In this document: positions 1 through 62,781 of the stretch, piece by piece
How positions within the stretch are numbered: position 1 is the stretch's first letter
Layout: each line of letters opens with the position of its first letter
Origin: a virus
DNA length: 62,781 nt
Reading direction: 5' to 3' (one strand)
IMG/VR virus record: IMGVR_UViG_3300036840_000070
Span: 1 to 62,781 of that record
Translations under genes and position numbers: made by a program
Notes under the pieces: generated by a model
The model's input: the letters and a program-made list of their open reading frames with translations, nothing else
What the model was told of the DNA's origin: nothing
The model's database searches: none

Positions 1-348
1 GGGGCTTTCTGGGGGCGGGTGACGAAGGCGCGCATCGCAGCCCAGCTGCCGAAGATCCGGCACTGGCAGCTCATCGAGGGCACGTACGATCAGGCGCCTG
101 ACGTTGAAGCAACGTGGTTCATCGATCCACCGTACGAGGTGGCGGGTAACCACCAGTATGGCCCGCGCTGCCAAGCGAAGGATCTAGACTTCAGCGCGCT
201 GGGCGCGTGGTGCCAACAGCGCCGCGGGCAAGTCATGGTCTGTGAGAACGTGGGCGCGAGCTGGCTGCCGTTCCGCCCGTTCGTGGGGATGACCGGCAGC
301 CACAAAGCGTCCGTTGAAGCCATCTGGACGAACGATGCCGCGGCCTAA
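1..348 (+). CDS. D12-class DNA adenine methyltransferase, C-terminal half
   Basis: Frame 1 is open from the first base with no start codon and ends at a TAA at 346-348 (115 residues). It contains DPPY at fragment residues 42-45 within WFIDPPYE, the catalytic motif IV of amino-methyltransferases that add a methyl group to adenine N6. The last base of the window joins in frame to base 1, so this is the C-terminal half of the gene that starts at 62425; the joined protein would be 234 residues, with DPPY near 161-164. That length suits small phage Dam/D12 enzymes. The terminase-like gene overlaps its end. Confidence 0.85.
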   Translation, partial: GAFWGRVTKARIAAQLPKIRHWQLIEGTYDQAPDVEATWFIDPPYEVAGNHQYGPRCQAKDLDFSALGAWCQQRRGQVMVCENVGASWLPFRPFVGMTGSHKASVEAIWTNDAAA

Positions 349-877
349 GACCTTCGAGCGCTGGGAGGGCGCGCTCACGCAGCGCGAAGCCCACATCGAG
401 GAGATCATCACGAAGATGCAAAGCGGCGCGTGGCTCACCGGCGTGAGCGACCGCACGCTGGCCAAAGAGTGGAACCTGGATCCCGCCACGGTGCGGCACT
501 ACGCCGCGGAGGCCAGCCGCGCCATCCGCCGCCGGCTGCGGGATACGCCCGAAGCGAAGGAAGAAGCGCGCGCCCAGGTGCTGCAGCTGTTCGAAGTGAT
601 CCGGGCGAAGGCCATGGCCAACGGCGACAGCTCGAGCCTGCGCGTGGCGCTCGAGGCCACGCGGCTCTACGGGTATTACCTGGGGCTCGAGCCTGCCAAG
701 CGCCTGGACGTGACCGAGCGCGGGGATGACTTCTTTGCCGGATGGACCACCGAGGAGAAGCTGGCCTTCAGCCGCGATGGCGTGCAGCCCACGGGGCGGG
801 CAAAGCGCGCGCTCCGTAGTATCATCACCACGGAGGGCAACGGCGTGGATGACGATCCGACCGAGCCCCGGCACTGA
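335..877 (+). CDS. Putative small terminase subunit / HTH DNA-binding protein
   Basis: A 180-residue protein starting MPRPKTFERW. Residues about 35-65 look like a helix-turn-helix (SDRTLAKEWNLDPATVRHYA), followed by a basic, Ala/Arg-rich helical stretch and a charged tail. Small terminase subunits recognise the packaging site and have this general layout. The large subunit lies 3.4 kb downstream on the same strand, further away than usual, so the role is inferred. A TTG start at 314 is possible, but ATG 335 overlaps the methyltransferase stop and is preferred. Confidence 0.55.
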   Translation: MPRPKTFERWEGALTQREAHIEEIITKMQSGAWLTGVSDRTLAKEWNLDPATVRHYAAEASRAIRRRLRDTPEAKEEARAQVLQLFEVIRAKAMANGDSSSLRVALEATRLYGYYLGLEPAKRLDVTERGDDFFAGWTTEEKLAFSRDGVQPTGRAKRALRSIITTEGNGVDDDPTEPRH

Positions 878-949
878 TGCACGAACGCACGGCTGCACTG
901 ATGCACGCATGCACGCATGCACGGCTGCACGAACACACGGAGGCACGGA
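878..949 (+). repeat. Octamer array R1: nine direct 8-bp units (TGCACGNN)
   Basis: Nine contiguous octamers start at 878, 886, 894, 902, 910, 918, 926, 934 and 942: TGCACGAA, CGCACGGC, TGCACTGA, TGCACGCA, TGCACGCA, TGCACGGC, TGCACGAA, CACACGGA, GGCACGGA. The final A is the A of the ATG at 949, and the last two units supply its GGAGG ribosome-binding site. Four more arrays of the same octamer lie at 23344, 35136, 46139 and 47331. An 8-bp tandem period is typical of ribbon-helix-helix binding sites. Confidence 0.9.
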
Positions 950-1137
950 TGTTACGCACGGACTACAGCGATCACCTCGAGGCGCAAGCCCGGCAGTTTG
1001 AGCAGCGGGCGTCCATGATCGAAGCCAGCAATCCGCAGGCGGCTGCCAGCGATCGGCGTGAGGCGGAGCGGCTGCGCCGGCAGGCACGTGCGATGCGCAG
1101 CAGCAAACAGCTGCGCCCGGGTGTGCGGAGCGCCTGA
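949..1137 (+). CDS. Small charged helical protein downstream of octamer array R1
   Basis: A 62-residue protein starting MLRTDYSDHLEAQ; mostly helical, rich in Arg, Gln and Ala. The frame is open further upstream, but that part only translates the octamer repeats (runs of His, Ala, Thr, Cys), so the ATG at 949 with GGAGG five bases before it is the likely start. The stop overlaps the next start as TGATG. Function not recognised. The placement suggests it is controlled by whatever binds R1. Confidence 0.6.
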   Translation: MLRTDYSDHLEAQARQFEQRASMIEASNPQAAASDRREAERLRRQARAMRSSKQLRPGVRSA

Positions 1138-1301
1138 TGCCCTGGCCGCGCGTGACCGTGCCGCGCACCAGCGCTCGGCGTGGCAAGCGGATCAAGGTGC
1201 GCTTCGGCTGCCGTCACTGCCGGCGTGACTTCCGCGTGCGCTACCTGGCGATGAAGTATGGCACCACGGGGCGGAAGGTCCGCCGCTGGTATTGCGACTG
1301 A
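1137..1301 (+). CDS. Small basic zinc-finger-like protein, 54 aa
   Basis: A short gene coupled at both ends (TGATG at 1137 and at 1301). The product is very basic, with CRHCRRDFRVRY in the middle and WYCD at the end, so up to four Cys/His ligands could bind zinc. Similar short CxxC proteins are frequent in this genome. Function not recognised. The perfect start/stop overlaps argue that it is real despite its length. Confidence 0.5.
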   Translation: MPWPRVTVPRTSARRGKRIKVRFGCRHCRRDFRVRYLAMKYGTTGRKVRRWYCD

Positions 1302-1759
1302 TGCCGCGCCGCTCCGCTTGCGCTGCCTGGCCACCGTGGCCGAAGATGCGTCCCATGGCGGATGACGCGCGCAGCAACCCGGAGGCGCAGAAGCTGAATG
1401 GTGAGCTCACCGAGCTGTGCCAGCAGCTGGTGCAGGCAGCTGAGCGCTACACACGCGAGGGCAGCCGCGAAGCGTTCGATGCGTGGACGGCCGTCAATCA
1501 CCGCTACGTGGAGAAGCACCGCCGGTGGTGGGCGCTCACCATGCCGGACGTGGACTACGATTCGGTCTTCGGGCGGCACCATGCCGGACGTGGACTACGA
1601 TTCGGTCTTCGGGCGGTGAGCAGGGAGGCACGCGATGAGCAAGTCACCGAACGCAAGGGCCGTGTCCACGGACGCGCTGGAAACGCTGGGCAAGATCCAC
1701 GAACGCGAGGAGAAGCGCGACGCGATCCACCTGGCGGTCGAGCCCGTCATCGCGGGTGA
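1301..1759 (+). CDS. Hypothetical helical protein whose 3' end is altered by a 40-bp tandem duplication
   Basis: The start overlaps the previous stop; an internal start at 1355 (MADDARSNPEAQ) may be the true one. The first 90 or so residues are a plausible charged helical protein. The frame then enters a perfect 40-bp duplication (1537-1616). With one copy the gene would end DYDSVFGR at a TGA; the second copy shifts the frame and adds about 60 low-quality residues antagonistic to the next gene, which it overlaps. Function unknown. The C-terminus after the repeat is probably not functional. Confidence 0.45.
   Translation: MPRRSACAAWPPWPKMRPMADDARSNPEAQKLNGELTELCQQLVQAAERYTREGSREAFDAWTAVNHRYVEKHRRWWALTMPDVDYDSVFGRHHAGRGLRFGLRAVSREARDEQVTERKGRVHGRAGNAGQDPRTRGEARRDPPGGRARHRG
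1537..1616 (+). repeat. Perfect 40-bp tandem duplication
   Basis: The unit beginning CACCATGCCGGACGTGGACT and ending TTCGGTCTTCGGGCGG occurs at 1537-1576 and again at 1577-1616 without a mismatch. Forty is not a multiple of three, so the duplication shifts the reading frame of the gene it lies in. It is either recent slippage or an assembly error. Confidence 0.95.
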
Positions 1760-1889
1760 GGTGCTGCAGCCCGGGCAGCACATGCGTGACGCCTTCCAGC
1801 CCGATGAATTCTGGCCTCGCTACGAGCGCGTCACCGGCAGAACGGTGGGCCCTGACAAGCAATATTCGTTCTTTAGCTGCAGCTGCTGA
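1635..1889 (+). CDS. Hypothetical protein, 84 aa, with FFSCSC C-terminus
   Basis: Starts MSKSPNARAV after a clear GGGAGG ribosome-binding site seven bases upstream. Residues 20-45 are charged and helical; the end is aromatic and ends CSC. No family recognised. It follows the duplication and is the last gene before a hairpin region, so it probably closes a small transcription unit. Confidence 0.6.
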   Translation: MSKSPNARAVSTDALETLGKIHEREEKRDAIHLAVEPVIAGEVLQPGQHMRDAFQPDEFWPRYERVTGRTVGPDKQYSFFSCSC

Positions 1890-1891
1890 GC

Positions 1892-1966
1892 GCTGAGCCT
1901 GCGCGTCGGTGCCGGCATGCGGCTGGCGGCTTTTATCCATCCCGACGCGCGGGGCTCAGGCTCAGC
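1892..1966 (+). terminator. Long imperfect hairpin between small genes
   Basis: The left arm at 1892-1908 (GCTGAGCCTG then CGCGTCGG) pairs with the right arm at 1943-1966 (CGACGCGC, then GGCTCAGGCTCAGC), with a bulge and a loop of about 35 bases. It has no T-run, so it may be a terminator in G+C-rich style or a regulatory hairpin. It lies just upstream of the promoter at 2013. Confidence 0.4.
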
Positions 1967-2012
1967 AGCAGTAGACGCCCCCGCGGGTGAGGGCGCGTTG
2001 CCCCGGCGTGGC

Positions 2013-2018
2013 TATCTT
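2013..2018 (+). promoter_or_regulatory. -10 box TATCTT, six bases before ATG 2025 (leaderless type)
   Basis: TATCTT is followed by six bases and then the ATG at 2025, with no purine-rich ribosome-binding site between. The same TANNNT-to-start geometry recurs at many starts in this genome. Confidence 0.5.
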
Positions 2019-2024
2019 GCAACG

Positions 2025-2378
2025 ATGACCGACGCACGCACGGACCTGCATGACGCGCAGCTGCGGCTCGCGCACCAGCTGGCGCGTGCTGGCGCCAGCG
2101 CCGCTGACATCGTGGCCGAGCTCACACCCAGCATGGAGGACATCCTGCTCCTACTGGTGAGCGATCCCGCGCTGCCCACCGCCGGCTCGGCGCGGGAGCA
2201 CGCAGCGCAGCTCGAGGTGGCAAACCACCGGCTTGCCCGTGACTACCGCCGCAGCCAGGAGCGCCTGGCGGCTGCCACCAGCGATCAGCTGGCGATGGTG
2301 CTCGACATGGATCGGCTGCGCCTGAAGGTGAGCAGCGCGCCGCCGCCGCGGGGGCTGAGCCATGACGCTGACGGCTGA
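2025..2378 (+). CDS. Hypothetical protein, 117 aa, paralogue of the gene at 3683
   Basis: Starts MTDARTDLHDAQ. Pattern: an N-terminal helix with LRLAHQLARAGASAADI, a helix around EDILLLLVSD, and a basic C-terminal coiled-coil-like segment. The product of 3683-4009 has the same order (LRLVHELSAEGHSPEAI, then a Leu-rich segment, then a basic helix), so the two probably arose by duplication. The N-terminal part resembles a helix-turn-helix, but I cannot assign a function. Confidence 0.6.
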   Translation: MTDARTDLHDAQLRLAHQLARAGASAADIVAELTPSMEDILLLLVSDPALPTAGSAREHAAQLEVANHRLARDYRRSQERLAAATSDQLAMVLDMDRLRLKVSSAPPPRGLSHDADG

Positions 2379-2892
2379 GCACCAGGCCCTCGCGGGCAGG
2401 ATCGCCAGCAACTGGATGCGCAAGCTGCCGCCGATGGTGAAGGCGGACGCCATCCGACAGGCGGCGCTGCGCGGCGCGTGGGATGCGCTGCGACTGGATC
2501 CGGACGCGTCCACCGCGTACCTGCGCCTGCGGATCAACGGTGAGATCATCCAGGAGCTGCGCGATCACGACTGGCATAACCGCGGCCAGCGCCAGCGCGG
2601 TGAGCACTACGCCTTCGTCTACTACGAGCATCCCGATGACATGGAGGATGCGCTCGAGCACGCGGGCGCCCAGAGCATCCCGTCACCGGAGGATGCGCTC
2701 GAGCGCAAGCGCTGCGTGGAGCGCGCGCTCAGCACGCCGATGACCGCCAAGGACCAGCGCATCCTGCGTGAATACTTCGTCGAGGGCCGCACGATGCGCG
2801 CGATTGGTGAAGGGCTGGGCATCAGCGAAGCGCGCGTGAGCCAGCGCACCACTATCGCGATCGAGCGGATGCGGTGTACAGTCATGGCATGA
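2362..2892 (+). CDS. RNA polymerase sigma factor, sigma-70 family (phage-encoded)
   Basis: A 176-residue protein. The N-terminal half fits sigma region 2 (LRLRINGEIIQELRDHDW, with the WHNR sequence typical of FliA/WhiG-like factors). The C-terminus is a clear region 4 helix-turn-helix: TAKDQRILREYFVEGRTMRA, then IGEGLGISEARVSQ, then a basic end. It would redirect host RNA polymerase to phage promoters. Its start overlaps the previous stop and its stop overlaps the next start. Many promoters here share TANNNT boxes with little -35 conservation, which might reflect this factor, although that is not demonstrated. Confidence 0.85.
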   Translation: MTLTAEHQALAGRIASNWMRKLPPMVKADAIRQAALRGAWDALRLDPDASTAYLRLRINGEIIQELRDHDWHNRGQRQRGEHYAFVYYEHPDDMEDALEHAGAQSIPSPEDALERKRCVERALSTPMTAKDQRILREYFVEGRTMRAIGEGLGISEARVSQRTTIAIERMRCTVMA

Positions 2893-3395
2893 GCCATGGG
2901 GATCGGGACAACGCCCGCGCGCTCGGGCAAGACCTGCACCTAGCGCGCATCATCGGTCGCGTGCGGGCGCAGTGCTTAGAGCGCCGCTTCGCCACGTACG
3001 TGATGGAGGTCTACGAGCAGGAAGGGCGCGGCAACGGACCCGAAATCGGCGATCCGAACGTCGAGCGCCTCGTCGAAGACCACGTCGGGTTGCCTATTGG
3101 CGAATGCTCGAGGTGCGGTAAACGCGCGCCGCTGCGCGATACGCTCATGAGCCCGAAGGGGCTCGGGCACGACCTGATCTGCGCGTGGGGTTGCGACGGC
3201 GATATTGCTGCCCAGTTCAGCGACGGCGAGGAGCAGCCCCAGCCGCCGCCCGAGGGCACGCGCACGCATGCGTGGATCGGGCCCGGCGGCATCGTGCGCA
3301 ACGGGCAATGGGTGAGCGTGGTTTGCGACGTCCCACCGCCGCCGCCCCAGCCCGAGCGCCCCCGCAATACGCTGCCGTACGGGTCGCTGCGATGA
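2889..3395 (+). CDS. Zinc-ribbon protein, 168 aa, proline-rich tail
   Basis: Starts by ATGA overlap with the sigma factor stop (MSHGDRDNARAL). A helical N-terminus is followed by CSRCGKRAPLRD and later CAWGC, a likely four-Cys zinc ribbon, then a Pro-rich stretch. No family recognised. Co-transcription with the sigma factor is likely given the four-base overlap. Confidence 0.7.
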   Translation: MSHGDRDNARALGQDLHLARIIGRVRAQCLERRFATYVMEVYEQEGRGNGPEIGDPNVERLVEDHVGLPIGECSRCGKRAPLRDTLMSPKGLGHDLICAWGCDGDIAAQFSDGEEQPQPPPEGTRTHAWIGPGGIVRNGQWVSVVCDVPPPPPQPERPRNTLPYGSLR

Positions 3396-3457
3396 CCGAG
3401 CGCAGCTACACACCCATCTCGGCAGCGCGGCGCTACGGGTGGGAGGATGACGAATGA
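3392..3457 (+). CDS. Possible 21-aa peptide in an overlap chain
   Basis: MTERSYTPISAARRYGWEDDE, with ATGA overlaps at both ends. It has no independent support beyond this perfect coupling, and its acidic end resembles the end of the gene at 3683 (EDDE). It may only carry ribosomes across to the next gene. Confidence 0.3.
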   Translation: MTERSYTPISAARRYGWEDDE

Positions 3458-3726
3458 TCCCCGTGCGCTTCTGTGAGGCGTGCCGCTGCGTGGAATCCGA
3501 GCCCGTGTGCGCGGACTGCGGGGGAGCCGTAGTGCTGCGCTACCTGGCCGATCCCGAACAGAAGACAGTGCTGCAGAGCCTGGCGGACGCGCCGCGCGAC
3601 GAGCTGCGGGCGTACCTGCACCGCAATCCCTTGTCGCTACCACGTCGGGTGCGCGACGCCCTTAGGGCCGAGCTCTATCGGCGTGACGTGGCCGAGGCCC
3701 GCGGTGCAGCCGAGCGCCTGGGCTGA
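3454..3726 (+). CDS. Zinc-ribbon protein, 90 aa
   Basis: CEACRCVESEPVCADCGG near the N-terminus gives two CxxC knuckles of a zinc ribbon; the rest is helical and basic. Starts by ATGA overlap and its 3' end overlaps the next gene by 44 bases in a different frame. Function unknown. Confidence 0.65.
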   Translation: MIPVRFCEACRCVESEPVCADCGGAVVLRYLADPEQKTVLQSLADAPRDELRAYLHRNPLSLPRRVRDALRAELYRRDVAEARGAAERLG

Positions 3727-4009
3727 CTTCATCGATGCCCGGCTGCGGCTGGTGCATGAGCTGAGCGCCGAAGGCCACAGCCCCGAAGCCATCGCGCTGC
3801 GCATCAGCGTGCCCGACGCGCGTCTGGTGGCGCAGCTACTGGACACGCCCACCGAGCCCGCGATCCCCGGCTGCTCACGGCACCTGGCGTGCATGTGGCG
3901 TGACCGCGCGCAGGCGCTAGAGCGTGAGCTGCTCGGCGTGGACGCCCCCGCGGGCGCGCCCGTGATCACGGACATCCGTGAGCTGCAGCCACGCGAGGAT
4001 GACGAATGA
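3683..4009 (+). CDS. Hypothetical protein, 108 aa, paralogue of the gene at 2025
   Basis: GTG start. From residue 15 it parallels the 2025-2378 product: LRLVHELSAEGHSPEAIALR matches LRLAHQLARAGASAADIVAE, and both end in a charged helix. Probable small DNA-binding or adaptor protein. It ends LQPREDDE and overlaps the next gene by ATGA. Confidence 0.6.
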   Translation: MTWPRPAVQPSAWADFIDARLRLVHELSAEGHSPEAIALRISVPDARLVAQLLDTPTEPAIPGCSRHLACMWRDRAQALERELLGVDAPAGAPVITDIRELQPREDDE

Positions 4010-4347
4010 CCGACGTCTACGTGTGCCCGCAGTGCAATTCCACGTCGCCCCGCCACCGCTGCCCGGTGGTGCCGCGCACGCCACCGATCAACGCGGGCTG
4101 CCCGCACCACGCCGAAGACGCCGTCTGCACCGAGTGCCCGGGGCACACGGCCACCGATGGCTATGGCTTCCCGCACCCGACGGAAGCCAAAGGCCTGCGC
4201 CGGCTGCAGCGGTGCAAACACTGCGGTGAGCTGATCGAGCCCCCGCACTGGGTGAACGACATCCGTGGCGCGTGGTTTGGCTGCGTGCCGTGCTTCAAGC
4301 GCGCGCAGCAGGTAGCCTCCGAGGGCGATGCCACGCCGAAGCCGTGA
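4006..4347 (+). CDS. Multi-zinc-finger protein, 113 aa, upstream of terminase
   Basis: Contains CPQCNSTSPRHRC, then CPHHAEDAVCTEC, then CKHCGELIEPPHW and CVPC: enough Cys/His pairs for two or three zinc sites. Overlaps the large terminase start by 20 bases. No family recognised. It may be a packaging accessory, judged only by position. Confidence 0.7.
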   Translation: MTDVYVCPQCNSTSPRHRCPVVPRTPPINAGCPHHAEDAVCTECPGHTATDGYGFPHPTEAKGLRRLQRCKHCGELIEPPHWVNDIRGAWFGCVPCFKRAQQVASEGDATPKP

Positions 4348-5839
4348 GCTCACCGAGGAGGAGATTGACCGCCGCGCGCGCGCGCGGCTGAGCGCGCTCG
4401 AGGACCAGGCGGAGCACGACCTGGGCTGTTTCATCGAGCTGCGCACGCCGCAGTACGACGCTCCCGAGCACCTGCGCCCGCTGCTGGACGCGCTGGACCG
4501 CAGCATGCGCGAGCCGGTGTTCGCGCTGGTGGAAGCGGCGCCGCGGCACGGCAAGACGGACACCATCCTGCACGGCTGCGCGCGGCGGCTGCGCTACCGC
4601 CCCGAAGATCATGTGCAGTACTGCACGTATTCGTCACCGCTGGCGTTCCGCAAGTCACGCAAGACCCGTGAGATAGCCGCGCGCGCAGGCGTGTGGATCG
4701 GTGACGAGGAGCGCCGGCGCAACCGCTTCGATGCCGCCAGCGCCGTGAGCTACTGGGAAACCATTCGCGGCGGCAGCTTCACCGCGGGCGGTCTGGCGGG
4801 GCAGTTCGTTGGCAGCGGCTCGAACCTGACGGTCTTCGACGATCCGTTCAAGAATCGCGATCAGGCTGAATCACCGGTGTATCAGGAGAAGGTGATGGAG
4901 ACCTGGAAGGGCTCCCTCGCCAACCGCATCGAGCCGGGTGGCTCAGCGTTCGTGACGCACCAGCCGTGGAACGATCTGGATCCCATCGCGCAGCTGCGCG
5001 CGGAGAAGGCGGGCGGTGATGGGCAGGATTGGGAGGTGATCAGCCTGCCCGCGGTGATCGATGCCGTCTACGACCGCGATGACAACCTGATCGGCGGCAT
5101 GCCGCTATGGCCCGCGCGCTGGACGCTGCGTGAGCTGGCGAAGGTCAAGCGGCGCGTCGGCCCCTACAACTGGTATTCGCAATATACGCTCGACCGCCGG
5201 CCGCGTGGCGACCGGCTCTTCCACGATCCCGCACGCTACGTCACGCCCACCGTGAACGGGGCCGTCGTGGTGATCAGCTGCGATCCCGGCATCGAGAAGG
5301 ACACGAAGCGCGACAGCAGCGGCATCGTGGTGGGCGCGTGCTACCGCAAGCCGAGCCCCTACCACCGCCCCGGCAAGCCGCATTATGAAGTCTGGATTGA
5401 CGTGCTGCTGGCGGTGGAGCAGTGGCGCGACATCCCCGATCTGGTGGACTACCTCGAGACCCTGCAGACGGACCCAGGCCACTACCCGGGGGCGCCCGTC
5501 ATCCTTGAGGAGGTCTCGGCCTTCAAGGCCCTGAGCCAGATCGCCAGCCGCGTCAACAGCCGGGCGCGGTTCTACCCGGTGACGCCGAAGGGAAACAAGT
5601 TCCTGCGCGCCCAGCCGGCGGCGCTGGCCTGGAATCAAGGGCGGATCCGGGTCCCGCTGGACGAGCCCTGGGCGCTGGATTTCATTCGCGAAGCCCAGCG
5701 GTTCACGGGACGTGAGGGCGGGCGGGACAATCGTGTTGACGCGCTGACCCAGCTTTATGACTATTGCGAGCGGCTGCTGGCCGCGTACGCGGAAGCGGTC
5801 TCGGGGGGCGAATCGATGATGGCATCGTCGCCCTTCTAG
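4328..5839 (+). CDS. terL: Terminase large subunit
   Basis: Packages DNA into the prohead with an ATPase and cuts it with an RNase H-fold nuclease. A 503-residue protein with Walker-A-like APRHGKTD at 71-78, Walker B VFDDPF at 169-174, nuclease VISCDPG with Asp319, and RDNRVDALTQ with a C-terminal Asp at 471. The order and length match phage large terminases. Starts at ATG 4328 within the end of the zinc-finger gene. It is separated from the portal by about 9.5 kb of small genes, a wide gap for this pair. Confidence 0.93.
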   Translation: MPRRSRELTEEEIDRRARARLSALEDQAEHDLGCFIELRTPQYDAPEHLRPLLDALDRSMREPVFALVEAAPRHGKTDTILHGCARRLRYRPEDHVQYCTYSSPLAFRKSRKTREIAARAGVWIGDEERRRNRFDAASAVSYWETIRGGSFTAGGLAGQFVGSGSNLTVFDDPFKNRDQAESPVYQEKVMETWKGSLANRIEPGGSAFVTHQPWNDLDPIAQLRAEKAGGDGQDWEVISLPAVIDAVYDRDDNLIGGMPLWPARWTLRELAKVKRRVGPYNWYSQYTLDRRPRGDRLFHDPARYVTPTVNGAVVVISCDPGIEKDTKRDSSGIVVGACYRKPSPYHRPGKPHYEVWIDVLLAVEQWRDIPDLVDYLETLQTDPGHYPGAPVILEEVSAFKALSQIASRVNSRARFYPVTPKGNKFLRAQPAALAWNQGRIRVPLDEPWALDFIREAQRFTGREGGRDNRVDALTQLYDYCERLLAAYAEAVSGGESMMASSPF

Positions 5840-5856
5840 GAAAGGGATCCACATCG

Positions 5857-6216
5857 ATGAGCTTTGCCCGTAAAACGCGCCGCGGCGCGGGCGCACCGCC
5901 GCGCCCACCCGCAGGTGACACGAAGACCACGCTGGTGGCGGACCTGCAGCAGAAGACGGAGACGCCCGAGCGGAACGTGATCATCGAGCTGGCCACCGCT
6001 GGCCACTATCACGATTTCGACAGCGACCTGCCGGCACCGAAGATGCAGCTCGTGGCCGATCTGATCGAAGCTGGCTATGAGGATCTTGCCGAGAACGTGA
6101 AGCGCGGCGCGTATGACAACGAGGCGCCCACGCTCGCGCAGCGCGAACAGATGCGCGATGAGGTGGGGCCCGAGCTGTACGATGCGCTCTTCCGTGAGCC
6201 CCGGGGGCGGGCATGA
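5857..6216 (+). CDS. Hypothetical protein, 119 aa
   Basis: ATG 5857 (MSFARKTRRGAGAPP) follows GGAAAGGGAT, an acceptable ribosome-binding site. A basic, Pro-rich start is followed by an acidic helical body (PKMQLVADLIEAGYEDLAEN). First gene after terL. Overlaps the next start by ATGA. No family recognised. Confidence 0.65.
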   Translation: MSFARKTRRGAGAPPRPPAGDTKTTLVADLQQKTETPERNVIIELATAGHYHDFDSDLPAPKMQLVADLIEAGYEDLAENVKRGAYDNEAPTLAQREQMRDEVGPELYDALFREPRGRA

Positions 6217-6719
6217 GCGACGGGGATGTGGCGTTCGAATACTGCCCGGACTGCGATGGCTACAAGGGCACCGATGAGCTCGGGCACTGCGCCGCGTGCC
6301 ACGGCAACCTGACGGTGCTCTTCGTGCCGTTCGATCGCGTGCGTGAGAAGCTGGCGCGCCGCGGCCTGTTCGGATGGGACGTGGTGGAGCGCAAACAATG
6401 CTCTGCCGCGCCGGATCTGCTCGAGCCGATCTGCGCTGAGGTGAAGCGGATCGAGCGCAAGGGCGCGCTGCAGGATCGCGTGGAGGTCTTCATCGGTCAG
6501 AAGAGCGTGGGCGTGCTGACCGTGCCCTTCGATCTGGGTGACCGCATCGGCCGCGCGCTGTGCACGGGTGACGTGATGCTGGGCACCGCGAAGAAGCTGC
6601 TGGCGGAGGAGCCCGATCCAGACGCGCGCGTCGATGAGCTGGCGAAGCAATACGCGGAGGAGCTGCGCAAGGGCATCGCCCGCGCGCGGTTCGCTGCCGA
6701 GCTGTGGGGCAAGTCATGA
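6213..6719 (+). CDS. Zinc-ribbon protein, 168 aa
   Basis: CPDCDGYKGTDELGHCAACH at the N-terminus resembles DnaJ-like or rubredoxin-like knuckles and should bind zinc. The middle (VEVFIGQKSVGVLTVPFDLG) is beta-rich and the end helical. A similar pattern (a stretch with DSKLSGILRVDEGEGDRLAE) occurs in the next gene, so the two may share a fold. ATGA overlaps on both sides. Confidence 0.65.
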   Translation: MSDGDVAFEYCPDCDGYKGTDELGHCAACHGNLTVLFVPFDRVREKLARRGLFGWDVVERKQCSAAPDLLEPICAEVKRIERKGALQDRVEVFIGQKSVGVLTVPFDLGDRIGRALCTGDVMLGTAKKLLAEEPDPDARVDELAKQYAEELRKGIARARFAAELWGKS

Positions 6720-6940
6720 TCACCAGCGTTGAATGCTACCGCCGCGGCGGTCACGATGAGGTGTACGTCTTCGTCGACAGCAAGCTGAGCGGGATCCTTC
6801 GCGTGGACGAAGGCGAAGGCGATCGGCTCGCTGAGACCATCCGGCAAGGCGCAATGCTCGACCCGCTCGCGGGCACGCTGGATCCCGTGGCCGCCCTCGA
6901 TGCGTACGAGCGCACGAAGCGCGCAGGGGAGGGCGACTGA
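6716..6940 (+). CDS. Hypothetical protein, 74 aa
   Basis: MITSVECYRRGGHDEVYVFV: short beta-rich N-terminus, then a helix. Its core resembles the second half of the preceding gene. Overlaps TGA/ATG at both ends. Function unknown. Confidence 0.55.
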   Translation: MITSVECYRRGGHDEVYVFVDSKLSGILRVDEGEGDRLAETIRQGAMLDPLAGTLDPVAALDAYERTKRAGEGD

Positions 6941-7551
6941 TGTCTCAGCCAACCGGCACGCTCAAAATCGAGTGGACGGGCACGGTACTCGAGGGTGAGG
7001 CGCTCATTCAAGGCGTGCCCATATCCCAGTGGCGAGCGCTATTTGCCGCCCACGGTTACGCGCTGAACGCATCGACCACGCCCACCGCCGTCGAGCAGAT
7101 CCGCGCGCGCGTGCTCTCGCGCCTGGGCGACCGCGCCTTCTACGACCTGATGCAGCGCTACCGGCACGCGCCGACGGCAGACCAGCCGCTGGTGACCGCG
7201 GCCTTCGATGCCGTGCAGCAGTACGTGTATGAAAGCGTCGATGGGGAGGGTGGTGGCACCGTGCCCGCGCCCCCCGTTGTCAGCAGCGCCTTCGCCGCGT
7301 TGTACAGCGCTGCAGCGCTGCTGATCTTTCGCGAAGAAGACGAACGCGGCAACACGCCCGATGAGGACTACGAGCTGCTCGAGCGCACGCTCGTGGAGCT
7401 CAAACCGCTGTTTGAGGCGCTGGTGCCTGAGGCGCACGGGCTGGCGGCTGACGTGGAGAAGCTGGGCGCCGTCCTGCGTGAGCCGCCGGACTATGTTTTG
7501 ATGACGGCGCATGAGCTGTGTAAAAACCTGCGCACGCGGGAGGATGGCTGA
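6940..7551 (+). CDS. Hypothetical protein, 203 aa
   Basis: Starts MSQPTGTLKIEW after a TGATG overlap. Beta-like N-terminus, then a mainly helical body with an acidic segment FREEDERGNTPDEDYELLER. No signal peptide or membrane segment. Not recognised. Confidence 0.6.
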   Translation: MSQPTGTLKIEWTGTVLEGEALIQGVPISQWRALFAAHGYALNASTTPTAVEQIRARVLSRLGDRAFYDLMQRYRHAPTADQPLVTAAFDAVQQYVYESVDGEGGGTVPAPPVVSSAFAALYSAAALLIFREEDERGNTPDEDYELLERTLVELKPLFEALVPEAHGLAADVEKLGAVLREPPDYVLMTAHELCKNLRTREDG

Positions 7552-7814
7552 TGCACGGCGAGCGCGACGACGATGAGCCCGTTGCGACGAATTACCAGGT
7601 AATCAAAGTCAAGATGGCGGAGCGCAAGCATCATCGCTATCTCGGTGACGGCGTCTATGCATCCTTCGATGGCCATCACGTCTGGTTGCATGTTGGCTCG
7701 CACGAGAATCCGCCCGTCGTGGCGCTCGAGCCGAAGGTGCTCTTCGCGCTCGTGAAGTATCAGGACGAGATGCTGACCGCGCTAAAGGATGTTGGCTGGA
7801 AGGAGCCCGCCTGA
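7551..7814 (+). CDS. Hypothetical protein, 87 aa
   Basis: MHGERDDDEPVATNYQVIKV, then HHRYLGDGVYASFDGHHVWL: the GDGVYASFDG segment with following beta residues is a pattern seen in many small phage proteins of unknown role. TGATG overlaps at both ends. Confidence 0.65.
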   Translation: MHGERDDDEPVATNYQVIKVKMAERKHHRYLGDGVYASFDGHHVWLHVGSHENPPVVALEPKVLFALVKYQDEMLTALKDVGWKEPA

Positions 7815-8038
7815 TGCCGCACGGCCCTGGCAAATACGATCCCGAGTGCACCTTTGCCCGTGAGATCTGCGGCGCGAAGGGCCTGGTGCTGCTGGTGCAC
7901 GATGGCCGCAAGGGCCACGGCTTCAGCGTGCAGCTGCCCATCGAGGCCCTCGTCGCGCTGCCCGACACGTTGCGTGAGGTGGCCGATCAGGTGGAGGCGG
8001 ACCTGATCGCGAAGGGCATGCTGGAGAGGAAGCCATGA
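7814..8038 (+). CDS. Hypothetical protein, 74 aa
   Basis: MPHGPGKYDPECTFAREICG, followed by GLVLLVHDGRKGHGFSVQLP: looks like a compact alpha/beta protein. Coupled to both neighbours by start/stop overlaps. No family assigned. Confidence 0.6.
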   Translation: MPHGPGKYDPECTFAREICGAKGLVLLVHDGRKGHGFSVQLPIEALVALPDTLREVADQVEADLIAKGMLERKP

Positions 8039-8232
8039 GGTGCCGCGATTGGATCAAAGCCCAGACCGCTGCGCTGGCGCGGGCGGGCGGCTGTACGCCG
8101 GCCGAAGCCACCGAAGCCGCTGACTTCATGGACCGCCTGGCAGATCGCGAACTGCGCGGTGAGATCACCAGGGACCAGGCTATGGCTGAGCTCGACGCGT
8201 TCGCGCGGCAGCTCGAACGAAGGACGAACTGA
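8035..8232 (+). CDS. Hypothetical helical protein, 65 aa
   Basis: MRCRDWIKAQTAALARAGGC, then two helices (EATEAADFMDRLADREL, RDQAMAELDAFARQL). ATGA start overlap and TGATG at its end. Unknown function. Confidence 0.55.
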   Translation: MRCRDWIKAQTAALARAGGCTPAEATEAADFMDRLADRELRGEITRDQAMAELDAFARQLERRTN

Positions 8233-8825
8233 TGGACCTATCAACGAAGGCGGGCGCGCTGCGCTTCGCCGAGCTCAGGCGCGCGGAGATGGTGGGCCGC
8301 TGGGAAACCCTCGGGCGCTGGGAGGTGAACGGCTTCAGCTTCGGCGGGTACGTGTTTGCGACGCATGAAGCGGTGATGCCCACCGAGGTGCCCCGTGATC
8401 TTAGAGAGCTGAAGTGGCCCACGGGGGCGAAGCTGCCGAAGGTCACCGCGCTGCCCCTTCGGTTGCCACGTGCGGCTCTGCTCATGCTGCGACCGGAAGA
8501 TGCAACGGCGTTCTTCGCCTTCTGCGTGCAACGCTACACGGAAGCCACCCGCGCTCTGGGCACGCTGATCATGGCCGAGAGCTGGCTGGTGCAGACGGCC
8601 GAAGGCGAAGATCCTCACGCGCGTGAACGGATGGCAAAGAACCTCGAGGATGAACCTGACCGCCAGGAGATCCTAATGATGTCCCTCGAGCACAGCGCCG
8701 TGGGCCAGCGCGTCTGGCGCGCGCGCATCCACCGCGATCCGGATCGGCTGGATCCGTGGCAGGACGATGGCTCGCCCGTTGAGATGGAGGGCCGCCTCAC
8801 GGGGCTCGCGGCCACGCGGAACTGA
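8232..8825 (+). CDS. Hypothetical protein, 197 aa
   Basis: Starts MDLSTKAGALRFAELRR at a TGATG overlap. The N-terminal half is alpha/beta with several Trp residues; the C-terminal half is acidic and helical. No catalytic motif seen. Not recognised. Confidence 0.6.
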   Translation: MDLSTKAGALRFAELRRAEMVGRWETLGRWEVNGFSFGGYVFATHEAVMPTEVPRDLRELKWPTGAKLPKVTALPLRLPRAALLMLRPEDATAFFAFCVQRYTEATRALGTLIMAESWLVQTAEGEDPHARERMAKNLEDEPDRQEILMMSLEHSAVGQRVWRARIHRDPDRLDPWQDDGSPVEMEGRLTGLAATRN

Positions 8826-8828
8826 CGC

Positions 8829-9281
8829 ATGCCAGCACGATCATCACGACGACGAGCATCAGCGCCCCGGACCACGTTCGTCCTAGACGACGGCCTGCGT
8901 GAGCGGTGCGCAGCGCTGCGCCGCTTCGCCGAGCAGCCCGAGCACTGGTATCGGCCAGGCATCACGCCGGTGCCGGGCACGGATAGGCGCCACGTCGTGC
9001 AGAGCGGTGACGTGCAGGCGTGCTTCTCATGGACGGTCGCGCCCTTCGGATTGCTGCGCCACCTGTCCGTCTCGATCCGCGCGTGGCATGAAGGGCACCG
9101 TACGCTGTACGCGAAGGACGAATATGTCTTCACGCTGGCGCATCTGCTGGGCTTCACCGGCGCTGAGCCTGACGCGCGCGGCATAGTGATGAAGCCCGCG
9201 CCCACGTGGCGGACGGGCATGCAGCCCGAGGAGGGCACGGTCGTGGTGCAGGAGCTGATCGAGCTCGAGGAGCTGAACTGA
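8829..9281 (+). CDS. Hypothetical protein, 150 aa
   Basis: MPARSSRRRASAPRTTFVLD: basic start, then FSWTVAPFGLLRHLSVSIRA and a region with FTLAHLLGFTGAEPDARGIV. This segment order is reminiscent of small phage proteins of unknown function, but no family can be named. Three bases separate it from the previous stop; TGATG joins it to the next gene. Confidence 0.6.
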   Translation: MPARSSRRRASAPRTTFVLDDGLRERCAALRRFAEQPEHWYRPGITPVPGTDRRHVVQSGDVQACFSWTVAPFGLLRHLSVSIRAWHEGHRTLYAKDEYVFTLAHLLGFTGAEPDARGIVMKPAPTWRTGMQPEEGTVVVQELIELEELN

Positions 9282-9505
9282 TGCCAAACCCGCCAAACAA
9301 GATCCAGCGCTTCATGCACTGCCGGCACTGCGTGCAGCAGAAGCGCAGAGGCCAGATCGAGGTAGGCCTCACCGCCGATGGCCTGCAGGTCTGGTGCAAG
9401 TATCACAACATGCAGGTCGCCAGCTTCACGCCGGATGACCTGCGCACGCTGGTGGCAGCGCCGCCCGCGTGCGATTGCTGTCCGGGCGGGAGGCACCTGA
9501 GCTGA
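9281..9505 (+). CDS. Zinc-finger protein, 74 aa
   Basis: MHCRHCVQQKRR near the start, CKYHNMQV in the middle and CDCCPGG at the end give several paired Cys/His ligands. ATG 9281 overlaps the previous stop. Function unknown; one of many small zinc-binding proteins in this operon. Confidence 0.65.
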   Translation: MPNPPNKIQRFMHCRHCVQQKRRGQIEVGLTADGLQVWCKYHNMQVASFTPDDLRTLVAAPPACDCCPGGRHLS

Positions 9506-9750
9506 TGCGCGCGTCCGGTTGGTTCGGTGAGCACTGGGGCGCGCCCGTCTGCGATGACGACACGCACGTGCCCACGCCCGTGGGCGAGCCGTGCGCGCGC
9601 TGCGGCGAGCCAATCAAGGCTGACGATCAGGGCGTCACAGCGTGGGTTGTCTCCACGCCACCACGGCTGATCGCACATCACCTGGACTGCTACCTAGCTA
9701 CCATCATCTGCCCTGGCTGTCCGCGGTGCCAGCCGGAAAGGTTCCACTGA
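9505..9750 (+). CDS. Zinc-ribbon protein, 81 aa
   Basis: CARCGEPIKADDQGVTAWVV followed by HHLDCYL and CPGCPRCQ resembles a LIM-like or treble-clef zinc fold: the CxxC ... HHLDC spacing is common in phage proteins. Coupled by TGATG on both sides. Role unknown. Confidence 0.7.
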   Translation: MRASGWFGEHWGAPVCDDDTHVPTPVGEPCARCGEPIKADDQGVTAWVVSTPPRLIAHHLDCYLATIICPGCPRCQPERFH

Positions 9751-10088
9751 TGCCCATGCGCAGCATCCCCATCCGCGATGCTTCGGGCCGCGTCATCGGC
9801 ATCGGCTGCACGCGCGCGCCCCTGCCCACCTGTGACAGCACCGCGTGCCGCAAGCCCGGTAACCTGCTGTGCGATTTCCCGGTGATGCGCCGCGGGCGCA
9901 AGCTCACGTGCAGCCGCCGCATGTGCCAGGCTCACGCGACGAAGGTGGGCCCGCGCCGCCACTACTGCCCGCCGCACGCGAAGCTGCACGCTGAGCAGCA
10001 GGCGAAGGCGCGCGAGGAGGAGCGCGAGAAAGCCTGGTGGGATGACTTCCTGGCGGGCTTCACGCCGGTGAAGGGCGAGGATCCGTGA
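9750..10088 (+). CDS. Zinc-binding protein, 112 aa
   Basis: MPMRSIPIRDASGRVIGIGC, then CDSTACRKPGNLLCDF, CSRRMCQAHATKVGPRRHYC and PPHAKLH: a Cys/His-rich core like small HNH/treble-clef proteins, then a charged helix. No HNH catalytic triad is evident. GTG of the next gene overlaps its stop. Confidence 0.65.
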   Translation: MPMRSIPIRDASGRVIGIGCTRAPLPTCDSTACRKPGNLLCDFPVMRRGRKLTCSRRMCQAHATKVGPRRHYCPPHAKLHAEQQAKAREEEREKAWWDDFLAGFTPVKGEDP

Positions 10089-10486
10089 GAAGCGAGCGAA
10101 ACATCACGCGGCACGAACATGCGTGGCAGGTCCGCGTCACGCGCGGATCCGGGGATAAGAAGCGCGTGCACTCCAAGGTCTTCAGTGATGGCGCGCTGGG
10201 CGGAAAGCGCAAAGCACTGGCGCAGGCCCGAGCGTTCCGAGACTCACTGCTAGCGGAATTGCCGCGACTGGATCGCCGCGCACCCGCTGGCTGGGGCTAC
10301 GTGCGCCGCACCGAGAAACGGCAGCGCGTCAACACGACGGCGGTCTGGGTGGCTTGGATCCGCGGTGCCGATGGCAAGGCACGCTCAACATCCTTCTCCA
10401 TTGCGGTGTGGGGCGAGCGCGGCGCAAAGGCACGGGCGAAGAAGTGGCTCGCCGAACGGCGCAGCGAAATAGCGCGAGGCACGTGA
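10085..10486 (+). CDS. Putative DNA-binding protein with two AP2-like repeats
   Basis: GTG start (MRSERNITRHEHAWQV). Two similar segments, about residues 8-55 and 72-128, each have an aromatic beta-hairpin (AWQVRVTRGSGDKKRVHSKV; AVWVAWIRGADGKARSTSFS) followed by an Ala/Lys/Arg helix (KALAQARAFRDSLLAEL; KARAKKWLAERRSEI). This matches AP2-type or integrase arm-type DNA-binding domains, which occur in phage proteins, often beside HNH nucleases. No nuclease domain is attached here, so a DNA-binding regulator or architectural role is inferred. Confidence 0.6.
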   Translation: MRSERNITRHEHAWQVRVTRGSGDKKRVHSKVFSDGALGGKRKALAQARAFRDSLLAELPRLDRRAPAGWGYVRRTEKRQRVNTTAVWVAWIRGADGKARSTSFSIAVWGERGAKARAKKWLAERRSEIARGT

Positions 10487-10965
10487 TGCAGGAGAAGCTT
10501 CCCCGCGGCGCTGAGTGGCAGCCGCTGCCCGTGCCCCGCGTGCTGTGGACATCAAACACGCTCTCGGTCAGCCGCTGGCAGCGCGGGGCCGTGCTGGTGG
10601 TGAGCGCGCTCGAGGATGCCGAGCTGCCCGGCGCAGGCGGCGCCAGCGGGCCCACGTGGCACGTGTCCATCTCACGGCTGGGCAAGCGCCCGCGCCCGCG
10701 TGACGTGGCCCACGCGCTGCGTGACTTCGGCATGGTGGGGGCCGAGCAGGATAACCACCACCCGGGCGTGGCCCAGCATTACTTCATGCCCGTGGATCCG
10801 GCCTACCGCAGCGCGTGCGAATGCAAGACCACCGAGGATGTGATCGTGGAAGCGGACGGCTACACGTGGACGAACCCAAAGCTCGACGCGGTAGAAGGCT
10901 GCCGCGGCTGCGAATTCGAACGGCTGCAGGGCAAGCCCTGCCCCATTCACCAGAGCGTGACGTGA
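10486..10965 (+). CDS. Hypothetical protein, 159 aa, with C-terminal zinc-like motif
   Basis: Starts MQEKLPRGAEWQPLPVPRVL at a TGATG overlap. The body contains WHVSISRLGKRPRPRDVAHA, GMVGAEQDNHHPGVAQHYFM and a C-terminal CECK ... CRGCEFERL ... CPIH. A beta-rich N-terminal domain plus a Cys/His cluster. Similar pieces occur in phage proteins of unknown function. Confidence 0.65.
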   Translation: MQEKLPRGAEWQPLPVPRVLWTSNTLSVSRWQRGAVLVVSALEDAELPGAGGASGPTWHVSISRLGKRPRPRDVAHALRDFGMVGAEQDNHHPGVAQHYFMPVDPAYRSACECKTTEDVIVEADGYTWTNPKLDAVEGCRGCEFERLQGKPCPIHQSVT

Positions 10966-11651
10966 CGGAGCAAGACTACGGGATCTTTCTGCCGCGCCCC
11001 GACCCAGCGGACGTGGCGGCGCTGGACGCCGAGTGCTTCCGCGATGGCCTGCTGCGCGTGCCGCCAGCCAGCTTCTACGCGCGCTTTGATCAGAACGCGC
11101 TGTCGGCGTGGTGCGTCGTGCGTGGCCTCTATCTACTGCCCACGCTCGAGCTGGTCAGCCTGCTGCGCACCATGATCGGCGAAGACCGCGCGATCGAGGT
11201 GGCTGCGGGCAACGGTGCGCTCGGGCGCGCGCTGGGCATTCCGGTGACCGATTCGCGACAGCATGAGCAACCCGACGTCGCGCGCTTCTACGCGCAGGTG
11301 GGCCAGGCAGTGACGCCCTATGCCCCGGATGTGGAGCGCCTCACCGCCATCGAAGCGGTGGACAAATACCGACCGCAGGTGGTGCTGGGCTCCTGGATCA
11401 CGCATCGCTTCGATGAGCGCTACCCGCAGCGCGGGGGCAACCCGGATGGCGTGGACTGCGTTGAATTATACGGCCGTGCATTCGTGCAGACGATCATCCT
11501 GATCGGGCACGAGCGCGTGAACCGCTACCAGCCGCTGCTGCAGCAGCCACACACCACGCTGCGCCCGCCAGGGATGCTCTTCGCGCGCCCGCTCGATGCG
11601 GGGCTGAATGTCATCTGGGTATGGGACAAAGCGACGGACGCGAACCGATGA
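10962..11651 (+). CDS. SAM-dependent methyltransferase-like protein
   Basis: GTG start. A 229-residue protein with IEVAAGNGALGRAL, a good match to the glycine-rich SAM-binding loop of class I methyltransferases, then VDKYRPQVVLGSWIT in the place of motif IV. No DPPY-like motif, so the substrate is probably not a DNA base; similar phage and plasmid proteins are annotated only as class I methyltransferases. It would be a fourth methyltransferase in this genome. Confidence 0.65.
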   Translation: MTEQDYGIFLPRPDPADVAALDAECFRDGLLRVPPASFYARFDQNALSAWCVVRGLYLLPTLELVSLLRTMIGEDRAIEVAAGNGALGRALGIPVTDSRQHEQPDVARFYAQVGQAVTPYAPDVERLTAIEAVDKYRPQVVLGSWITHRFDERYPQRGGNPDGVDCVELYGRAFVQTIILIGHERVNRYQPLLQQPHTTLRPPGMLFARPLDAGLNVIWVWDKATDANR

Positions 11652-11983
11652 GCGAGAATCTGCACCCCACCACGGAGGAGCTGATCGCTGAGCAAACCGC
11701 CTTTGAGGCTTGGTTTCACGGCGCAATGCGGATGACCGAGGCGATCTTCTGGCTCCGGATGACCGCGGGCGCAGCGATCGTCGGCTACAACCTAGCAGTG
11801 CTCACCGGGCTGGCATCATTCAACTGGCCAGTGCTGGTCAGCTGCTGGGGCGCCTGGGCGCTCACGGGCATGGTGTGGCATTGGCACCAGCGCCGCACGC
11901 AACGGCGGCTCGACGCGAACCTGCAGCTCTGTGAGCGCCGGCTCGAAGCGCTGAAGATCGAAGCCGCGAAGGAGCAGCAGTGA
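11648..11983 (+). CDS. Small membrane protein with two transmembrane segments
   Basis: Residues about 36-60 (TAGAAIVGYNLAVLTGLASF) and 62-82 (PVLVSCWGAWALTGMVWHW) are hydrophobic and likely span the membrane; the C-terminus is a charged coiled-coil-like helix. No lysis domain recognised. Paired with the membrane gene that follows by an ATGA-type overlap. Confidence 0.6.
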   Translation: MSENLHPTTEELIAEQTAFEAWFHGAMRMTEAIFWLRMTAGAAIVGYNLAVLTGLASFNWPVLVSCWGAWALTGMVWHWHQRRTQRRLDANLQLCERRLEALKIEAAKEQQ

Positions 11984-12285
11984 CGCGCGATCCCGAGCTC
12001 AGGCGCGCGCGCCGCTACGTGTACGCGGCGCTGCCCCTGTTGCTCGCGGCGCTGCTGGTGCTGCTCACCAGTGACATGACGCCAGGGCGCGGCACCGTGC
12101 AACGCATCATCGGGGCGGCGCTGTTCTTCGCGGCAACGGCGCTCGCGTGGCGTGGCCTCGTCATCCTTCAGCGCGTGGCATCGCACGTCATCCTTCAGCG
12201 CGTGGCATCGCACGATGTGGTAGGCTCGCCGCGTGAGGATCACGCTCGAGAGCACATCGCAGCTGATCGAGCTGAGCGGCAGTGA
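11980..12285 (+). CDS. Small membrane protein, 101 aa
   Basis: GTG start. Two hydrophobic stretches: YAALPLLLAALLVLLTS and IIGAALFFAATALAWRGLV. After the second, the sequence VILQRVASH is repeated because of a 27-bp tandem duplication (12160-12213), and the C-terminus overlaps the next gene. Function unknown; adjacent two-segment membrane proteins could be holin-like, but lysis genes lie elsewhere. Confidence 0.5.
   Translation: MTRDPELRRARRYVYAALPLLLAALLVLLTSDMTPGRGTVQRIIGAALFFAATALAWRGLVILQRVASHVILQRVASHDVVGSPREDHAREHIAADRAERQ
12160..12213 (+). repeat. 27-bp tandem duplication, in frame
   Basis: The unit beginning GTCATCCTTCAGCGCGTGGC occurs at 12160-12186 and 12187-12213 without mismatch. 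It adds nine codons to the membrane protein gene without shifting frame, and it lies directly upstream of the promoter at 12221. Confidence 0.95.
12221..12226 (+). promoter_or_regulatory. -10 box TAGGCT, six bases before GTG 12233
   Basis: TAGGCT, six bases, then the GTG at 12233, with no ribosome-binding site between: a leaderless promoter inside the end of the preceding gene. Confidence 0.5.
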
Positions 12286-12460
12286 TCCGCTGAAGGGCAT
12301 GGCGGCCCGCGTGTGGGAAGGCCAGACCGAAAGCGGGATCAAGGTCGTGGCCTTCATCACGATGGTGGCCGTCGATGAGAAAGATCAAGCCGCCTTTGAC
12401 GAAGAGCTGCAGGTGCGCCGCCCTCCGATCGTGATGTGGCCGCAGCGGTTTCTCATATGA
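12233..12460 (+). CDS. Hypothetical protein, 75 aa
   Basis: GTG start (MRITLESTSQLIELSG). Beta-rich pattern (TESGIKVVAFITMVAVDEKD) with an acidic helix; ends PIVMWPQRFLI. Overlaps the previous gene by 53 bases in another frame and the next by ATGA. Similar short proteins are common beside phage structural genes, but no function is known. Confidence 0.6.
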   Translation: MRITLESTSQLIELSGSDPLKGMAARVWEGQTESGIKVVAFITMVAVDEKDQAAFDEELQVRRPPIVMWPQRFLI

Positions 12461-12786
12461 CGGTGCGCGCCGCCGCCGCCGAGCTCATCGAGGTGGGCCG
12501 CGTGCTGGGGCGCCTCGAGCGCTCCGAGCTGCTGGCGCAGCAGCTGCGTGACGCGCTCAGCCGAAGCACCATCGCCCCCGAGCCTCTGGCCGCGCTGCGG
12601 GCCGCCATCGAGGCGCTGGCGCAGCAGCACGAGCAGCGGCGGGCCGTGGAGCAGCGGGGCGCGAAAGCCGCCCAGGCGCGCGCTGACGAGCTGCTGGTGG
12701 CGGTGGAACACCCGGGGGCCCGCCTGGCCTACCGCCTTCTGGCGGCCGCCAGGGCGGCGCGCAGGGCCTGGCAGACGCATCGCTGA
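12457..12786 (+). CDS. Hypothetical Ala-rich helical protein, 109 aa
   Basis: MTVRAAAAELIEVGRVLGRL onwards is almost continuous helix, rich in Ala, Leu, Glu and Arg, probably a coiled coil. ATGA start overlap. No family recognised. Confidence 0.55.
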   Translation: MTVRAAAAELIEVGRVLGRLERSELLAQQLRDALSRSTIAPEPLAALRAAIEALAQQHEQRRAVEQRGAKAAQARADELLVAVEHPGARLAYRLLAAARAARRAWQTHR

Positions 12787-12834
12787 CGCACCGTGCCGCA
12801 CCGCGCGGGCTTGCCGGTGGCGCCGCCGCTCAGG

Positions 12835-12840
12835 TACCGT
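12835..12840 (+). promoter_or_regulatory. -10 box TACCGT, eight bases before ATG 12849
   Basis: TACCGT followed by eight bases and ATG 12849. Fits the leaderless pattern with slightly longer spacing. Confidence 0.35.
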
Positions 12841-13160
12841 TACCGCGGATGGGGGCCACCAGCGCGATACGGCTCGATCACCTGCGTGAGCGGATGGCGC
12901 GCGTGCGCAGCGAGATGCAGGGCGTGCCGCCGCGGATGGACCGCCTGCGCCTGCGCGCCCGTGAGCTCACCACGTTGCTGGCGCAGGGCCAGGTCTACCT
13001 CCCCAAAGAAAAACCACCGCACCAGCCAGAGCAGAAAGAGCACGATGATGATCAGGCGGATGATCTTCGTCGCGCGCGCATCTAGCCCGAGCAGCGTGAC
13101 CAGCTCGAGCAGCAGCACGAGCACCACCACGGCAAACAGCAGAACGATCAGGGCGTGCAT
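12840..13160 (-). CDS. Small hydrophobic membrane protein, antisense to the gene at 12849
   Basis: Starts MHALIVLLFAVVVLVLLLEL; a short basic loop (GLDARATKIIR) and a second span, LIIIVLFLLWLVRWFFF, follow. This two-span hairpin layout resembles known 50-55-residue bacterial and phage membrane proteins. The frame continues about 50 residues past the natural end because it meets no stop until 12840. A TACACC box lies six bases before its ATG, a near match to the leaderless promoters. Function unknown. Confidence 0.5.
   Translation of the reverse strand: MHALIVLLFAVVVLVLLLELVTLLGLDARATKIIRLIIIVLFLLWLVRWFFFGEVDLALRQQRGELTGAQAQAVHPRRHALHLAAHARHPLTQVIEPYRAGGPHPR
12849..13085 (+). CDS. Small helical protein overlapping an antisense membrane gene
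   Basis: MGATSAIRLDHLRERMARVR, then LRLRARELTTLLAQGQVYLP: the first 53 codons show the G/C-ending codon style of the genome. The rest (Lys, Glu, His, Asp-rich) does not, because it is antisense to a hydrophobic coding segment on the other strand. The real protein may be functional only in its N-terminal part. Last plus-strand gene before the strand switch. Confidence 0.45.
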   Translation: MGATSAIRLDHLRERMARVRSEMQGVPPRMDRLRLRARELTTLLAQGQVYLPKEKPPHQPEQKEHDDDQADDLRRARI

Positions 13161-13181
13161 GCTGGCGGTGTAGCACGCCGA

Positions 13182-13916
13182 TCACGCCTCCGCCTTCGGG
13201 GCTCCCGGTGGCCTGCTGCTGAGCCGTGACTGCCGGATCATTGCCCGCATCTCATCGAAGTGTTCGCGATACGACGGGTGCATCCCATCAATCTCCTCCT
13301 CGCTGACCTTGACCTGCAGCAGCGCGTCGTCGAAGCGATTGATGCCGAGGCATTGGAAGCACATCGTGAACGTGCCCGGCGTGGGTACCGCGCCAGCGGG
13401 GCCGCTCGCGTGATCGTTGACGCGCCCGCAGTGGCCGCAGGGTGAGGGCGGCACGACGGTATCGGTGCCCTTCCTGAAGGCGAAATCTTCGAGCGCCTTC
13501 ACCGCTTCGCTCCTGTACGCGGCATCGGGCTCGGGCCCACCCGGCAGCTGCCCGATGAACCGCAGCGCGAAGGTCACCTGCGCCAGCGTGGCCTCGCCCT
13601 TCGTCTGCGCGTCCAGCCATTGCAGCAGCCGGTGCGCGTCGGGGCTGTCCGCCAGGTACCCATGCGTCTCGTGCGCAGCGATGCTGCCGATGAGCAGCGT
13701 GTCCCCGTTATCGATCCAGCGCAGCGCCGGCCGCCCCGGCTCGGTGGCGATCCATTTCTGGATCAGCAGGATGATTTGTTTCGTCAGCTCCACATAGGCG
13801 GGCGGTATCGCCACGTTCGGCTTGCCCATGCGCTTCATCTCGTAGCCGAGGGGCGATGCCCTCCGCTGGTGGCTGCGCTGCTGGCTGCGCTGCGCGCGGC
13901 GCTCACGGCGGTTCAT
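13182..13916 (-). CDS. Hypothetical protein, 244 aa, with zinc-ribbon
   Basis: ATG at 13916 (MNRRERRAQRSQQ) preceded by GGAGGT at a five-base spacing; the longer upstream frame lacks such a site. A basic N-terminus is followed by a helical domain (PAYVELTKQIILLIQKWI), then CGHCGRVNDH and CFQCLGINRF, a zinc ribbon, and an acidic end. Last gene of the minus-strand cluster 13.2-15.2 kb. Family not recognised. Confidence 0.7.
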   Translation of the reverse strand: MNRRERRAQRSQQRSHQRRASPLGYEMKRMGKPNVAIPPAYVELTKQIILLIQKWIATEPGRPALRWIDNGDTLLIGSIAAHETHGYLADSPDAHRLLQWLDAQTKGEATLAQVTFALRFIGQLPGGPEPDAAYRSEAVKALEDFAFRKGTDTVVPPSPCGHCGRVNDHASGPAGAVPTPGTFTMCFQCLGINRFDDALLQVKVSEEEIDGMHPSYREHFDEMRAMIRQSRLSSRPPGAPKAEA

Positions 13917-14095
13917 GAATACCTCCGATATTTGGCCATAAACACCCGGTAACAATCCTCACAGAGCTCCACCAGCTCCTCGGATTCATCGACAGCGAAC
14001 CGGCTGCGTACCTCGACCTTCGCTTCTTCCTCGGGCCGCGTCCGCGCGAAGGTTTCGCGGCATGCGACACACGTAAACTCACCATGCTCGCTCAT
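13913..14095 (-). CDS. Zinc-ribbon protein, 60 aa
   Basis: MSEHGEFTCVACRETFARTR, later CEDCYRVFMAKY: two CxxC pairs about 35 residues apart, a simple zinc ribbon. Overlaps both neighbours by four bases. Role unknown. Confidence 0.65.
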   Translation of the reverse strand: MSEHGEFTCVACRETFARTRPEEEAKVEVRSRFAVDESEELVELCEDCYRVFMAKYRRYS

Positions 14096-14367
14096 GGCTG
14101 CTCCGGCTCCTCTTCGGGCAAGCCGATCGGCGGGGCGCCGAAGGGCATCGGCTCCACGAGCGCCTTCTTCCACAGCTCGAGCGTTTCCTCCGGATGCTTC
14201 AGCGCCAGCTCGCCCAGCGCCTTCGCGAAGGGGATCAGCTGCCACAACATCCGCCTGATCTCGGGCCCGGGCTCGCTATCGGGCAGCGCCGTTGTGGCAG
14301 CGCCCATCGCGGTGAAGAGCGCGATGCACTCAGCGTCCACGTTCAGCGGACCACGCTTCGTCTTCAT
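14092..14367 (-). CDS. Hypothetical protein, 91 aa
   Basis: MKTKRGPLNVDAECIALFTA, with a helical body (RRMLWQLIPFAKALGELALK) and a Pro/Glu-rich end. Coupled by ATGA overlaps. No family recognised. Confidence 0.55.
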   Translation of the reverse strand: MKTKRGPLNVDAECIALFTAMGAATTALPDSEPGPEIRRMLWQLIPFAKALGELALKHPEETLELWKKALVEPMPFGAPPIGLPEEEPEQP

Positions 14368-14636
14368 GCGGCCTCCACGCGCTCGGTGACGGTCACCACG
14401 CACGCGCCCTCGTGCCCCAGCTTGCGAGCGCAGCGCGTGCCGTCGATCGGGTGACGTTCGATGCAGCGCGGGCCGTCAGATTCGAGATCGCGAGCGAGCA
14501 GCATCGTTGCGTGTGCGAAATGCGCGAGCTGGCGTTTCGCTTGGCTCCACCGCACCCAGAGCGCGAGCGCGGCTGCGATGATCGCAAGCGTCAGCGTGAT
14601 GTCAGCGGCCACGAGCCAGGCAGGCACCTCGATCAT
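14364..14636 (-). CDS. Single-span membrane protein with cysteines, 90 aa
   Basis: MIEVPAWLVAADITLTLAII continues into a hydrophobic helix (AAALALWVRW) and then a soluble part with CIERHPIDGTRC and GHEGAC, plausible disulfide or metal ligands. N-terminal anchor with C-terminal soluble domain. Overlaps both neighbours. Unknown role. Confidence 0.55.
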   Translation of the reverse strand: MIEVPAWLVAADITLTLAIIAAALALWVRWSQAKRQLAHFAHATMLLARDLESDGPRCIERHPIDGTRCARKLGHEGACVVTVTERVEAA

Positions 14637-14707
14637 GACGCCACCTGCGACTGGGCGACGGTGACCGCCTCGAGGTCCCGCAGCACCTCGCGCAGCTTGA
14701 CGATCAT
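14633..14707 (-). CDS. Possible 24-aa helical peptide
   Basis: MIVKLREVLRDLEAVTVAQS plus four residues. It fills exactly the gap between its neighbours, with ATGA overlaps on both sides. Only this coupling supports it. Confidence 0.35.
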   Translation of the reverse strand: MIVKLREVLRDLEAVTVAQSQVAS

Positions 14708-15216
14708 GGCTTCTCCAGCGCCGCCAGCTGGCGTGCCAGCTCCTCACACTCGCCCTTCACGTACGGCAGGTCGCGATAGCGATCCGTGCTCAGCGGCTCC
14801 GCGGGTGCAGCTTCAGCCTCCTCCCGCAACGCCCTCAGCATCGGATGCCGCGCTTCCAAGCCCGGCATGACGTCGAAGCCGTGCGCGCAGTCGAAGCCGA
14901 ACCACCACACGTCATCGGGCTCCCCGGGCTGCGGCACGTGGCAGATCTTGCCGCTGCAGCTGCCCGCGTAGTTCACGCCACCATGCGCGTCGAGCTCGAG
15001 ATCATCGGGCTCCTTCCCGTGCGCCGGGTGCCCCGGCGGCACCGCCACATAGCCGCAGAGGTTGCCGCTGTAGTCGTTGCGCGTGATCAGCATCGGATAC
15101 TGCGGCAGCTCGGGGAGCCGCCACTCGAGCCGATCGGGCTCGTCATCCCATGGCCCCGGTGCCCAGCCTGTTCTATCGACGCGCGCTTCGCGTGCCTTCG
15201 CTTCATCATCGCTCAT
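14704..15216 (-). CDS. Conserved phage hypothetical protein, 170 aa
   Basis: First gene of the minus-strand cluster, with GGAGGGAT nine bases before the ATG. Features: YPMLITRNDYSGNLCGYVAV, HGGVNYAGSC and WWFGFDCAHGFDVMPGLEAR. A Trp/Gly/His-rich core followed by FDCAHGFD is a recurring pattern in phage and plasmid proteins of unknown function. Probably driven from the divergent region 15217-15334. Confidence 0.75.
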   Translation of the reverse strand: MSDDEAKAREARVDRTGWAPGPWDDEPDRLEWRLPELPQYPMLITRNDYSGNLCGYVAVPPGHPAHGKEPDDLELDAHGGVNYAGSCSGKICHVPQPGEPDDVWWFGFDCAHGFDVMPGLEARHPMLRALREEAEAAPAEPLSTDRYRDLPYVKGECEELARQLAALEKP

Positions 15217-15254
15217 CGTTGAGATCCCTCCGTGCGCCCCGCGGCGCCGCAGAC

Positions 15255-15273
15255 CGATCCATATACAGGATCG
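15255..15273 (+). promoter_or_regulatory. Operator-like inverted repeat CGATCC-N7-GGATCG
   Basis: CGATCC (15255-15260), seven bases, GGATCG (15268-15273), in the divergent intergenic region between the minus-strand cluster and the portal gene. It is a looser relative of the GATCCATGGATC palindromes at 18215, 51265 and 54467. Confidence 0.45.
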
Positions 15274-15322
15274 CGCTTGACATCACTAGCGCTCGGCGCT
15301 GCCATCGCGCCGCCGGCCGGGT

Positions 15323-15328
15323 TACCCT
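15323..15328 (+). promoter_or_regulatory. -10 box TACCCT, six bases before portal GTG
   Basis: TACCCT, six bases, then GTG 15335. Candidate leaderless promoter at the head of the structural operon. A TTGACA at 15277 is too far upstream to pair with it. Confidence 0.5.
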
Positions 15329-15334
15329 AGGCGG

Positions 15335-17056
15335 GTGAGCCGCAAACAGAAGCGCGCCAGACGCGTCGCAACGCAGGTGGGGCCCGCGCCGCTGCCTAAC
15401 CCCGGCGTGCTGGCGCGCGAATACCTGGGCGACCGGATCCCCGCGAGCGAAGCGTACCGCACGCACTACGGCAAAGCGCTGGACCTGAGCCGCATCGACT
15501 ACGCCATCCGCTCCGCGAACCAGGGGCAGATGCGGGCGCTCACGGATCTGGCGCGCGAAACGGTGAGCCTGGACGGGCACCTCAGCGCGCTGCTGCAAAA
15601 GCGGCTGAACCGGCTAGCAGCGCTCGACTGGGATGTGCAGCCCGCGGCGGGCGACCGCATCGATGCCGACAAGGCTGAGATCTACGCGGGCTTTGTGCGC
15701 GCGCAGCTCGAGGCCCTGCCGCGCTTCAGGGACATCATCGTGGACCTGGACTGGGCGGTGTTCGATGGGCGTGCCGCCAGCGAGATTGAGTGGCGGCACT
15801 GGGGCGGAGAGTGGCGCGTGATGGACCTGCACTGGATCCATCCGCGCCGTCTGAGCTTCGGCCCCGACCGCGATCTGCGCGTCATCGACGGCGTGCACGA
15901 AGGCGGCGGCTTCCAAGACGTGGGCTTCCCGCTCGAGCGGGTGCCGTACAAATTCGTCGTCTACAAACCCCGCCTGTTCGGTGACTACCAGGAGCGCGAA
16001 GGGCTGGCGCCGCGGTCACTCTATTGGAGCTTCTTCCAACGGTTTGGCACGCGCGAACGGATGGCGCTGCTCGAGCTCTTCGGGCGCCCGTGGCGCATCC
16101 TCGAGATCGATCCCGCCGCCACCGCCGTCAACATCGACAGCGTGCGCGCCGCGTATGAATCGGTCAAAAACCTGGGCTATCACAACACGGCCCAGCTACC
16201 GCTCGGCGTGAAGCTCAACGTCGTGCAGCCCTTCACGGGCGCTGGGCAGGTGAGCACGGAGGCGATCGACCACGCCACGAAGGTGCTCAGCAAGCTGTTT
16301 CTCGGCAGCACCGGCACCACGGACGCGGTGAGCACGGGCCTCGGCAGCTCCATCGGTGACGCGCACCTGAGCGAAGAGGACCTCGTCATCTGGTCCGACG
16401 CACGCCGGCTCGGTGAGGCGATCGAAGACCACCTGACGGACGCGATCATCGCGGTGAACTTCGGGCCCGGTGAGCTGGACCACGCGCCGCGCTTCATCTT
16501 CCGCACCGAGCCGCCGATGAACCGTGAGGCGGAAGCCAACCGGCTGAAGGCGGCGCTGGAGATTGGCTTGCCCGTGAGCCTCGAGGAGGCGCGGGAGAAG
16601 CTGGGCATCCAGGAGCTGCGTGAGGGTGAGCCCTATCTGCGGCGCGTGCAGCGCGTGGCTGAGCTCGGGCAGATCGCCCCGCCGCCTGCGAACGAGGTGG
16701 TCTACCCTGTGGGCGAAGCGCCCGATCCCGGTGAGATCATCGACACGCCGCTGGTCGCCAACAACCTGCCCAGCGGTGGCGCGGGCCCGAGCATGCCGCC
16801 CGCGCTGCCGCAGGCACCTGCGCCCGCGCTGCCCACGCCGGCGGAGCTGAGCGCGGACGAAGACGATCCCGATGACGTCGCGGCGCTGGCGGAGAAGATG
16901 ACATCGCTAGGGCTCACGCAGTGTGAGCACGGGCGGAAGAATCGCTGTGACTGGTGCGGCGTGGAGCGCCACCGCGATGTCGAGATGGTGGACGGCACGC
17001 CGCAGTGGGTTGTGGCGTGGAAGCCTATCCGCAAACGCACGGCGCCAGCAGCCTGA
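15335..17056 (+). CDS. Portal protein, Mu gp29-like (DUF935)
   Basis: Forms the dodecameric channel through which DNA enters the capsid. A 573-residue protein whose N-terminal region (LLQKRLNRLAALDWDVQPA, later DWAVFDGRAASEIEWRHWGG, then LHWIHPRRLSFGPDRDLRV) follows the DUF935 pattern closely. The C-terminus contains CEHGRKNRCDWCGVE, a possible zinc site not typical of the family. GTG start with a leaderless promoter. The C-terminal helical part expected in Mu gp29 seems to be carried at the start of the next gene. Confidence 0.9.
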   Translation: MSRKQKRARRVATQVGPAPLPNPGVLAREYLGDRIPASEAYRTHYGKALDLSRIDYAIRSANQGQMRALTDLARETVSLDGHLSALLQKRLNRLAALDWDVQPAAGDRIDADKAEIYAGFVRAQLEALPRFRDIIVDLDWAVFDGRAASEIEWRHWGGEWRVMDLHWIHPRRLSFGPDRDLRVIDGVHEGGGFQDVGFPLERVPYKFVVYKPRLFGDYQEREGLAPRSLYWSFFQRFGTRERMALLELFGRPWRILEIDPAATAVNIDSVRAAYESVKNLGYHNTAQLPLGVKLNVVQPFTGAGQVSTEAIDHATKVLSKLFLGSTGTTDAVSTGLGSSIGDAHLSEEDLVIWSDARRLGEAIEDHLTDAIIAVNFGPGELDHAPRFIFRTEPPMNREAEANRLKAALEIGLPVSLEEAREKLGIQELREGEPYLRRVQRVAELGQIAPPPANEVVYPVGEAPDPGEIIDTPLVANNLPSGGAGPSMPPALPQAPAPALPTPAELSADEDDPDDVAALAEKMTSLGLTQCEHGRKNRCDWCGVERHRDVEMVDGTPQWVVAWKPIRKRTAPAA

Positions 17057-17118
17057 GCCTGCGCGATCACATCTGCCTGGCGGCGCAGCCCGAGAGTGTC
17101 TTCGGCTCACCGCAGGTG

Positions 17119-18015
17119 ATGGTGGAGCGCGGCGTGGATGAGACCGCGCAGCAGACCGCCGAGCTCGCCGAGCGCATCGTGGCGGCGGTGAGCGGCAAGA
17201 CGAACCGCAAGGCCATCGAGGCCGCGATCAACGGAGCCGCGAAGCGGTTTGACCGGAGCCGCATCGCCAGACCCGTGCGGCGCGAGCTGCTCCACGGCTG
17301 CATGCTGGGCGCCCTCGATGCTGCCTTCGAAGCGAAGGAGGACACGCCCGTGGCCGTCGAAAGCTTCGCCGCGCTGCACCCGGCGCGGCGCGCGCTGGCG
17401 AAGTTCACGGACACGCGCTTTGCCCAGCGCCCGCTGAAGGAGGCGATCGCAGCCTTCCTCGAGCGCAAAGCGGTGACGCGCGCCGAATTCGACGCGATGG
17501 AGGTCGCGGCGCAGCGGCAGGCGTTCACAGTCGCTAACGCAGCCACCACCGAGATGGTGCGCACGGTGAAGCGGGAGCTGATCCGGCAGGTGGCCGTGGG
17601 CGCGGACCTGGCTGACTTCGGCAAACACGCGGCCGCCCGCTTCGAAGCCGCCGGGTGGATGCCCGCGAACGCGTCGCACGTGGAGACGATCTTCCGCACC
17701 GGCGTGGTCAACGCATACAGTGGCGGGCGCGTCCGCCAGATGACTCAGCCCGAGGTGCTCGAGCTGCGGCCCTTCTGGCAGATCCTCGGCGTGACCGATG
17801 GGCGCCAGCGCCGCACGCACCGCGCCGCCCACGGCGTGGTCCTGCGCGCAAATGATCCCTTCTGGGAGCGGGCAGCGCCGCCCTTCGGCTACAACTGCCG
17901 TTGCCGCATCCGCAGCCTCTCGCTGCACCAGGGCGCGCCGAAGGTGCAGGAGGGGAAGAGCATCAAAGGCCTGCCCGATCCCGGATTTGCTTCGGGGTTG
18001 GATACGCTGCTCTGA
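17119..18015 (+). CDS. Mu F-like head morphogenesis protein
   Basis: Contains the F-like domain: TIFRTGVVNAYSGGRVRQMT, ending in FGYNCRCRIRSLS, the Cys-rich motif at the end of that domain. These minor head proteins sit beside the portal. The first 80 residues (TAELAERIVAAVSGKTNRKA) resemble the C-terminal helix bundle of Mu-type portals. The start is uncertain: the frame is open from 16954, with GTG 17017 and ATG 17119 as options; no strong ribosome-binding site decides. Confidence 0.82.
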   Translation: MVERGVDETAQQTAELAERIVAAVSGKTNRKAIEAAINGAAKRFDRSRIARPVRRELLHGCMLGALDAAFEAKEDTPVAVESFAALHPARRALAKFTDTRFAQRPLKEAIAAFLERKAVTRAEFDAMEVAAQRQAFTVANAATTEMVRTVKRELIRQVAVGADLADFGKHAAARFEAAGWMPANASHVETIFRTGVVNAYSGGRVRQMTQPEVLELRPFWQILGVTDGRQRRTHRAAHGVVLRANDPFWERAAPPFGYNCRCRIRSLSLHQGAPKVQEGKSIKGLPDPGFASGLDTLL

Positions 18016-18199
18016 GCGCGGGATCGTCCAGGCACCGCCCGCACCGCCCGCAGACGTGCTCACCGCCGGGGCGCCCCATCGATCGGCGCAGCGCCAGCAT
18101 CGGGTTTGGTTTGAGCTCGTGCCCGAGCAGGGCGCACACGATGCGCAGCACGAACGGCGGACGCCACCTGACGTCGCGCGCGATACGCGGTCTCTCCAT
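17963..18199 (-). CDS. Small zinc-ribbon protein on the opposite strand within the head operon
   Basis: A 78-residue protein: PPFVLRIVCALLGHELKPNP then EHVCGRCGRCLDDP, a pattern found in short phage proteins. The ATG at 18199 has its own -10 box TAGCAT exactly six bases upstream, matching the leaderless promoters elsewhere, and an operator palindrome just beyond. It overlaps the 3' end of the F-like gene by 53 bases. A moron-like or regulatory gene is inferred. Confidence 0.6.
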   Translation of the reverse strand: MERPRIARDVRWRPPFVLRIVCALLGHELKPNPMLALRRSMGRPGGEHVCGRCGRCLDDPALRAAYPTPKQIRDRAGL

Positions 18200-18205
18200 G
18201 CGCTG

Positions 18206-18211
18206 ATGCTA
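18206..18211 (-). promoter_or_regulatory. -10 box TAGCAT (minus strand), six bases before ATG 18199
   Basis: Read on the minus strand: TAGCAT, CAGCGC, ATG. Supports the small antisense gene as an independent unit. Confidence 0.5.
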
Positions 18212-18214
18212 ACC

Positions 18215-18226
18215 GATCCATGGATC
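18215..18226 (+). promoter_or_regulatory. Operator palindrome GATCCATGGATC, copy 1
   Basis: A perfect 12-bp palindrome just upstream of the minus-strand -10 box at 18206. With its flanks (GCTAACC before, ACA after) it matches the copy at 51265 over about 20 bases. A related GATCCATGATCG lies at 18264-18275, between the -35 and -10 boxes of the plus-strand promoter. Candidate repressor or activator site. Confidence 0.6.
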
Positions 18227-18257
18227 ACATGCGATGAAGCGCGCACCCTGGCGTGCA

Positions 18258-18287
18258 TTGCGTGATCCATGATCGCGCCCGTATGGT
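18258..18287 (+). promoter_or_regulatory. Promoter TTGCGT-N18-TATGGT for protease/scaffold gene
   Basis: -35 TTGCGT at 18258-18263, -10 TATGGT at 18282-18287, then six bases to ATG 18294. The same TTGCGT-N18-TANNNT layout occurs at 54508. The spacer carries the operator-like GATCCATGATCG. Confidence 0.6.
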
Positions 18288-18293
18288 GAGGCG

Positions 18294-19754
18294 ATGGGGT
18301 TTAGAAACACCGCCACGGCGTACGGGCTGGGCGTCACGCTCACGCAGCTCGATGCCGAGCCCGCGAACGACACCACCACGCCGCAGCGGGAGGTGCCCGA
18401 ATACAAGTGGATCCACTGCGCCAACGAGGGCGAATACCTGGGGCACCATCAGGGCCCGTTCGAGCTCACGCGCCAGGTGTTCGAGACCTTCGTGCGGAAT
18501 TTCCGCGAGGATCCGCAGTACCGCGCGGGCAAGCTCGAGCTAGCTGACGGGCAGACGCACACGGGTGGCGTGCAGCCCGTGATTCAATTCGACTACGAGC
18601 ACGCGTCCGAAATGCCACCGTGGGAGGGCTCGATCCCGCGCGAAGGCGCGCCCGCCTGCGCCTGGGCGCTCGAGGTGGCCATCCGCAACGGGGCCGATGG
18701 CAAGGCTCAGCTCTGGGCGTTCGCGCACCTGCTGCGGGGGCTGCGTGCGCAGATCGCGGAGGGCGCGCAGCGCTTCGTGTCGATCGCCTTCACGCTGGAT
18801 GGCGTCCACTGGATCACCGGAAAGCCTATCGGTCCGTGTCTCACATCCATCGCGATCACAAACCACCCGTACATGCGAGACCTCACTCCGCTCGCTGCCG
18901 CTGCGCGTGCTGCTAGCGCTGGGGCTGCAGCCGGGTTAAAACCATCGGGCAGCTCGTCGGAGGCGCCCGGCGGTCGCATTAAAGGCACGGGTGCATCCAT
19001 GAACGCAGAAGAGCAGTTGACCGCGCTACGCGCGCGGCTGTGCAAAGGGCTCAACATCCGCACGCTGGCGACCGACGATGAGATCGCGGGCGCGGTGGAC
19101 GAAGCCGTAAAGAAGGGCTCCGATCTGGAGAGCCTCCTCGAAGCGATGGGCGTAGCGAACGCCGGTGAAGCCCTGAAGACGGTTCCGGTGCTGCGTGAGG
19201 CACGCGACAAGCTCGCGGGCTACGTATCGCAGATCGATGAGCTGCTGCAGGCGCAAGCCGCAGCGGACGCGGAGGTGGCGCCGCAGGAAGTGGGCGCTGC
19301 GATGAGCGCGGCAAAGATGACGGGCGAAGGCGCGAAGAAGGCGCTCAGCGTGATGCGCGATCACTGCATCGCCACCGAGGTGGAAAAGCTCGAGCGATCG
19401 AAGCCCGCGGGGCAGAAGCCCACCGCCACCGAGATCATGGCGGCGCGCAAGACCGGGCGTGAGGTCTTCCTCCGTGAATACGGCGTGACCGATCCCGCGA
19501 AGGTCATGCTCACCCGCACGCTGGCGGCGGGCCCTGGCGACACCCAGGTGGCGCCACCGAAGACGCTGCAGATCGACAGCAGCGGCAGTGATGATGGACC
19601 GCAGATCGATTTGCGCTCCTTCAAGGGCAACACGGTGCAGCGGCTCATGCAGCACCTGTCGAAGACCGAGGGGAAGAAGTTCGATGATCTGCCGCTCGAG
19701 CGGCGCATCGAACGGGCGTCGGTGCTGAAGCACACGGCGCAGCTGATCACCTGA
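18294..19754 (+). CDS. Prohead protease/scaffold, Mu I-like
   Basis: A 486-residue protein. The N-terminal half (FDYEHASEMPPWEGSIPREG, ACAWALEVAIRNG, QRFVSIAFTLDGVHWITGKP, LTSIAITNHPYM) follows the Mu gpI protease family. The C-terminal half is a charged helical scaffold. As in Mu I/Z, an internal start at about 18999 (MNAEEQLTALRARL) could give a separate scaffold protein. It guides capsid assembly and is then cleaved out. Expression probably starts from the promoter at 18258. Confidence 0.88.
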   Translation: MGFRNTATAYGLGVTLTQLDAEPANDTTTPQREVPEYKWIHCANEGEYLGHHQGPFELTRQVFETFVRNFREDPQYRAGKLELADGQTHTGGVQPVIQFDYEHASEMPPWEGSIPREGAPACAWALEVAIRNGADGKAQLWAFAHLLRGLRAQIAEGAQRFVSIAFTLDGVHWITGKPIGPCLTSIAITNHPYMRDLTPLAAAARAASAGAAAGLKPSGSSSEAPGGRIKGTGASMNAEEQLTALRARLCKGLNIRTLATDDEIAGAVDEAVKKGSDLESLLEAMGVANAGEALKTVPVLREARDKLAGYVSQIDELLQAQAAADAEVAPQEVGAAMSAAKMTGEGAKKALSVMRDHCIATEVEKLERSKPAGQKPTATEIMAARKTGREVFLREYGVTDPAKVMLTRTLAAGPGDTQVAPPKTLQIDSSGSDDGPQIDLRSFKGNTVQRLMQHLSKTEGKKFDDLPLERRIERASVLKHTAQLIT

Positions 19755-19795
19755 AGCCGCACCTGCGGCACCACGAACAACCATCCACATAACCA

Positions 19796-19815
19796 CGAGG
19801 GAGGCGCACCTCGCG
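19796..19815 (+). repeat. 20-bp repeat CGAGGGAGGCGCACCTCGCG, copy 1
   Basis: Intergenic, upstream of the decoration protein gene; an identical 20-mer lies at 24962-24981 within the gene before the sheath. The core GAGG-CGCA-CCTC can form a short hairpin. A second hairpin, CCGGAGC/GCTCCGG, follows at 19822-19841. Both occur shortly before genes for very abundant virion proteins. Confidence 0.7.
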
Positions 19816-19861
19816 GGCATGCCGGAGCAGCAACGCTCCGGGTGACTCCAAGGAGCAGTCA

Positions 19862-20251
19862 ATGCCTCAGCCTCGTGCAATCGTGCCGGACAACGGTGGC
19901 GTCCGTGCCGGCTACAACGGAACCGGATCGACGATCGCGAAGTATCGCATCGTCAAACGCGCCACTACCGCCGTCGATGGCGTCACGCCAGGAACCGACG
20001 GCTCTGACGTCCTGCACGGCGTGACGATGCAAGCCATCAGCGATGGCTACGCGGGCGACGTGCAGGTGGCGGGGCGCGCGCTGGTGGAGGCCGGCGTGGC
20101 CATCACCATCGGCGCGAAGATCACCGCCGGCGCGGGAGGCAAAGCCGCCATCGCCTCGAGCGGCAACCAGATCATCGGCGTAGCCAACAGCACTGCAGCC
20201 GTGGATGGCGACGTCATCGAGGTCGACATCACGCGCGGCACCGCGCCCTGA
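19862..20251 (+). CDS. Head decoration protein (DUF2190-like)
   Basis: A 129-residue beta-rich protein: IVPDNGGVRAGYNGTGSTIA, HGVTMQAISDGYAGDVQVAG, KAAIASSGNQIIGVANS. The repeated small-residue strands and its position just before the capsid gene match phage head-fibre/decoration proteins. Preceded by AAGGAG at a suitable distance. It would stabilise the capsid surface. Confidence 0.75.
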   Translation: MPQPRAIVPDNGGVRAGYNGTGSTIAKYRIVKRATTAVDGVTPGTDGSDVLHGVTMQAISDGYAGDVQVAGRALVEAGVAITIGAKITAGAGGKAAIASSGNQIIGVANSTAAVDGDVIEVDITRGTAP

Positions 20252-20278
20252 AAACCCTTCTCTCACGCAGGACCAGTC

Positions 20279-21364
20279 ATGACTTCATCAGCACTCAAAA
20301 TCCCTGCTGGGCTCGGTGGCATGCAGCAGATCACCCTCCGCCTGGCGGAGGACAACGAATACGGCAAAGCCGGATCCGTCGTGCGCCTCGCGCTGTACCC
20401 GGGCGACGTCACCATCAGCGAGGAGATGGACACCTTCCTGGTGGCCTTCTCACCGCCGGAATTCCGCGCCGATGACGTGTGCCCGATCCAGCTCGTGGAT
20501 AAGGATACGGGCAAGTATCGCATCTTTGGTCTCAACAACGCTTTCCGCGCGGTCAACGTGCTGAGCTCGATCCAGGCAGACATTCCTGAGGTCGACGTCG
20601 ACACCACGCTGGCGGACTACGCGGTGCAGGAGCGCGCGCTTGGCGGCTTCGTGCCCACGGTCACGGAGATCAACGCGGCAGCAGGCTCTAGCTCATGGGA
20701 TCCGCGCACCGCGCTCGCGCGCCGCATCGGCTGGGCGCTGGCGCTGGACCGCGAGATTCGCGTGTGGACGATGCTGAAGACGGCGGCTTCGTGGAACGCG
20801 AACAACCGCGCCACCATCAGCGCGGGAGCTGAGTGGAACGACATCGAGAATGGCGATCCGATGCTGGACATCATGGACCGCATCCAGGCGTCAGCGCAGC
20901 CGGTGACGGACATCTGGGTGAACCCACCCGTCGCGCACGCGATGCTGCGCAGCAAGGCAGTGCGCGAACACATGCGCACGCTGGCGGGCGATTCACAGCT
21001 GCCCGCGCAAATCGCTCAGGCCACCGCCACGCAGCGCCAGATGGATTTCCAGATCCCGGGCTTGCCCCCCATCCACGTGGTGGGCAGCAAGGTGCTGAAC
21101 GAGACCACGGGCGTGCCCGACTGGATCTTGGATGACACCGTCATCCTGACGTCCCGCGGCGGCGGCGGCGCGGTGGGCGATGAGATCATGACGTGCAAGA
21201 CGTTCCGCCGGCGGGGGCCCTCGGGAACGGGCTTCACCACGCGCGAATTCCCGCTCGATCGGCGCGGCCTGCACGGCGGCACGTTCATGGCCTCGGGCCA
21301 CGCCGAGCAGGTCGTCATGGTGGCGGGCACCGTGGGCGGCGCCATCTACGACGTGCTGCAGTGA
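20279..21364 (+). CDS. Major capsid protein
   Basis: A 361-residue protein following the scaffold and decoration genes. It shows the usual features of an HK97-fold capsid protein: an N-terminal arm region with GKAGSVVRLALYPGDVTISE, a central helix with WDPRTALARRIGWALALDRE and VTDIWVNPPVAHAMLRS, then a DDTVILTSRGGGGAVGDEIM segment. Ribosome-binding site AGGA precedes ATG 20279. Identification rests on position, size and fold-like pattern. Confidence 0.85.
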   Translation: MTSSALKIPAGLGGMQQITLRLAEDNEYGKAGSVVRLALYPGDVTISEEMDTFLVAFSPPEFRADDVCPIQLVDKDTGKYRIFGLNNAFRAVNVLSSIQADIPEVDVDTTLADYAVQERALGGFVPTVTEINAAAGSSSWDPRTALARRIGWALALDREIRVWTMLKTAASWNANNRATISAGAEWNDIENGDPMLDIMDRIQASAQPVTDIWVNPPVAHAMLRSKAVREHMRTLAGDSQLPAQIAQATATQRQMDFQIPGLPPIHVVGSKVLNETTGVPDWILDDTVILTSRGGGGAVGDEIMTCKTFRRRGPSGTGFTTREFPLDRRGLHGGTFMASGHAEQVVMVAGTVGGAIYDVLQ

Positions 21365-21570
21365 CCACTCCGACCGTGAGCTACGCAGCTGCGGGGGGCG
21401 GGAAGCCGCCTGAGCTCGACCGCAGGACGCTGGTGCGCATGATCATCGCGGCGGTGCTGGGCGCCGCCAGCGTGCTGGGCATCAGCGAAGCAGTGGAGGA
21501 TTCGCCCGTGCAGGTCGTCTGCCCACCACCCGCACGGGTGGGCGTGACCGTGGACGCTGGCACGCGCTAA
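21361..21570 (+). CDS. Small single-span membrane protein, 69 aa
   Basis: GTG start overlapping the capsid stop. LVRMIIAAVLGAASVLGISE is a likely transmembrane helix, followed by a short Pro/Val tail with one Cys. A membrane protein within the head operon is unusual. Role unknown. Confidence 0.55.
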   Translation: MTTPTVSYAAAGGGKPPELDRRTLVRMIIAAVLGAASVLGISEAVEDSPVQVVCPPPARVGVTVDAGTR

Positions 21571-21641
21571 CCGCATCTGTCACACCGAAGGCGAGGGGCC
21601 TGCGAACCATGGGGGGCGCGGGCCCTTCACCTTTTGTGGCT

Positions 21642-21956
21642 ATGGCGTTGACGGAACTGGCGAAGCTGGTGGGCAAAGAAGCGGGCGCGTTCATCTGGCG
21701 CCAGGCGCTGAAGCTGATCCGCCGCGAGACGCGCGATGGCAGATCGCTCGATTTCGGCGCGGGTGAGCAGGGCCCGCCGCAGCCCATCTCACACGCGATG
21801 GCTGACGATCAGCTGCGGCAAGCGCGCGCTGCTGCGCAGCCGTGGCCATGCGCAGAGTGTGGTGGCGCCACCACGCATCGCCCGACGTGCCCGCGCGCGT
21901 ACGTGCCGCATCCCGCTCTGCGCAAGGCACCACCACCGCACAAGCCCCGGAAGTGA
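21642..21956 (+). CDS. Hypothetical protein with zinc-finger-like C-terminus
   Basis: Probable start ATG 21642 (MALTELAKLVGKEAGAF); an upstream ATG at 21609 is possible. A helical N-terminus, then CAECGGATTHRPTCPR and a Pro-rich basic tail. Its stop TGA forms part of the extended -10 box of the next promoter. Confidence 0.55.
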   Translation: MALTELAKLVGKEAGAFIWRQALKLIRRETRDGRSLDFGAGEQGPPQPISHAMADDQLRQARAAAQPWPCAECGGATTHRPTCPRAYVPHPALRKAPPPHKPRK

Positions 21957-21962
21957 TACGCT
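21954..21962 (+). promoter_or_regulatory. Extended -10 promoter TGATACGCT
   Basis: TGATACGCT, whose TGA is the stop codon of the previous gene. The start point would fall about 21969, giving a 15-base leader that still contains GGGAGG before ATG 21984. Confidence 0.55.
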
Positions 21963-21983
21963 GCGCGTGAAGGGAGGCTGTCC

Positions 21984-22301
21984 ATGGCAGCAGCAACGAA
22001 AGAGCAGGCACCGCCGCCGAGCGACGTTGGCGCGGATCTGGTGGGTAAGGTCGAATACCGGCCCACGCCCGGCGTGCACATCGCGGAGGCGGGCAAGGTA
22101 GCGCTGGGCAATTGGGTGGGCCGGATCGGCAACCGCAACGTGCGGGTCTACTACGGGGCGCCCGCCACGAAGATCCCGGCAGCCGTGCAGGCAGCGATGG
22201 CGAAGTCAGGCGTGGAGGTGGGCGTGGTGACGTACGAGGAGCTGGGGCTCGTGAAGGCACCGCGGCGGCGCGGCGCGATCGTGCTGCCTCCGGAGGCGTG
22301 A
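21984..22301 (+). CDS. Hypothetical neck-region protein, 105 aa
   Basis: MAAATKEQAPPPSDVGADLV, then GKVEYRPTPGVHIAEAG and GNRNVRVYYGAPATKIPAAV. A good GGGAGG ribosome-binding site precedes ATG. It sits where Mu-like phages carry gp35-like genes, between capsid and gp36-like. Function unassigned. Confidence 0.6.
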   Translation: MAAATKEQAPPPSDVGADLVGKVEYRPTPGVHIAEAGKVALGNWVGRIGNRNVRVYYGAPATKIPAAVQAAMAKSGVEVGVVTYEELGLVKAPRRRGAIVLPPEA

Positions 22302-22304
22302 TCC

Positions 22305-22802
22305 ATGGCGGTGACCTTCGGCACCCGCGCAGACCTCGAGGCACGCATCGGCGCGGCGCGCGTGGTGCAGCTGTTCGATGACGATGGCGACGGATTGGTG
22401 GAGGGAGCCGACCTGGCCACGCTGCAGCAGACGCTCGGTGACGCGGACGACGTGGTCACCGGGCTGCTGCTCAATAAAGGCTTCACGCTCGAGCAGCTCG
22501 AAATCCTGAAGGGCGATCGCCAGGTGCTGCGCGCGTGGGCGGGCATCGCGGCGCAGCTGGCGGGTGAGCGCAGGCCCGAGTGGCTGGATGACGAGGGCCT
22601 CGGGCCCTTCGATGCGCTGGGGATCCGCGCGCGCGCCGAGCTCAAAGCGCTGGCGGCCGGCGAGATTCGCAGCGTGAAGGAGGCTGAGACGGGCGGCACC
22701 GGGATGAATCCGATCCTGCAGAGCGACACCACCGACCGCCCCTTCATCTTCAACCCCGATCCACGCGATGGCACCGACCGCTTCGGGCCCGGAGGCTTCT
22801 GA
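22305..22802 (+). CDS. Mu gp36-like head-tail connector (DUF1320)
   Basis: A 165-residue protein: FGTRADLEARIGAARVVQLF, DDDGDGLVEGADLATLQQTL, KGDRQVLRAWAGIAAQLAGE. This order is typical of the gp36-like family, connectors in the neck of Mu-like phages. The DDDGDG stretch resembles a calcium-binding loop seen in some members. Confidence 0.8.
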   Translation: MAVTFGTRADLEARIGAARVVQLFDDDGDGLVEGADLATLQQTLGDADDVVTGLLLNKGFTLEQLEILKGDRQVLRAWAGIAAQLAGERRPEWLDDEGLGPFDALGIRARAELKALAAGEIRSVKEAETGGTGMNPILQSDTTDRPFIFNPDPRDGTDRFGPGGF

Positions 22803-23338
22803 TGGGCATCTACGATCCAAAGCTCGAGTGGTGGGAACTGCAGGGAGCCCTCGGCGTGTACGAGCGCCGGGGCAACCAGATCTCAGCGCTGGCCCCCGCC
22901 GTTGCCGACAGCCTCGTGGCTGAGGTGCTGAACGTGTTTGAAACCGAGGGCTATGGGCAGTGGCCCCGCTTCTGGTGGGAGCGCCGCGGGCTGCCGAAGC
23001 CCGGTGAGGCCTTCTCCGGTCCGATCCAGCGCGGGCAAACCAAGCGCCAGAAGCGGCTCTTGCGGCGGAAGAAGGTCTCGAAGCGCAATCGCCGATGGCA
23101 GGGCACGCCGAAGCTGCTGCAGGACACGGGTAACCTGGTGGGCTCCATCACGCCCGATCACCACGGCATCACCGCCGAGGCCTACACGAATGTGCCTTAC
23201 GCGAAGTATCACGCGAGCCGCCGGCCACGTTCGAAGATCCCGCTGCGTGACTTCTTCGCGATCGATCAGGCAGCGTTCACGCGCGATGTGACGGACATGG
23301 TGCTGCGCTTCATGGCCACGCCGATTGCAGCCGAGTGA
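22802..23338 (+). CDS. Virion morphogenesis / tail completion protein (Mu gpG-like)
   Basis: A 178-residue protein with a basic centre (RQKRLLRRKKVSKRNRRW) and the family-type sequence LLQDTGNLVGSITPDHHGIT, then YTNVPYAKYHASRRPRSKIP. The L..TG.L..SI and Y..YH patterns mark phage virion morphogenesis (tail completion) proteins. Its TGATG start follows the gp36-like gene. Octamer array R2 begins just after its stop. Confidence 0.82.
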   Translation: MGIYDPKLEWWELQGALGVYERRGNQISALAPAVADSLVAEVLNVFETEGYGQWPRFWWERRGLPKPGEAFSGPIQRGQTKRQKRLLRRKKVSKRNRRWQGTPKLLQDTGNLVGSITPDHHGITAEAYTNVPYAKYHASRRPRSKIPLRDFFAIDQAAFTRDVTDMVLRFMATPIAAE

Positions 23339-23343
23339 CCGTT

Positions 23344-23383
23344 TGCACGGGTGCACGGCTGCACGAATGCACGGAGGGACGCA
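23344..23383 (+). repeat. Octamer array R2: five 8-bp units
   Basis: Octamers at 23344, 23352, 23360, 23368 and 23376: TGCACGGG, TGCACGGC, TGCACGAA, TGCACGGA, GGGACGCA. As in R1, the final A is the first base of the next ATG (23383), and the last two units make its GGAGGG ribosome-binding site. Confidence 0.9.
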
Positions 23384-23736
23384 TGGGTAACACGGCAAAG
23401 GCCAGGCACCGGCGCAGGCGCCGCGCGCGCCGCCGGCAGGAGCAGATCAACCGGACGGCGGCGCAGCTGGCGCGGCAGGTGCTCGGGCGCGATCCCGCGT
23501 GGCATGAGGTGACCGTCGAATACGACCGCGGCTACTACGTGGTGCGCGTGGACGGCGTGATCGTGCGGGAGGGCAACACGCTGCGCGCGCAGGCGCGGGT
23601 GCCCTTCAGCCTGCACGCGGAGGGGCCCCTGCTGAACTTCTTCGCGTGGCCGATGCCTGGGCGCACCGAGGGCATCCTCACCACCACCAGCGAGCCCCCG
23701 GGGAAGGCGCCCCTGCAGCGCTTCGAGCATGGCTGA
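23383..23736 (+). CDS. Hypothetical basic protein downstream of octamer array R2
   Basis: Starts MGNTAKARHRRRRRARRRQE; the very basic N-terminus could bind nucleic acid. A beta-rich part follows (YDRGYYVVRVDGVIVREGN). The open frame extends upstream only through the octamers, so ATG 23383 with GGAGGG is preferred. Overlaps the next gene by eight bases. Function unknown. Confidence 0.6.
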   Translation: MGNTAKARHRRRRRARRRQEQINRTAAQLARQVLGRDPAWHEVTVEYDRGYYVVRVDGVIVREGNTLRAQARVPFSLHAEGPLLNFFAWPMPGRTEGILTTTSEPPGKAPLQRFEHG

Positions 23737-24685
23737 CGACATCACGGTTAACCACATCGAGCGGCTGGCTCGCGCCATCCTGGCGCAGCTGGCCCCGCTC
23801 ACGGGGGCGCGCGCCACCGGCGTGGTGAGTGTCACGGCCAACAGCGTGCCAGGCGATCACCGCCTGCCCGCGAACAGCTATCTGCTGCCGGTGGTGGGCG
23901 GGCAGCTGCGGCACGATCTGGCCTTCAAGGTGCAGCCAAATCCCGCCACCACCGATGGCGCGTGGGAATGCGACACGTCCGAAACCACGAACGTGCCCGT
24001 GACCAGCAACGTCGGTGGCAAGAGGCACAACGTGCCAGCGGACGCCCAATTTCGCTTCGATCCGCCGGTGGCGGGATTCCAACCCACAGCAACGCTCGAA
24101 GGCGCGATGACGGGCGGAAGCAACACGGGCGCGCTGGCGAAGAGCGTGGCGTTCTTCGAAGACCTGGACGTGAGCGATCCATCGCAAGACCTTTTCGCTG
24201 CGATGGTGGAGCTGCCGGGGCTCCTGCTGATCTGGACCGGCAGCGAGCCTGCCGAGGGCACCACCGCCGGGCTGCGCCAGGGCTCCACCCGTCAGCAGCG
24301 CGGCGCGCGCATCATCCGCGAGTCCTTCCAGCTGTATGTAGTATCCGGGCGCCTCGGCAGCGACAGCAACCGGCGGCAGGAGGGCCTGGTGCTCATGCAG
24401 GCAGCCACGCGCCTGCTCACCGATCACATGCAGAATCGCGACGGCGAGCAGCTGTCGACCGCCGGCGCAGGGCTCGAGGTGAACGAGCGGCGGCGCGTGG
24501 ATCGCGGGCAGCAGGCTTACCTGTACATGATCGGGCTGCGCACGAACCAGACGCTGCTCAGCTTTGACGAGCGCACGTTCAACGTGTGGGAGCGTACGCG
24601 CTTCGAGCTCGCACTGCCGGCGCGTGAGGATCCCGAGCCCACCGCGCCCTTCGGCGTAGTGGACGCGACCGAGCCTATGCCGTAG
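23729..24685 (+). CDS. Mu gp37-like tail protein (DUF1834-like), extended
   Basis: A 318-residue protein. The N-terminal half has VVSVTANSVPGDHRLPANSY and a run of beta strands; the C-terminal half has QLYVVSGRLGSDSNRRQEGL, VLMQAATRLLTDHMQN and AYLYMIGLRTNQTLLSF, resembling the DUF1834/gp37-like domain found between the neck genes and the sheath. Longer than the usual 160-200 residues, so the N-terminal part appears additional. Its TAG stop forms part of the next -10 box. Confidence 0.65.
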   Translation: MADDITVNHIERLARAILAQLAPLTGARATGVVSVTANSVPGDHRLPANSYLLPVVGGQLRHDLAFKVQPNPATTDGAWECDTSETTNVPVTSNVGGKRHNVPADAQFRFDPPVAGFQPTATLEGAMTGGSNTGALAKSVAFFEDLDVSDPSQDLFAAMVELPGLLLIWTGSEPAEGTTAGLRQGSTRQQRGARIIRESFQLYVVSGRLGSDSNRRQEGLVLMQAATRLLTDHMQNRDGEQLSTAGAGLEVNERRRVDRGQQAYLYMIGLRTNQTLLSFDERTFNVWERTRFELALPAREDPEPTAPFGVVDATEPMP

Positions 24686-24688
24686 CCT
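24683..24688 (+). promoter_or_regulatory. -10 box TAGCCT, seven bases before ATG 24696
   Basis: TAGCCT begins with the TAG stop codon of the previous gene; seven bases later is ATG 24696. Leaderless type, placed just before the sheath region. Confidence 0.5.
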
Positions 24689-24695
24689 TCCCGGC

Positions 24696-25058
24696 ATGAG
24701 CGACGTCGAGGGGTTTGGGTTGTTCGTCAGCAGCGTCGAAGGTCAGCCGGTGCATCGCTTCGGCTCGCCAACGATCCTCATCGGCGCGGACCGCAACCCC
24801 GACGAGCCGCGGAAGATCATCTACCGCACCCAGGAGGTGGTGGGGATCCCGCGCGCAGAGGCTCAGCGGTACGCGCGCGAATACGCGCGGGCCATCGCGG
24901 ATGGCGCGCTCACCGAGCGCACCGCGGAGGAGTATCGTAGGCAGCAGCAGTCATCCACCACCGAGGGAGGCGCACCTCGCGAAACGCAGGAGCTGACGGC
25001 TCCGGCAGAACAGCGAGCGCAGAGTGGCCCTTCCGAAAGCGGTAGCCAGCTCGGTTAA
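24696..25058 (+). CDS. Mu gp38-like small protein, 120 aa
   Basis: MSDVEGFGLFVSSVEGQPVH, with a helical middle (RAEAQRYAREYARAIADGAL) and a low-complexity polar tail. Its place immediately before the sheath, overlapping it by 35 bases, corresponds to gp38-like genes of Mu-type phages. The second copy of the 20-bp hairpin repeat (24962-24981) lies in its 3' part. Confidence 0.6.
   Translation: MSDVEGFGLFVSSVEGQPVHRFGSPTILIGADRNPDEPRKIIYRTQEVVGIPRAEAQRYAREYARAIADGALTERTAEEYRRQQQSSTTEGGAPRETQELTAPAEQRAQSGPSESGSQLG
24962..24981 (+). repeat. 20-bp repeat CGAGGGAGGCGCACCTCGCG, copy 2
   Basis: Identical to 19796-19815, including similar flanking CATCCAC. Here it lies within a coding region about 60 bases before the sheath start. 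Confidence 0.7.
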
Positions 25059-26532
25059 AGCACCGGGCTTCTATCTACTGATCAACCTGCTGGCGTCGCC
25101 CGCCAACCCGGGCACCGCAGCGAACCGGGCGCTGATCATGGCGCCCAAATCCAGCGCTGGAAACATCACCGCGAACACCGAGGTGCGCACATGCTTTGGG
25201 CCCACCGACGTGGCCACTGCGCTCGGGCCCGGCACGCCGGGGCACCTGGCAGCCAAGCGCCTGTTTCAGCGCTTCGGCACGGCATCCGTGGACGTCATCG
25301 CGCCCACGGCTAGCGGCGGCGCGGCAGCGAGCGGCACGCAAACCTTCAGCGGCACCGCGACAGAGAACAGCACCATCCGTCTAAGGGTACACGGGCGCAC
25401 GATCGATGTGCCGTGGCTCAGCGGCGAAGCGGCTGCTGCGTTTGCGACGCGAGCCTCGAGCTACGTCAATCAGCTGGGCGATGACCTATTCGTGACCACG
25501 TCACCCAGCACCGCGAGCGTGGTGTACACCGCGAAGATCGCGGGGCCCTGGGGCAACGACGTCACCCTCAACGCCAGCATCGTGGCGGGCGGCGGCGGCA
25601 TCACCATCAGCGCCAACCCGACGAACCTGACGGGCGGCACCACCGAGCCTAGCTTCGCGACGGCGCTGGCCACCATCGCAACGCGCGAATACCGCCGGAT
25701 CATCCCGTGCCTGAGCAACGCGGACGCGGCGGACACCAGCTCGAGCAGCAACGCCGAGCGCCTCGCGAACCACATCAATCAATACGAGCTCGGCGCGGGC
25801 GCGCTGCTGCAGGTGGGCGTCGTGGGCATGACGGGAACCACCACGAACGCGAAGGCGGGCGCCATCGACCGCAACAACGAGGCGATGGAGTATGTGCTCG
25901 GGCGCGGCTGGGATGACCTGCCCGCTGAGCTCGCCGGCGCGGAAGCGGGGGATGCGCTGCGGTGGATCGCGATCCGACCGAATTACAACCGCATCGGCAA
26001 CACGCACACGCTCTACGGTCCGCGTGACGTGGTGACAAACAAGCTCACCGATGCGGAGAAGGAGGATCTGCTCGCCAACGGCGTCACGCCGCTGGACGTG
26101 GATTCGATCACCGGCACGCCTTTCCTGGTGCGCCCGATCACCACTCACTCGGTGAGCGGCAGCACGCCGGATTATCGCGCGTTCGATCTGTCCGATGTGG
26201 ATGCGGTGTACAGCATCTTTCAAGACCTCCGCACCGCCACGCCGCAGCAGTTCGCGAACGCGAGCGTGACGGCAGACCAGCCCGCGGGCAGTGACCCGCT
26301 GCCGCCTGGCGTCGTGGAGGTGAAGGACATCCGCGCCTTCGTGATCAGCCGCCTGCGCTTCTGGGCGCGGCAGGGCGTGCTCAATAAGAGCGCGCTGGAC
26401 ACGGCCATCGATAACAACGAGCTGGCCGTTGAAATCGACGCGAGCGACGGAAGCCAGGTCAACATCTTCGTGCCGATGACGGTGATCAAGCCGCTGGCGA
26501 AGTTCAGCGCGGTGGGCAGCAAGGCCGCGTGA
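25024..26532 (+). CDS. Contractile tail sheath protein
   Basis: Polymerises around the tube and contracts on infection. A 502-residue protein with the sheath pattern: N-terminal KAPGFYLLINLLASPANPGT, the insertion domain with beta strands, then a C-terminal part with NIFVPMTVIKPLAKFSAVGS. The GTG start lies within the previous gene. Followed directly by the tube gene. Its presence shows that the virion is a myovirus. Confidence 0.9.
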   Translation: MALPKAVASSVKAPGFYLLINLLASPANPGTAANRALIMAPKSSAGNITANTEVRTCFGPTDVATALGPGTPGHLAAKRLFQRFGTASVDVIAPTASGGAAASGTQTFSGTATENSTIRLRVHGRTIDVPWLSGEAAAAFATRASSYVNQLGDDLFVTTSPSTASVVYTAKIAGPWGNDVTLNASIVAGGGGITISANPTNLTGGTTEPSFATALATIATREYRRIIPCLSNADAADTSSSSNAERLANHINQYELGAGALLQVGVVGMTGTTTNAKAGAIDRNNEAMEYVLGRGWDDLPAELAGAEAGDALRWIAIRPNYNRIGNTHTLYGPRDVVTNKLTDAEKEDLLANGVTPLDVDSITGTPFLVRPITTHSVSGSTPDYRAFDLSDVDAVYSIFQDLRTATPQQFANASVTADQPAGSDPLPPGVVEVKDIRAFVISRLRFWARQGVLNKSALDTAIDNNELAVEIDASDGSQVNIFVPMTVIKPLAKFSAVGSKAA

Positions 26533-26546
26533 GGTGAGGAGGGACC

Positions 26547-26930
26547 ATGGCTGAACCGACGCTAATCTTCCCGAAGGCCTTCATCGCGCAAGGCAACGGC
26601 GACCTGATCCAGGTCCAGAATTTCAAGATCACCCTCACGAACGGCGGCAAACAGATCCACACGCTGCGGCGCAAGGGCGCGGGCGTGACCCTGGGCAACC
26701 AGGAGAGCACCGCCACGTTTGACTCCGCGATCGATGAGAACGGGAGCGAGCGCAACTATTGGAAGGACTGTATGCGCGGGATCATCCGGCAGCTGCGCGC
26801 GAAGGCACCCGGGCGCACGGTGCTGATCCTCAACGGCATCTACACGGGCGTGGATTTCGACGGCCCGATCGATGACGCGGCGAAGGTCAGCTGCACGTTC
26901 GTCGGGCACATGGAGGAGCCGGAAATCTGA
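26547..26930 (+). CDS. Tail tube protein (Mu M-like)
   Basis: A 127-residue beta-rich protein: FIAQGNGDLIQVQNFKITLT, NGGKQIHTLRRKGAGVTLGN, DFDGPIDDAAKVSCTFVGHM. Size, strand pattern and place after the sheath fit Mu-like tube proteins. GAGGAGGGACC precedes ATG. Two hairpins follow, which may reduce readthrough into later tail genes. Confidence 0.85.
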   Translation: MAEPTLIFPKAFIAQGNGDLIQVQNFKITLTNGGKQIHTLRRKGAGVTLGNQESTATFDSAIDENGSERNYWKDCMRGIIRQLRAKAPGRTVLILNGIYTGVDFDGPIDDAAKVSCTFVGHMEEPEI

Positions 26931-26962
26931 TAAGCTCCGGGCTCGTCATCGATTCGGCCATC

Positions 26963-26991
26963 GCCCGCCCCGGATTGCCGCCGGGGCGGGC
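26963..26991 (+). terminator. Strong G+C hairpin after tail tube gene
   Basis: GCCCGCCCCGG and CCGGGGCGGGC form an 11-bp stem with a loop of about seven bases. No T-run follows, so it may attenuate transcription or protect the 3' end of the abundant tube message. Confidence 0.5.
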
Positions 26992-27100
26992 AGCTCCTAG
27001 CGGTGACGGCAGGCTTTATGGGGGCGGTTCGCAGCGCCGCGATTGGAGCCCCCCAATGATAGGGTCGCCATCTTCTTTGCAGGGTTTGAAGGTGGAAGTG

Positions 27101-27138
27101 GAAGCCGCATCGGGCGCTCGATGCGGCTTCTGCGTTTT
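27101..27138 (+). terminator. Intrinsic terminator-like hairpin before tail chaperone
   Basis: GAAGCCGCATCG and CGATGCGGCTTC form a perfect 12-bp stem around a six-base loop, followed by TGCGTTTT. This is the best intrinsic terminator in the window. It lies just upstream of the GAGGAGG site of the chaperone gene, so part of the transcription must pass it or start after it. Confidence 0.65.
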
Positions 27139-27152
27139 GAGGAGGCGCTCTC

Positions 27153-27758
27153 ATGGACGAAGACAAAGCCGTTGCCCTGGTGCTCGAGAATTGGAACGCG
27201 CTCGGCGTGCAGGCGCATGGCGACATCCTGCACCTGCCCGCCGCGATCAAGCGGCGTGACGTGAAGGGCGCGCTCACCGAGGTGCGCGTGATGCTGCGCA
27301 ACGTGAGCAACGATCAGCTCATCAAAGCCCGCGTGCAGTCACGCCAGCTGGCGCTGGGCATGAAGCTGGACCTGGACCGCGACAAGGACCTGGTGGAGCA
27401 GCTCGAGAACTACGCCATCCTGGCGTTCGCGATCCGCGACGCACGGGCGCCCTTCGATCAGCACGTGCCGGACGCCGAGGAGCTGCTGCGGCGCTATGAC
27501 AACCAGTCGCTGAGTGAGCTCTGGGCCCGTTATAACGTGTGGGTCGACATGCTCGATCCGCGCTTCGGCGCGATGGATCACGAGCAGCTCTGGCGCGTCA
27601 TCGTGCGCATCGCTGCGGAGGGCAGCCCCAGCCCTTTAGTCGCTATGCCGTCCATCGAGCAGATCACCTGTATCACGCTCATGGCCAGGGAAGCCTTACA
27701 CTCACCGAATCGGCCCTCGTGGGCGCCGCCGCCCGCGACCTTGCGTGCGGCCTCCTGA
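27153..27758 (+). CDS. Tail assembly chaperone, unshifted product (Mu gp41-like)
   Basis: A 201-residue, mostly helical protein (DVKGALTEVRVMLRNVSNDQ, KDLVEQLENYAILAFAIRDA) between tube and tape measure, where Mu-like phages encode the chaperone that coats the tape measure during assembly. Preceded by GAGGAGG. A slippery heptamer near its end allows a second, frameshifted product. The last 40 residues in this frame look less ordered than the shifted alternative. Confidence 0.75.
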   Translation: MDEDKAVALVLENWNALGVQAHGDILHLPAAIKRRDVKGALTEVRVMLRNVSNDQLIKARVQSRQLALGMKLDLDRDKDLVEQLENYAILAFAIRDARAPFDQHVPDAEELLRRYDNQSLSELWARYNVWVDMLDPRFGAMDHEQLWRVIVRIAAEGSPSPLVAMPSIEQITCITLMAREALHSPNRPSWAPPPATLRAAS

Positions 27759-27796
27759 CAGTGCAGCAGCTGCGTGCGATCATGGGCATGAAGTAG
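27153..27796 (+). CDS. Tail assembly chaperone, predicted -1 frameshift product
   Basis: Zero frame is read through CCT TTA (27633-27638); slipping back one base continues as PFSRYAVHRADHLYHAHGQG and then SLTLTESALVGAAARDLACG to a stop at 27794-27796. The total is about 214 residues against 201. The shifted tail has better protein character (TESALVGAAARDLACGLLTV) than the unshifted one. A shifted/unshifted chaperone pair at this exact place is common in long-tailed phages. Confidence 0.65.
27632..27638 (+). promoter_or_regulatory. Slippery heptamer C CCT TTA for -1 frameshift
   Basis: CCCTTTA is a canonical X-XXY-YYZ heptamer in the correct phase: the codons CCT and TTA lie in the zero frame, since 27633 is 160 codons from the ATG. 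The -1 frame is open across it and runs to 27796, ten bases before the tape measure ATG. Confidence 0.7.
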
Positions 27797-27805
27797 GGAG
27801 GCTCG

Positions 27806-29872
27806 ATGGCGGCAACAGCCCGCGAGGCGTCGGTCAAGCTCACGCTCAACAACAGCCAGTTCCTCGTGACGATCAAGGACACGGGCAACGAGGTGGAGAA
27901 GCTGGGTAAGAAGGGCAAGCGTGCGATGAGCCTGATCGGCGAAGGCCTGGGCGGCGCGAAGCGCGCGCTCGGTGACCTGGCGGGCGGGCTCAAAACCACG
28001 CTCGGGATGGCGGCCACGTTCGGCGGTGCCTTCAGCGCGGGCGCTGCGGTCAAAAACGCGCTGAGCCTGCGCGCCCGCTACAACGAGCTGGCCTTCCAAA
28101 TCCAGACGGCAACGGGTGAGACCACGACCTTCGCCGACGTGCAGCGCGTTGCGGAGCGCGCGGCAGCGAACACCGGGCGCAGCACGGAGGAGATGACCAC
28201 GGCATTTGCCGAGCTGGTGCAAGCGACGGGGGATGTGAACTTCGCGCGCGCCGCGCTGCAGGCGGTGGGCACCACCGCGATGGCCACGGGCAAGAGCCTC
28301 GCGAGCATCGGCACCGTTGCCGATCAGATTCACACGAAGTTTGGCGTGAGCGCGGAGGGCATGCAGGACGCGCTGGCGCAGGTGTTCGAAGCCTCCACGA
28401 AGGGCGGGCCCGCGTTCGATGAATTCGCGGACGTCATGGGTGGCGTGGGCGCCGAGCTCATCGCGGCGGGGCTCGAGGGGCAGCGCGGTTTAGACTTCAT
28501 GCTGGGCGCGCTGGTGCAGACCGACGATCGCCTAAAGAGTCTGCCGGCGCAGGTCAAGGGCTTGAAGGCAGTCCTGCGCGGGCTCGGTGACGCGGGCGAT
28601 CTGACGAAGCTGGCGCAGCGCATCGGGCTCGATCCGAAGAAGCTGATCAACGAGAAGGATGCCATCGCACGATTGCGCCGAGTGCTCAGCACCGGGAAGA
28701 AGGGCGTCGATGCCCTCATGCGCAGCATGAACGAAGGCGAGGAGAAGGAGGTGATGAAGATCCTCTTTACCGACCCATTCGAGCAGGCGCTGCGCGACGC
28801 GAACGCCAGCGGCGCGAAGGGAAGGGCAGCGATTGATAAAGCCCTCGCCACCTTCGATGCGCAGATCGGCAGCTTCGGCAAAGCCACGCTGAGCGGCGCG
28901 GCGCTGGTGGAGCGCGCGAACCGCAACCGCGAAAGCCCCGAGGCACGTCTCAACGAAGCGCTCGATCGGCTGCAGCAACGCTTCAGCGATCCGAAGATCA
29001 TCGGCGCGATCGGCAAGCTGGCTGAGCACCTGCCGCGGCTCGCGGAGCTGTTCGGCAACCTGGTCTCGTTCGCTGCGGAAAGCCCGGTCCTTGCCACCAG
29101 CCTGGTGCTCGCGGGCAAGGCAGCCACGGGCTTCGCGCAGGATCTGGCGGGCGCTGCCATCAAACAGCTGGTGACGGGAGCCGCGGGAGCCGCGGGAGCG
29201 GGCGCTGCGGGAGCCGCAGGGGCGGCTGGCGCGGGCGCTGCAGGGGCGGCGGGTGCCGGTGCCGGCGGCGCGCTCGCTGCGCTGGCAGCGCCGGCAGCGA
29301 TCCTCGCGGCTGCAGCGGCCACCTTCGCCATCGGGGCCGAACAGATCGACAACGCCTATGACAAGGAGGCTGACGTCGTCAAAGAGCTGATCGAAGCCAC
29401 CACCGCCGCCGGCAACCGTGGCTCGCTGCAGCAGATGCGCCAGCAGCTGCAGCGGCTCGAGGCCGCGCGCGCCAGCGCCACGAAGGCGGACGTGGGCGGT
29501 GGCGTGGTCGACTGGATCGGTGATGTGGTCACCGGCCGCGATTCGAAGCTCGAGAACAACGAGCGGATGGCGGAGGCGGAATTCGCAGGCAACCGACTGC
29601 GGCGCATGATCCAAGAGCGCGAAGCATTGGAAGCGCGCCGCGCGGCGGCGCCCGTGGCGGAAGCCACGCCTTCGAAGCCCGCGCCCGTGAAGCTCGATGA
29701 CAACGCGGGCAAGATGATCGGTGACGCGGTGGGCACGTCGCTCGGCGGTAAGATCCTGACGGTGCGCATCGCAAACGCCGGTGAGGTGGGCCTCGGGCGC
29801 GCCAGCGCAGGTCCGGGTGGCAGCCGTGGCCCGATGGTGGTGCCGCGGCCCACGCAGGGTGGAGGCTATTGA
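27806..29872 (+). CDS. Tape measure protein
   Basis: Determines tail length and is ejected with the DNA. A 688-residue helical protein, the longest gene in the window, directly after the frameshifted chaperone. It includes NELAFQIQTATGETTTFADV and the middle part characteristic of phage tape measures (SIGTVADQIHTKFGVSAEGM), then a Gly/Ala-rich hydrophobic stretch near residues 450-515 that could insert in the membrane. Ribosome-binding site GGGAGG. The gene length predicts a short tail of roughly 100 nm, using about 0.15 nm per residue. Confidence 0.9.
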   Translation: MAATAREASVKLTLNNSQFLVTIKDTGNEVEKLGKKGKRAMSLIGEGLGGAKRALGDLAGGLKTTLGMAATFGGAFSAGAAVKNALSLRARYNELAFQIQTATGETTTFADVQRVAERAAANTGRSTEEMTTAFAELVQATGDVNFARAALQAVGTTAMATGKSLASIGTVADQIHTKFGVSAEGMQDALAQVFEASTKGGPAFDEFADVMGGVGAELIAAGLEGQRGLDFMLGALVQTDDRLKSLPAQVKGLKAVLRGLGDAGDLTKLAQRIGLDPKKLINEKDAIARLRRVLSTGKKGVDALMRSMNEGEEKEVMKILFTDPFEQALRDANASGAKGRAAIDKALATFDAQIGSFGKATLSGAALVERANRNRESPEARLNEALDRLQQRFSDPKIIGAIGKLAEHLPRLAELFGNLVSFAAESPVLATSLVLAGKAATGFAQDLAGAAIKQLVTGAAGAAGAGAAGAAGAAGAGAAGAAGAGAGGALAALAAPAAILAAAAATFAIGAEQIDNAYDKEADVVKELIEATTAAGNRGSLQQMRQQLQRLEAARASATKADVGGGVVDWIGDVVTGRDSKLENNERMAEAEFAGNRLRRMIQEREALEARRAAAPVAEATPSKPAPVKLDDNAGKMIGDAVGTSLGGKILTVRIANAGEVGLGRASAGPGGSRGPMVVPRPTQGGGY

Positions 29873-30816
29873 TGGGTGAGATCTTCTCCAGGTATCCGAT
29901 CGCCACGTGGAAGGTCGGCACGCAGCCGCCGATCAGCTTCCCCGTGCTGGCCATCACCGAGACGGGGGGCAACCGCATCGTGCAACACGAGCGCCCCTTC
30001 CGCGATGGCGCGAAGCTCGACGACACGGGCGCGAAGGCGCGCACGTGGTCGTTCACGATCGTATTCAACAACAGCCTAGAGGAGGGCGTGCAGGATGGCG
30101 TGCCGCTCTACCCGCAGGTGCTGCGGCGCCTGCTGCGGAGCTTCGATCAGCATGAGACGGGCACGCTGACGCTGCCCACCGTGGGCGATGTGCGGGCGCG
30201 CGCGCAGGACTACACGCGCCGTGAAACGCCCGACGAAGATGACCAGGCCACGCTGGACGTGGTGTTCGTGGAAGACAACGAAGATGCGCTCGATCGCGCG
30301 CAGCTCAATCCGCCCGCCGTGGTCAGCACCGTGCGCAAGCTGGCTGAGCAGACCGTCTTCAGCGCGAAGAAGAGCGGCGTGTGGAGTGACGACCTGGCCA
30401 CGCTGCCCGAGGTGGCCAGCGAAATCGAAGGGCTGATCCGCGCCCCGGGGCGATCGGCGGCTGACCTGGGCGCGATGGTTCGCTCGCACCGCCGCGCCCT
30501 CGAGCGCCTCGCGAACGCGGCAGCCGAAGAAGCCGCCACGTCGGGAGGGCTGTTTGCCGATCCGCGCGGCAGCGAAACGCCGCGGCAGATCAACACGATG
30601 ATCGATCGCGAAGCGCAGGCCGAGGATGAACGCCTCGCGAGCCGCCCGCGCACGAAGGCGTTCGTGATCGATGTGGAGCGCACGTCCATCTTCGAGATCG
30701 CAGCGCGGCTCAATCAGGACGCGGAGGATCTGCTCGAGCTCAACAGCGCGCGCATCGATGACCCATTCCTCCTCGACCGTGGCATGGTGATCCGCGTGTT
30801 TGAGACCGCCGCATGA
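29872..30816 (+). CDS. DNA circularisation/tail protein (Mu gp43-like) with LysM-like end
   Basis: A 314-residue protein. The N-terminal region (VGTQPPISFPVLAITETGGN, RPFRDGAKLDDTGAKARTWS, FTIVFNN) follows the Mu N/gp43-type domain, which sits between tape measure and hub. The C-terminus (ERTSIFEIAARLNQDAEDLL, ELNSARIDDPFLLDRGMVIR) reads like a LysM-type peptidoglycan-binding domain. ATG overlaps the tape measure stop. Confidence 0.8.
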   Translation: MGEIFSRYPIATWKVGTQPPISFPVLAITETGGNRIVQHERPFRDGAKLDDTGAKARTWSFTIVFNNSLEEGVQDGVPLYPQVLRRLLRSFDQHETGTLTLPTVGDVRARAQDYTRRETPDEDDQATLDVVFVEDNEDALDRAQLNPPAVVSTVRKLAEQTVFSAKKSGVWSDDLATLPEVASEIEGLIRAPGRSAADLGAMVRSHRRALERLANAAAEEAATSGGLFADPRGSETPRQINTMIDREAQAEDERLASRPRTKAFVIDVERTSIFEIAARLNQDAEDLLELNSARIDDPFLLDRGMVIRVFETAA

Positions 30817-31961
30817 GCCGCAGCCCGCTGGACATCGTGAAGGTGAACGCGCTCGGCGTGCCCGAAGACGCGACCAATTTCGACTTCAATTTCCAAGACT
30901 GGACCAGCTTCCAGATCAAAAGCTCGATCGTGGCGCCCGCGGAGGCCAGCTTCGAGCTGGGTGACGATACGGGCTGGGATCGCGTGAGCCAGCTCTGCCA
31001 GCTGGGCGCGCAGTTCGTGGTGATGGTGGATGACCGCGCCCGCATGGTGGGGCGCGTCGAAGCGCTGAGCTCCGCCAGCGACGCGCGGCAAAGCACGGTG
31101 CAGTCCTTCGTGATCCGCACGAAGCTGTCGGACGCGCTGTATTCGTCAGCGCCGCAGGGCATCCGCCTGAAGCGCGCGTCCATCAAAGACTTCGTGCTCG
31201 CGTGCTACGAGGGCATCGGGCTGCGCGAGGCTGACTTCATCTTCGATGCTGACGTGAGCCGGGATCTGATGACCGGGCGCACGAGCAGCGGCAGCAAGAC
31301 CGCGCCTGAGCTCGAGCCGCTGACGGAGGAGCAGGCGAAGGTCAACCCGCCCGAGACGATCTACGCCGCGGTCGATCGGCACCTGCGCCGGCACGGGCTC
31401 TTGCACTGGGATGGCCCCGACGGACGCGTGGTGGTGAGCGCACCCGATGACCAGCAGGACGCGATCAGCAGGCTGCGCTCGCTCCGCCCGCCGCATGGGC
31501 AATTCAACAACGTGGTGAGCGTCGATCGGCAGCAGGACGTATCGCAGTCGCCCACCGTGCTGGGCGTGTTCGGCGTGGGCGGCGCGCGTGACTTCAGCAA
31601 GACGAAGGTGGCCACGACCCTCTTCAACGCTGACCTGATCACGCGGGGCTTTCGCCGCACGGTGGTGATCCTCGATGAAGCGCTGAAGACGAAGCGCGTA
31701 GCGGGCGCGCGCGCCAACCGTGAGTTTGCCCTGCGCAACCGCGGGCTCGATCGGCTGACGGTCGTCGTGGATGGGCTGTCGTATCGCGAGGGCGCGGAGC
31801 TGCTGCCGTGGTCACCGGACACCACGGTGGACGTGCTCATCGAACAGCTCGGCGGCGCGCTGGGCAGCTACTACGTGGAGGAGGTGGACATGCAGCGCAA
31901 CGCTTCCGCCAGCGACACCACGCGGCTGACGCTGGTGCGTCAGGGCGTCTGGGTGCTGTGA
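30813..31961 (+). CDS. Baseplate hub protein (Mu P/gp44-like)
   Basis: A 382-residue protein with the hub pattern: FNFQDWTSFQIKSSIVAPAE, DDRARMVGRVEALSSASDAR, later DRQQDVSQSPTVLGVFGVGG. Comparable to Mu gp44 / T4 gp27-type hubs that connect tube and spike. ATGA overlap with the gp43-like gene. A strong hairpin follows the stop, and the replicon is inserted before the spike gene. Confidence 0.82.
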   Translation: MSRSPLDIVKVNALGVPEDATNFDFNFQDWTSFQIKSSIVAPAEASFELGDDTGWDRVSQLCQLGAQFVVMVDDRARMVGRVEALSSASDARQSTVQSFVIRTKLSDALYSSAPQGIRLKRASIKDFVLACYEGIGLREADFIFDADVSRDLMTGRTSSGSKTAPELEPLTEEQAKVNPPETIYAAVDRHLRRHGLLHWDGPDGRVVVSAPDDQQDAISRLRSLRPPHGQFNNVVSVDRQQDVSQSPTVLGVFGVGGARDFSKTKVATTLFNADLITRGFRRTVVILDEALKTKRVAGARANREFALRNRGLDRLTVVVDGLSYREGAELLPWSPDTTVDVLIEQLGGALGSYYVEEVDMQRNASASDTTRLTLVRQGVWVL

Positions 31962-31977
31962 GCCCCCAAAAGCCGAA

Positions 31978-32000
31978 GGCCCACCCGCAATGGGTGGGCC
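31978..32000 (+). terminator. Hairpin after hub gene
   Basis: GGCCCACCC and GGGTGGGCC form a perfect 9-bp stem with loop GCAAT. No T-run. It ends the tail operon just before the replicon region. Confidence 0.55.
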
Positions 32001-32130
32001 CTCGATGGATCCGTGCGTTCGCTTCGCGTCAATGGAGCCGGGCGGAATCTCGGTTGACCGCCGCGGAGGTTCCCGCCGAGCCAGGCCCCCCGCTATTACC
32101 GCAAATCGGGGCGGTATGGCCATGGCGAAT

Positions 32131-32451
32131 TCATCGAGGCGGCCGTCCGCGCGGAGGCGCCTGGCTGCCCGCAGGAGCGCCCTTCTGACCGGGGGCACCG
32201 ACGTGACGCCCGGCGGCTGGCGGCGCGCCAGGCGGGCGCTGGTGCAGGCCCTCACGCGGTGGCAGCTTCGGGGGGCGGTCGGCAGCTTCCTCGGCGGTCA
32301 GCGCGCTGCCGTCCCATAGCGCCCCGCAGTCGCGGCAGCGCTGGTGCTGGCTGCCCTGGGCATCGGGATCTCGGGAGCGCGGATCGTTCACCACCTCGAG
32401 CGCTTCGGAGCGGCAGTTGCCGCAGCACGGCCGCCACTCACCCGTTGCCAT
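32131..32451 (-). CDS. Zinc-ribbon protein divergent from the replicon
   Basis: A 106-residue protein starting MATGEWRPCCGNCRSEALEV; later CRDCGALWDGSALTAEEAAD completes the ribbon. The C-terminal third is Pro/Arg/Gly-rich low complexity. It is transcribed away from the iterons, where copy-control genes can occur. A plus-strand frame over the same bases is richer in Arg and less convincing. Role unknown. Confidence 0.5.
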   Translation of the reverse strand: MATGEWRPCCGNCRSEALEVVNDPRSRDPDAQGSQHQRCRDCGALWDGSALTAEEAADRPPKLPPREGLHQRPPGAPPAAGRHVGAPGQKGAPAGSQAPPRGRPPR

Positions 32452-32660
32452 GGCTGGCAGTGTGCAGCGCCGATCGCGACCTGACAACGCGTCCCGAGCC
32501 CCCGCGCGCGTGCCCGCTTCCATCCTGTCACGCGTCCAGATTTTAAAGCTCGGGTCCGGATCCGGATCAAGAGGGCGCTGACGTAGTGCCAAGACTTCGC
32601 GCGCGCGCCCGCGGAAATGAGGTGTTTTGGGCTGCGCCGTGCTCGGCGGGGCGCAGCTCT
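32452..32660. other. Intergenic region between zinc-ribbon gene and iterons
   Basis: Contains locally A+T-richer stretches (around 32538 and 32625) and a GCGCGCGCG run, but no gene I can support. It probably holds the promoter of the minus-strand gene and part of the origin. Confidence 0.4.
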
Positions 32661-32848
32661 GGTGGCTCAGAAGCCCAGCCCCGGTGGCTCAGAAGCCCAC
32701 CGAAAATGGGCCTGCGGTGGCTCAGAAGCCCAGCCCCGGTGGCTCAGAAGCCCAGGCTCGAAAATACCAGCCCCCGATCCCTCAAATGCCCAGCAGCAAG
32801 ATCCCTCAAATGCCCAAGGCGGCTCCGTGCCGGTGGCTCAGAAGCCCA
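32661..32848 (+). repeat. Plasmid-type iterons upstream of the TrfA-like gene
   Basis: Five perfect copies of GGTGGCTCAGAAGCCCA start at 32661, 32683, 32716, 32738 and 32832. Spacings of 22, 33 and 22 bases between the first four keep them on one helical face. Two copies of a related 17-mer, GATCCCTCAAATGCCCA, start at 32776 and 32800; both types share CTCA and GCCCA. Iterons ahead of an initiator gene define a plasmid origin. Apparent open frames through this region only translate the repeats. Confidence 0.92.
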
Positions 32849-32931
32849 GCCAAAAATGCCTGAAATGGTGTGAAATATACCCGCGGGCCAGCGGCCCTGG
32901 TAGATCGCAGGCCCACGCAATGGAGGCGCCC
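32661..32931 (+). other. Predicted plasmid replication origin (oriV)
   Basis: The seven iterons plus a short A+T-richer stretch (CAAAAATGCC ... GTGAAATATAC, 32851-32880) directly before the initiator gene. This is the usual layout of an iteron-controlled origin with autoregulated initiator expression. No exact DnaA box was found by eye. Confidence 0.75.
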
Positions 32932-33825
32932 ATGGCTAGGATTCCACCCGATCCCGTTATCGAAAGGCTGGCGAGCGAAGCCCAGGCTCAGCAGGAAGCG
33001 ATGCGCGCTGCGCTCGAGGAAGCCCGGGAACGGGCGCGCGTGTATCAGCTTGCCTTCTGGCCCGATCACGAGCGGGCCATGCCTGGTGACTTCATCGCGT
33101 GCGCCCTATTCACCGCGAGCCGAGCGACTGCCTTCGTCACGCGGTCACAGCTGGCCAGCATCAATGGCCTGAGCGTACTCTTCACCGGCAAGCGGCTGAC
33201 TCAGGTCCATGCTGACGTCTGGATGGGCATCATGCATCTAGCCCGCCAGCGGCGCGAAGGTGACGTGGTCTGGTTCCGCGATCGGCAACTGCTCGAGCTC
33301 ATCGGACGGCACACGCACCAGGGTCAACGTGAGCAGCTGAAGGACTGGCTATCGCAGCTCACGGCAACCGAGGTGCTCGTGCAGGATGACGTCCGAGGGC
33401 GCCGTTTCGGCGGATCGCTGCTGCCGTGGCGGGTCGAAGCGGACGCTGACGGGAACACGATCTATGCGGTCGACATCAGCCGCGAACTGGCAAAGCTGCT
33501 GTCCGAGCGCCAACCGATGATCGATTGGGAGCTGCGCAAACGGCTGCAAAACAAGCCGCTGGCGCTTTGGTTGCAGACTTACTTCGCGCGATTCAGCAAA
33601 CCGGTCTCGGTGGCGCAGCTGCACGCGCTGTCCGGATCCACTGCGCAGCTCAAAGAATTTCGGCGCAAGCTCACGCGCGCGTTGAAGGATCTGCAGGTAG
33701 CTGGCGGACCCAGCGCTGGCATCGAGCGCGGCGCCGACACCGTGGTGATCTTCCGCCCCGTGACGCGTCCGCGGCGCGTCCGCCATGAAGGCCAGGCGGT
33801 GCTGCCCTTCGCGAAGCCCCGGTGA
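32932..33825 (+). CDS. trfA: Plasmid replication initiator, TrfA family
   Basis: Binds iterons and opens the origin. A 297-residue protein from ATG 32932, which has GGAGG five bases before it (an in-frame ATG at 32920 is less likely). The central part matches TrfA: QLAFWPDHERAMPGDFIACA, LFTASRATAFVTRSQLASIN, GLSVLFTGKRLTQVHADVWM, then two winged-helix-like regions. It lies 80 bases after the last iteron. A plasmid initiator inside a tail operon is unusual. The identification is strong on pattern. Confidence 0.88.
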   Translation: MARIPPDPVIERLASEAQAQQEAMRAALEEARERARVYQLAFWPDHERAMPGDFIACALFTASRATAFVTRSQLASINGLSVLFTGKRLTQVHADVWMGIMHLARQRREGDVVWFRDRQLLELIGRHTHQGQREQLKDWLSQLTATEVLVQDDVRGRRFGGSLLPWRVEADADGNTIYAVDISRELAKLLSERQPMIDWELRKRLQNKPLALWLQTYFARFSKPVSVAQLHALSGSTAQLKEFRRKLTRALKDLQVAGGPSAGIERGADTVVIFRPVTRPRRVRHEGQAVLPFAKPR

Positions 33826-33831
33826 TACTCT
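33823..33831 (+). promoter_or_regulatory. Extended -10 promoter TGATACTCT
   Basis: TGATACTCT; its TGA is the stop of the TrfA-like gene. The GTG of the spike-like gene lies nine bases after the box. Restarts tail transcription after the inserted replicon. Confidence 0.55.
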
Positions 33832-33840
33832 GCGCGTGAG

Positions 33841-34620
33841 GTGAGCGCGCTCAATCAGTTCGTCGAATTCTGCAAGGTGGTGAGCTCGGCCGTGATCGGC
33901 TCGAACGCAGCCGTCGTGCAGAACGTGACCGGCGCGGGGGGCTTCGCCATGGACGAAGATGGCAATGTGACGGGCGAAGACGAATCGGACGACGGCGGGG
34001 AGCAGGGGCACGAGCAGGAAACCTTCGGCGCGCTGGGCATCGTGGCGCGCCCGCTGCCACCCGAAGGTGACCTATTCGCGGAGGCCCTGGCGCTGCGCAC
34101 CGATGACGGGCTGATCCCCTACGCCTATCGCGACCTGCGCCTGCATCGAGCGCTGAACCCTGGCGGGGATCCGGTGACGCCCGCCGAGGGGCAGATCATG
34201 CTGGTGGGCTACGGAGGCGCCTTCCTCTCGCACGCGATGACCGCGGGCAACGTGGGCTCGAGGCGCGGCAACGTGACCACGCTTTACGTGCCGTACGATT
34301 TCGACGGCTCGGGTGTGCCTCAGAAGGCGCACGCGATCAGCATCGATCCCACCACGGGCAACAGCTCGATCACCTTCGTGCACGGTGATGGCGTGTTCCT
34401 GAGCCTCACCGATGACGCGGGCGCGGGCGGGCCCGGCATCGTGTGGGCGATCGACGGCTCCACCTTCGGGCGCATCAGCGCCGGTGAATTCGTGGTGAAT
34501 GCGGCGAAGATCGCGCTCAAAGGCAACGTCTACCTGGGCGCGCAGGCAGAGGCTGGCGTGCCGCTGCTGCCCGGCGTGGCCTCACCGCCAGGCCCCAGCG
34601 TCTTCATCTCACCGGCGTGA
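33841..34620 (+). CDS. Baseplate spike/assembly protein (Mu gp45-like)
   Basis: A 259-residue protein: an acidic linker, then ALGIVARPLPPEGDLFAEAL, EGQIMLVGYGGAFLSHAMTA, and a beta-repeat-like C-terminus (FVVNAAKIALKGNVYLGAQA). This is the pattern of Mu gp45-type central spikes that pierce the outer membrane. In Mu it follows gp44 directly; here the replicon (32.1-33.8 kb) separates them. GTG start. Confidence 0.75.
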   Translation: MSALNQFVEFCKVVSSAVIGSNAAVVQNVTGAGGFAMDEDGNVTGEDESDDGGEQGHEQETFGALGIVARPLPPEGDLFAEALALRTDDGLIPYAYRDLRLHRALNPGGDPVTPAEGQIMLVGYGGAFLSHAMTAGNVGSRRGNVTTLYVPYDFDGSGVPQKAHAISIDPTTGNSSITFVHGDGVFLSLTDDAGAGGPGIVWAIDGSTFGRISAGEFVVNAAKIALKGNVYLGAQAEAGVPLLPGVASPPGPSVFISPA

Positions 34621-34626
34621 TAGACT
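34618..34626 (+). promoter_or_regulatory. Extended -10 promoter TGATAGACT
   Basis: TGATAGACT, whose TGA is the stop of the spike-like gene; six bases later is ATG 34633. One of the best leaderless examples. Confidence 0.6.
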
Positions 34627-34632
34627 GCCCGC

Positions 34633-34956
34633 ATGGCGTTGCTTGCGGGAAGCGTCAGCATCAATAGCGGCACGGGTGCAGCCACGGGCACGGGGCTGGC
34701 TAAGGAGCTGTACGATGCGCTCGCGGCGGCGCTGCAGGTCACGCCCGCCCAGGTGCCGCAGAACGTGCCGAAGGCGCAGCAGCAGGTGGCGCTCATCGCA
34801 GGCACCATCGCCAGCGTGGTGGTGGCGCACATCAAAGCGAACGCCGTGGTGACCAGCACCGTCGCTGCCGGGATCGCGGTGAGCACCACCGGCACCGCCG
34901 CCGCGCAGACGGGCACCACCACCGCCACCGGCAGCGCCACAGGGACGATCGCGTGA
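34633..34956 (+). CDS. Phage hypothetical protein, Ala/Thr-rich, 107 aa
   Basis: MALLAGSVSINSGTGAATGT, then helical ELYDALAAALQVTPAQVPQN and a Thr/Ala/Gly tail. Similar short proteins lie near baseplate genes in other phages. Leaderless start. Its end overlaps the next start. Confidence 0.6.
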   Translation: MALLAGSVSINSGTGAATGTGLAKELYDALAAALQVTPAQVPQNVPKAQQQVALIAGTIASVVVAHIKANAVVTSTVAAGIAVSTTGTAAAQTGTTTATGSATGTIA

Positions 34957-35135
34957 TGGGTGCCGGGACGGTCTTCGTGCTGATGGCGATCGTCGCGCTG
35001 GCGCTGGCGTGGCCGTGGATCAAGCGCCGTCACGCCTATGGCGAGTGTGACCACTGCGGCGCGCCCATCCCCCGCGTCGGGCCCTGGTTCGCCAAACGCC
35101 GCGTGCAGGCCATCTGCGATGACTGCCTGCGCTGA
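34956..35135 (+). CDS. Membrane-anchored zinc-ribbon protein, 59 aa
   Basis: An N-terminal hydrophobic segment (GTVFVLMAIVALALAWPW) is followed by CDHCGAPIPRVGPW and CDDC, a four-Cys zinc ribbon on the cytoplasmic side. GTG 34953 directly precedes ATG 34956. Octamer array R3 follows. Unknown role. Confidence 0.6.
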   Translation: MGAGTVFVLMAIVALALAWPWIKRRHAYGECDHCGAPIPRVGPWFAKRRVQAICDDCLR

Positions 35136-35175
35136 CGCACGTCCGTGCATCCGTGCATCCGTGCATAGGTGCAAC
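35136..35175 (+). repeat. Octamer array R3 (inverted orientation)
   Basis: Units at exact 8-bp steps from 35136: CGCACGTC, CGTGCATC, CGTGCATC, CGTGCATA, GGTGCAAC. Here the octamer is mostly reversed (CGTGCA). It leads directly into the Leu/Pro-repeat gene. Confidence 0.85.
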
Positions 35176-35177
35176 CG

Positions 35178-35513
35178 GTGAGCTGTGCATTCCCCGCGCT
35201 GCCCAGTCTGGCCTTTGCGCTGCCCAGCGTGGCGCTGCCCTCCCTGCCGGCGCTGCCCGGGTTGCCCAGCGTGGGCGTGCCCGGGATGACGCTGCCGGGG
35301 TTGCCGGCGCTGCCGAGCCTGGGCTTCGCGATCCCATCGGTCGCGCTGCCGGCGTTGCCCTCGCTGCCCTCGCTGCCCAGCATCTCCATCCCCGGCGTGA
35401 GCCTGCCGGGCATGCCTTCGCTGCCGACGCTGGGCTTCACGCTGCCGAGCGTTGCGTTGCCGGCGCTGCCTTCGCTGCCGGGCATCCCCACGCCGTTCTG
35501 CCCGCTGTCGTAG
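35178..35513 (+). CDS. Leu/Pro/Ser-repeat protein, 111 aa
   Basis: GTG start at 35178 (MSCAFPALPSLAFALPSVAL); GTG 35169 is possible. Almost the whole protein consists of near repeats of ALPSLPALP, LGFAIPSV and LPGMPS types, with Cys only near each end. This suggests an extended, rod-like or surface-coating protein. Similar LPSLP-type proteins are seen near phage baseplate genes, function unknown. The G+C-rich repeats also create spurious frames on the other strand. Confidence 0.6.
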   Translation: MSCAFPALPSLAFALPSVALPSLPALPGLPSVGVPGMTLPGLPALPSLGFAIPSVALPALPSLPSLPSISIPGVSLPGMPSLPTLGFTLPSVALPALPSLPGIPTPFCPLS

Positions 35514-35713
35514 CAAACGAGCGAAAATAAATTTCCGCGATCCGATCATGGATCGCGCGCGCGCAAGATTCATCGAGCGGTAGGGAAGAGCGCACATGGA
35601 TCGGATGTGATCTCACCGCGCCGCGCGCGGGCTTAAGCCGTGCAAATGAAGCGCTGCTGCCCTGCCGTTCTGAACGGCAGCACCTCCAAACCGAAAGGGC
35701 GTCGAGGTTTCAT
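35514..35713. promoter_or_regulatory. Intergenic regulatory region with inverted repeats
   Basis: About 200 bases without a gene. Begins with an A+T-rich AAAATAAATTTCC, then CGATCC-N6-GGATCG (35538-35555) and CATGGATCGGATG (35595-35607), relatives of the GATCCATGGATC operators, and a hairpin CTGCCGTTC/GAACGGCAG near 35670. Probably the promoter of the surface-protein genes. Confidence 0.5.
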
Positions 35714-36301
35714 ATGGCACGCAGCGTTTCATCCCTCATCGACAAGCGGAAGCTCTCGGGTCGCGCGCACTACCGCATGACCGCGGTTAGCGGTCTCATC
35801 ACCGGCGTGGTCGCGGGCACCGCCACCGCCGGGCATCTATTCGTCTTTCGCAACCCGAGCTCATCGGTGCTGCTCTACGTCACCCGAGCGCGCTTCGGCT
35901 GGTACACCACGACGGGCTTCACCGCGGCGCAGGAGATGGCGCTCGAGCTATTCCGCGCCAGCAGCTACAGCGCGGCGCACACGGGCGGCACCGCGGTGAC
36001 GGCGCAGAAGCGCAAGACGTCCTATGCAGCGTCGGCCGCGACCGCGCGCATCGCCACGACGGGTGAGCTCACCGCCGGCACGCACACGCTCGGATCCCAG
36101 CCGCTGCTCCGGCGCGGCGTGGTGGAGCTGGCGGACGGCGCGGCGGTGGTCAAGCGGACCTTCGATCTGGACTGGATCCCGCGTGATGATCATCCGGAGG
36201 CGCTGGCGCAGAACGAAGGCCTGATCCTGCGCAACGCGGTGGCCATGGGAGCCGCCGGCGTGGGCCGCTTGGTTGCCGAGATCGATTACTTCGAGCGCTG
36301 A
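35714..36301 (+). CDS. Virion-associated protein, paralogue A, 195 aa
   Basis: MARSVSSLIDKRKLSGRAHY, with SGLITGVVAGTATAGHLFVF, SSYSAAHTGGTAVTAQKRKT and a C-terminal part with ILRNAVAMGAAGVGRLVAEI. The next gene has the same blocks in the same order (about one third identity by eye). Such pairs are often tail-fibre or capsid-surface proteins with many copies per particle. No family named. Confidence 0.7.
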   Translation: MARSVSSLIDKRKLSGRAHYRMTAVSGLITGVVAGTATAGHLFVFRNPSSSVLLYVTRARFGWYTTTGFTAAQEMALELFRASSYSAAHTGGTAVTAQKRKTSYAASAATARIATTGELTAGTHTLGSQPLLRRGVVELADGAAVVKRTFDLDWIPRDDHPEALAQNEGLILRNAVAMGAAGVGRLVAEIDYFER

Positions 36302-36312
36302 GCGGAGGCACC

Positions 36313-36921
36313 GTGGCGGCGCCTAAGTTCTATCTGCTCGATCGCGATCGGTTGACGAACGCGAGCTTTTACATTCTGACGGCTTCGAGCGGCACGCTGA
36401 GCGGCATCGCTGCCGGCACCACCACCGCGGGGCATCTGTTCGCTGCGCGCTACAACCCGAGCGGCGCAGGTGCCAGCAAGCTGTTTCACGTCACCTGGCT
36501 GCGCTTCGTGTGGCAGACGATCGCGGGCTTCACGTCAGCGCAGGAGGTGGCTCTCGCGGCGTACAAGCTGACGAGCTACAGCGCGGCGCACACCGGGGGC
36601 AACGCGGCCACGCCGCTCGCGCTGGCCCCCGGCTACGGCGCAGCGCAGCTCACCGCGCGCATGGCATCGAGCGCCGAGCTCACGGTGGGCACGCAGACGA
36701 TCGGCAGCCTGCTGGCGCGCGGGAACTTCGCCGAGCTGGCGGCAGCGGCCACGGTGGTTAAGGGCTTCGTGGACGAACAGCTGCCGCTGATCGATGACCC
36801 GCATCCCGTCATCGTGCTGGCCGCCAACGAAGGCATCCTCGTGCGCAACGAGGTGGCGATGGGCGCGGGTGGCACCGGCAGGCTGATGGTGCAAATCGGC
36901 GGTTACGAGCGTGCCGCCTAG
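36313..36921 (+). CDS. Virion-associated protein, paralogue B, 202 aa
   Basis: GTG start with GCGGAGGCACC before it. Blocks shared with the preceding product: SGTLSGIAAGTTTAGHLFAA, SYSAAHTGGNAATPLALAPG, ILVRNEVAMGAGGTGRLMVQ. Tandem duplication of one ancestral gene. Probably structural. Confidence 0.7.
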   Translation: MAAPKFYLLDRDRLTNASFYILTASSGTLSGIAAGTTTAGHLFAARYNPSGAGASKLFHVTWLRFVWQTIAGFTSAQEVALAAYKLTSYSAAHTGGNAATPLALAPGYGAAQLTARMASSAELTVGTQTIGSLLARGNFAELAAAATVVKGFVDEQLPLIDDPHPVIVLAANEGILVRNEVAMGAGGTGRLMVQIGGYERAA

Positions 36922-37723
36922 CATCTTCCGAAGGCGCTTAGAACAGCGGCGCCTGCGGCGCGTGATCCTGCCATCCGGTGGCGTTGACATCGTCAGCGCT
37001 GCCGGCGGCGCGCTCACCGCGTGGCTGCGTAACTCTAGCACGGGAACGATCACGTCGGTGCCCGACGTGCTCAACACGAATCCCGCGACGGCCAACGGCG
37101 GCACCATCACGGGCAACGCCGATTTCTCGATGAGCTCGAGCACGGGTGAGCTGCTCTGGGCGCTCGTCACCGGGCAGAACAACGGCAACGTCGCGAAAAA
37201 CCAATTCGCGATCTACCTGTGGCTGAAGCGGCTCGGCGCTGCTGCTGCGCAGTTTCCGTGGGCGATCGACATCGGGACGGGCGGCGCCAGCGCGCGAACG
37301 CTGTTCGCGCAGAAGAGCGGCACCAGCCAGATCTTCCGCGTCTACAACGCTACGGCCACCGCCGCGCGCAACGGCACGCTGACGAACGTCTTTACCACCA
37401 CAGGCACGTGGAACCTGTATGGCTGGGAATTCGATCTAGGCAGCGGCGGCACCGAGGCGCAGCGCGCGGTCTTCACGATCAACGGCGTGGTGCAGACCGT
37501 AACGTTCAGCGATGCGCTGGGCACGCCCGGCTCGGTGCCGACGCAATTCCCATCCGTGACCGGCAACATGGCGCTGAGCAGCCAGGGCGGGACGAACTTC
37601 TGGGATGGCATCATCGGGCGCAACATCTACGTCTTCTGCGCTGGCATGACCGGACGCACCGAGGGGCTGCTCACGCAGGCCATGCGCAACACGCTGGTGC
37701 TGCATGAGGTGCCGACCGCCTAG
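36911..37723 (+). CDS. Tail-fibre-like protein with lectin-like beta-sandwich
   Basis: A 270-residue protein overlapping the end of paralogue B. ELLWALVTGQNNGNVAKNQF, TTTGTWNLYGWEFDLGSGGT, and TNFWDGIIGRNIYVFCAGMT form the beta pattern of concanavalin/LamG-like carbohydrate-binding domains. Could bind a host surface glycan. Position among surface proteins supports that. Confidence 0.6.
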   Translation: MPPSIFRRRLEQRRLRRVILPSGGVDIVSAAGGALTAWLRNSSTGTITSVPDVLNTNPATANGGTITGNADFSMSSSTGELLWALVTGQNNGNVAKNQFAIYLWLKRLGAAAAQFPWAIDIGTGGASARTLFAQKSGTSQIFRVYNATATAARNGTLTNVFTTTGTWNLYGWEFDLGSGGTEAQRAVFTINGVVQTVTFSDALGTPGSVPTQFPSVTGNMALSSQGGTNFWDGIIGRNIYVFCAGMTGRTEGLLTQAMRNTLVLHEVPTA

Positions 37724-37743
37724 CGCGCCACGCGCGCGCGCGG

Positions 37744-37749
37744 TAGCCT
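37744..37749 (+). promoter_or_regulatory. -10 box TAGCCT, five bases before ATG 37755
   Basis: TAGCCT, CGGGC, ATG: leaderless promoter for the membrane/coiled-coil gene. Confidence 0.5.
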
Positions 37750-37754
37750 CGGGC

Positions 37755-38066
37755 ATGTGGGCATCCTTCGCAGACTGGCTGTTTTCGCAGGCGCCCACGA
37801 TCACCGTGCTGGGGATCTGGGTGATCAGCTTGCACGTGATCTTGAGAGAACGCTCGAAGCGTATCCAGCAATTGGAGACGCGGAGCGACGCGCTATCCGC
37901 CTCATTGGCGGAGCTCGTGCAATCGAACTCGCGCGAGCGTGCGGAGCGAGTCACGCTGCAGATCACGAATCTAGAATCGCTGATGCGGAGCGCGTTCGAA
38001 ACGCTGCTGAGAGCATTGGAGCGCAGGCCACCCGCGTTGCTGAAGCGCTCGAGCGGGGGCCCGTGA
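37755..38066 (+). CDS. N-anchored coiled-coil membrane protein (holin- or spanin-like)
   Basis: Residues about 10-30 (APTITVLGIWVISLHVILRE) form one membrane span, followed by a long charged coiled coil (SKRIQQLETRSDALSASLAE). This is the architecture of inner-membrane spanins or of Mu-type lysis accessory proteins. It sits beside the receiver gene and close to the endolysin, so a lysis role is possible but not shown. Confidence 0.5.
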   Translation: MWASFADWLFSQAPTITVLGIWVISLHVILRERSKRIQQLETRSDALSASLAELVQSNSRERAERVTLQITNLESLMRSAFETLLRALERRPPALLKRSSGGP

Positions 38067-38557
38067 GCGAAGGCAAGCCGCTGGTGCTGGTGGTGGAGGA
38101 TGACCGCCAGGTGCAGCGGATCGTGCATCGCTTCCTCGAGCGGGCCAGCTACGACGTGGTGCTGTGCATGGACCTCGACGAGGTGGTGGCGCAGCTGGAC
38201 GCGGGCGTGGCGCCCGCGCTGGTGCTGTGCGACTGGACGCTGCCGGGCATGACGGGGCGGGCGGTGGCGCTCACCGTGCGGCGCCGCCTGCCGGGCACGC
38301 CGGTCCTGTACATGAGCGGCTTTGAGGAGATCGAGGGCATCGATCCGAGCGAACCGCTGTTGCGCAAGCCCTTTCGTGGCGATGAGCTGGTGGCCGTGGT
38401 GCGGCGCGTGCTCGAAGCAGGCACCATCGACGTGCTGCTGGGCGACGAAGCGCGCCACGCGCCGCGGGCTGACGTGAGCGGACAGCACCGCATCGTGACC
38501 GTGAGCGCTGACGAGCTCACGCGCGCCCGCGAGCAGACGCGCCGCCGCCCGCGCTAG
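38063..38557 (+). CDS. CheY-like response regulator receiver protein
   Basis: GTG start. A 164-residue protein with all receiver residues: the acidic pair at D13/D14 in VVEDDRQ, phospho-acceptor D57 in LCDWTLPGMTG, S85 in LYMSGFEE, and K102 in LRKPF. The receiver fills residues 7-120; the basic 40-residue tail matches no output domain. Host-derived signalling domains are rare in phages. Overlaps the endolysin stop by four bases tail to tail. It might intercept host phosphorelay signals; the target is unknown. Confidence 0.88.
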   Translation: MSEGKPLVLVVEDDRQVQRIVHRFLERASYDVVLCMDLDEVVAQLDAGVAPALVLCDWTLPGMTGRAVALTVRRRLPGTPVLYMSGFEEIEGIDPSEPLLRKPFRGDELVAVVRRVLEAGTIDVLLGDEARHAPRADVSGQHRIVTVSADELTRAREQTRRRPR

Positions 38558-39195
38558 CGCGTGCCGTATGCCAGCGCTCCCGTGATCAGCGGGATGTCAG
38601 GATGCACGATCACGCCGGGGCAGCGCCCCGTCACGTCAGCCACCGTGCGCGCGAAGCGCAGCCCCACCATCGGCCGGCGCGTGCAGCGGACGCGGTTGTT
38701 GCTGTTGGCTTCGATGCCCATCACCTCGGCTGGCGTCACGCCGATGGGCGTGATCCCCGTCACCACCCAGACGTGCCCGTGCACGCTGTCCGTCGGGTAC
38801 CACGCCAGGTCACCCGCCATCGGGTTGTTCGTGGAGGGAAACATCTTCCCGAGCGCCTGCGCGCTGGCGCAGCGGACGGGCGTGCCCAGCCCGAAGGTGA
38901 GGCAGTGGCTCGCGTACGCTGCGCACCATGGATCGCCACCGCGCGCGCCGCAGATCTGCAGCATCCCCTGGATGATCCCGAGCGGCTCCGTGTTGCTGCC
39001 GATCGGATCCTCTACGAGCCCCAGGTGCTTCTGCGCCGCGCGGATGATCGCACGCCGATGCGGGTGCAGCGTCTCGTAGTCCATCGCCCAGCGCGTCTGA
39101 GGACCGAGATCGCCATCGACCTTCAGCGGTTTGCCGAGGTGGTTTTTGTGCCGCGCTTGGAACGCGCGCACCTCATCGCTGCTCAGGTCAGCCAT
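38554..39195 (-). CDS. Endolysin: peptidoglycan-binding domain plus CHAP amidase/peptidase
   Basis: Degrades the cell wall at lysis. Residues 5-38 (SSDEVRAFQARHKN ... VDGDLGPQTRWAM) are a PG_binding_1 repeat; residues 80-190 are a CHAP domain with Cys91 in DPWCAAYASHC and His141 in HGHVWVVTG, the catalytic pair. No signal peptide, so it needs a holin or similar. A CAGTCT box lies six bases before the ATG and an extended -10 (TGATATGGT) farther upstream. Confidence 0.87.
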   Translation of the reverse strand: MADLSSDEVRAFQARHKNHLGKPLKVDGDLGPQTRWAMDYETLHPHRRAIIRAAQKHLGLVEDPIGSNTEPLGIIQGMLQICGARGGDPWCAAYASHCLTFGLGTPVRCASAQALGKMFPSTNNPMAGDLAWYPTDSVHGHVWVVTGITPIGVTPAEVMGIEANSNNRVRCTRRPMVGLRFARTVADVTGRCPGVIVHPDIPLITGALAYGTR

Positions 39196-39282
39196 GGAGC
39201 GAGACTGCCGGATGCACGCGAGGAGCCCCTCTTACCCAGACCAGGCGCGGCCTGGTGCCCCCCGCGCGCATCCGGCGCTGAG

Positions 39283-39291
39283 ACCATATCA
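39283..39291 (-). promoter_or_regulatory. Extended -10 promoter TGATATGGT (minus strand)
   Basis: Minus-strand TGATATGGT about 90 bases before the endolysin start, overlapping the end of the fibre gene. Belongs to the TGATANNNT set. Confidence 0.45.
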
Positions 39292-40512
39292 CGCATCGAG
39301 GAATGTATCATCGTCCATTGCACCGCTGAGCTGCACGGACTCGAACGTGAAGCGACCAATGTAGTGGGAGCGCGATGCAGTCGTGAGCGTCTGCACCATG
39401 ATGCCCAGGTTCATCTCGGTCGTTGGCGCAGGCAGCCCAGCGCTGAGCGTGCCGAGCAGCGTGGCGCCCACGTAGAATTGGAAGGTGCCGCCGGGCGATG
39501 GTGGTTGGTAGATCGTCAGCAAGTGATCAGCGGTAGCGGCAACCGCTACGCCCGAATCGACGGCGCTGCCTACGCCACCCGCGCGCGTGAGCAGCAACCA
39601 GTTGCCACCGACCGAGGAGTCGTAGAACAGGCCGAGGCAATTCGTCGCTGAGCTCGGCACCTGGCTGAAGTCACCGTGCAGACCGAAGAAGAAGCGTTTG
39701 CTCGTCGTGCTGTTGTTGAAGGTGTGGGCGAGCTGCATCAGCCGCACGTCAAACGCGGTGAGGATGCCGCGGCTCTCGGTATTGCCGGCGCACAGCGTGG
39801 TGCGGTCGTTGCTGGCGGTGGACGTGACGAGCGCTACGCGCCCCGCGTTGCTCAGGCCAAACGAGCCGTTGTTGGCCGAGCTGCGCGAAAACGCCGGCGT
39901 GCCCGAGCCCAGCAGGTTCCAACCCAGCTTGCCGATCGTGCCGCTCGTCGTGCCGCCGAACATGAACGTTTCATCGGTGCGCACCACGCGCGCGCGGCGG
40001 CGCGCGAAGGCGCCCTCCGAAACGACGTCCGCGAGGGCGTCTGCCCAGCCCCCATCACCGAACTGCCGCACCTCGGTGCACACGACCTTGCGCGTCTGCT
40101 CACCCGTTGGAATGTAGATGCCCCGTTCATGGATCAGCGACGGGTCCGCCACCGTGGTGCCGTTCGGCAGCGTGCGCTGGCCGAGGTTCACGATGCAGCG
40201 CACGATCCAGGAGTGGGCGCCCGAGCTCGGCATCGTGATGGTGACCGAACCGTCCACGGTGCTGGGCGAGACCAGCTGTCCGCTGGTGGCTCCGACGATG
40301 GTGAGCACCGGCGCGTTTTTGCTGGCGCGCGGTGGGTTGGCTGCGATGCCGCGCGTCGCATCGAACGCGCCCGCGTCGAAGACTTGAAAGGCTACCGTGG
40401 TCACGCCGATGGGGGGCTGCTGGCGCAGGCGCAGTGTCAGCACCTCGGCGTTGCTGGCCTCGTAGCCCTGGTCCTGCCCGTCCGAATTGATGTCGAATAA
40501 AGCTGACGCCAT
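39289..40512 (-). CDS. Tail fibre / surface protein with lectin-like domain, 407 aa
   Basis: Beta-rich throughout. The N-terminal part contains TLRLRQQPPIGVTTVAFQVF; the second half (SRGILTAFDVRLMQLAHTFN, RFFFGLHGDFSQVPSSATNC, FQFYVGATLLGTLSAGLPAP) resembles concanavalin-like binding domains. Probable receptor-contact protein. ATG 40512 is preceded by GAGAGAGAGG and by an extended -10 box at 40547. Confidence 0.6.
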   Translation of the reverse strand: MASALFDINSDGQDQGYEASNAEVLTLRLRQQPPIGVTTVAFQVFDAGAFDATRGIAANPPRASKNAPVLTIVGATSGQLVSPSTVDGSVTITMPSSGAHSWIVRCIVNLGQRTLPNGTTVADPSLIHERGIYIPTGEQTRKVVCTEVRQFGDGGWADALADVVSEGAFARRRARVVRTDETFMFGGTTSGTIGKLGWNLLGSGTPAFSRSSANNGSFGLSNAGRVALVTSTASNDRTTLCAGNTESRGILTAFDVRLMQLAHTFNNSTTSKRFFFGLHGDFSQVPSSATNCLGLFYDSSVGGNWLLLTRAGGVGSAVDSGVAVAATADHLLTIYQPPSPGGTFQFYVGATLLGTLSAGLPAPTTEMNLGIMVQTLTTASRSHYIGRFTFESVQLSGAMDDDTFLDA

Positions 40513-40546
40513 CGCCTCTCTCTCGAGGGCGGCCGCGCCTGCCTGC

Positions 40547-40555
40547 AGACTATCA
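40547..40555 (-). promoter_or_regulatory. Extended -10 promoter TGATAGTCT (minus strand)
   Basis: Minus-strand TGATAGTCT in the short gap before the fibre gene; leader about 30 bases with a ribosome-binding site. Confidence 0.5.
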
Positions 40556-40557
40556 CG

Positions 40558-40902
40558 TCACGCGATCAAGCGATCGCCGGTGATCTCCACCACCAGCGCT
40601 CCAAACCACTGGTTGTGGAACTGCTCTGCCAGGCGCACCAGGTGCGAGCCGCCTTCGCGCGGCGTGAAGGCGAGCGACGCGGGTTGGAAGCGGCGAAAGA
40701 TCGTGCTCACCACGCGCACGTTGCGGGCCGTGGTCACGGTGAATTCGAGCGGCAGCACCACGCCCTCGGGCAGCGTGCGCGAATAGTCCACGCTGATCAG
40801 CACGGGCGTGAAGACCTGCAGGAGCTGCGCAGGATCGGTGAGCGTGAGCCGCAGTCGATCTTCACCGTAGTAGCTGGGGCTGATGTCATCGAGCAGGGCC
40901 AT
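40558..40902 (-). CDS. Hypothetical tail-module protein, 114 aa
   Basis: MALLDDISPSYYGEDRLRLT; beta pattern (FTPVLISVDYSRTLPEGVVL, LEFTVTTARNVRVVS). ATGA overlap with the previous gene of the minus-strand operon. Probably a small fibre or baseplate accessory. Confidence 0.6.
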   Translation of the reverse strand: MALLDDISPSYYGEDRLRLTLTDPAQLLQVFTPVLISVDYSRTLPEGVVLPLEFTVTTARNVRVVSTIFRRFQPASLAFTPREGGSHLVRLAEQFHNQWFGALVVEITGDRLIA

Positions 40903-41279
40903 CACTCCACGTCCACGTGCATGAAGATCCCCCCGCCGTTCGCCCGTCGCATCACGATGCAGTAGTGCCCGGCGGCTGCGGGCGTGAAGCGCTGCACGCT
41001 GCTTTGCCCCACGGGTGAGCTCACCGCGGGCAGCGGCGCGGACGTCGGGTAATCCGCCCACATCGTATAGAACAGATCCCCGCCGAGCGCGGCATCGAGC
41101 GGGGCGCCTGCGCCATCCACCACTGCGGTGATCTGCACCTCGGTGCCCACGGTGCCGAGCTGCCGCTGGTGCGGGCGCGTCGACTTCGCGTTGAGACGGC
41201 TCGGGCGGTCCGCATCCGCCGGATCCGTCCATGCCGTGAGGACGACTCCGGACGTGAAGCTGGCTCTAAAGTTTGCCAT
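40902..41279 (-). CDS. Hypothetical tail-module protein, 125 aa
   Basis: MANFRASFTSGVVLTAWTDP, then VGTEVQITAVVDGAGAPLDA, FTPAAAGHYCIVMRRANGGG: immunoglobulin-like strand order, such as seen in phage surface add-ons. Coupled to both neighbours. No family assigned. Confidence 0.6.
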   Translation of the reverse strand: MANFRASFTSGVVLTAWTDPADADRPSRLNAKSTRPHQRQLGTVGTEVQITAVVDGAGAPLDAALGGDLFYTMWADYPTSAPLPAVSSPVGQSSVQRFTPAAAGHYCIVMRRANGGGIFMHVDVE

Positions 41280-42091
41280 CAGCAGAGCGTGAGCACGATC
41301 ACTGCACCGACTGCACCGGCGCCACCTGCGCCCGGTGACGTGCCGCCGCCGCCGCCGCCGCCGCCGGCACCGTAGCCCTTGCCCCCGCGGCCGCCGTGCC
41401 CGGTATTGCCGCTCACTCCGTTGGCACCGTTGACCGCCACCGAGAGCGAAGGAAAGCCGCCGCCGCCGCCGCCGCCGCGTTTGACGCCAACCCCGTCAGG
41501 GCCTGCAGCGCCACCCATTGCGCCACCTTGCCCGATGAGCGTGGGCACGCGGGCATTGACGTCCTGCATACCCGCGCCGCCGAGGCCCGCTGAGGTGCCG
41601 TTGCCAGCTCTACCGGACAACCCCGAAGCGCCACCGACGCCCGCCAGCGAGGAAAACGGGTCGTTGCAACCGCCGCCCCCACCACCACGTCCAGAGCCAC
41701 CGGTTGCGCTCGAGCCGTTGTTACCCGCCACGCCCTGCACCTGCATGGTGCCCGTCGTGAAGATCGGCTCGGGGCCGAAGATCACCAGCCCGCTCCCCTC
41801 GAGGAAATCGGCAGGCCCCTCCCAGAAGCCCCACTGCCCGGAGCCCCCGCCGCCGCCGCCCGTGGTGGCGTTGCCTGAGGCACCGTTGCCGCCCTGCGCG
41901 ATCGCGTAGACGCGCACCCAATTGGCGTGCGCAGGCTTCGTCCAGGTCTTGTCGCCCACGCCCGTGTCGACGAACAGCTGCAGGTCCGTGCGCGCCGCAG
42001 TGCCCAGAGCGTTCTGCAGCTGGTTGATCTGCGTACTAGTCAGGGCTTCGTTTGTGCCCCAGCCCCCGACCTTCACCGGATCGATCGTCAT
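41279..42091 (-). CDS. Glycine-rich tail fibre adhesin
   Basis: A 270-residue protein. The N-terminal third (LQLFVDTGVGDKTWTKPAHA) links to the fibre; the rest has many Gly-rich loops of up to nine Gly in a row (GGGGGGSGQW, SGRGGGGGGCND, GYGAGGGGGGGGTS). This resembles the poly-Gly-II sandwich of distal adhesins such as those of phage S16, where the loops set host specificity. The poly-Gly codons make C-rich tracts that may promote slippage and variation. Confidence 0.72.
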   Translation of the reverse strand: MTIDPVKVGGWGTNEALTSTQINQLQNALGTAARTDLQLFVDTGVGDKTWTKPAHANWVRVYAIAQGGNGASGNATTGGGGGGSGQWGFWEGPADFLEGSGLVIFGPEPIFTTGTMQVQGVAGNNGSSATGGSGRGGGGGGCNDPFSSLAGVGGASGLSGRAGNGTSAGLGGAGMQDVNARVPTLIGQGGAMGGAAGPDGVGVKRGGGGGGGFPSLSVAVNGANGVSGNTGHGGRGGKGYGAGGGGGGGGTSPGAGGAGAVGAVIVLTLC

Positions 42092-42103
42092 GGCAGCTCC
42101 ATC

Positions 42104-42811
42104 CTACTCGAGCGCGGTCAGATCCAGATAGTCCACATCGAGCGTGAAGCCATGATGAGTGACGATCTGAAAGCTGTTGAATGCGGGCAGCACCTCGCTG
42201 AGCAGCTGCGCTGCCGCCGCCATCGAGCGCTGCTCGGCTATCGTGGGCAGCACGCCACCGCCCAGGTCCAGCATCACGAACAACACGAAGTCACTCGAAT
42301 AGTTCGGGAAGCGCGTGCTCTTGCGGCCGCCCCCGAAGGGCTCGGTGCCCGCGTAGTCTTCGAAGGCGCGCCCAAAGAGTGTCGTGTCGCTCACGTCACT
42401 AGACGGGCTCACCACTTCGAAGCGCGGATCGATGAGCCGCAGCGCCACCGCCACGTCCGGGATGGTGCTGGCGATCTGCTGCACGTAGCGCACGGCCGCC
42501 GCCGAGCGGCGCTCCTCCTCGCTCTGCGCTGGGTTGTTCGTCAGCAGGAAGAGCGACTCGTAGTACGGCAGCAGATCGGTTGCGCGATCGGGGAAGGCCT
42601 GCAGGGTGGCGCGCTCGCCCGCGGTGGCTACCGACGCGATGCCGCGCGCGCGCGCCTGGCGCCACAGCCCATCGATGGTGGTCTCATCGGCATCGGCTGC
42701 GCCGCCCTTGCCCACGGCGCTGCGCAGCGCTGCATAGATGCGCTCGACGGGCGTCTCGCCCCCGCCGAATTCGAAGGGCCACGGGTTGTGCCAGCCGAGC
42801 CCAGCCATCAA
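42104..42811 (-). CDS. Baseplate protein Mu gp48-like (DUF2313)
   Basis: A 235-residue protein: ATLQAFPDRATDLLPYYESL, FLLTNNPAQSEEERRSAAAV, IASTIPDVAVALRLIDPRFE. The Pro-rich early helix (LPYYESLF) with TNNPAQSEEERR is typical of the YmfQ/gp48 family that joins baseplate to fibres. It follows the baseplate J and small genes in transcription order. Confidence 0.78.
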   Translation of the reverse strand: MMAGLGWHNPWPFEFGGGETPVERIYAALRSAVGKGGAADADETTIDGLWRQARARGIASVATAGERATLQAFPDRATDLLPYYESLFLLTNNPAQSEEERRSAAAVRYVQQIASTIPDVAVALRLIDPRFEVVSPSSDVSDTTLFGRAFEDYAGTEPFGGGRKSTRFPNYSSDFVLFVMLDLGGGVLPTIAEQRSMAAAAQLLSEVLPAFNSFQIVTHHGFTLDVDYLDLTALE

Positions 42812-43312
42812 TCAGCCGATGAGGATGCCCACGTTGTTGCCATCCTCGAGCGCGCCCGCTGCGTTGTAGACGGCGACGTGCACGCCGTTGGCGCTGCCGC
42901 TCAGCGGCGTGACCACGACGGTCTTCAGCACGGTGAGGCTCGGTGTCAGCAGGAAGCCTGTGCCGTACGCGAAGGACAGGGCCACGCTGGCGCCCGCTTC
43001 ATCGGTGACGGGTGACGCATAAACGACGCTGTAGCGCCCCGTCGCAAGCTTCGTGAGCACCGGGTTAGTGAAGGGCGCGCTCGTGAGCCCGCGGGGATTC
43101 CACGCTTCCGCCCGCCCGAGGAGCGTCGGATTCGTGTTCGCGGTGAAGCGCACGTGAGCGCGCCAAGCGAGCAGCCCCATGCCCGCGACCTGATATTTGA
43201 GCAGGTTCCAATAATCGGCGCTGAGCTCACGCGATGGATCGCGCACCGCGCGCGTGTTGACCGCGTCAGAGCCGAAGGTCGCAAGGTCCGGTCGGTTCGG
43301 AAAGCCCGGCAT
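42812..43312 (-). CDS. Hypothetical baseplate-module protein, 166 aa
   Basis: MPGFPNRPDLATFGSDAVNT, with ANTNPTLLGRAEAWNPRGLT and a beta-rich body. ATG 43312 overlaps the stop of the baseplate J gene. Lies between gp47-like and gp48-like genes, so it is probably structural. No family recognised. Confidence 0.6.
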   Translation of the reverse strand: MPGFPNRPDLATFGSDAVNTRAVRDPSRELSADYWNLLKYQVAGMGLLAWRAHVRFTANTNPTLLGRAEAWNPRGLTSAPFTNPVLTKLATGRYSVVYASPVTDEAGASVALSFAYGTGFLLTPSLTVLKTVVVTPLSGSANGVHVAVYNAAGALEDGNNVGILIG

Positions 43313-44895
43313 CACTCGAGATGATAGACCGCGAACTTGCCCGCGACGATCAGATTCGGGCCGTCGATGGGATCGTCTGGCATCGATGGATTCGAAAGGC
43401 TGATGCTGGCCAGCGTGGCATCGCTCAGCGGTGAGCCCAGCGCGTCCGCGAGGTACGTGAGCGCGCTCTGCCCAGCACGTGACGGGTACTCCTCGCTCGT
43501 CACCGGGTTGCGGTACGCGCGCACCGAGCGCTCGTCGTTCTCGAGGTCGATCACCTCACCGGGCCCCAGGCTGTCGAAGTAAGCGACGAGCCCCGCTGCC
43601 AGCACATCGCGTCGCGCCATGTCCGGTGAGAACCAATCGCCCACGGCCAGCGTCTTCGCGGGCGCCTGCGCCAGCACCACCTCATAGGCGCCAGCGCCGA
43701 TGTCTTCAACGGTCAGCACGTTGAGTGCTTCGAAGGTGCTGGTCTCTGGATCCCACACCATCAGATGCACGTCACCGATGGGACCGGTGACGCCACCCGG
43801 CAGCTGTCCGGTGATACCCGTATTGATCAGAAAGTTTGTCTGGCTGTTGAGAAACACGAGCGTGCACGCGCTGGCTCCGTTCGCTGGCGGGAAGGGCTCG
43901 AGGTCCGCCCAGCCCGCGTCCGAGCCCAGCGGCTGCGCCAGGTGCACTACCAGATCGCTGGCTTCGGTCTGCACGGGCAGCACCACCACGTGAGCTCGCC
44001 CCGGGATGACGGGGCTACCCGGGGGCACCAGCAGCCCGGTGACGGCGGACAGCACGCCCGACGAGGGCACGCGCGCCAGCGGTCCCTGCGTGCTGCCGCG
44101 CTTCTGCGTGATGGCCACCAGCACACTGCCCGCGTAGAAGGCGCACGGATACACGAACGCATCCTCCACGCTGACGCTGGCCTGCCGCGCGAAGGCGCGG
44201 AAGTGAGCCCAGTTGCCGCTGGCGGGTTTGTGCCGCACGCGCGCAGCCAGGCGCGCCGCGAAGTCAGCGTCGGTCTCGGCATCCAGCCCGCCGCGGAAAT
44301 CGTTGTCCGTGACCGTGGCCTCCGGATCGGATCCGGGCGGTGGATTCACCCATTTGATCTTGGTTCCGATCGCAATGTTCGTGGCTACGCCACCATCGAT
44401 GGCGATCAGCGTCAGCGTGGCGTCGCCATCCGCATCCGCCGTGGCGCTCGCCAGGACCTGGTAGCGGTTGCCCGCGGGATCGGTGCCCGTCACCGCGAAC
44501 GCGTCTGGCACCGTGGTGGAGCCCTGCCACGTGGTGCCGGCGGTGCCGTGCGCGCTGACCGTGCCCGAGCCACCGAAGGCAGGCAGGAAGGCTTCGCCCC
44601 ACAGCTCGGCGTGATAGCTGCGCAGGAAGGCTGAGCCAGCGCGGTCGATCCGGATCTGCTGCGCTAGGAATTCGTCGCGCTTCTGGACGCCCAGCAGCAC
44701 CAGATCGATGGCGTCCGCTTCGCGGTAGAAACGGCTCCCGTGCGCGGTGGCGCGCCTGAGCGTGTCCTCCGTGAAGGGCAGCCCCGTCGCTGGATCGGTG
44801 AGCAGCCGCAGGCCAGCGCGGAAATCCTGAAGGATGGCCTCGCGCACCTGGCCACGGCGGAAGACCGCATATTCGCGCTCTGCAGGAGTTGGCAT
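43312..44895 (-). CDS. Baseplate J-like protein (Mu gp47-like)
   Basis: A 527-residue wedge protein. DAIDLVLLGVQKRDEFLAQQ, RIDRAGSAFLRSYHAELWGE, then the J-domain pattern: FAVTGTDPAGNRYQVLASA, NIAIGTKIKWVNPPPGSDPE, and DAETDADFAARLAARVRHKP followed by GNWAHFRAFARQASVSVEDA. Baseplate J is central to contractile-tail wedges. Longer than Mu gp47, with extra C-terminal beta material. Confidence 0.85.
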   Translation of the reverse strand: MPTPAEREYAVFRRGQVREAILQDFRAGLRLLTDPATGLPFTEDTLRRATAHGSRFYREADAIDLVLLGVQKRDEFLAQQIRIDRAGSAFLRSYHAELWGEAFLPAFGGSGTVSAHGTAGTTWQGSTTVPDAFAVTGTDPAGNRYQVLASATADADGDATLTLIAIDGGVATNIAIGTKIKWVNPPPGSDPEATVTDNDFRGGLDAETDADFAARLAARVRHKPASGNWAHFRAFARQASVSVEDAFVYPCAFYAGSVLVAITQKRGSTQGPLARVPSSGVLSAVTGLLVPPGSPVIPGRAHVVVLPVQTEASDLVVHLAQPLGSDAGWADLEPFPPANGASACTLVFLNSQTNFLINTGITGQLPGGVTGPIGDVHLMVWDPETSTFEALNVLTVEDIGAGAYEVVLAQAPAKTLAVGDWFSPDMARRDVLAAGLVAYFDSLGPGEVIDLENDERSVRAYRNPVTSEEYPSRAGQSALTYLADALGSPLSDATLASISLSNPSMPDDPIDGPNLIVAGKFAVYHLE

Positions 44896-44959
44896 CGTGA
44901 AGGCACCCGTGCGTCATGCAACGCCGGGCGCCTCCGACGAGCCTTCTCGTTGTAACCGA
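44896..44959. other. Short intergenic spacer in baseplate module
   Basis: 64 bases between the baseplate J gene and the gene before it. No clear ribosome-binding site or promoter beyond the J gene's own start region. Confidence 0.3.
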
Positions 44960-45403
44960 TCAGAGCGGGAAGACCAATCGGCGCTTTGCCGTGTCCGCTG
45001 GCGCCAGCAGGTCGCGGTATTCGATCAGCGCATTGAGCTGTGACGGATCGCTTTCGTCAGGTTCGGCGCTCACGGTCTCGAGCTGCAGCACGCCCGCCTC
45101 CTCACCTGGCGCGAACGCTTCGCGCGTCATGCTTTCCAGCTTCTCCGCGCTGTCGTCATCCACGTGCGTGAGCTCACGGAAGCGGTTGCCCACCTCACGC
45201 GCGGCAGCGCCCGTGGCGCGCTGGATGCGCAGGGCCTCGATCGCGAACGCGTCCGCCAGCCCGCGCCCTTCGAGCAGTGACTCGTATTCGCCGCTCAGCG
45301 GATCGATCTTGTCAGCCAGGATCGCAGGCGGCGGCTCCTGCACGGCGTGGCCGATGACTTCGAACGCGGATGCGGGTGTGGTGCCTGCCGGCGGAACGCT
45401 CAT
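44960..45403 (-). CDS. Baseplate-module protein, 147 aa (position of Mu gp46)
   Basis: MSVPPAGTTPASAFEVIGHA; helical and acidic, with REVGNRFRELTHVDDDSAEK and a beta-like end (LNALIEYRDLLAPADTAKRR). It occupies the place of gp46-like wedge proteins, first in the inverted baseplate operon. An extended -10 (TGATACCGT) lies about 95 bases upstream. Sequence alone does not prove the family. Confidence 0.55.
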   Translation of the reverse strand: MSVPPAGTTPASAFEVIGHAVQEPPPAILADKIDPLSGEYESLLEGRGLADAFAIEALRIQRATGAAAREVGNRFRELTHVDDDSAEKLESMTREAFAPGEEAGVLQLETVSAEPDESDPSQLNALIEYRDLLAPADTAKRRLVFPL

Positions 45404-45417
45404 CGCGAAGCCCTCAC

Positions 45418-45476
45418 CCGCCCGCCAGCGGCTGTCGAAACGAGGGATCAGAACGTTCGGAGCAACGCGCTGACGG
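45418..45476 (-). terminator. Long hairpin between protease and baseplate genes
   Basis: CCCGCCCGCCAGCG near 45418 pairs with CGCTGACGGGCGGGC near 45467 (14 bp with one mismatch), loop of about 35 bases. May be a leader hairpin of the baseplate operon. Confidence 0.4.
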
Positions 45477-45496
45477 GCGGGCTTTCGGAGGCGCTG

Positions 45497-45505
45497 ACGG
45501 TATCA
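45497..45505 (-). promoter_or_regulatory. Extended -10 promoter TGATACCGT (minus strand)
   Basis: Minus-strand TGATACCGT upstream of the inverted baseplate operon. Confidence 0.45.
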
Positions 45506-45524
45506 CGCCCGCGCGCGGGGCGCC

Positions 45525-46052
45525 TCACTGTTCGGGTACGAACGCGGTGCACTCACGCACCGAGCACAGGGCCTCGAGGTCCTCAGCGGTGATGGCGGGC
45601 ACGAAGCGGTCTGTTTCCGCCAGGATGCCTCGCTGCGGCGCGGGCAGGTGCCACATAACGCCCAGCATGTGCAGCAGCTCGTGCGTCAGGACGTGCTCCT
45701 GCGGCGCGGTGCAGTCATTGCTGACGATGATATATGTGGGCGTCAGCAGCCCATTGGCGCCGTCGTAGCCGCACATCCCGTCAGACGCGAACACCGGGTA
45801 AGCGCCCTCCATCCGTTCGTTCACGTGGATGACCAGCCCGGAGGCCTTCAGGATGCGCTGTGCGGCGCGGTGGGCGAGGGGCAGCAGCCCGGCATCGTGC
45901 ACGAAGATGTGCACGTCTTCGATGACTTCGGCCTCCGGGGCTGGCTCGGTGAGCGCGGCGGGCTGCGTGACTTCGCCGATCGGCTCCTGCGGCGCGGTGG
46001 CGCAGGCGGTCAGCAGCAGGGCGGCCAGGGCCTGGGGCAGTTGGCGGTTCAT
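45525..46052 (-). CDS. Lipoprotein with metzincin-like zinc protease motif
   Basis: A 175-residue protein with a lipoprotein signal: hydrophobic PQALAALLLTAC with the lipobox LTAC and lipidated Cys17. The mature part contains HELLHMLGVMWH (His124, Glu125, His128, Gly131, His135). Metzincins use HExxHxxGxxH; here the third His is one residue later, which may be tolerated or may alter activity. Surface-exposed on the host, it could act in lysis, superinfection exclusion or as a lysogenic-conversion factor. Preceded by no strong ribosome-binding site. Confidence 0.72.
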   Translation of the reverse strand: MNRQLPQALAALLLTACATAPQEPIGEVTQPAALTEPAPEAEVIEDVHIFVHDAGLLPLAHRAAQRILKASGLVIHVNERMEGAYPVFASDGMCGYDGANGLLTPTYIIVSNDCTAPQEHVLTHELLHMLGVMWHLPAPQRGILAETDRFVPAITAEDLEALCSVRECTAFVPEQ

Positions 46053-46138
46053 GCCCCGGTGATCGGCCGTGTCCGTGGCTCCTAGAGGCGAGACCGGCCC
46101 TGCGCCTGTTAGGCACGATTTGTTGCCCCGTTCCGGAT

Positions 46139-46195
46139 GCACGGTGCTACACGGTGCACGGTTGCACGTATGGCCGTTTGCACGTATGCACGGCA
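46139..46195 (+). repeat. Octamer array R4, upstream of parA
   Basis: TGCACGGT at 46139, then after a 1-bp slip, units at 46156, 46164, 46172, 46180 and 46188: TGCACGGT, TGCACGTA, TGGCCGTT, TGCACGTA, TGCACGGC. It ends 16 bases before the parA ATG and so covers the likely promoter. Candidate centromere and operator. Confidence 0.88.
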
Positions 46196-46211
46196 CAACA
46201 AAGGGATCACC

Positions 46212-46946
46212 ATGTTTAGCGTTGCGGTGCTGCACCAGAAGGGCGGCAGCGGGAAGACCACGCTCGCGATCTGCCTGGCGGCGGCGGCTCACCTCGAGGG
46301 CCACCGGACCACGCTCATCGATCTAGATTCGCAGGCCAGCGCGCTGGCGTGGAGCGCTGAGCGCCCAGAAGGCTCACGCCTGGCGGGCATCAGCGTGGCC
46401 CTGGCGGTAGCGCCCAGCCACCGCAAGGTGCCGCTCTCGAGCCTGCGCGATCTGACCGCGGCCTATGACGTGGCCATCCTCGATGGTCCCGCGCGTGAGC
46501 CGGGCATCACGCGCAGCGCCGCAGCCTTCGCTGACGTGGCGCTGGTGCCCATCGCCCCGGGCCCGACCGATCTGTGGTCCGTGCGCGATACGGTCGAATC
46601 GCTGGACGCGGCCGATGAGGTGCGCGCAGATCTGGGGCTGCCCCCCGTGCGCCGCGCCTTCGTGGTGAACGCCGCGCGCAAGGGCAGCGTGCTGCAGCGC
46701 GAGGCGCAGGCGGAGATTGAAGCCAGCCTCGGCGACTGCCTGGGCACCGTCCATCACCGCGTTTCGCTGCCGGCTGCGCTCAGCCGTGGCGAGACCGTGC
46801 TCACCCTGCCCGTGGCCACGGAGGCCGCGGTCGAAATCACGCGCCTGTGGCGCGCACTGAAAGGAGCCTATGCCGCTCAGCTCAAAGCCGAAGCACCGCG
46901 CCGCCCGCGAGGCGGAGGTCGAAGAAACGTCGCGCTTCGCCGCTGA
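46212..46946 (+). CDS. parA: ParA-type partition ATPase
   Basis: Segregates low-copy replicons by ATP-driven binding to the nucleoid. A 244-residue protein with deviant Walker A KGGSGKTT (10-17), Walker A' LIDLDSQ (35-41) and Walker B VAILDGPA. No N-terminal DNA-binding domain, so it is the small type (Ib). AAAGGG precedes the ATG. The small RHH gene overlaps its end, as in other ParA-RHH pairs. Direct evidence that the circle is maintained as a plasmid. Confidence 0.9.
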   Translation: MFSVAVLHQKGGSGKTTLAICLAAAAHLEGHRTTLIDLDSQASALAWSAERPEGSRLAGISVALAVAPSHRKVPLSSLRDLTAAYDVAILDGPAREPGITRSAAAFADVALVPIAPGPTDLWSVRDTVESLDAADEVRADLGLPPVRRAFVVNAARKGSVLQREAQAEIEASLGDCLGTVHHRVSLPAALSRGETVLTLPVATEAAVEITRLWRALKGAYAAQLKAEAPRRPRGGGRRNVALRR

Positions 46947-47055
46947 CATTCCGAAGCGCATCCACAAAGCGATCCGCATGAAGTGTATCGAGCTCGACGT
47001 GGACCAGCGGCAGCTGGTGCTGATGGCCCTGCGTGAGCAGTACGGGATCAAATGA
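46870..47055 (+). CDS. Ribbon-helix-helix partition partner (ParB/ParG-like)
   Basis: A 61-residue protein. A basic, flexible N-terminus (MPLSSKPKHRAAREAE) is followed by TSRFAADIPKRIHKAIRMKC and then IELDVDQRQLVLMALREQYG: one beta strand and two helices of an RHH fold. Overlaps parA by 77 bases; AAAGGAG lies before its ATG. The flexible N-terminus is typical of partners that stimulate the ParA ATPase. It would dimerise and bind the TGCACGNN octamers. Confidence 0.8.
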   Translation: MPLSSKPKHRAAREAEVEETSRFAADIPKRIHKAIRMKCIELDVDQRQLVLMALREQYGIK

Positions 47056-47333
47056 GCACCAGCACCACCACCATGACCGAAGACGAGCGCGCGATCTGGC
47101 GGGCTGCCTACGCGGCCGCGTTCGTGAGCGATCTGCATTCCACCGTAGGCTTTTACCTCGAGCAGAGAGCGCCGAGCGCGTTCGATCGCGCGATGCAGAG
47201 TATTGCCGCCGAGAACGCCATCGGCATCGCTGACGCGGCGGTGCGCCGGCTGCGGCAATGGCGCGAACGGGAGCAGCCGCTGGCGGGCGCTGAGCTCGGC
47301 AGCTGGCCGAAGGACTGGGAACCGGACGAATGA
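47052..47333 (+). CDS. Third gene of the partition operon, 93 aa
   Basis: MSTSTTTMTEDERAIWRAAY, mostly helical (FDRAMQSIAAENAIGIADAA). ATGA overlap with the RHH gene, and array R5 starts at its stop. No family recognised. Helical segments and the charged end could mean a DNA- or protein-binding accessory. Confidence 0.6.
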   Translation: MSTSTTTMTEDERAIWRAAYAAAFVSDLHSTVGFYLEQRAPSAFDRAMQSIAAENAIGIADAAVRRLRQWREREQPLAGAELGSWPKDWEPDE

Positions 47334-47378
47334 ACGAATGCACGGACGGCCGTATGCACGTCCGTGCATCCGTGCTGA
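47331..47378 (+). repeat. Octamer array R5, downstream of the par operon
   Basis: Units at 47331, 47339, 47347, 47355, 47363 and 47371: TGAACGAA, TGCACGGA, CGGCCGTA, TGCACGTC, CGTGCATC, CGTGCTGA. The orientation flips after the fourth unit, giving the palindrome ATGCACGTCCGTGCAT. It lies between converging genes. Confidence 0.85.
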
Positions 47379-47381
47379 CGG

Positions 47382-47903
47382 TCATGAGGGCGGGCGTGCA
47401 GCCACGAGCTTGCGCCACTCATCGATCGGGATGAAGGCTTCGCGGTCGAGCTGGTCATCCCAGTGGATCCAGCCACCGGTGGCTTCGGAGAGCGCCAGCA
47501 GCAGGCCCACCTGGGTGAGCGTGACGTCCGTTTGGCCATAGCGGACGGGGCGCCGCCCAGTGATGATGTCCCATAAGTCGAATTCGAGCCCCATCATCCA
47601 CTGCGCGCAGAAGCCATCCTCGCTGATCTCAGCCATCGTGTGAGCCAGCGTTGCACGCAGTGTCTGCTGGTAGGGCTCCGTTGGCGGCCCTGCAGGCCAG
47701 TCGCGTGTGCGCATTGCTGGCTCCGGCGCTGGCTGGTCATCGGGATCGGACCGGTAGTTCGCGAACCAATGCGTGACGAACGCGACGAGGTCTTCGCCGT
47801 TGATCATTGCTGGCTCGCCGAAGCTGGACGCGACACGCACGTCGCCACTCATGTCCGAATTGAAGTGAAAGAGCGTGCCCTTCGGTCCGTGATAGTGGTG
47901 CAT
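47382..47903 (-). CDS. Hypothetical protein, 173 aa, coupled to RecT
   Basis: MHHYHGPKGTLFHFNSDMSG, EDLVAFVTHWFANYRSDPDD, and TLAHTMAEISEDGFCAQWMM. Such His/Trp-rich proteins are seen in phage early regions. ATG overlaps the RecT stop. Unknown role. Confidence 0.6.
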   Translation of the reverse strand: MHHYHGPKGTLFHFNSDMSGDVRVASSFGEPAMINGEDLVAFVTHWFANYRSDPDDQPAPEPAMRTRDWPAGPPTEPYQQTLRATLAHTMAEISEDGFCAQWMMGLEFDLWDIITGRRPVRYGQTDVTLTQVGLLLALSEATGGWIHWDDQLDREAFIPIDEWRKLVAARPPS

Positions 47904-49060
47904 CACCCATCCTCCCCAGGCTGCCGCTCCGCCACCGTGAACGGCGGGCGCTCGGGGATATCCTCGTCGGCTTCGGCGTGCACGAAGGCCTGCGCCCAGT
48001 CATGCGCCAGGCGCATCTGCGCCGGTGACCAGTTGTTGACCACACCCAGGCGGTCATCCCCGCGCCACGCTTCGTCGGCCGCGGCCAGCGCCTCGAGCAC
48101 CACCTCCGGCGTGAGCTCAGGCTCGCTGCCACCGTCATCGTCATCGCTGCCGCGCGTGGCCTTCGCCGCGTTCACCATCGCGTCCAGCACCGCGCCGCGC
48201 CCGCGCTGTGGTGTGGGCATGACCTGCGCCAGCGCCTCACGCACGGGGCCGCTAGCGCGGTCCGGGTGCTCCTCGAGCTCGATCGCGCGCCGCAGGCTCA
48301 GGTCAGCTCCCTTCGGCCAATACTTCTGCGCCCGCTTGATCGCGGTGCGCTTGTACATTTCGGGCTGCCAGTTCGTCCATGCCGGGGAATTCGGAGCCTG
48401 GCTGGTGGCGCGCGCGCGCTCGAGCTCCTCTAAGTTCATCAGCTCGCTGCTGACGGTGCCATCATCCAGCTGCGCGCAGGCGTAGGCACCGATGATCTCA
48501 CCGCGATCCGCGAAGGGCAGATCCCACCGCGGCTCGTGGATGATCTGTTTGCCGCCGCTGCCGCTGGTCACCTTGTAGAAGTCATTTGCGAAGATGCAAT
48601 CGGCCCACACGTTTTTGATGCGCGGGTTTCGGCGGGCCAGCTCCACGTAGCCCCACACGCCGATCATGAACTGCGCCTCGTACCCGCCGCGCCCATCGTT
48701 CGCTTTGCGGTTCCAATAGGGCAGGATATAGCAATGCCCGTACGCGCCGCCAGGCTCGAGCCCCACCTCGGCAGCGTGCAGGATGGCGCGGATCAGCGAG
48801 CCGTCTGAGCACTGCAGCAGCTTGCCCGTCTCATCGCTCTCGATGCAGTTGATCGTCACGCGCGCGAAGCGTTCGGCGGTGATACCCAGCCGCTCAGGCA
48901 GCAGCTGCCCGATATACGGCGTCACCCGTTCGATGCGCTCACGCACGATCTGGTGACGCGGCTTCGCTTTCTCGATGCTGGTGTTCGCTGCGGCGGCGGG
49001 CGCCTGGCGCGCTGCTGGGCGCTGTTGCTGCGCCGGTGGCGCTGCTCTTCGTTGTGCCAT
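47903..49060 (-). CDS. recT: RecT-type single-strand annealing recombinase
   Basis: Anneals complementary DNA strands in phage recombination and concatemer formation. A 385-residue protein: Gln/Ala/Pro-rich N-terminus, then the family core with RVTINCIESDETGKLLQCSD, LIRAILHAAEVGLEPGGAYG and HCYILPYWNRK, plus QFMIGVWGYVELARRNPRIK. AAGGAGC precedes ATG 49060. The YqaJ nuclease 1 kb upstream in the same operon completes the exonuclease-annealase pair. Confidence 0.9.
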   Translation of the reverse strand: MAQRRAAPPAQQQRPAARQAPAAAANTSIEKAKPRHQIVRERIERVTPYIGQLLPERLGITAERFARVTINCIESDETGKLLQCSDGSLIRAILHAAEVGLEPGGAYGHCYILPYWNRKANDGRGGYEAQFMIGVWGYVELARRNPRIKNVWADCIFANDFYKVTSGSGGKQIIHEPRWDLPFADRGEIIGAYACAQLDDGTVSSELMNLEELERARATSQAPNSPAWTNWQPEMYKRTAIKRAQKYWPKGADLSLRRAIELEEHPDRASGPVREALAQVMPTPQRGRGAVLDAMVNAAKATRGSDDDDGGSEPELTPEVVLEALAAADEAWRGDDRLGVVNNWSPAQMRLAHDWAQAFVHAEADEDIPERPPFTVAERQPGEDG

Positions 49061-49197
49061 GGGGTTGCTCCTTCATGCTGCGCAGGCTGCGCCCACGCAG
49101 GTGGTCCTGATCCACCGTATCTATAACATCGGGCGCTCACACCAGCTGCGCGGGGCCCGCGGATTTGTCCGCAGGATCGGCACAGTCTGGGGATAAC
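49061..49197 (-). promoter_or_regulatory. RecT upstream region with -10-like TATAGAT and DnaA-box-like site
   Basis: On the minus strand, GTTATAGATACGG is about 60 bases before the RecT start and may be a promoter. TTATCCCCA (49187-49195, minus strand) differs by one base from the DnaA box consensus TTATNCACA. Confidence 0.4.
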
Positions 49198-49719
49198 TCA
49201 GGCGGCTTTGATCGCGCGCGTGCGTGACTTCGGGGGCTGCCAATCCCACACGTCGAAGCCCGCCACGCCGAAGCCGAAACAGCTCAGCATGCAGTCCTTC
49301 GGGTACGGATCGGTCTCGCCCACGAACGTGAGCCGCCCCTGCAGCCCGAGCACCATCGCGCGGCGGTGCACGTGCTTCACGAACCACGTAGCCCCGACGC
49401 TGGCGGGCGTCAGCATGAGCAGCCGCAGCCACGGCAGCTGCGTGGTCCATCGTGCAACCAGCGGCGCCCAGGCGTGACCGATGCTGCTGAATTCGGGATT
49501 GAGCCACAGCAGGTCCGTGCGCTTGAAGCGCGCTGCCCAGTCATCGGCGAAGGCGTTGATCCCGTCCTTCGAATAGAAGCCGTCCACCACCGCATTGTGC
49601 GCGCTGGCAGCCACATCCCACGTGATGGATCCGAAGCGCTCCTCCACCGCATCGAGGAAGTCTTCGGGTGTCCCGTAGTCCTGCCGGCTGCGGTGCGGCT
49701 TCTGCGCGGGCATCACCAT
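49198..49719 (-). CDS. Phage DNA N6-adenine methyltransferase-like protein
   Basis: A 173-residue protein: QDYGTPEDFLDAVEERFGSI, TWDVAASAHNAVVDGFYSKD, and DLLWLNPEFSSIGHAWAPLV. This matches the small phage Dam-like family (PF05869), but the usual NPPY catalytic motif reads NPEF here, so activity is doubtful or altered. May act as an anti-restriction methylase or as a methylase-like binding protein. Start ATG 49719 or 49713. Confidence 0.78.
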   Translation of the reverse strand: MVMPAQKPHRSRQDYGTPEDFLDAVEERFGSITWDVAASAHNAVVDGFYSKDGINAFADDWAARFKRTDLLWLNPEFSSIGHAWAPLVARWTTQLPWLRLLMLTPASVGATWFVKHVHRRAMVLGLQGRLTFVGETDPYPKDCMLSCFGFGVAGFDVWDWQPPKSRTRAIKAA

Positions 49720-49724
49720 TCGCG

Positions 49725-50063
49725 TCACCCGAGCAACGTGCCGCAGGCGCGCTGCCGCGCGAATGCGCACCAGTATTGAACCTGATCGGGCGTGCCCCAG
49801 CACACGCCCGCCACGTGCGCATGCAGCCAATCCACGATGGCCAGGAGCCCCGGCAGGTCGCTGCGGAAGGTGCGCACGGATTCGAGCCTGCCCTCGAGCA
49901 CGGCACGCAGCGCGGGCGGGGGCAGGATGCCCTTCGCCAGATACTCGCGCAGCGGCGTGAGGTAGCGCTCCGGCACGCCGTCAAAGCTGACGCTGGATCC
50001 ATAGTCCGCGTTCGCGAAGACCGCAGCGATGTCGTAACGGACGGGCCGGAGCGTGTGGCTCAC
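49725..50063 (-). CDS. Hypothetical protein, 112 aa
   Basis: MSHTLRPVRYDIAAVFANAD, then helical LRAVLEGRLESVRTFRSDLP. Overlaps the nuclease gene stop by ATGA and ends six bases before the methyltransferase. Part of the recombination operon. Not recognised. Confidence 0.6.
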   Translation of the reverse strand: MSHTLRPVRYDIAAVFANADYGSSVSFDGVPERYLTPLREYLAKGILPPPALRAVLEGRLESVRTFRSDLPGLLAIVDWLHAHVAGVCWGTPDQVQYWCAFARQRACGTLLG

Positions 50064-51157
50064 GCGGAGGCCTCCGCGTCATCGTTCACGGGCGGCAGCG
50101 CCGGCACCAGGCTTTGGGCGAGCGGCTTCGTCAGGTCGGCTTCGAGCGCCGCGGGCAGCCGGCGCTCCTGCACCGGCATGGGCAGCGGCTTCTTCCTGGG
50201 CTCACGCAGCGTATACGTGCGGTAGGCCTCCGAACGCGACAGCACCTCGCTGCAGTGCGGGCAGCGCGTCTCACGGGCCTTGTAAAAGGCGGTGCCCCAG
50301 TACCTGCCATCGGGCAGCACCGCATACTTCGCGTCGCGAATGGTGGCCGCGAGCGTGTTCTTAATGAGCTGCTGGCGCTCCTGCAGCATCTCGATCGCGG
50401 CCTTGTTACGCTCGTATTCGTCAGCGATCGCCATCCCGTTGATCAGGCGGATCACCTCATCGGTCTGCTCCGGGTACAGCGCGCGCAGCGCCAGCCGGCT
50501 CGATTCGCTGCCGTCCGGATCGGGCGGGTCACGCCGCTGCACCCGCTGCCAGAAGGCGTCCACGCGCTCAATCAGAAGCGCCTGGAATTCGGGATGGGGC
50601 TCCACATCGATCCACTGCATGCGGCGCTCGGGGAAGGGCAGCCAGATGACGGTGGCCCACGTGGCGCCCGTCACGACCATCTCCCACTGCACCTGCACCT
50701 GCACCTCCACGGGCAGATCTTCGGCGTAGCGGCTGCCGTACCCGGTGGTCTTCACCTCGGCCACGCCGGGCCCGCGCGCCCAGGGTGGGGCCTTGCTGAG
50801 CTGCACGCCGTCCAGCGTCACCAGGTGGTGCGCGGCGGCGCGGCTGCGCAGCAGCTTGCCCGCGCGCACCACGCGGCGCGCGCTGCGCCGCGCGTATTCG
50901 CGGAGGATCTGCGGCTCGAAGATGCGCCCCCATTCCGCCGCTTCGCTCGAGGCTTCATCAGGCGGGCCCGCCGCGACCTTCTCCGCGTACAGCGCGAGCG
51001 GTGACTTGAAGTCATTCACGCCCAGCACGGCGCTGACATCGCTGCCGCCGATGCCCTGCCGCCGCGCTAGTAGCCACGCATCGCGGTCATCCGCGCTCGC
51101 GCCCGTCCATTCGCAGTGCGCTTCGAACGCCGTTGCACCGCTCCGTTTGCCAGCCAT
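50060..51157 (-). CDS. YqaJ-type (lambda Exo-like) viral recombinase exonuclease
   Basis: Degrades one strand from double-strand ends to feed RecT. A 365-residue protein from ATG 51157 (MAGKRSGATAFEA), preceded by GGAGCAACGGAG. Core motifs: DAWLLARRQGIGGSDVSAVL, AEWGRIFEPQILREYARRSA, VAEVKTTGYGSRYAEDLPVE (the Glu-x-Lys of the PD-(D/E)xK site) and VQVQVQWEMVVTGA. The frame opens further upstream, but without a good start. The C-terminal region is longer than in the smallest family members and ends in a basic part. Confidence 0.88.
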   Translation of the reverse strand: MAGKRSGATAFEAHCEWTGASADDRDAWLLARRQGIGGSDVSAVLGVNDFKSPLALYAEKVAAGPPDEASSEAAEWGRIFEPQILREYARRSARRVVRAGKLLRSRAAAHHLVTLDGVQLSKAPPWARGPGVAEVKTTGYGSRYAEDLPVEVQVQVQWEMVVTGATWATVIWLPFPERRMQWIDVEPHPEFQALLIERVDAFWQRVQRRDPPDPDGSESSRLALRALYPEQTDEVIRLINGMAIADEYERNKAAIEMLQERQQLIKNTLAATIRDAKYAVLPDGRYWGTAFYKARETRCPHCSEVLSRSEAYRTYTLREPRKKPLPMPVQERRLPAALEADLTKPLAQSLVPALPPVNDDAEASA

Positions 51158-51646
51158 CTCCGTTGCTCCATGACGCTGGCTGATCCCACCACCCATGGTC
51201 AGCGTAGTTACCTGATCGGCACGCAGCGGTGGAAGCCCCGTAGGCAGTGCACGGATCGTTTTGTGATCCATGGATCGGTTTAGCCGCGACCTGATCAGCT
51301 GGACCAGTGCGAGCGCTGCACACATCGGAACCGAGCCCCGACGCGTCTCGCAACGCACGTGAGGATCCAGCATGAATTCAGCCGCGCCGTGCTTCCGCCG
51401 GCTGCGAACGGTCGCAGCGTTACTCCGGTCTGCGGCGCGCGCCAGTCGACATCTGCGGGCCGCACGCGGATCCCCTTCCACGACCTGGATCGAATCAGTA
51501 TTGTGTGCCGATACAGCGCTCTTCTGATCTCCGTCGGCACGATGCAACAGCACGCGCCCCGTGAGCTCGGCAGGTCAGCGCCGTTACTGCGGGCAGGCGC
51601 GCGCGCGGGTGGGCAGCAAAACCAAGCAAACAAGGGGCAGGGCTAC
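51158..51646. promoter_or_regulatory. Divergent regulatory region between nuclease and RHH gene
   Basis: About 490 bases with no convincing gene. Holds the palindrome GATCCATGGATC (51265-51276), a minus-strand TACGCT box near 51206 for the nuclease operon, and several weak -10-like boxes toward the RHH gene. This is a plausible lysis/dormancy switch region, with the RHH protein encoded beside it. Confidence 0.55.
51265..51276 (+). promoter_or_regulatory. Operator palindrome GATCCATGGATC, copy 2
   Basis: Perfect 12-bp palindrome. On the minus strand it reads GCTAAACCGATCCATGGATC then ACA, nearly identical to the copy at 18215 including flanks. Confidence 0.6.
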
Positions 51647-51844
51647 GTGGCTAAGAAGGTTCTTCCGGTGCATCTCGAGGATCGCGAGCGTGGTATTTTG
51701 CGGCTGCTGAGTGAGCGCCAGCAGGTGAGCATGGCTGAGGTGGTGCGGCGCATGATCCGCAGCGCAGCACTGGATGTGATGGATCCGAAGGCGCTCGATC
51801 GCTCGAGCGTTGCGCCGGTGGCAGCAGGGGATGGCGCGCACTGA
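51647..51844 (+). CDS. Ribbon-helix-helix regulator, 65 aa
   Basis: GTG start (MAKKVLPVHLEDRERGILRL). VLPVHLEDRERGILRLLSER, then QQVSMAEVVRRMIRSAALDV: a strand followed by two helices, the RHH fold of small repressors. It lies at the divergent switch region, directly upstream of the replication genes. It differs from the partition RHH. Longer in-frame starts upstream lack coding character. Confidence 0.65.
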   Translation: MAKKVLPVHLEDRERGILRLLSERQQVSMAEVVRRMIRSAALDVMDPKALDRSSVAPVAAGDGAH

Positions 51845-51859
51845 TCAGGAGGGCATCAC

Positions 51860-52828
51860 GTGAAGACTTGGATGCGCTTCGCCGATGACTTTCTCGATCA
51901 CCCTAAATTCGTGCGCGCCGATCGCTTGGCACCTTCGCGCGCGGTGCACCTGTACGTGGGCTTAGTCAGCTACTCCAAACAGCAGCGCAGCGATGGCGTG
52001 GTGCCCATCGACATGCTGCCGCAGGTGCGTGGTCCAGCGGCGCGGTGGAAGATGAAGACGCTGGACGTGCTGGTGCAGGTGGGCCTCGTCGACCGCATCG
52101 ATGAGCGCACCCTGCGCGTGCATGACTTCCTCGATTGGAATCCATCGCGGGCGTACATGGAGGCACGAGCGGCTGCTCGGAAGGCGTCGGCCAACGGGAA
52201 AAAAAACAAGCTCGAGTCGGGCGCTCGAGAACGACCCGATCGCGAGGTGATCGAAACCCGATCGCAAGGTGACAACGATCCGATCGCAAAGCGATCGCAA
52301 AGCGATGGACATGTAGTCCCGAGCGAAGTCATTGACTTAGCTTCGCGACGGGCAACAGCTGCTCACGGGCGCGCGCGTGGTCTAGATATAGATGGAGATG
52401 GAGATAGATCCCCCCAGAGCCCCCCCCAGCTGGCGCTGGCGGCTGAGCCCGAAAAAAAATCTGGACAGCGACGGTCCGCTGGCGGCAGGCTGGGTGCCAC
52501 CGAATGCCCCGCTGACTTCGCCCCGAATGACTCGACGCTGGCCAAAGCCACGTCGCTCGGATTCAGCGAAGAACGCGAGCTAGCCGTCAGGGAATACTTC
52601 ATCGACTGGTGGCGATCGAAGGGGATCCGCCGCAAGGACTGGCACGCCACCTATCGCTGTTGGCTGCGCACGGAAGCGAAGAAGCTGGGTCTCAAACCGC
52701 TGCGCCGCGATGAGCAGTGGAAGCGCCACCAGGCTGAGATGCGCCGTGCAACACGCCCGCTTGCTGCGCACGAGATAGCGCCCGTTCCCGCTGATTTCGA
52801 GTCGAAGCTGGGGTCGCTCTTTGGCTGA
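51860..52828 (+). CDS. Replication initiator, phage O-like, with internal origin
   Basis: A 322-residue protein, GTG start with CAGGAGGGC before it. The N-terminal winged-helix-like domain (MRFADDFLDHPKFVRADRLA, LYVGLVSYSKQQRSDGVVPI, VQVGLVDRIDERTLRVHDFL) is typical of phage O/DnaD-type initiators. A low-complexity linker encoded by the iterons follows, then a C-terminal domain (EREYFIDWWRSKGIRRKDWH type) that probably loads the helicase. Next gene: DnaB-like helicase, as in lambdoid O/P-type modules. Confidence 0.82.
   Translation: MKTWMRFADDFLDHPKFVRADRLAPSRAVHLYVGLVSYSKQQRSDGVVPIDMLPQVRGPAARWKMKTLDVLVQVGLVDRIDERTLRVHDFLDWNPSRAYMEARAAARKASANGKKNKLESGARERPDREVIETRSQGDNDPIAKRSQSDGHVVPSEVIDLASRRATAAHGRARGLDIDGDGDRSPQSPPQLALAAEPEKKSGQRRSAGGRLGATECPADFAPNDSTLAKATSLGFSEERELAVREYFIDWWRSKGIRRKDWHATYRCWLRTEAKKLGLKPLRRDEQWKRHQAEMRRATRPLAAHEIAPVPADFESKLGSLFG
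52236..52308 (+). repeat. Iterons inside the O-like gene (predicted lytic origin)
   Basis: CCGATCGC begins at 52236, 52258 and 52280, an exact 22-bp period; the first two units extend to CCGATCGCRAGGTGA. Two further partial units at 11-bp steps follow (CGATCGCAAAG at 52292, CGATGG at 52303). In-phase iterons in the linker-coding region of an initiator gene are how the lambda origin is built. A-rich AAAAAAAACAAG (52199) and an A+T-richer stretch (52381-52410) lie on both sides. Confidence 0.8.
52381..52413 (+). other. Candidate unwinding element next to the O-gene iterons
   Basis: TCTAGATATAGATGGAGATG continuing into GAGATAGATC is markedly A+T-richer than the surroundings and lies 75 bases after the iterons, still inside the gene. 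Its role as the melting site is inferred. Confidence 0.4.
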
Positions 52829-54320
52829 GAGCAGAGCGGCGCGCGCGTCACAGAACACGCGCGCCGCAGCACCACCACCACGCGCGCTGCCCGCAGCCAC
52901 CACCGAGCGCTCGGGCATCAGCGGTCCACCGCACGATGCCGATGCGGAGGCCGCGGTGCTGTCCGCTGTCCTGCTGTCGCCCGCGCTGCTCGATGATGTG
53001 CGCGAGCACCTCGAGCCAGCCGACTTCTACGCCATGCAACATCGTTGCGTCTTCGAAGCGATGATCGCGATCGAAGCCGCAGGCGTGGCGCTGGACGTGC
53101 TCACCCTCGCCAACGAGCTGAAGGCGAAGAACCGTCTGCAGCAGGTGGGCGGGACGCCCTTCCTCGCGCAGCTGAGCGACGCCACGCCCAGCGTTGCGAA
53201 CGTGATCGAACACGCGCGCATGGTGCGTCGCTTCGCGGCGCTGCGCCGTGCGGGGCAGGCGCTGCGCGCGCTGGCGGCGGAGTCATCGCTGCCCGAGACG
53301 CGCGGTGACGTGGAGGGCTTCCTGCAGCGCTGTGAGGCGGAGGTGTTTGCCTTCAACGGCAAGGCCACGGCACGCGACACGGCCAGCACGATGCATGAGC
53401 TCATCGCCACGGCAGCCACCGAGCTCGATCCCAGCAAGCCACGCGAAGCGCGCGGCATCTCCACGGGGCTGGTGGATCTGGACGAGCTGTCGCTGGGCTT
53501 CATCCCGGGTGAGGTCTGGTATCTGGCGGCGCGCCCCGGCATGGGCAAGACCGCGCTGGCGCTAGGCATGGCTGCCAGCGTGGCGAAGAGCGGGCGGCAC
53601 GCGGTGTTTTTCTCGCTCGAGATGACGCGGCGTGAGCTGCGCGATCGCATCATCTCGGCGGATGCGGAGGTGCCCTACCGTGCGCTGCACAAGCGCGAGC
53701 TTTCCCATTCGCAGTGGGGGCAGGTGGTGGCGTCGTTCCACCAGCTCGCGCAGCTGCCGCTCATGCTCGATGACGACGGGCTGCTCACGCCCTCGCGCCT
53801 GCGCTCACGCACGCGCCGGCATGCGACGAAGCTGCGCGTGAGCCACCCGGGCAAGCTCGGCCTGGTGGTGGTGGACTACGTGCAGCTGATGGAGGATGAT
53901 CCGCGGGGCGGACGCGGCTCGAACCGTAACGATGAGCTCGAGCACATCAGCCGCTCGCTGAAGCTGCTGGCGCGCGAAATGGGCGTGACGGTGCTGGCGC
54001 TGGCGCAGCTGAACCGCGAACAGAAGAACCGCGCTGACAAGCGCCCCCTGCTCACGGACCTGCGGGGCTCGGGCGCGTTCGAGCAGGACGCTGACAAGGT
54101 GCTCTTCATCCACCGCGATGAGGTGGAGGGCGAGGAGCGCGGCGAGGCCGAGCTGATACTGGCGAAGGGGCGCAACGCCGGCACCGGCAAGACCATCGTG
54201 CGGTGGCAGCCGTGGTGCATGCGCTTCCGCGATTCGGAGCGCCGGCAGCAGGCGGGCTTCGATTGGCAGGGCCTGATGGATGACGAGGGCGAGCCGCCGC
54301 CGATGAGCGACTACGAGTAG
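52821..54320 (+). CDS. dnaB: Replicative DNA helicase, DnaB family
   Basis: A 499-residue protein with a TTG start overlapping the O-like stop. N-terminal domain: DAEAAVLSAVLLSPALLDDV, HRCVFEAMIAIEAAG. RecA-like domain: Walker A RPGMGKTA (238-245), Walker B VVVDYVQLM (349-357), later LTDLRGSGAFEQDADKVLFI with the arginine-finger region. Unwinds DNA at the fork as a hexamer. A phage-owned DnaB beside an O-like initiator makes lytic replication largely independent of the host loader. Confidence 0.93.
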   Translation: MAESRAARASQNTRAAAPPPRALPAATTERSGISGPPHDADAEAAVLSAVLLSPALLDDVREHLEPADFYAMQHRCVFEAMIAIEAAGVALDVLTLANELKAKNRLQQVGGTPFLAQLSDATPSVANVIEHARMVRRFAALRRAGQALRALAAESSLPETRGDVEGFLQRCEAEVFAFNGKATARDTASTMHELIATAATELDPSKPREARGISTGLVDLDELSLGFIPGEVWYLAARPGMGKTALALGMAASVAKSGRHAVFFSLEMTRRELRDRIISADAEVPYRALHKRELSHSQWGQVVASFHQLAQLPLMLDDDGLLTPSRLRSRTRRHATKLRVSHPGKLGLVVVDYVQLMEDDPRGGRGSNRNDELEHISRSLKLLAREMGVTVLALAQLNREQKNRADKRPLLTDLRGSGAFEQDADKVLFIHRDEVEGEERGEAELILAKGRNAGTGKTIVRWQPWCMRFRDSERRQQAGFDWQGLMDDEGEPPPMSDYE

Positions 54321-54466
54321 CCCGCGCCCCAGGCGCCCCGCTGGGGGGCCGCTCGCCGCGTGGTGCGGGTGCTGATGGCTGCGCGCGGCAACGGCCCTCA
54401 CAGCGCCCGCTGCGTGGCAGCAAACCCTGTACAGGTCCGATCCATGTTCTGCCGTGGATGAAAGCC

Positions 54467-54478
54467 GATCCATGGATC
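54467..54478 (+). promoter_or_regulatory. Operator palindrome GATCCATGGATC, copy 3
   Basis: Perfect copy 30 bases upstream of the -35 box at 54508, with a half site GATCCATG at 54439-54446 and a CCTGTACAGG palindrome beside it. Confidence 0.55.
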
Positions 54479-54507
54479 ATGGAGCGCACGCGCGTGCAGC
54501 AGCGTCA

Positions 54508-54537
54508 TTGCGTGCAGCGCTGCGTTTCCGTTACGCT
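54508..54537 (+). promoter_or_regulatory. Promoter TTGCGT-N18-TACGCT
   Basis: -35 TTGCGT (54508-54513), 18 bases, -10 TACGCT (54532-54537), then a 25-base leader with GCGGAGGC before ATG 54564. Same -35 and spacing as the promoter at 18258. Confidence 0.65.
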
Positions 54538-54563
54538 CGGGCCTTCACCAGCGGAGGCGCACG

Positions 54564-54935
54564 ATGGGAATGGATCAGGCCGAAGATCGATCGGGGATGG
54601 TGCAGGTTGATCTCACTCAGGAGGAGTGGGAGCAGCGATCTGACAAGCTGGCCGCGGAGGAGATCGAACGCGAGCAGGTGCGCGCGGACAAGCGCTCGCA
54701 CAACAGCGCGTGCAACGATCGGATCCGTGAGCTCAACAAATCCATCCGTCAGCTGTCGGAGGAAGTGTCCACGCGCAAAGCCTGGGTGCCCGCGCAGACG
54801 GACATGTTCGGTGGCGATGACGAGCCCGCGGTCAATGACGATGGCGAGGAAGCGGAGGCGGAGCCCCAGGAGCCCACGCCGCGCCGCCGCCGCAGGCGCA
54901 GCGCCGCTACCACGAACGGGCTCGACGCTGCGTGA
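54564..54935 (+). CDS. Hypothetical acidic/basic protein, 123 aa
   Basis: MGMDQAEDRSGMVQVDLTQE, a charged coiled-coil region (EEIEREQVRADKRSHNSACN) and a tail of acidic then Arg-rich residues. First gene after the regulated promoter. Ends by GTGA overlap. A phage early protein of unknown function. Confidence 0.65.
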   Translation: MGMDQAEDRSGMVQVDLTQEEWEQRSDKLAAEEIEREQVRADKRSHNSACNDRIRELNKSIRQLSEEVSTRKAWVPAQTDMFGGDDEPAVNDDGEEAEAEPQEPTPRRRRRRSAATTNGLDAA

Positions 54936-55237
54936 AGCGCGCGCGTCGGTACGCTGAAGGTACCGACGTCCCTGTAGCGAAGCCCCGCCGCATCCCGTTG
55001 CTGGCGCGCAGTGACGCGCGTCGCAAACCCGATCAGGTGGAGCGCGAGCAGTGGCGCGCGCTCCTGCTGATCTTGAAGGCAAAGCTGGAATTCATCGCCA
55101 GCGGCCACACCACACCCGAGCGCGAATTTCTCGCCTTCACGGTGCTGCCGAGCGGCGCCATCGTGGGCGATGAGCTCGAGCCCCGCCTCGCCGAAGCGTA
55201 CGCAACCGGTGAGGTGCGCGCGCTACTACCGCCATGA
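54932..55237 (+). CDS. Hypothetical phage protein, 101 aa
   Basis: GTG start. QWRALLLILKAKLEFIASGH, then TPEREFLAFTVLPSGAIVGD: the EFLAF.VLP.G pattern is recurrent in small phage proteins. Coupled to both neighbours. Function unknown. Confidence 0.65.
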   Translation: MKRARRYAEGTDVPVAKPRRIPLLARSDARRKPDQVEREQWRALLLILKAKLEFIASGHTTPEREFLAFTVLPSGAIVGDELEPRLAEAYATGEVRALLPP

Positions 55238-55614
55238 TTTCACCTGCCGATATGCGCCAGCTGATCGAGAACATGTACGCGGCTCACGCGGTCCTCTGGA
55301 CGCTGGGCTTCACGCCGGACGAGCTCTTCGTCAGCGCGCCGAAGATCGTCAATGCACCGGAGCCTGGTAACCATGCGACGCTGTACGTGCGGCGTGGCGG
55401 GTTGCAGTTTACCTATTGGATGGAACCCCGGCTCGAGCGCGAAGAGGCGGAGCAGTTCCTGCGGGGCTGGGCAGCCTTCGCCGAGCGCGCCGATCGCATT
55501 CCCATCGAGGATCGCAATGCGATGGTGAGGCGCTCGCTGGTGTGGCGCACGAAGCATGAGCTGCTGAGGGCGCTCCTCGCCAAAGGCTTCACGTTCACCG
55601 CGATCCAAAACTGA
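55234..55614 (+). CDS. Hypothetical protein, 126 aa
   Basis: MISPADMRQLIENMYAAHAV, VWRTKHELLRALLAKGF; alpha/beta with LYVRRGGLQFTYWMEP in the middle. ATGA overlap. Not recognised. Confidence 0.6.
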   Translation: MISPADMRQLIENMYAAHAVLWTLGFTPDELFVSAPKIVNAPEPGNHATLYVRRGGLQFTYWMEPRLEREEAEQFLRGWAAFAERADRIPIEDRNAMVRRSLVWRTKHELLRALLAKGFTFTAIQN

Positions 55615-55624
55615 GCGCCCGCGC

Positions 55625-56179
55625 GTGCTGGTCTTCGGGATCGATCCGGGTTACGCGCAGGTGGGCGTGGCGCTGGTGGACTACGGGCGCAGCTCCACGC
55701 GCGTGGTGTACAGCGAGACGCTGCGCACCACCACGAAGCTGACGGCCGATGACCGGATCGATTTCTTCGTGGACCGCTTCTGTGAGCTCGTCGAACGGTA
55801 CGAGCCCGCGGTCATCGGCTATGAGAATCAGGCGGGCGTGGTGACGGGCATCGCGCGCCGCGCGCGGGAGGAGGGTGAGCACACGGGCATGAGCGCAGCG
55901 GCGCGCCGCGTGCTCGAGGTCTGCGGCGCCATCCGCGCCACCGCGCGCTTCTACGCGCTGCCGTGCTACGTGCTGGCGCCGTCCACGATCAAGGTGGCGC
56001 TGCTGGGCAAGGGCGCAGGCCACGCGCCGAAGGAGCGGATGCGCGAAGGCGCGCGCCGCATCTTCCACGTGGAGGGCAGCGAACACGTCGCTGACGCGGT
56101 GGCGGTGACGATCGCCACCGTACGCCGGCACCGCATGGAGCTGGCATCGGTGCGGCGCGCGGGCGCGCTGATCCGTTGA
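55625..56179 (+). CDS. RuvC-like Holliday junction resolvase
   Basis: A 184-residue protein with an RNase H fold: Asp7 in VFGIDPGYAQVGVAL, Glu67 in VIGYENQAG, His154 and Asp157 in EHVADAVAV. All four acid/His positions of the RuvC active site are present. It would cut branched DNA before packaging, a need shared with RecT/YqaJ-generated concatemers. GTG start. Confidence 0.88.
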   Translation: MLVFGIDPGYAQVGVALVDYGRSSTRVVYSETLRTTTKLTADDRIDFFVDRFCELVERYEPAVIGYENQAGVVTGIARRAREEGEHTGMSAAARRVLEVCGAIRATARFYALPCYVLAPSTIKVALLGKGAGHAPKERMREGARRIFHVEGSEHVADAVAVTIATVRRHRMELASVRRAGALIR

Positions 56180-56204
56180 CGGCCCTGCGCTGAGCCGTCA
56201 CGCT
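56176..56204 (+). promoter_or_regulatory. Promoter TTGACG-N17-CACGCT
   Basis: TTGACG (56176-56181), 17 bases, CACGCT (56199-56204), then seven bases to ATG 56212. The best -35 match in the window, with a leaderless start. Confidence 0.6.
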
Positions 56205-56211
56205 CGGCGGC

Positions 56212-56457
56212 ATGAGCCAATCCAACCAACCCGAGTTAGACCAAACCAAGATCGACACCCTCGTGGAGGCGCTCGATGCGCTGCCGCAGGTGCCCGGCTG
56301 GGAGGGCGTGAGGCAGAACGCATCCGTCGGCTACTACCAGACGGTGCCCGCCAACAACCTGGCGCTGGACATCCGCGGGCTGACCTTCGAAGAGCAGCAG
56401 CACACGGATGCCGCCGAGGCCCTCGCGGTGCGCGCCGCGAATGGCGAATTCAGCTGA
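56212..56457 (+). CDS. Small acidic protein, paralogue of the next gene, 81 aa
   Basis: MSQSNQPELDQTKIDTLVEA, then ALPQVPGWEGVRQNASVGYY and LALDIRGLTFEEQQHTDAAE. The same blocks (LPAVPGTDGLRANANYYATA, LLSVLRGLKFPGNEAAEKT) occur in the following gene. A tandem pair from duplication. Function unknown. Confidence 0.65.
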   Translation: MSQSNQPELDQTKIDTLVEALDALPQVPGWEGVRQNASVGYYQTVPANNLALDIRGLTFEEQQHTDAAEALAVRAANGEFS

Positions 56458-56474
56458 CCGTGGCATCATCGGGC

Positions 56475-56825
56475 ATGGCAAATCATCCACCCGATCAACC
56501 GAACACCGAGGGCACGCCCGCTGATAAGCCCGCGCCCGATCACGTCACCGGCACCGCGCCCGAGGAGATCGCGAAGACATCGCACCTGCAGCCGTCAGCG
56601 AACAGCGCGGCGGGCGCTGCGCTGCAGGCAGCGATCAGCGGGCTGCCCGCGGTGCCCGGCACCGATGGCCTGCGCGCAAACGCGAACTACTACGCCACCG
56701 CGCCGCGCGAGGAGCTGCTCAGCGTGCTGCGCGGGCTGAAGTTCCCGGGCAACGAAGCCGCCGAGAAAACACGCGATGACCTGGTGCGCCGCGTGGAAGG
56801 TGGCGAATTCGGCAGCACCAAATAG
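56475..56825 (+). CDS. Small acidic protein, paralogue of the previous gene, 116 aa
   Basis: ATG 56475 with a CATCAT box five bases upstream. Polar, disordered N-terminus (MANHPPDQPNTEGTPADKPA) before the shared domain, which ends RRVEGGEFG (versus VRAANGEFS in the first copy). Last plus-strand gene before a bidirectional terminator. Confidence 0.65.
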   Translation: MANHPPDQPNTEGTPADKPAPDHVTGTAPEEIAKTSHLQPSANSAAGAALQAAISGLPAVPGTDGLRANANYYATAPREELLSVLRGLKFPGNEAAEKTRDDLVRRVEGGEFGSTK

Positions 56826-56830
56826 GTGAC

Positions 56831-56862
56831 GGCCCGGGTGAACCGCCAAGCACACCCGGGCC
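56831..56862. terminator. Bidirectional terminator-like hairpin
   Basis: GGCCCGGGTG and CACCCGGGCC form a perfect 10-bp stem with a 12-base loop, between converging transcription units. The loop contains ACCGCCAAG, similar to the repeated leaders at 58.7-60.8 kb. Confidence 0.65.
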
Positions 56863-56928
56863 ATCGTGGCCGCCACAGTCGCGAAGCACCGTAACGGAGG
56901 CGGCCGTTGTTTGTTCTAGCGGGTGGGC

Positions 56929-57129
56929 TCAGCCTTCGCCATCGCCCTCAGCGTTCGTGCAGTCACCATCGCGGTGGGGCTCGGCGTAACGCTGGGCGTG
57001 GCACCAGCACCGGCACCACGGGCTGGGTGATGGGCAGCACGCGGGCTCACAGCGATTGCTGCAGTGCTGGGCGCAGGTGCAGATGCCGAGGTTCAGCGGC
57101 TGCCCGTCAGGCGTGAGCACGTCAGCCAC
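56929..57129 (-). CDS. Cysteine-rich protein, 66 aa
   Basis: GTG start overlapping the previous gene. Ten Cys in 66 residues: ICTCAQHCSNRCEPACC, WCRCWCHAQ, DC. Probably binds two or more zinc ions. Last gene of the minus-strand cluster. Function unknown. Confidence 0.5.
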   Translation of the reverse strand: MADVLTPDGQPLNLGICTCAQHCSNRCEPACCPSPSPWCRCWCHAQRYAEPHRDGDCTNAEGDGEG

Positions 57130-57340
57130 GCGCCACCGCCTCGCGTAGCGCCTCAGGCGCGTGCTCCGGGCAGCGCGCGTGTAGGGCCTGCCAGTCGATC
57201 ACGGGCAGCAGCACCACCCAGCCCGGGGGCAGCGCGAGCCAGACTGCCGAGGGCGCGCCGCCGAAGTCAGCCGTGTGCACGTGCGCCGGCGCGGTGGCGC
57301 GGCAGAGCGCGCAGCGCAGGGTCAGCCTTTCGGTGCTCAT
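57122..57340 (-). CDS. Zinc-binding protein, 72 aa
   Basis: MSTERLTLRCALCRATAPAH, VHTADFGGAPSAVWLALPPG, CPEHAPEALREAV. One CxxC pair and a C..H pair frame a Trp-rich core, a common pattern in small phage zinc-finger proteins. Overlaps both neighbours. Confidence 0.6.
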   Translation of the reverse strand: MSTERLTLRCALCRATAPAHVHTADFGGAPSAVWLALPPGWVVLLPVIDWQALHARCPEHAPEALREAVARG

Positions 57341-57645
57341 CGACACGCCTCGTTGACCAGCGGCCACAGCCGGTCGCGATCGGGCCAGTCCATGGCCCAT
57401 GCGATGAGCTCCCGCGCGAAGGGGCGGCACTGGGGCTGCAGTGCGGGGAGCAGGGCGTGCACCGCGGCGAGGGCACCGTCGCGCCCATCGTCATCGCCCG
57501 CCGCGTACAGCTGCCAGCACGCAGCGATCGCTTCGAGAGCCAGCTTATCCTGCCCCGTGAGCGCGGCCAGCTTCGGCATCGGGCCGAAGCGCGGCGCGGG
57601 CCAGCCATCAGCCTGAAGGCCACGCAGCCAGGTGAGTGGCTTCAT
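57337..57645 (-). CDS. Hypothetical protein, 102 aa
   Basis: MKPLTWLRGLQADGWPAPRF, LALEAIAACWQLYAAGDDDG, FARELIAWAMDWPDRDRLWP. Helical and Trp-rich. ATG 57645 overlaps the stop of the zinc-ribbon reading frame upstream. The frame also runs open into the gene upstream, so fusion cannot be excluded. Confidence 0.55.
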   Translation of the reverse strand: MKPLTWLRGLQADGWPAPRFGPMPKLAALTGQDKLALEAIAACWQLYAAGDDDGRDGALAAVHALLPALQPQCRPFARELIAWAMDWPDRDRLWPLVNEACR

Positions 57646-58257
57646 CGCCGGGCCTTCTTCTTCGCGCGGTTCGCACGGTGCAGTTTGTTGCGTGCAACAT
57701 ACTCGGCCGCGTGCGTGGGGCAAACCGTGAGCACGCGGCCTCGCCTCACGGCGGCGGGGCGCGCGCAGACCACGCAGCGCTTCCGCTTCTTTAGCGCGGG
57801 GCTCGATGCGCTGCCAGTCGCGCGTGATGTCGCGATCGTGATCGCCCGGGTGCGCAGCGTACTGCCCGACTGCGCCGGTGCCCGTCTCATCGCAACCCCA
57901 GAAGGATCCATCGGGGGCCACGTAGCATCCCAGGTCATCCGTCTGCCGCCGCCATGTGTGATAGTAGCCACCGCTCGTGGGTACGTCTTCGGTGGCGTGG
58001 CGCTGCACGATCGCCAGCCGCGGGGCAGCGTGCCCGTAGTGCAGCTCCGCCTTCGGCGGGTATGAGTTGTCGTAGTGCCCCGCTTCATCGGTGATGCTGG
58101 TGGCGCGGCGCTTGAACACCTCGGGCTGCCGCACCGCCAGGATGCGGGCCATCGCGCGGCACAGGCGCAGCAGGCGCTCGCATTCGGCAGCGTTATCGTT
58201 CTCGGCCTGCGCGGCCAGGGCCTCGAGCTGTTCGATCGTGATGGTGGTGGTGGTCAC
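57642..58257 (-). CDS. Hypothetical zinc-ribbon protein split across two frames (apparent frameshift)
   Basis: GTG 58257, preceded by AAAGGGATC, starts MTTTTITIEQLEALAAQAEN, and the frame is good through GCYVAPDGSFWGCDETGTGA and DITRDWQRIEPRA. From about 57795 the sensible protein continues in the +1 frame as LKKRKRCVVCARPAAVRRGR and VLTVCPTHAAEYVARNK to a stop at 57642. The original frame has no stop until 57337. Explanation: a one-base indel (mutation or sequencing error), programmed shift, or two overlapping genes. Confidence 0.45.
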
Positions 58258-58285
58258 TTTGTTTGATCCCTTTCGTGGTCTTCGT

Positions 58286-58702
58286 TCAGCCGGCGCACGC
58301 CGGGCACAGGTCAATCACGCGCAGCGCACGCACGCCGCGCATCTGCCAGTCGCGGCGCCCCGCGATGTCATCGGTGGACCGCGCGCCGCAGTGATCGCAC
58401 GTGCGCACCTCCTCCATGCCCGCGGGCAGCAGCGCGCCCAGCGCAGGCGCGGGCTTGCTCACGGGCGTGACGCGGTCGAGCTCAGCGAAGATGACGGCCA
58501 GCAGCGCGTCACCTTCGCGCGTATCCCACCAGCTGTCGGCCTCACTGGCGAAGGCCTCCTTCGGCATGCGGGCCACGATCGGCTGCACGCGCGCGAACGC
58601 GTCGGGGCTGTGGAACTTCAGCGCCGCCAGCAGGCGGGGCACCACGCTGGACGGATGCGGGTTACCGGTGCGCAGGATCAGGGCGTAGTCAGAACAGGTC
58701 AC
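58286..58702 (-). CDS. Zinc-ribbon protein, 138 aa, with repeated leader
   Basis: GTG 58702 (MTCSDYALILRTGNPHPSSV). The C-terminus has CDHCGARSTDDIAGRRDWQM and LCPACAG, a zinc ribbon. The body is helical (RLLAALKFHSPDAFARVQPI). Its leader carries GGAAGAAGCACC before the start and AACCGCCAAAC 33 bases upstream, shared with the next four genes. Confidence 0.65.
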   Translation of the reverse strand: MTCSDYALILRTGNPHPSSVVPRLLAALKFHSPDAFARVQPIVARMPKEAFASEADSWWDTREGDALLAVIFAELDRVTPVSKPAPALGALLPAGMEEVRTCDHCGARSTDDIAGRRDWQMRGVRALRVIDLCPACAG

Positions 58703-58706
58703 GGCT

Positions 58707-58744
58707 GGTGCTTCTTCCTGCGCGCGGCCCGGGGTTTGGCGGTT
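58707..58744 (-). repeat. Start-associated leader repeat, copy 1
   Basis: On the minus strand: AACCGCCAAAC, 15 or so bases, AGGAAGAAGCACC, four bases, GTG 58702. Confidence 0.7.
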
Positions 58745-58796
58745 CGGGCAGCGCGCGGCTGTGGGTTGTCATGGTGGACGGACCGCGCGGGCGCGG

Positions 58797-59009
58797 CTAG
58801 AGGGGATCTTCGCGAAGGTCATCCAGGTGATCGATCCCGTACGCGCCGGGGGCCTGGCATTCGCCGTCACCGGGGCAGCCGGCTTCACGGCACGCCCAGC
58901 AGAACGCGCCGGGCAGGCCGATGGCGATTTCGAAACAGTCGCGGCAGCCGCACGGGCGGTAGCCTGAGACGGGCGCAGGGCGGGCTTTGCCGCGGGCAGG
59001 GCGGGACAT
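58797..59009 (-). CDS. Cysteine-rich zinc-binding protein, 70 aa
   Basis: MSRPARGKARPAPVSGYRPC, GCRDCFEIAIGLPGAFCWAC, CPGDGECQ. Several CxxC pairs with an acidic end (LDDLREDPL). Has the common leader. Function unknown. Confidence 0.6.
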   Translation of the reverse strand: MSRPARGKARPAPVSGYRPCGCRDCFEIAIGLPGAFCWACREAGCPGDGECQAPGAYGIDHLDDLREDPL

Positions 59010-59010
59010 G

Positions 59011-59060
59011 GGGTGCTTCTCCGAAAGCGCGCCTGGTTGGCGGTTGGCGCGGTTGGCGGG
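59011..59060 (-). repeat. Start-associated leader repeat, copy 2
   Basis: GGAGAAGCACC ends one base before the ATG (59009). Upstream, the CCGCCAA motif is present three times (CCGCCAACCGCGCCAACCGCC). Confidence 0.65.
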
Positions 59061-59122
59061 GCCGTTCGCTGGCCACCCTGCGGCGCCCGACCCGTTGCTG
59101 GGTGAGGCGCCGCCAGGGCAGG

Positions 59123-59635
59123 TCAGCGCGCCGCGCGCCAGGCGGCGCGGAGGGCTTCGGCCTGCGCCGCCGTGCAGCGGTCCGCCACCAGGCGCTTCGC
59201 GTGAACCGCGCCGCCCGCGCCGCACAGCACCCGCAGGGCGTGCAGGGCGCGCACCAGGGAGCCCCCGGCGGTGTAGTCCATGAGCGCATACTCCACGGCT
59301 TCGCGGGCAGCGTTCACGTCCACGCGTCCGGTGAGCACGGGGCGGCCATCGCGGCGCACCACCTCAGCCACGCGGTAGTCCGCCACGCCGGCAGCGGCCT
59401 GCAGCTCGGTGAGGGCCGCCTGGTACGCGGGGCCCCGCAGCGCGTCCAGGCGCGTCCGTGCCGCCTGGCACGTGGGGCAGGCGTATTCGATGCCCGCGTG
59501 CCCGAGCCCACCGATGCCGCCGTGCGCGGCGGTGCGGCGCCAGGCTTTGCCGCTGCCGGTGCAGCCTACGATGGCTGCCCAGACATCCGGGAACGTGTTG
59601 CAAGCGCGGGGCTTCGTGGCGGTCTTCCAAGTCAT
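59123..59635 (-). CDS. Hypothetical protein with zinc-like CxxC, 170 aa
   Basis: MTWKTATKPRACNTFPDVWA, GCTGSGKAWRRTAAHGGIGG, then YACPTCQAARTRLDALRGPA and a helical C-terminal half. GCTGSGK looks like a P-loop fragment but lacks a Walker B partner. Has the common leader. Not recognised. Confidence 0.6.
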   Translation of the reverse strand: MTWKTATKPRACNTFPDVWAAIVGCTGSGKAWRRTAAHGGIGGLGHAGIEYACPTCQAARTRLDALRGPAYQAALTELQAAAGVADYRVAEVVRRDGRPVLTGRVDVNAAREAVEYALMDYTAGGSLVRALHALRVLCGAGGAVHAKRLVADRCTAAQAEALRAAWRAAR

Positions 59636-59672
59636 GGTGCTTCTCCTGCGCGCTGCGGAGTTTGGCGGTTCG
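59636..59672 (-). repeat. Start-associated leader repeat, copy 3
   Basis: AACCGCCAAAC, a 14-base gap, then AGGAGAAGCACC touching the ATG at 59635. Confidence 0.7.
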
Positions 59673-59775
59673 CTGCGCGCCCTAGATCATAGCTCCGAAC
59701 GGCAGGCGCGCGCCCGTCAGGTGAGCGGTTTTGCTCGCCTTTCTGGCACGCGCCGAAAGATGACGGGGGGCCCCC

Positions 59776-60366
59776 TTACCGCACCAGCTGGTCCAGCGCT
59801 TCGGCCAGCGCGTTCGCTGCGGCCTGGTGCTGCCCGGTCTCGGCAGCGTAGCGGCACGCGCGGGCCATCACCACGAAGGGCGTCAGCGGCCCATCCGTGC
59901 CGTGCCAGATCGCGCTGCGTGCCACGGCTATGGCATCGTCGGACGCGTCGTCACCGGCTGCCGCCAGGCTCACCGCCACGCGGTACTGCTCACCGCCCAG
60001 CGTCAGCACGAAGCCCGCGCCGCGCGTCAGGGTGAGCACCCGGGCCTCCTCGAGGCTCATCGCGTGGAAGTCACCGGCATCGCTGACGGCATCGATCGCA
60101 GCGTAGCGTTCGTCGTCCGTGTTGCCGGGATCCAGTAGCGTCAGCATCAGCTCCGCCATCTGCGCGGGCTTCGTGGCGGTGCGATCCGCCTGCACGGATG
60201 CGCGCAGCTTCGCGAACGCGGCATCGTCCATGGCTGCGCAGCGCGCGGCATCGAGGGCGCACAGCACCACGCCGAAGCCGGTCGCGTTGCTACGCTCATC
60301 GCTGTAGTAGTTCGGGCCTGCGCTCGTGCCGCAGATCTCACACGGGAATTCGGGGCGGGTAGTCAT
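59776..60366 (-). CDS. Hypothetical zinc-binding protein, 196 aa
   Basis: MTTRPEFPCEICGTSAGPNY, then GFGVVLCALDAARCAAMDDA gives C..C and C.....C ligands near the N-terminus. The rest is helical and acidic, with LTRGAGFVLTLGGEQYRVAV in the middle. Has the common leader. The intergenic stretch after its stop contains GGGGGGCCCCC and a GCCGAAAGATG word repeated at 60919. Confidence 0.6.
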   Translation of the reverse strand: MTTRPEFPCEICGTSAGPNYYSDERSNATGFGVVLCALDAARCAAMDDAAFAKLRASVQADRTATKPAQMAELMLTLLDPGNTDDERYAAIDAVSDAGDFHAMSLEEARVLTLTRGAGFVLTLGGEQYRVAVSLAAAGDDASDDAIAVARSAIWHGTDGPLTPFVVMARACRYAAETGQHQAAANALAEALDQLVR

Positions 60367-60367
60367 C

Positions 60368-60394
60368 GGTGGTGCTTCCTAGGTTTGGCGGTTT
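60368..60394 (-). repeat. Start-associated leader repeat, copy 4
   Basis: AAACCGCCAAACC, two or three bases, AGGAAGCACC, a few bases, ATG 60366: the most compact copy. Confidence 0.7.
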
Positions 60395-60461
60395 GATGGT
60401 GGCCTGAGCGGCAACCCGACCGCCCCCGGGCATCAGCGCAGGGGCAGGCAGGCGGCGGCGC

Positions 60462-60782
60462 TCAGTCAGGGCACACGCAGCCGGCGTTCGCGGCGGCTTC
60501 GATGGCCACCTCCTCAGCGATCGCTTCGGAACCGTCACACATGCTCTCGTCATCGTGGGCGTAGCTCACCACGATCACGCCATCGCTAGGCACCACCAGG
60601 TGCAGCTCGTAGCCCAGCTCCTCGGCGGTGATGATGCGTGACAGCTCATCGGCCACGCGCTGCGTGGTGGCTTCGAGCTCGGCCTGCGTGGCTGCCGTGC
60701 AGGCTGCCGTGTGGCGCACGCGGATGGTGACGATCCCGAGGCCCGTGTTGACGTCGGCGGTGATCTTGGCGGCGGTCTTCAT
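60462..60782 (-). CDS. Hypothetical protein, 106 aa
   Basis: MKTAAKITADVNTGLGIVTI, RVRHTAACTAATQAELEATT, LGYELHLVVPSDGVIVVSYA. Alpha/beta, with an acidic, Cys-containing end (CVCPD). First gene of the minus-strand cluster and bearer of the fifth leader. Not recognised. Confidence 0.6.
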   Translation of the reverse strand: MKTAAKITADVNTGLGIVTIRVRHTAACTAATQAELEATTQRVADELSRIITAEELGYELHLVVPSDGVIVVSYAHDDESMCDGSEAIAEEVAIEAAANAGCVCPD

Positions 60783-60828
60783 GGCGGTGCTTCTTTCCGT
60801 GGGCCCCGCCAGGTTTGGCGGTTAGGCG
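60783..60828 (-). repeat. Start-associated leader repeat, copy 5
   Basis: AACCGCCAAACC, about 17 bases, AAGAAGCACCGCC, ATG 60782. Confidence 0.7.
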
Positions 60829-61075
60829 GGGCTCACGAAGGACATCCTAGCTCCGGGATCGGGCTGCGCCGTGCAGTGAGACCGAATCTCGGTCGCTTTC
60901 GATCCCGGTTTGAGGCGTGCCGAAAGATGGCTCCTGATCCGAGATCTGGTAGCGGGTGGCTAAAGCGGGAAGCAACGGCGCAAGGCTGGGAATGTTGAGG
61001 GCATCGGCGCAGACCACTCACACGCGCACGCGCGCGCGAATTCCCTTGCAACGCTGAGCGTGCGATAACGCTGTT
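60829..61075. promoter_or_regulatory. Divergent intergenic region
   Basis: About 250 bases with no gene. Contains the inverted repeat GACCGA-ATC-TCGGTC (near 60881), the word GCCGAAAGATG (60919; also 59753), GATCCGAGATC, and toward its end a TTGCAA ... GATAACGCT promoter-like element ending four bases before GTG 61076. Confidence 0.5.
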
Positions 61076-62428
61076 GTGGGGCAAGCGAAGAGCAGCAAGG
61101 GCGGCGCTGCACGTGCAGCGCGTGGCAAGGGCAAGGCTGAGGGCGCGGGCAAGGGCAGCGCGCCGCCGCCATCGCTAGGGCTGGTGGAGGGCCTGGTGCC
61201 CAGCAGCGATCCCACCGCCCCTGACTTCGCCTGGTGGCCCATCGATCGCGTGAGGCCCTGGGTGCAGAACCCTCGCAAGAACGCGCGCGCGGTGCCGAAG
61301 GTAGCCGACAGCATTCGCACCTTCGGCTGGGGCAGGCCGCTCGTGGTCAACATGTGGCCCGGGTGTGAGGGTGAGCTGATCATCGGGCACACGGCGTGGC
61401 TGGCCGCGCAGGAGCTGAGCCTCGAGCGGGTGCCGGTGCGCATCCGCAAGATGGACCCTGCAGCCGCGCACGCGCTGGCGATCGCGGATAACAAGCTGGG
61501 TGAGATCAGCGACTGGGATCCCGATGAGCTCGGGCGCATCGTGGGCTCGGGTGAGATCAGCGCAGCGCACCTCGAGGTGGCGGGCTTCAGCGCGGCGGAG
61601 CTGCGCGCGCTGGACGGTCATCCGCAGATGGACGATGACGACGTGCCCGCACCGCCCGCGGTGCCCATCACGCAGCCTGGTGATCTGTGGCTGCTGGGTG
61701 AGCACCGCCTGCTCTGCGGTGACAGCACGCGCGCTGACCACGTGCAGCTGGTGCTCGCTGGCGGGCAGCCCGAGCTCATGGTGACGGATCCGCCCTATGG
61801 CGTCAGCCTGGACAGCACGTGGCGCGACGAATTCTCACCGGTGAAACAGAAGCACACGGGCAAGATCAGCAACGATACCCGGAACGATTGGACGGAGGCG
61901 TGGGCCCTCTTCAAAGGAAGCGTCGCGTACGTGTGGCACGCGGGCGTCTACGGTGCCGAGGTGGCCGCGCATCTGGCGCGCACGAAGCTGTTCGTGAGGC
62001 AGCAGATCATCTGGGCGAAGGCGGCGCTGGTCATGAGCCGCGGGAACTACCACTGGCAGCACGAGCCGTGTTGGTATGTGGTGCGCAAGGGCAGCACCGC
62101 GAATTGGATCGGTGGGCGTAAGCAGACCACGCTCTGGCAGATCCAATCGAAGGTGGGCTTCACGCAGAAGGGCAACGAGGACATGGACACCACGCACGGC
62201 TCGCAGAAGCCGCTGGAATGCATGGCCCGCCCGATCCGCAACCACCGCGGTGACGTGTACGATCCCTTCATGGGCAGCGGCACCACGCTGATCGCAGCGC
62301 AGAAGCTCGGGCGGCGGTGCTACGGGCTCGAGCTCGAGCCGGCGTATTGCGACGTGATCGTGGCGCGGTGGAAGGCGCTAACGGGCGGTGAGCCCCGGCG
62401 CATCGTGGCGGGTGAGGCTGCGGCGTGA
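61076..62428 (+). CDS. ParB-domain DNA methyltransferase
   Basis: A 450-residue fusion. After a basic Gly/Ala/Lys N-terminus, residues 52-140 form a ParB/sulfiredoxin-like domain (WWPIDRVRPWVQNPRKNARA, then ELIIGHTAWLAAQELSLERV). Residues 205-435 form a beta-class amino-methyltransferase with TDPPYG (DPPY 238-241) and SAM-binding DPFMGSGTT (396-404). Such fusions are common in phages and modify adenine or cytosine. The GTG start is preceded by a likely leaderless promoter. Its stop overlaps the D12 gene start. Confidence 0.88.
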   Translation: MGQAKSSKGGAARAARGKGKAEGAGKGSAPPPSLGLVEGLVPSSDPTAPDFAWWPIDRVRPWVQNPRKNARAVPKVADSIRTFGWGRPLVVNMWPGCEGELIIGHTAWLAAQELSLERVPVRIRKMDPAAAHALAIADNKLGEISDWDPDELGRIVGSGEISAAHLEVAGFSAAELRALDGHPQMDDDDVPAPPAVPITQPGDLWLLGEHRLLCGDSTRADHVQLVLAGGQPELMVTDPPYGVSLDSTWRDEFSPVKQKHTGKISNDTRNDWTEAWALFKGSVAYVWHAGVYGAEVAAHLARTKLFVRQQIIWAKAALVMSRGNYHWQHEPCWYVVRKGSTANWIGGRKQTTLWQIQSKVGFTQKGNEDMDTTHGSQKPLECMARPIRNHRGDVYDPFMGSGTTLIAAQKLGRRCYGLELEPAYCDVIVARWKALTGGEPRRIVAGEAAA

Positions 62429-62781
62429 GTCTGAGCCAGTTTTTCTCCTACTACGGAGCGAAGCACCGGCTGTCGCGGCGCTACCCACGGCCACGCTTCG
62501 GCACCATCATCGAGCCCTTCGCGGGCAGCGCTGGGTATGCAACGCGCTATCACACGCACCGGGTGATCCTCATCGAGAAGAACCCCACCATCGCAGGGAT
62601 CTGGCGCTACTTGCTGAGCGCCAGCACGGCGGAGATCATGCGGCTGCCAGACCTCGAGCCTGGGCAGAAGGTCACGGACCTGCCCATCGCTCAGGTGGAG
62701 CGGGACCTGATCGGCATGTGGCTGCAGATGGGCACGGGTCAGCCACGGCTGCAGCGCTCGAGCTGGGCTGAGCAGCACGAA
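62425..62781 (+). CDS. D12-class DNA adenine methyltransferase, N-terminal half
   Basis: GTG start overlapping the previous stop. Reads SLSQFFSYYGAKHRLSRRYP then TIIEPFAGSAGYATRYHTHR: YYGAK and EPFAGSAG are the SAM-binding motifs of Dam/D12 enzymes. The frame is open to the last base, exactly 119 codons, and continues in frame at base 1. Confidence 0.88.
   Translation, partial: MSLSQFFSYYGAKHRLSRRYPRPRFGTIIEPFAGSAGYATRYHTHRVILIEKNPTIAGIWRYLLSASTAEIMRLPDLEPGQKVTDLPIAQVERDLIGMWLQMGTGQPRLQRSSWAEQHE

Follow-up and report, generated by a model that had tools for sequence, protein, structure and literature searches.

A TrfA-type gene and its direct repeats lie in the tail region

The stretch of DNA analyzed here, which we call the window, comes from environmental DNA and is an entire viral record, G000, with a length of 62,781 bases. 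It encodes a phage with a Mu-like head and a contractile tail; its virion genes include those for a Mu-type portal, an F-like protein, a terminase, a major head protein, a sheath, a tape measure, and a baseplate. The closest cultured phages have only distant portal similarity to it, with less than 30% identity among the matches listed. Between the baseplate hub gene and a conserved phage gene there is a slot that is occupied by a gene for a TrfA-like protein, with an array of direct repeats in front of it. The features of this slot are the following.

30813 to 31961, plus strand: baseplate hub gene, left border of the slot (phrog_177; lies next to the right-hand neighbor gene in distant relatives)
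32541 to 32566, plus strand: upstream element TTTTAAAGCTCGGGTCCGGATCCGGA, common to the window and the related genome G001 by pairwise alignment
32661 to 32677, plus strand: iteron 1, exact copy of GGTGGCTCAGAAGCCCA
32683 to 32699, plus strand: iteron 2, exact copy of GGTGGCTCAGAAGCCCA, 22 bp from iteron 1
32716 to 32732, plus strand: iteron 3, exact copy of GGTGGCTCAGAAGCCCA, 33 bp from iteron 2
32738 to 32754, plus strand: iteron 4, exact copy of GGTGGCTCAGAAGCCCA, 22 bp from iteron 3
32776 to 32792, plus strand: variant iteron GATCCCTCAAATGCCCA, first copy, exact
32800 to 32816, plus strand: variant iteron GATCCCTCAAATGCCCA, second copy, exact
32832 to 32848, plus strand: iteron 5, exact copy of GGTGGCTCAGAAGCCCA
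32849 to 32880, no strand: candidate unwinding element between the last iteron and trfA, assigned by position only
32932 to 33825, plus strand: TrfA-family replication initiator, 297 aa (Pfam TrfA, tblastn, relatives over the cut-off, RctB fold match)
33841 to 34620, plus strand: conserved phage gene, right border of the slot (59 to 61% identical in the related genomes G001, G004, and G008)

We searched the whole window for the 17-bp sequence GGTGGCTCAGAAGCCCA with up to three mismatches. There were five matches, all exact, where 0.26 was expected, and none of 100 shuffles reached five. The variant GATCCCTCAAATGCCCA is exact at both of its positions, with 0.09 expected in the window. An unbiased search for clustered 7-mers gave just seven clusters in the window, among them this array, and the same search recovered the corresponding arrays in two relatives. 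An earlier note on this DNA had described five perfect 17-bp iterons and two variants directly upstream of an initiator gene. This observation is real: the copies are exact and beyond chance, and the array ends 83 bp before the ATG at 32932. The repeats had also been called helically phased. That description fits the first four copies, which are spaced by 22, 33, and 22 bp, but not the rest of the array, because iteron 5 sits 94 bp past iteron 4 and the variants, at intervals of 38, 24, and 32 bp, fall off a clean helical grid.

The candidate unwinding element is the A+T peak of the region, with about 57% A+T compared with about 32% for the whole window. No DnaA box with up to one mismatch was found near 32.4 to 33.0 kb, and no A+T-rich 13-mer array of the RK2 oriV type was noticed in the segment, which has just one short A+T-rich stretch. 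The claim of a complete iteron-type replicon therefore overreaches: the repeats and the TrfA-like initiator are there, but DnaA boxes and RK2-like 13-mers were not found. Their absence rules out only a strict RK2-type oriV, as these elements are not obligatory in every iteron replicon. A promoter scan, which covered sigma-70 types, gave no consensus match. Upstream of the iterons there is also a small minus-strand frame (32252 to 32434), and cysteine-rich stretches resembling it occur at the same place in G001, G004, and G008.

The trfA frame runs from the ATG at 32932 to 33825, with a GGAGG ribosome-binding site just 5' of the ATG. The sequence GGAGGCGCC ahead of this ATG is also found in G001 and G004, and the TrfA proteins of all four genomes begin with MA. 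The right border gene begins 16 bp after trfA. Farther into the tail region, the frame at 37757 to 38557 encodes a response-regulator receiver domain (Pfam PF00072, E = 2.5e-13), which is unusual for a phage and to which no match was found in G001.

The encoded protein is related to the TrfA initiator family

The earlier note had proposed a search against the TrfA profile, and the result bears out the assignment in substance. The window protein matches Pfam PF07042 (TrfA) with E = 1.2e-4 and 21.7 bits, just below the cut-off of 22, and its second Pfam match is RPA, replication initiator protein A (E = 0.0016). The collinear orthologues in G001 (31.8 bits) and G008 (38 bits) are both above the cut-off, and the one in G004 has no Pfam TrfA match. 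By tblastn, the window protein matched 501 plasmid records; in the best of these matches (E = 2e-30), 87% of the query aligned with 35% identity. All 40 of the matches listed from these records carry a trfA annotation.

An AlphaFold model built from nine viral sequences has a pLDDT of 87.6 and a pTM of 0.81. In a fold search of the PDB at E ≤ 0.001, this model matched only three chains, all of RctB (domains 2 and 3), with a TM score of about 0.5 and a best E of 2.4e-6. RctB binds iterons and initiates the replication of Vibrio cholerae chromosome 2. The resemblance of the predicted model to RctB is a match at the level of the fold only, and the PDB sequence searches found no relative. Together, the model and the RctB match support a tandem winged-helix initiator fold. 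The BFVD fold search gave only marginal matches, the best of which was a phage protein whose name refers to plasmid replication (E = 2e-3). The 501 plasmid records and a predicted fold like that of an iteron initiator agree with the earlier view that the protein core follows the TrfA family, and assignment of the 32932 to 33825 product to that family is supported.

The window TrfA also matches PHROG 26900, a family with no assigned function (E = 1e-10). TrfA relatives thus exist, unnamed, among phage proteins, and the match suggests that PHROG 26900 contains TrfA-like initiators.

The repeat array is conserved in kind and divergent in sequence

Three viral genomes are collinear with the window: G001 (64,907 bases), G004 (66,696 bases), and G008 (66,144 bases). 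In comparisons with them, the map wraps around the contig ends. Terminal repeats of 87 bp in G004 and 141 bp in G008 indicate circular assemblies; the records of the window and of G001 do not close into circles. Each of the three has a TrfA relative, 29 to 56% identical, between the baseplate hub gene and the counterpart of the 33841 to 34620 gene.

Direct repeats lie immediately 5' of the TrfA gene in all four genomes. Their sequence is specific to each genome, and their spacing is 22 or 33 bp: the array is GGTGKCYCAGAAGC in G001 (about 22 bp), AATTAGCGCAGGGTCCCCCCC in G004 (22 bp), and CGTACCAGCCCTGCCGCATCG in G008 (about 33 bp). An array that is conserved in kind and diverges in sequence is as expected of an initiator and binding sites that would co-evolve. 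In having seven direct repeats beside an initiator gene, with arrays likewise in three relatives, the locus resembles an iteron replicon, in which several repeats of about 17 to 22 bp are expected. The 22-bp spacing also occurs at the trfA genes of four plasmids and of other viral contigs.

The slot is not always filled in this way. In the distant relatives G010, G011, and G012, whose sheaths are 45 to 49% identical, the flanking genes are nearly adjacent, with about 40 bp between them, and TrfA was not detected. In the close relative G009, the slot is occupied by a gene on the opposite strand for a 411-aa helix-turn-helix protein, and both TrfA and ParA are absent. This gene (locus L046, 17098 to 18333, minus strand) has two TGTCAGGGGT-type repeats within it, and its product may be another kind of initiator that takes the place of TrfA there. 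Thus, among five close relatives, TrfA and ParA are both present in four and both missing from G009; the genomes are few and share descent, so this pattern does not amount to a statistical test.

Other viral contigs with TrfA are G002, G003, and G007 (loci L028, L029, L030, L033, and L034). G007 is a myovirus-like contig of a different lineage, with terminase, portal, sheath, and baseplate genes. G003, also of a different lineage, has an O-like initiator and anti-repressor-like genes. Both have repeats of about 22 bp near trfA. G002 has a ParA gene adjoining trfA, and a tail fiber gene.

Two further observations concern the window and G008. The window encodes a ParB-N domain fused to an N6/N4 DNA methylase (61076 to 62428) that is 81% identical in G008, the highest identity noted between the two. 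The 8-mer GCTCGAGC has 68 counts over both strands of the whole window, with palindromic sites counted twice, compared with 12 expected from a simple Markov model, and it is enriched in G008 too.

A partition module and a second replication module accompany the replicon

A candidate partition operon lies about the ParA gene, and related repeat arrays are found elsewhere in the window.

46147 to 46192, no strand: candidate centromere, TGCACG repeats upstream of parA
46212 to 46946, plus strand: ParA partition ATPase, 244 aa (phrog_164, 1.5e-33; Pfam CbiA/AAA_31)
46870 to 47055, plus strand: 61-aa ribbon-helix-helix-like protein, candidate centromere-binding partner, at the same place in four genomes
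47331 to 47376, no strand: candidate centromere, TGCACG repeats downstream of the par operon
871 to 951, no strand: TGCACGNA array with an 8-bp period, possible further partition site
23344 to 23381, no strand: TGCACGNA array between called genes, possible further partition site
35142 to 35177, no strand: TGCACGNA array between called genes, possible further partition site

The gene for the 61-aa protein overlaps the end of parA and has a conserved DIP-x3-H core. Its product has no Pfam match, and the ribbon-helix-helix fold is suggested by its residue pattern. ParA, the small ribbon-helix-helix-like gene, and repeats flanking the operon are present in all four genomes, and the repeat sequences differ among them. 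The small ParA, the conserved 61-aa neighbor, and the flanking repeats may form a type Ib partition system, which has a small ParA lacking an N-terminal helix-turn-helix, a small ribbon-helix-helix partner, and repeats on either side of the operon; no profile supports the ribbon-helix-helix fold of the 61-aa protein.

Searched in the window with up to two mismatches, TGCACGNATGCACG gave 26 matches compared with 6.1 expected, and these concentrate at about 871 to 951, 23344 to 23381, and 35142 to 35177 and on both sides of parA. The TGCACGNA arrays, which include the two at the par operon, lie mostly between called genes. Spread over the genome as they are, they are candidates for distributed partition sites.

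A second set of replication genes follows farther along the window.

51860 to 52828, plus strand: lambda-O-like replication initiator, second replicon (phrog_2447, 3.3e-18, "replication initiation protein")
52234 to 52306, no strand: 22/11-bp repeats inside the O-like gene, candidate lytic origin, with mid-gene repeats in four genomes
52956 to 54320, plus strand: DnaB-like replicative helicase (phrog_19, 6e-89; Pfam DnaB_C, 1.7e-75)

The O-like genes of G001, G004, and G008 likewise contain mid-gene repeats, with a period of 10 to 33 bp. The window, G001, and G008 have an A+T-rich peak beside these repeats, and DnaB accompanies the O-like gene in all four genomes. Judged by this arrangement, the O-like gene with its internal repeats looks like a lambda-type lytic origin.

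The phage probably persists in the host as a plasmid

None of the eight genomes searched has a match to the tyrosine or serine recombinase profiles PF00589 and PF00239, both of which were detected in control genomes. A CI-type repressor (HTH_3) was not found in the window. For a host or lysogen, we ran pattern-based scans with TrfA and tail-sheath queries on one genome per bacterial or archaeal species, and they returned no relative; the alignment of distant TrfA proteins (A1) was too diverse for pattern scans. The window has the virion genes expected of a complete phage, and the four genomes carry TrfA and ParA and have no recognizable integrase, as phage-plasmids do. Replication and partition modules, together with the missing recombinase match, point to a plasmid prophage. 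The earlier note had concluded that the phage persists as a plasmid and is not integrated. ParA, the ribbon-helix-helix-like gene, and flanking repeats in four genomes, the lack of an integrase, and two circular assemblies all argue for this, and from the gene content we regard it as probable.

In phage P1, an iteron replicon (oriR/RepA) maintains the plasmid prophage, and the lytic origin, oriL, lies within a replication gene (RepL). P1 has a ParAB partition system, and chromosomal integration is not needed. We propose, with a probability of about 0.7, that the window phage has a two-replicon design like that of P1, in which TrfA and the iterons maintain a plasmid prophage and O and DnaB serve lytic growth. 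The scenario that we infer covers binding, replication, autoregulation, lysogeny, and the division of labor. TrfA monomers would bind the seven direct repeats, open a nearby A+T-rich stretch with or without host DnaA or HU, and then load a helicase. In lysogens, the phage genome would be a low-copy circular plasmid that is replicated via TrfA. TrfA would probably act as a repressor of its own gene as well, because the repeats adjoin trfA directly upstream. ParA, the ribbon-helix-helix-like protein, and the TGCACG arrays would segregate the plasmid copies. Lytic growth would use the separate replicon of the O-like gene with its internal repeats and DnaB, much as P1 divides the work between oriR and oriL.

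The alternative that survives best, which we consider unlikely, is that the TrfA-iteron unit is a second lytic origin, which might, for instance, serve an early theta phase that precedes a change to another mode. The phage would then be virulent, and the par genes would serve some other end. It is consistent with this alternative that no CI-type repressor was recognized in the window and no lysogen was found, and the short distance from trfA to the conserved tail-region gene makes late cotranscription possible. However, a lytic-type module, the O-like gene with its repeats and DnaB, is already present elsewhere in all four genomes, and the joint presence or absence of TrfA and ParA in the five close relatives fits plasmid maintenance.

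It is considerably less probable that the unit is a competition device, which would act by incompatibility, through titration or exclusion, on resident TrfA plasmids or on related phages and would not be the phage's own origin. The repeats do differ among the relatives, as if selected for different incompatibility groups, and the variant iterons have a CCCTCAA-TG core in common with the iterons of the IncP-1 plasmid R751. But ordinary origins are equally expected to show repeat divergence, replication requires just such a pairing of an intact initiator with an array of its own, and exclusion alone would not need par genes. A recent plasmid insertion or an assembly artifact with no role in the phage is rejected as largely refuted: the slot that is empty in distant relatives and differently filled in G009 does indicate that the unit was gained or lost, but it recurs in one position on four independent contigs, with 29 to 56% identity, which makes it old and maintained, and the flanks are collinear throughout.

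Relation to known replicons and significance

The IncP-1 plasmids RK2 and R751 likewise combine a TrfA-family initiator with direct repeats of about 17 bp. The core of the window variant iteron, CCCTCAAATG, resembles the R751 iteron core, CCCTCAACTG, although R751 TrfA is only about 20% identical to the window protein. In IncP-1, oriV is distant from trfA, whereas the window repeats are directly upstream of it. The window replicon also differs in that no DnaA boxes were found and no conjugation genes were seen, and in that it is carried on a phage genome. Closer in sequence are the TrfA proteins of Polaromonas, Azotobacter, Allochromatium, and Methylomonas plasmids, which are 27 to 34% identical to the window protein by alignment. 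As in the window, these plasmids have 22-bp-spaced repeats beside trfA. Theirs, however, are downstream of the gene and have other sequences, and the elements are annotated as plasmids.

P1 is analogous in its working but differs from the window phage in initiator family, partition type, and virion genes; in place of ParAB, the window has a small ParA with a small ribbon-helix-helix-like protein. Lambda O has its origin within the gene, and the window O-like gene likewise has mid-gene direct repeats. Unlike lambda O, it has its own DnaB helicase and coexists with a TrfA replicon.

Four TrfA queries against the 50,697 phage records of INPHARED gave no match at E ≤ 0.01. In a literature search that covered few subscription papers, and is weak evidence on this point, no report was found that pairs TrfA with phage-plasmids; a study of glacial phage-plasmids reported ParA/ParB and left TrfA unmentioned. 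The discovery of phage-plasmids has depended largely on homologues of P1 genes, repA and repL among them (PMC11652158), and phages that have a different replicon can therefore easily escape notice. Phage-plasmids are already known as a class, and what this probable member would add is a TrfA-iteron replicon.

The TrfA replicon in phages ties IncP-like plasmid control to phage lysogeny. Phage TrfA is a simple marker of an overlooked group of phage-plasmids, and it makes testable how a phage shares out its replication between an origin for plasmid upkeep and one for lytic growth. In a broader proposal, to which we give even odds, these genomes would represent an environmental phage-plasmid lineage in which a slot in the tail region is filled by an IncP-like TrfA-iteron unit that is exchanged among relatives. 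They would be dual-origin phages whose lysogenic copy control works as in TrfA plasmids. If this is true, then the TrfA replicon, which is also found on at least two further viral contigs from different lineages (G003 and G007), would be a currency shared by plasmids and phages.

Follow-up and report, generated by a model that had tools for sequence, protein, structure and literature searches.

A parA-RHH gene pair bracketed by octamer arrays

The DNA analyzed here, referred to as the window, is a whole virus record of 62,781 bp without end repeats. At 46-47 kb it carries parA, an overlapping gene encoding an RHH protein and a third small open reading frame (ORF), bracketed by two arrays of TGCACGNN octamers, R4 upstream and R5 downstream. 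This arrangement, put forward in the original prediction, was confirmed by gene calls and by array scores above their nulls. The features of the locus are as follows.

46138-46192, + strand: array R4, five exact TGCACG units and one degenerate unit, upstream of parA
46212-46946, + strand: parA, 244 aa, small ParF-type Walker ATPase
46870-47055, + strand: RHH gene, 61 aa, candidate centromere-binding protein
47052-47333, + strand: third ORF, 93 aa, acidic (pI 4.8)
47331-47376, mixed orientation: array R5, in the downstream intergenic gap

The start of parA (ATG 46212) is consistent with the starts in related viruses. The encoded protein carries a Walker A motif (HQKGGSGKTT, residues 8-17), has no N-terminal DNA-binding extension and matches phrog_164 in PHROGs at 1.5e-33 and ParF in PDB at 2.2e-12. 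It had been proposed as a partition ATPase, and its likeness to ParF bears this out; judged by its sequence, it is a small deviant-Walker ParA of type Ib partition.

The RHH gene overlaps the 3' end of parA by 77 bp and has AAGGAG right before its ATG. Its product had no match in Pfam, in PHROGs or, as a single sequence, in PDB. The 101 window proteins were searched with a 16-row profile of parA partners, picked by their position behind parA and including no window member; the comparators were a hand-chosen, non-random set drawn from 4,424 plasmid and 201 phage records, with pMF1 and weak plasmid matches added. The RHH protein matched with an E-value of 1.9e-7, and the next best protein with 0.08. 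A second profile of 11 rows, composed of the window RHH protein, those of three relatives and seven plasmid partners, reached ParG (1.6e-8) and omega (5.8e-5) in PDB and, more weakly, the ParD and VapB antitoxins. The RHH protein had four distinct weak plasmid matches: an annotated parA immediately precedes two of them, and a third, from Zymomonas, follows a parA-like reading that is broken and unannotated. AlphaFold, run on the RHH protein alone as a single sequence, was uninformative: its model had three helices but lacked a strand, at a mean pLDDT of 71.6. By profile and by its conserved place beside parA in three relatives, the product is predicted to be a small RHH partner of ParA, in agreement with the role anticipated for it.

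The start codon of the third ORF and the stop codon of the RHH gene overlap in ATGA. Pfam, PHROGs, plasmids and viral contigs all lacked a match to this ORF, its single-sequence AlphaFold model was uninformative, and it is missing from all three relatives that carry par genes (G017, G019 and G020). It had been suggested as a new partition component; since it is unmatched and absent from these relatives, nothing marks it as one, and it is probably a passenger or accessory gene, not a core partition gene. The same properties bear on another reading of the three genes, as a toxin-antitoxin or other regulatory operon with the arrays as its operators. Antitoxins often have an RHH fold, the weaker profile matches to ParD and VapB are in line with this, and a small ORF follows the RHH gene with a 4-bp overlap. 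Yet the operon includes a ParF-type ATPase, and the third ORF is acidic, has no Pfam or PHROGs family and is absent from relatives that retain the parA-RHH pair. We consider an operon of this type very unlikely.

Within R4, exact TGCACG units start at 46138, 46155, 46163, 46179 and 46187 and a degenerate TGGCCG at 46171; 19 bp separate the end of the array from the parA ATG, and no match to a sigma-70 promoter was found at R4. R5 is made up of TGAACG at 47331, TGCACG at 47339 and 47355 and inverted units at 47363 and 47371, with one degenerate position in the array. Both arrays predicted to delimit the locus are real, with the amendment that the R4 unit at 46138 is off register by one base and that R5 is of mixed orientation. 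Judged by their sequence and place, these tandem short repeats at the operon are centromere candidates of the type Ib kind. The octamer period upstream of parA was also compared with 736 control stretches: of 16 hand-picked comparators, 9 were at or above the controls' 95th percentile and 7 fell below it.

A gene at 61076-62428 was also considered as a partition ParB and was dismissed because its ParB-like domain is fused to a DNA methyltransferase (phrog_498) and because it is absent from G020. This fusion of a ParB-like nuclease domain and a methyltransferase is 81% identical in G017.

A contractile-tail phage genome with a TrfA-type replicon

Gene calls and family searches identified the window as a contractile-tail phage. 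Its landmarks and its putative replicon are listed below.

4328-5839: terminase
20321-21364: major head protein
25024-26532: sheath
32661-32848, + strand: iteron cluster before trfA, candidate plasmid origin
32920-33825, + strand: TrfA-type plasmid replication initiator, 301 aa

Further virion genes encode a portal, minor head protein, protease, tape measure and baseplate, and the DNA-handling genes comprise a RecE-like exonuclease, RecT, DnaB helicase and RuvC. The GC content is 68%, and about 10% of the window is non-coding. Because its two end genes stand side by side in G019, the window is probably a near-complete myophage genome, circular or permuted. The sheath had no match among 50,697 phage or 72,556 plasmid records, and the window could therefore not be assigned to a described phage. 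A pattern scan of genome contigs for the lineage confirmed 0 of 46 stretches, and no host, plasmid record or genome record of the lineage was found.

The TrfA-type protein matches Pfam TrfA at 1.2e-4, just under the cut-off, and plasmid TrfA in 501 records (tblastn, best 2e-30), with no match in the 50,697 phage records. The iterons before it include five copies of GGTGGCTCAGAAGCCCA (steps of 22, 33, 22 and 94 bp) and two of GATCCCTCAAATGCCCA. Repeats also precede trfA in G019 (four, at 21-22-bp steps), G017 (three, at 32-bp steps) and G020 (three, with TCAGAAGCCC common to G020 and the window). The gene and its iterons (32661-33825) are located inside the virion gene block; in G021, a relative devoid of par genes, the gap between the baseplate hub and the next gene holds an unrelated opposite-strand HTH protein, not trfA.

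No tyrosine or serine recombinase (Phage_integrase, Resolvase) was found in any of ten genomes, namely the window and nine long relatives, and no protelomerase was seen in the window. Virion and packaging genes, a plasmid initiator with iterons and par genes are present together with no integration module. The TrfA replicon, the par genes and the absence of recombinases lead us to read the window as a phage-plasmid, the anatomy indicated by its gene content. A non-exhaustive literature search found no phage-plasmid with a TrfA-type initiator, and this virus family and its layout are undescribed in the collections searched. With its sheath and TrfA unmatched in the phage collection, the window points to a phage-plasmid lineage in which a plasmid-type TrfA initiator is paired with a ParA-RHH module.

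Octamer arrays recur across the genome

Beyond the par locus, four further sites carry the octamer.

878-947, + strand: array R1, eight units with at most one mismatch
11475-11488, - strand: weak and doubtful site, two exact units inside gene 10962-11651
23344-23373, + strand: array R2, four exact units, intergenic, between two genes of the virion block
35136-35173, - strand: array R3, five units, two of them with one mismatch, in a virion-block gene gap

R1 lies outside genes unless a weak ORF at 877-1137 is real, the gaps that hold R2 and R3 measure about 40 bp, and the units of R3 are mostly opposite in orientation. Across all window arrays, TGCACGNNTGCACG with 1 mismatch has 21 matches against 1.87 expected, a count reached in 0 of 100 shuffles. 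We scored four-unit arrays against the best of 30 order-3 Markov genomes (25.4) and obtained 36-40 for R1-R3, 31.4 for R4, 26.3 for R5 and 28.6 for the 11.5-kb site. Positions 2, 4 and 5 of TGCACG (G, A and C) are invariant in 26 units, drawn from R1-R5, that have one mismatch or none. In a genome this rich in GC, with other, coding periodicities of 6 and 9 bp, the arrays could in principle be chance or low-complexity repeats. Against this, six places in the window beat the best Markov genome, and a period of 8 (at least 18/24) occurs at three places in the window and nowhere in the nine other long genomes. An origin by chance is hardly credible.

The arrays fall at about 0.9, 11.5, 23.4, 35.2 and 46-47 kb, leaving gaps of 10.6-11.9 kb and one of 16.9 kb; assessed post hoc, this even spacing has a P value of 0.003 with the weak 11.5-kb site and 0.036 without it. 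The candidate centromere, as predicted from these repeats, is spread across the genome and not confined to the par locus. R1, R2 and R3 adjoin genes (877-1300, 23383-23736 and 34956-35135, respectively) that are unmatched in the three par-bearing relatives, as if arrays and neighboring accessory genes had come together.

The location of R2 and R3 in short gaps between virion-block genes also fits a reading in which the main role of the RHH protein is repression across the genome: R1-R3 would silence late genes in a stoperator-like manner, with partition secondary or local to R4 and R5. In the portions of the literature available to us, the RHH protein ParB of pSM19035 controls copy-number genes too (PMC9499535), late gene expression is facilitated by the N15 Sop system according to the title of a cited paper, and the stoperators of cluster A mycobacteriophages are intergenic and genome-wide (PMC5559632). 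On the other hand, R3 is mostly opposed to R1 and R2 in direction, yet the neighboring genes are co-directional; R2 and R3 lie within gene runs with no evident promoter; and the par genes and arrays co-occur with trfA, a plasmid trait. A mainly repressive protein is in our judgment unlikely, and repressor and partition roles may coexist.

The octamer motif co-diverges with the RHH strand in related viruses

Searches of viral contigs with ParA, RHH or terminase patterns returned one distant ParA and no close relatives. Relatives were found by the sheath protein, which recovered 15 viral contigs, nine of them long (47.9-66.7 kb) and six short (4.4-16.5 kb), the latter being uninformative on the presence of par or trfA. 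Both parA and trfA occur in the three closest relatives (G017, G019 and G020) and neither occurs in the other six long ones, where a ParA family model gave no match while controls were detected. This trait needs one change on the sheath tree, which has few well-supported branches. ParA is 63, 49 and 44% identical to its homologs in the three par-bearing relatives; in all three the RHH ORF starts at or within the parA end and octamers flank the parA-RHH pair.

The RHH strand reads SRFAADIP in the window and SRFVADIP in G019 (group SRF[A/V]ADIP), and KRLHADIP and KRLHGDIP in G017 and G020, respectively (group KRLH[A/G]DIP). The octamers follow, with TGCACG in the window, TG[G/C]ACG in G019, GTMCCC in G017 and GGTCCC in G020. 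Strand and motif split the genomes into the same two groups, window with G019 and G017 with G020, and this co-divergence indirectly supports binding of the octamers by the RHH protein. A blind hexamer search exceeded the maximum of 24 shuffles in the window (43 vs 36), G019 (42 vs 37), G020 (43 vs 37) and, by a one-point margin, G017 (39 vs 38); it yielded CGTGCA for the window and CGTCCA for G019. The four par-bearing genomes, whose RHH strands diverge in step with their octamers, form a natural set for studying how an RHH partition protein chooses its DNA.

Motif seeds for G017, G019 and G020 were chosen by eye from the par flanks, so that matches at the relatives' par flanks are partly circular; distal matches are not. 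The G019 motif was found at six places in the window and at four in its own genome, and the other eight genomes lacked it; the window motif was found at six places in the window and one in G019, with further hits just above the null in relatives without par genes (one each in G022 and G029, three in G023). Scans with GTMCCC gave six places in G017 and two borderline ones in G021, and scans with GGTCCC six in G017, three in G020 and one in G022. Distal arrays score above the null in all four par-bearing genomes, but only the window and G019 provide convincing ones; the distal site of G020 is also a long inverted repeat and could be a terminator, and that of G017 is C-rich. Arrays in the relatives are shorter and broken, none passing a plain lag-8 threshold, and the downstream array of G017 lies partly within the RHH 3' end. 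A TATAGG-like hexamer, noted by eye, stands directly before the array in G017 and G020.

The original prediction had placed the likely centromere in the arrays at the par locus. The part that concerns the flanks of parA-RHH holds in all three relatives, with a motif that tracks the RHH strand, whereas the strongest arrays, R1-R3, lie elsewhere. Co-divergence also weighs on another reading, in which the octamers serve replication (as iterons) or packaging instead of partition, as short tandem repeats scattered over a replicon might: the octamer motif diverges together with the RHH strand, and a separate set of iterons, at 22-bp steps, is found at trfA. We therefore regard replication or packaging sites as highly improbable.

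In G017, G019 and G020 (L058, L062 and L065), some 110-140 bp ahead of parA, there is one palindrome that nearly copies chromosomal parS (GTTTCACGTGAA, exact or with one mismatch). It is the sole such site in each relative's genome and does not occur in the window; Markov genomes hold 0.25-0.95 each. The sites differ from the chromosomal parS 16-mer by 3-4 mismatches and are possibly a hook for a host ParB, or an operator.

Scanning viral contigs for three copies of TGCACGNN gave 13 stretches, and one of the 13 records (G007) has a ParA gene with a small ORF behind it. It was rejected as a par-array match: the array sits at the contig end, which puts it about 1.8 kb before parA only in a circular contig, and the surroundings of this parA showed no array of period 8. 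The small ORF of G007 is one of the 16 rows of the partner profile and had no other use.

Comparison with known partition systems

Statements on published systems refer to the portions of the cited papers available to us. RedRock-type phages are alike in being integrase-less and in carrying parA, then a small DNA-binding partner, with octamer arrays on both sides; RedRock ParB recognizes parS-L and parS-R, each of eight direct 8-bp copies, flanking the genes, and the relatives Miko and Rachaly have an extra parS beside repA (PMC7157519). Unlike the window, they are mycobacteriophages, their repeats are different and their origins are RepA- or RNA-based; the available text mentions no arrays through virion genes (PMC7157519). 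In the record of Jeeves, a phage of this type, the parA partner is named 'Arc-like repressor' and a period of 8 is present upstream of parA. RedRock-type cluster A mycobacteriophages are siphophages, whereas the window has a contractile tail, a TrfA replicon and three to four distal arrays.

The parCAB locus of pMF1 from Myxococcus fulvus likewise combines ParA, a small octamer-binding ParB and a third small acidic gene, as far as described in the available text (PMC3235114, PMC7843461). Its ParB (86 aa as annotated, 75 aa in the text of PMC3235114) autoregulates. The 8-bp iterons that it binds lie on either side of the operon (ItA upstream, ItB downstream) and at scattered sites (ItC-ItF), and when parA and parB are lacking, par expression increases more than 200-fold (PMC3235114). 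In contrast to the window, pMF1 is a plasmid, not a phage, and its motif is AGATGTCT; its parC lies upstream of parA and is reported there as required for active ParA, whereas the third gene of the window is last and unconserved. We rejected the third ORF as a ParC counterpart for lack of similarity, its downstream place and its absence from the relatives. Published examples exist both of octamer arrays flanking a phage parAB and of a plasmid with scattered octamers, and with RedRock-type phages and pMF1, for which binding was measured, as direct precedents the locus is a variation on a known system, not a new sort.

TP228 ParFG and pSM19035 delta-omega share with the window a ParF-like ATPase, an RHH partner, tandem short repeats and promoter-overlapping sites, and differ, in the text at hand, in being plasmids, with seven-bp repeats in pSM19035 (PMC5016525, PMC9499535). 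Full ATPase activation by pSM19035 ParB is reported to take at least four contiguous repeats (PMC9499535), a minimum reached by R1, R2 and R3 (R3 with two one-mismatch units). The closest phage ParA proteins in the collection searched are those of phiHAP-1 and VP882, at 36 and 35% identity to the window ParA. Both phages have a small partner gene directly 3' of parA and contractile-tail genes, and both differ in having a protelomerase, a linear plasmid prophage and other replication genes. SopB of N15 belongs to a different class of centromere-binding protein. N15 Sop is alike in belonging to a phage-plasmid with several centromere sites per genome (four separate inverted-repeat centromeres) and, in the available text, unlike in its inverted-repeat sites and linear prophage (PMC7205306).

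A candidate type Ib partition module of a phage-plasmid

We think it very probable that the locus serves a phage-plasmid as its partition module, of type Ib (ParA-RHH), in which the RHH protein would bind the octamers as both centromere and parA operator. From genes, arrays, replicon and the co-occurrence and co-divergence in relatives, all read from the DNA itself, and by analogy with measured systems, we infer RHH binding, repression, ATPase activation and a plasmid state. Dimers of the 61-aa RHH protein would stack on the 8-bp-spaced hexamers of the TGCACGNN octamers. On R4 they would turn off the parA-RHH promoter, and on R4, R5 and R1-R3 they would form partition complexes on the phage DNA. 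The RHH N-terminal tail would stimulate the ParF-like ATPase on the nucleoid, and sister copies would be separated. In the prophage state, copies would be made by the TrfA-iteron replicon at 32.7-33.8 kb, allowing inheritance as a low-copy plasmid without integration; inside its host, the virus probably persists as a plasmid that is inherited independently.

A further, speculative possibility, held with low confidence, is that one RHH protein at evenly spread arrays acts as both multi-centromere and virion-gene silencer, in a myophage lineage that gained or lost the module together with the TrfA replicon. If true, prophage partition and lytic switch would share one set of dual-role sites. The intergenic arrays among virion genes make lytic-gene control by centromere proteins a testable question.

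Three other features of the window were recorded. A protein with sigma-70 region 4 is encoded at 2362-2892, upstream of terminase, is kept in G017, G019 and G020, and is a possible activator of late genes. The gene at 38063-38557, with PHROGs families of unknown function, probably encodes a response-regulator receiver domain; the Pfam match (Response_reg, 6.7e-14) was obtained for its 32-protein batch with the member not named. Finally, a predicted tRNA-Ser (cga) at 38857-38951 overlaps an opposite-strand CHAP-domain gene at 38554-39195.
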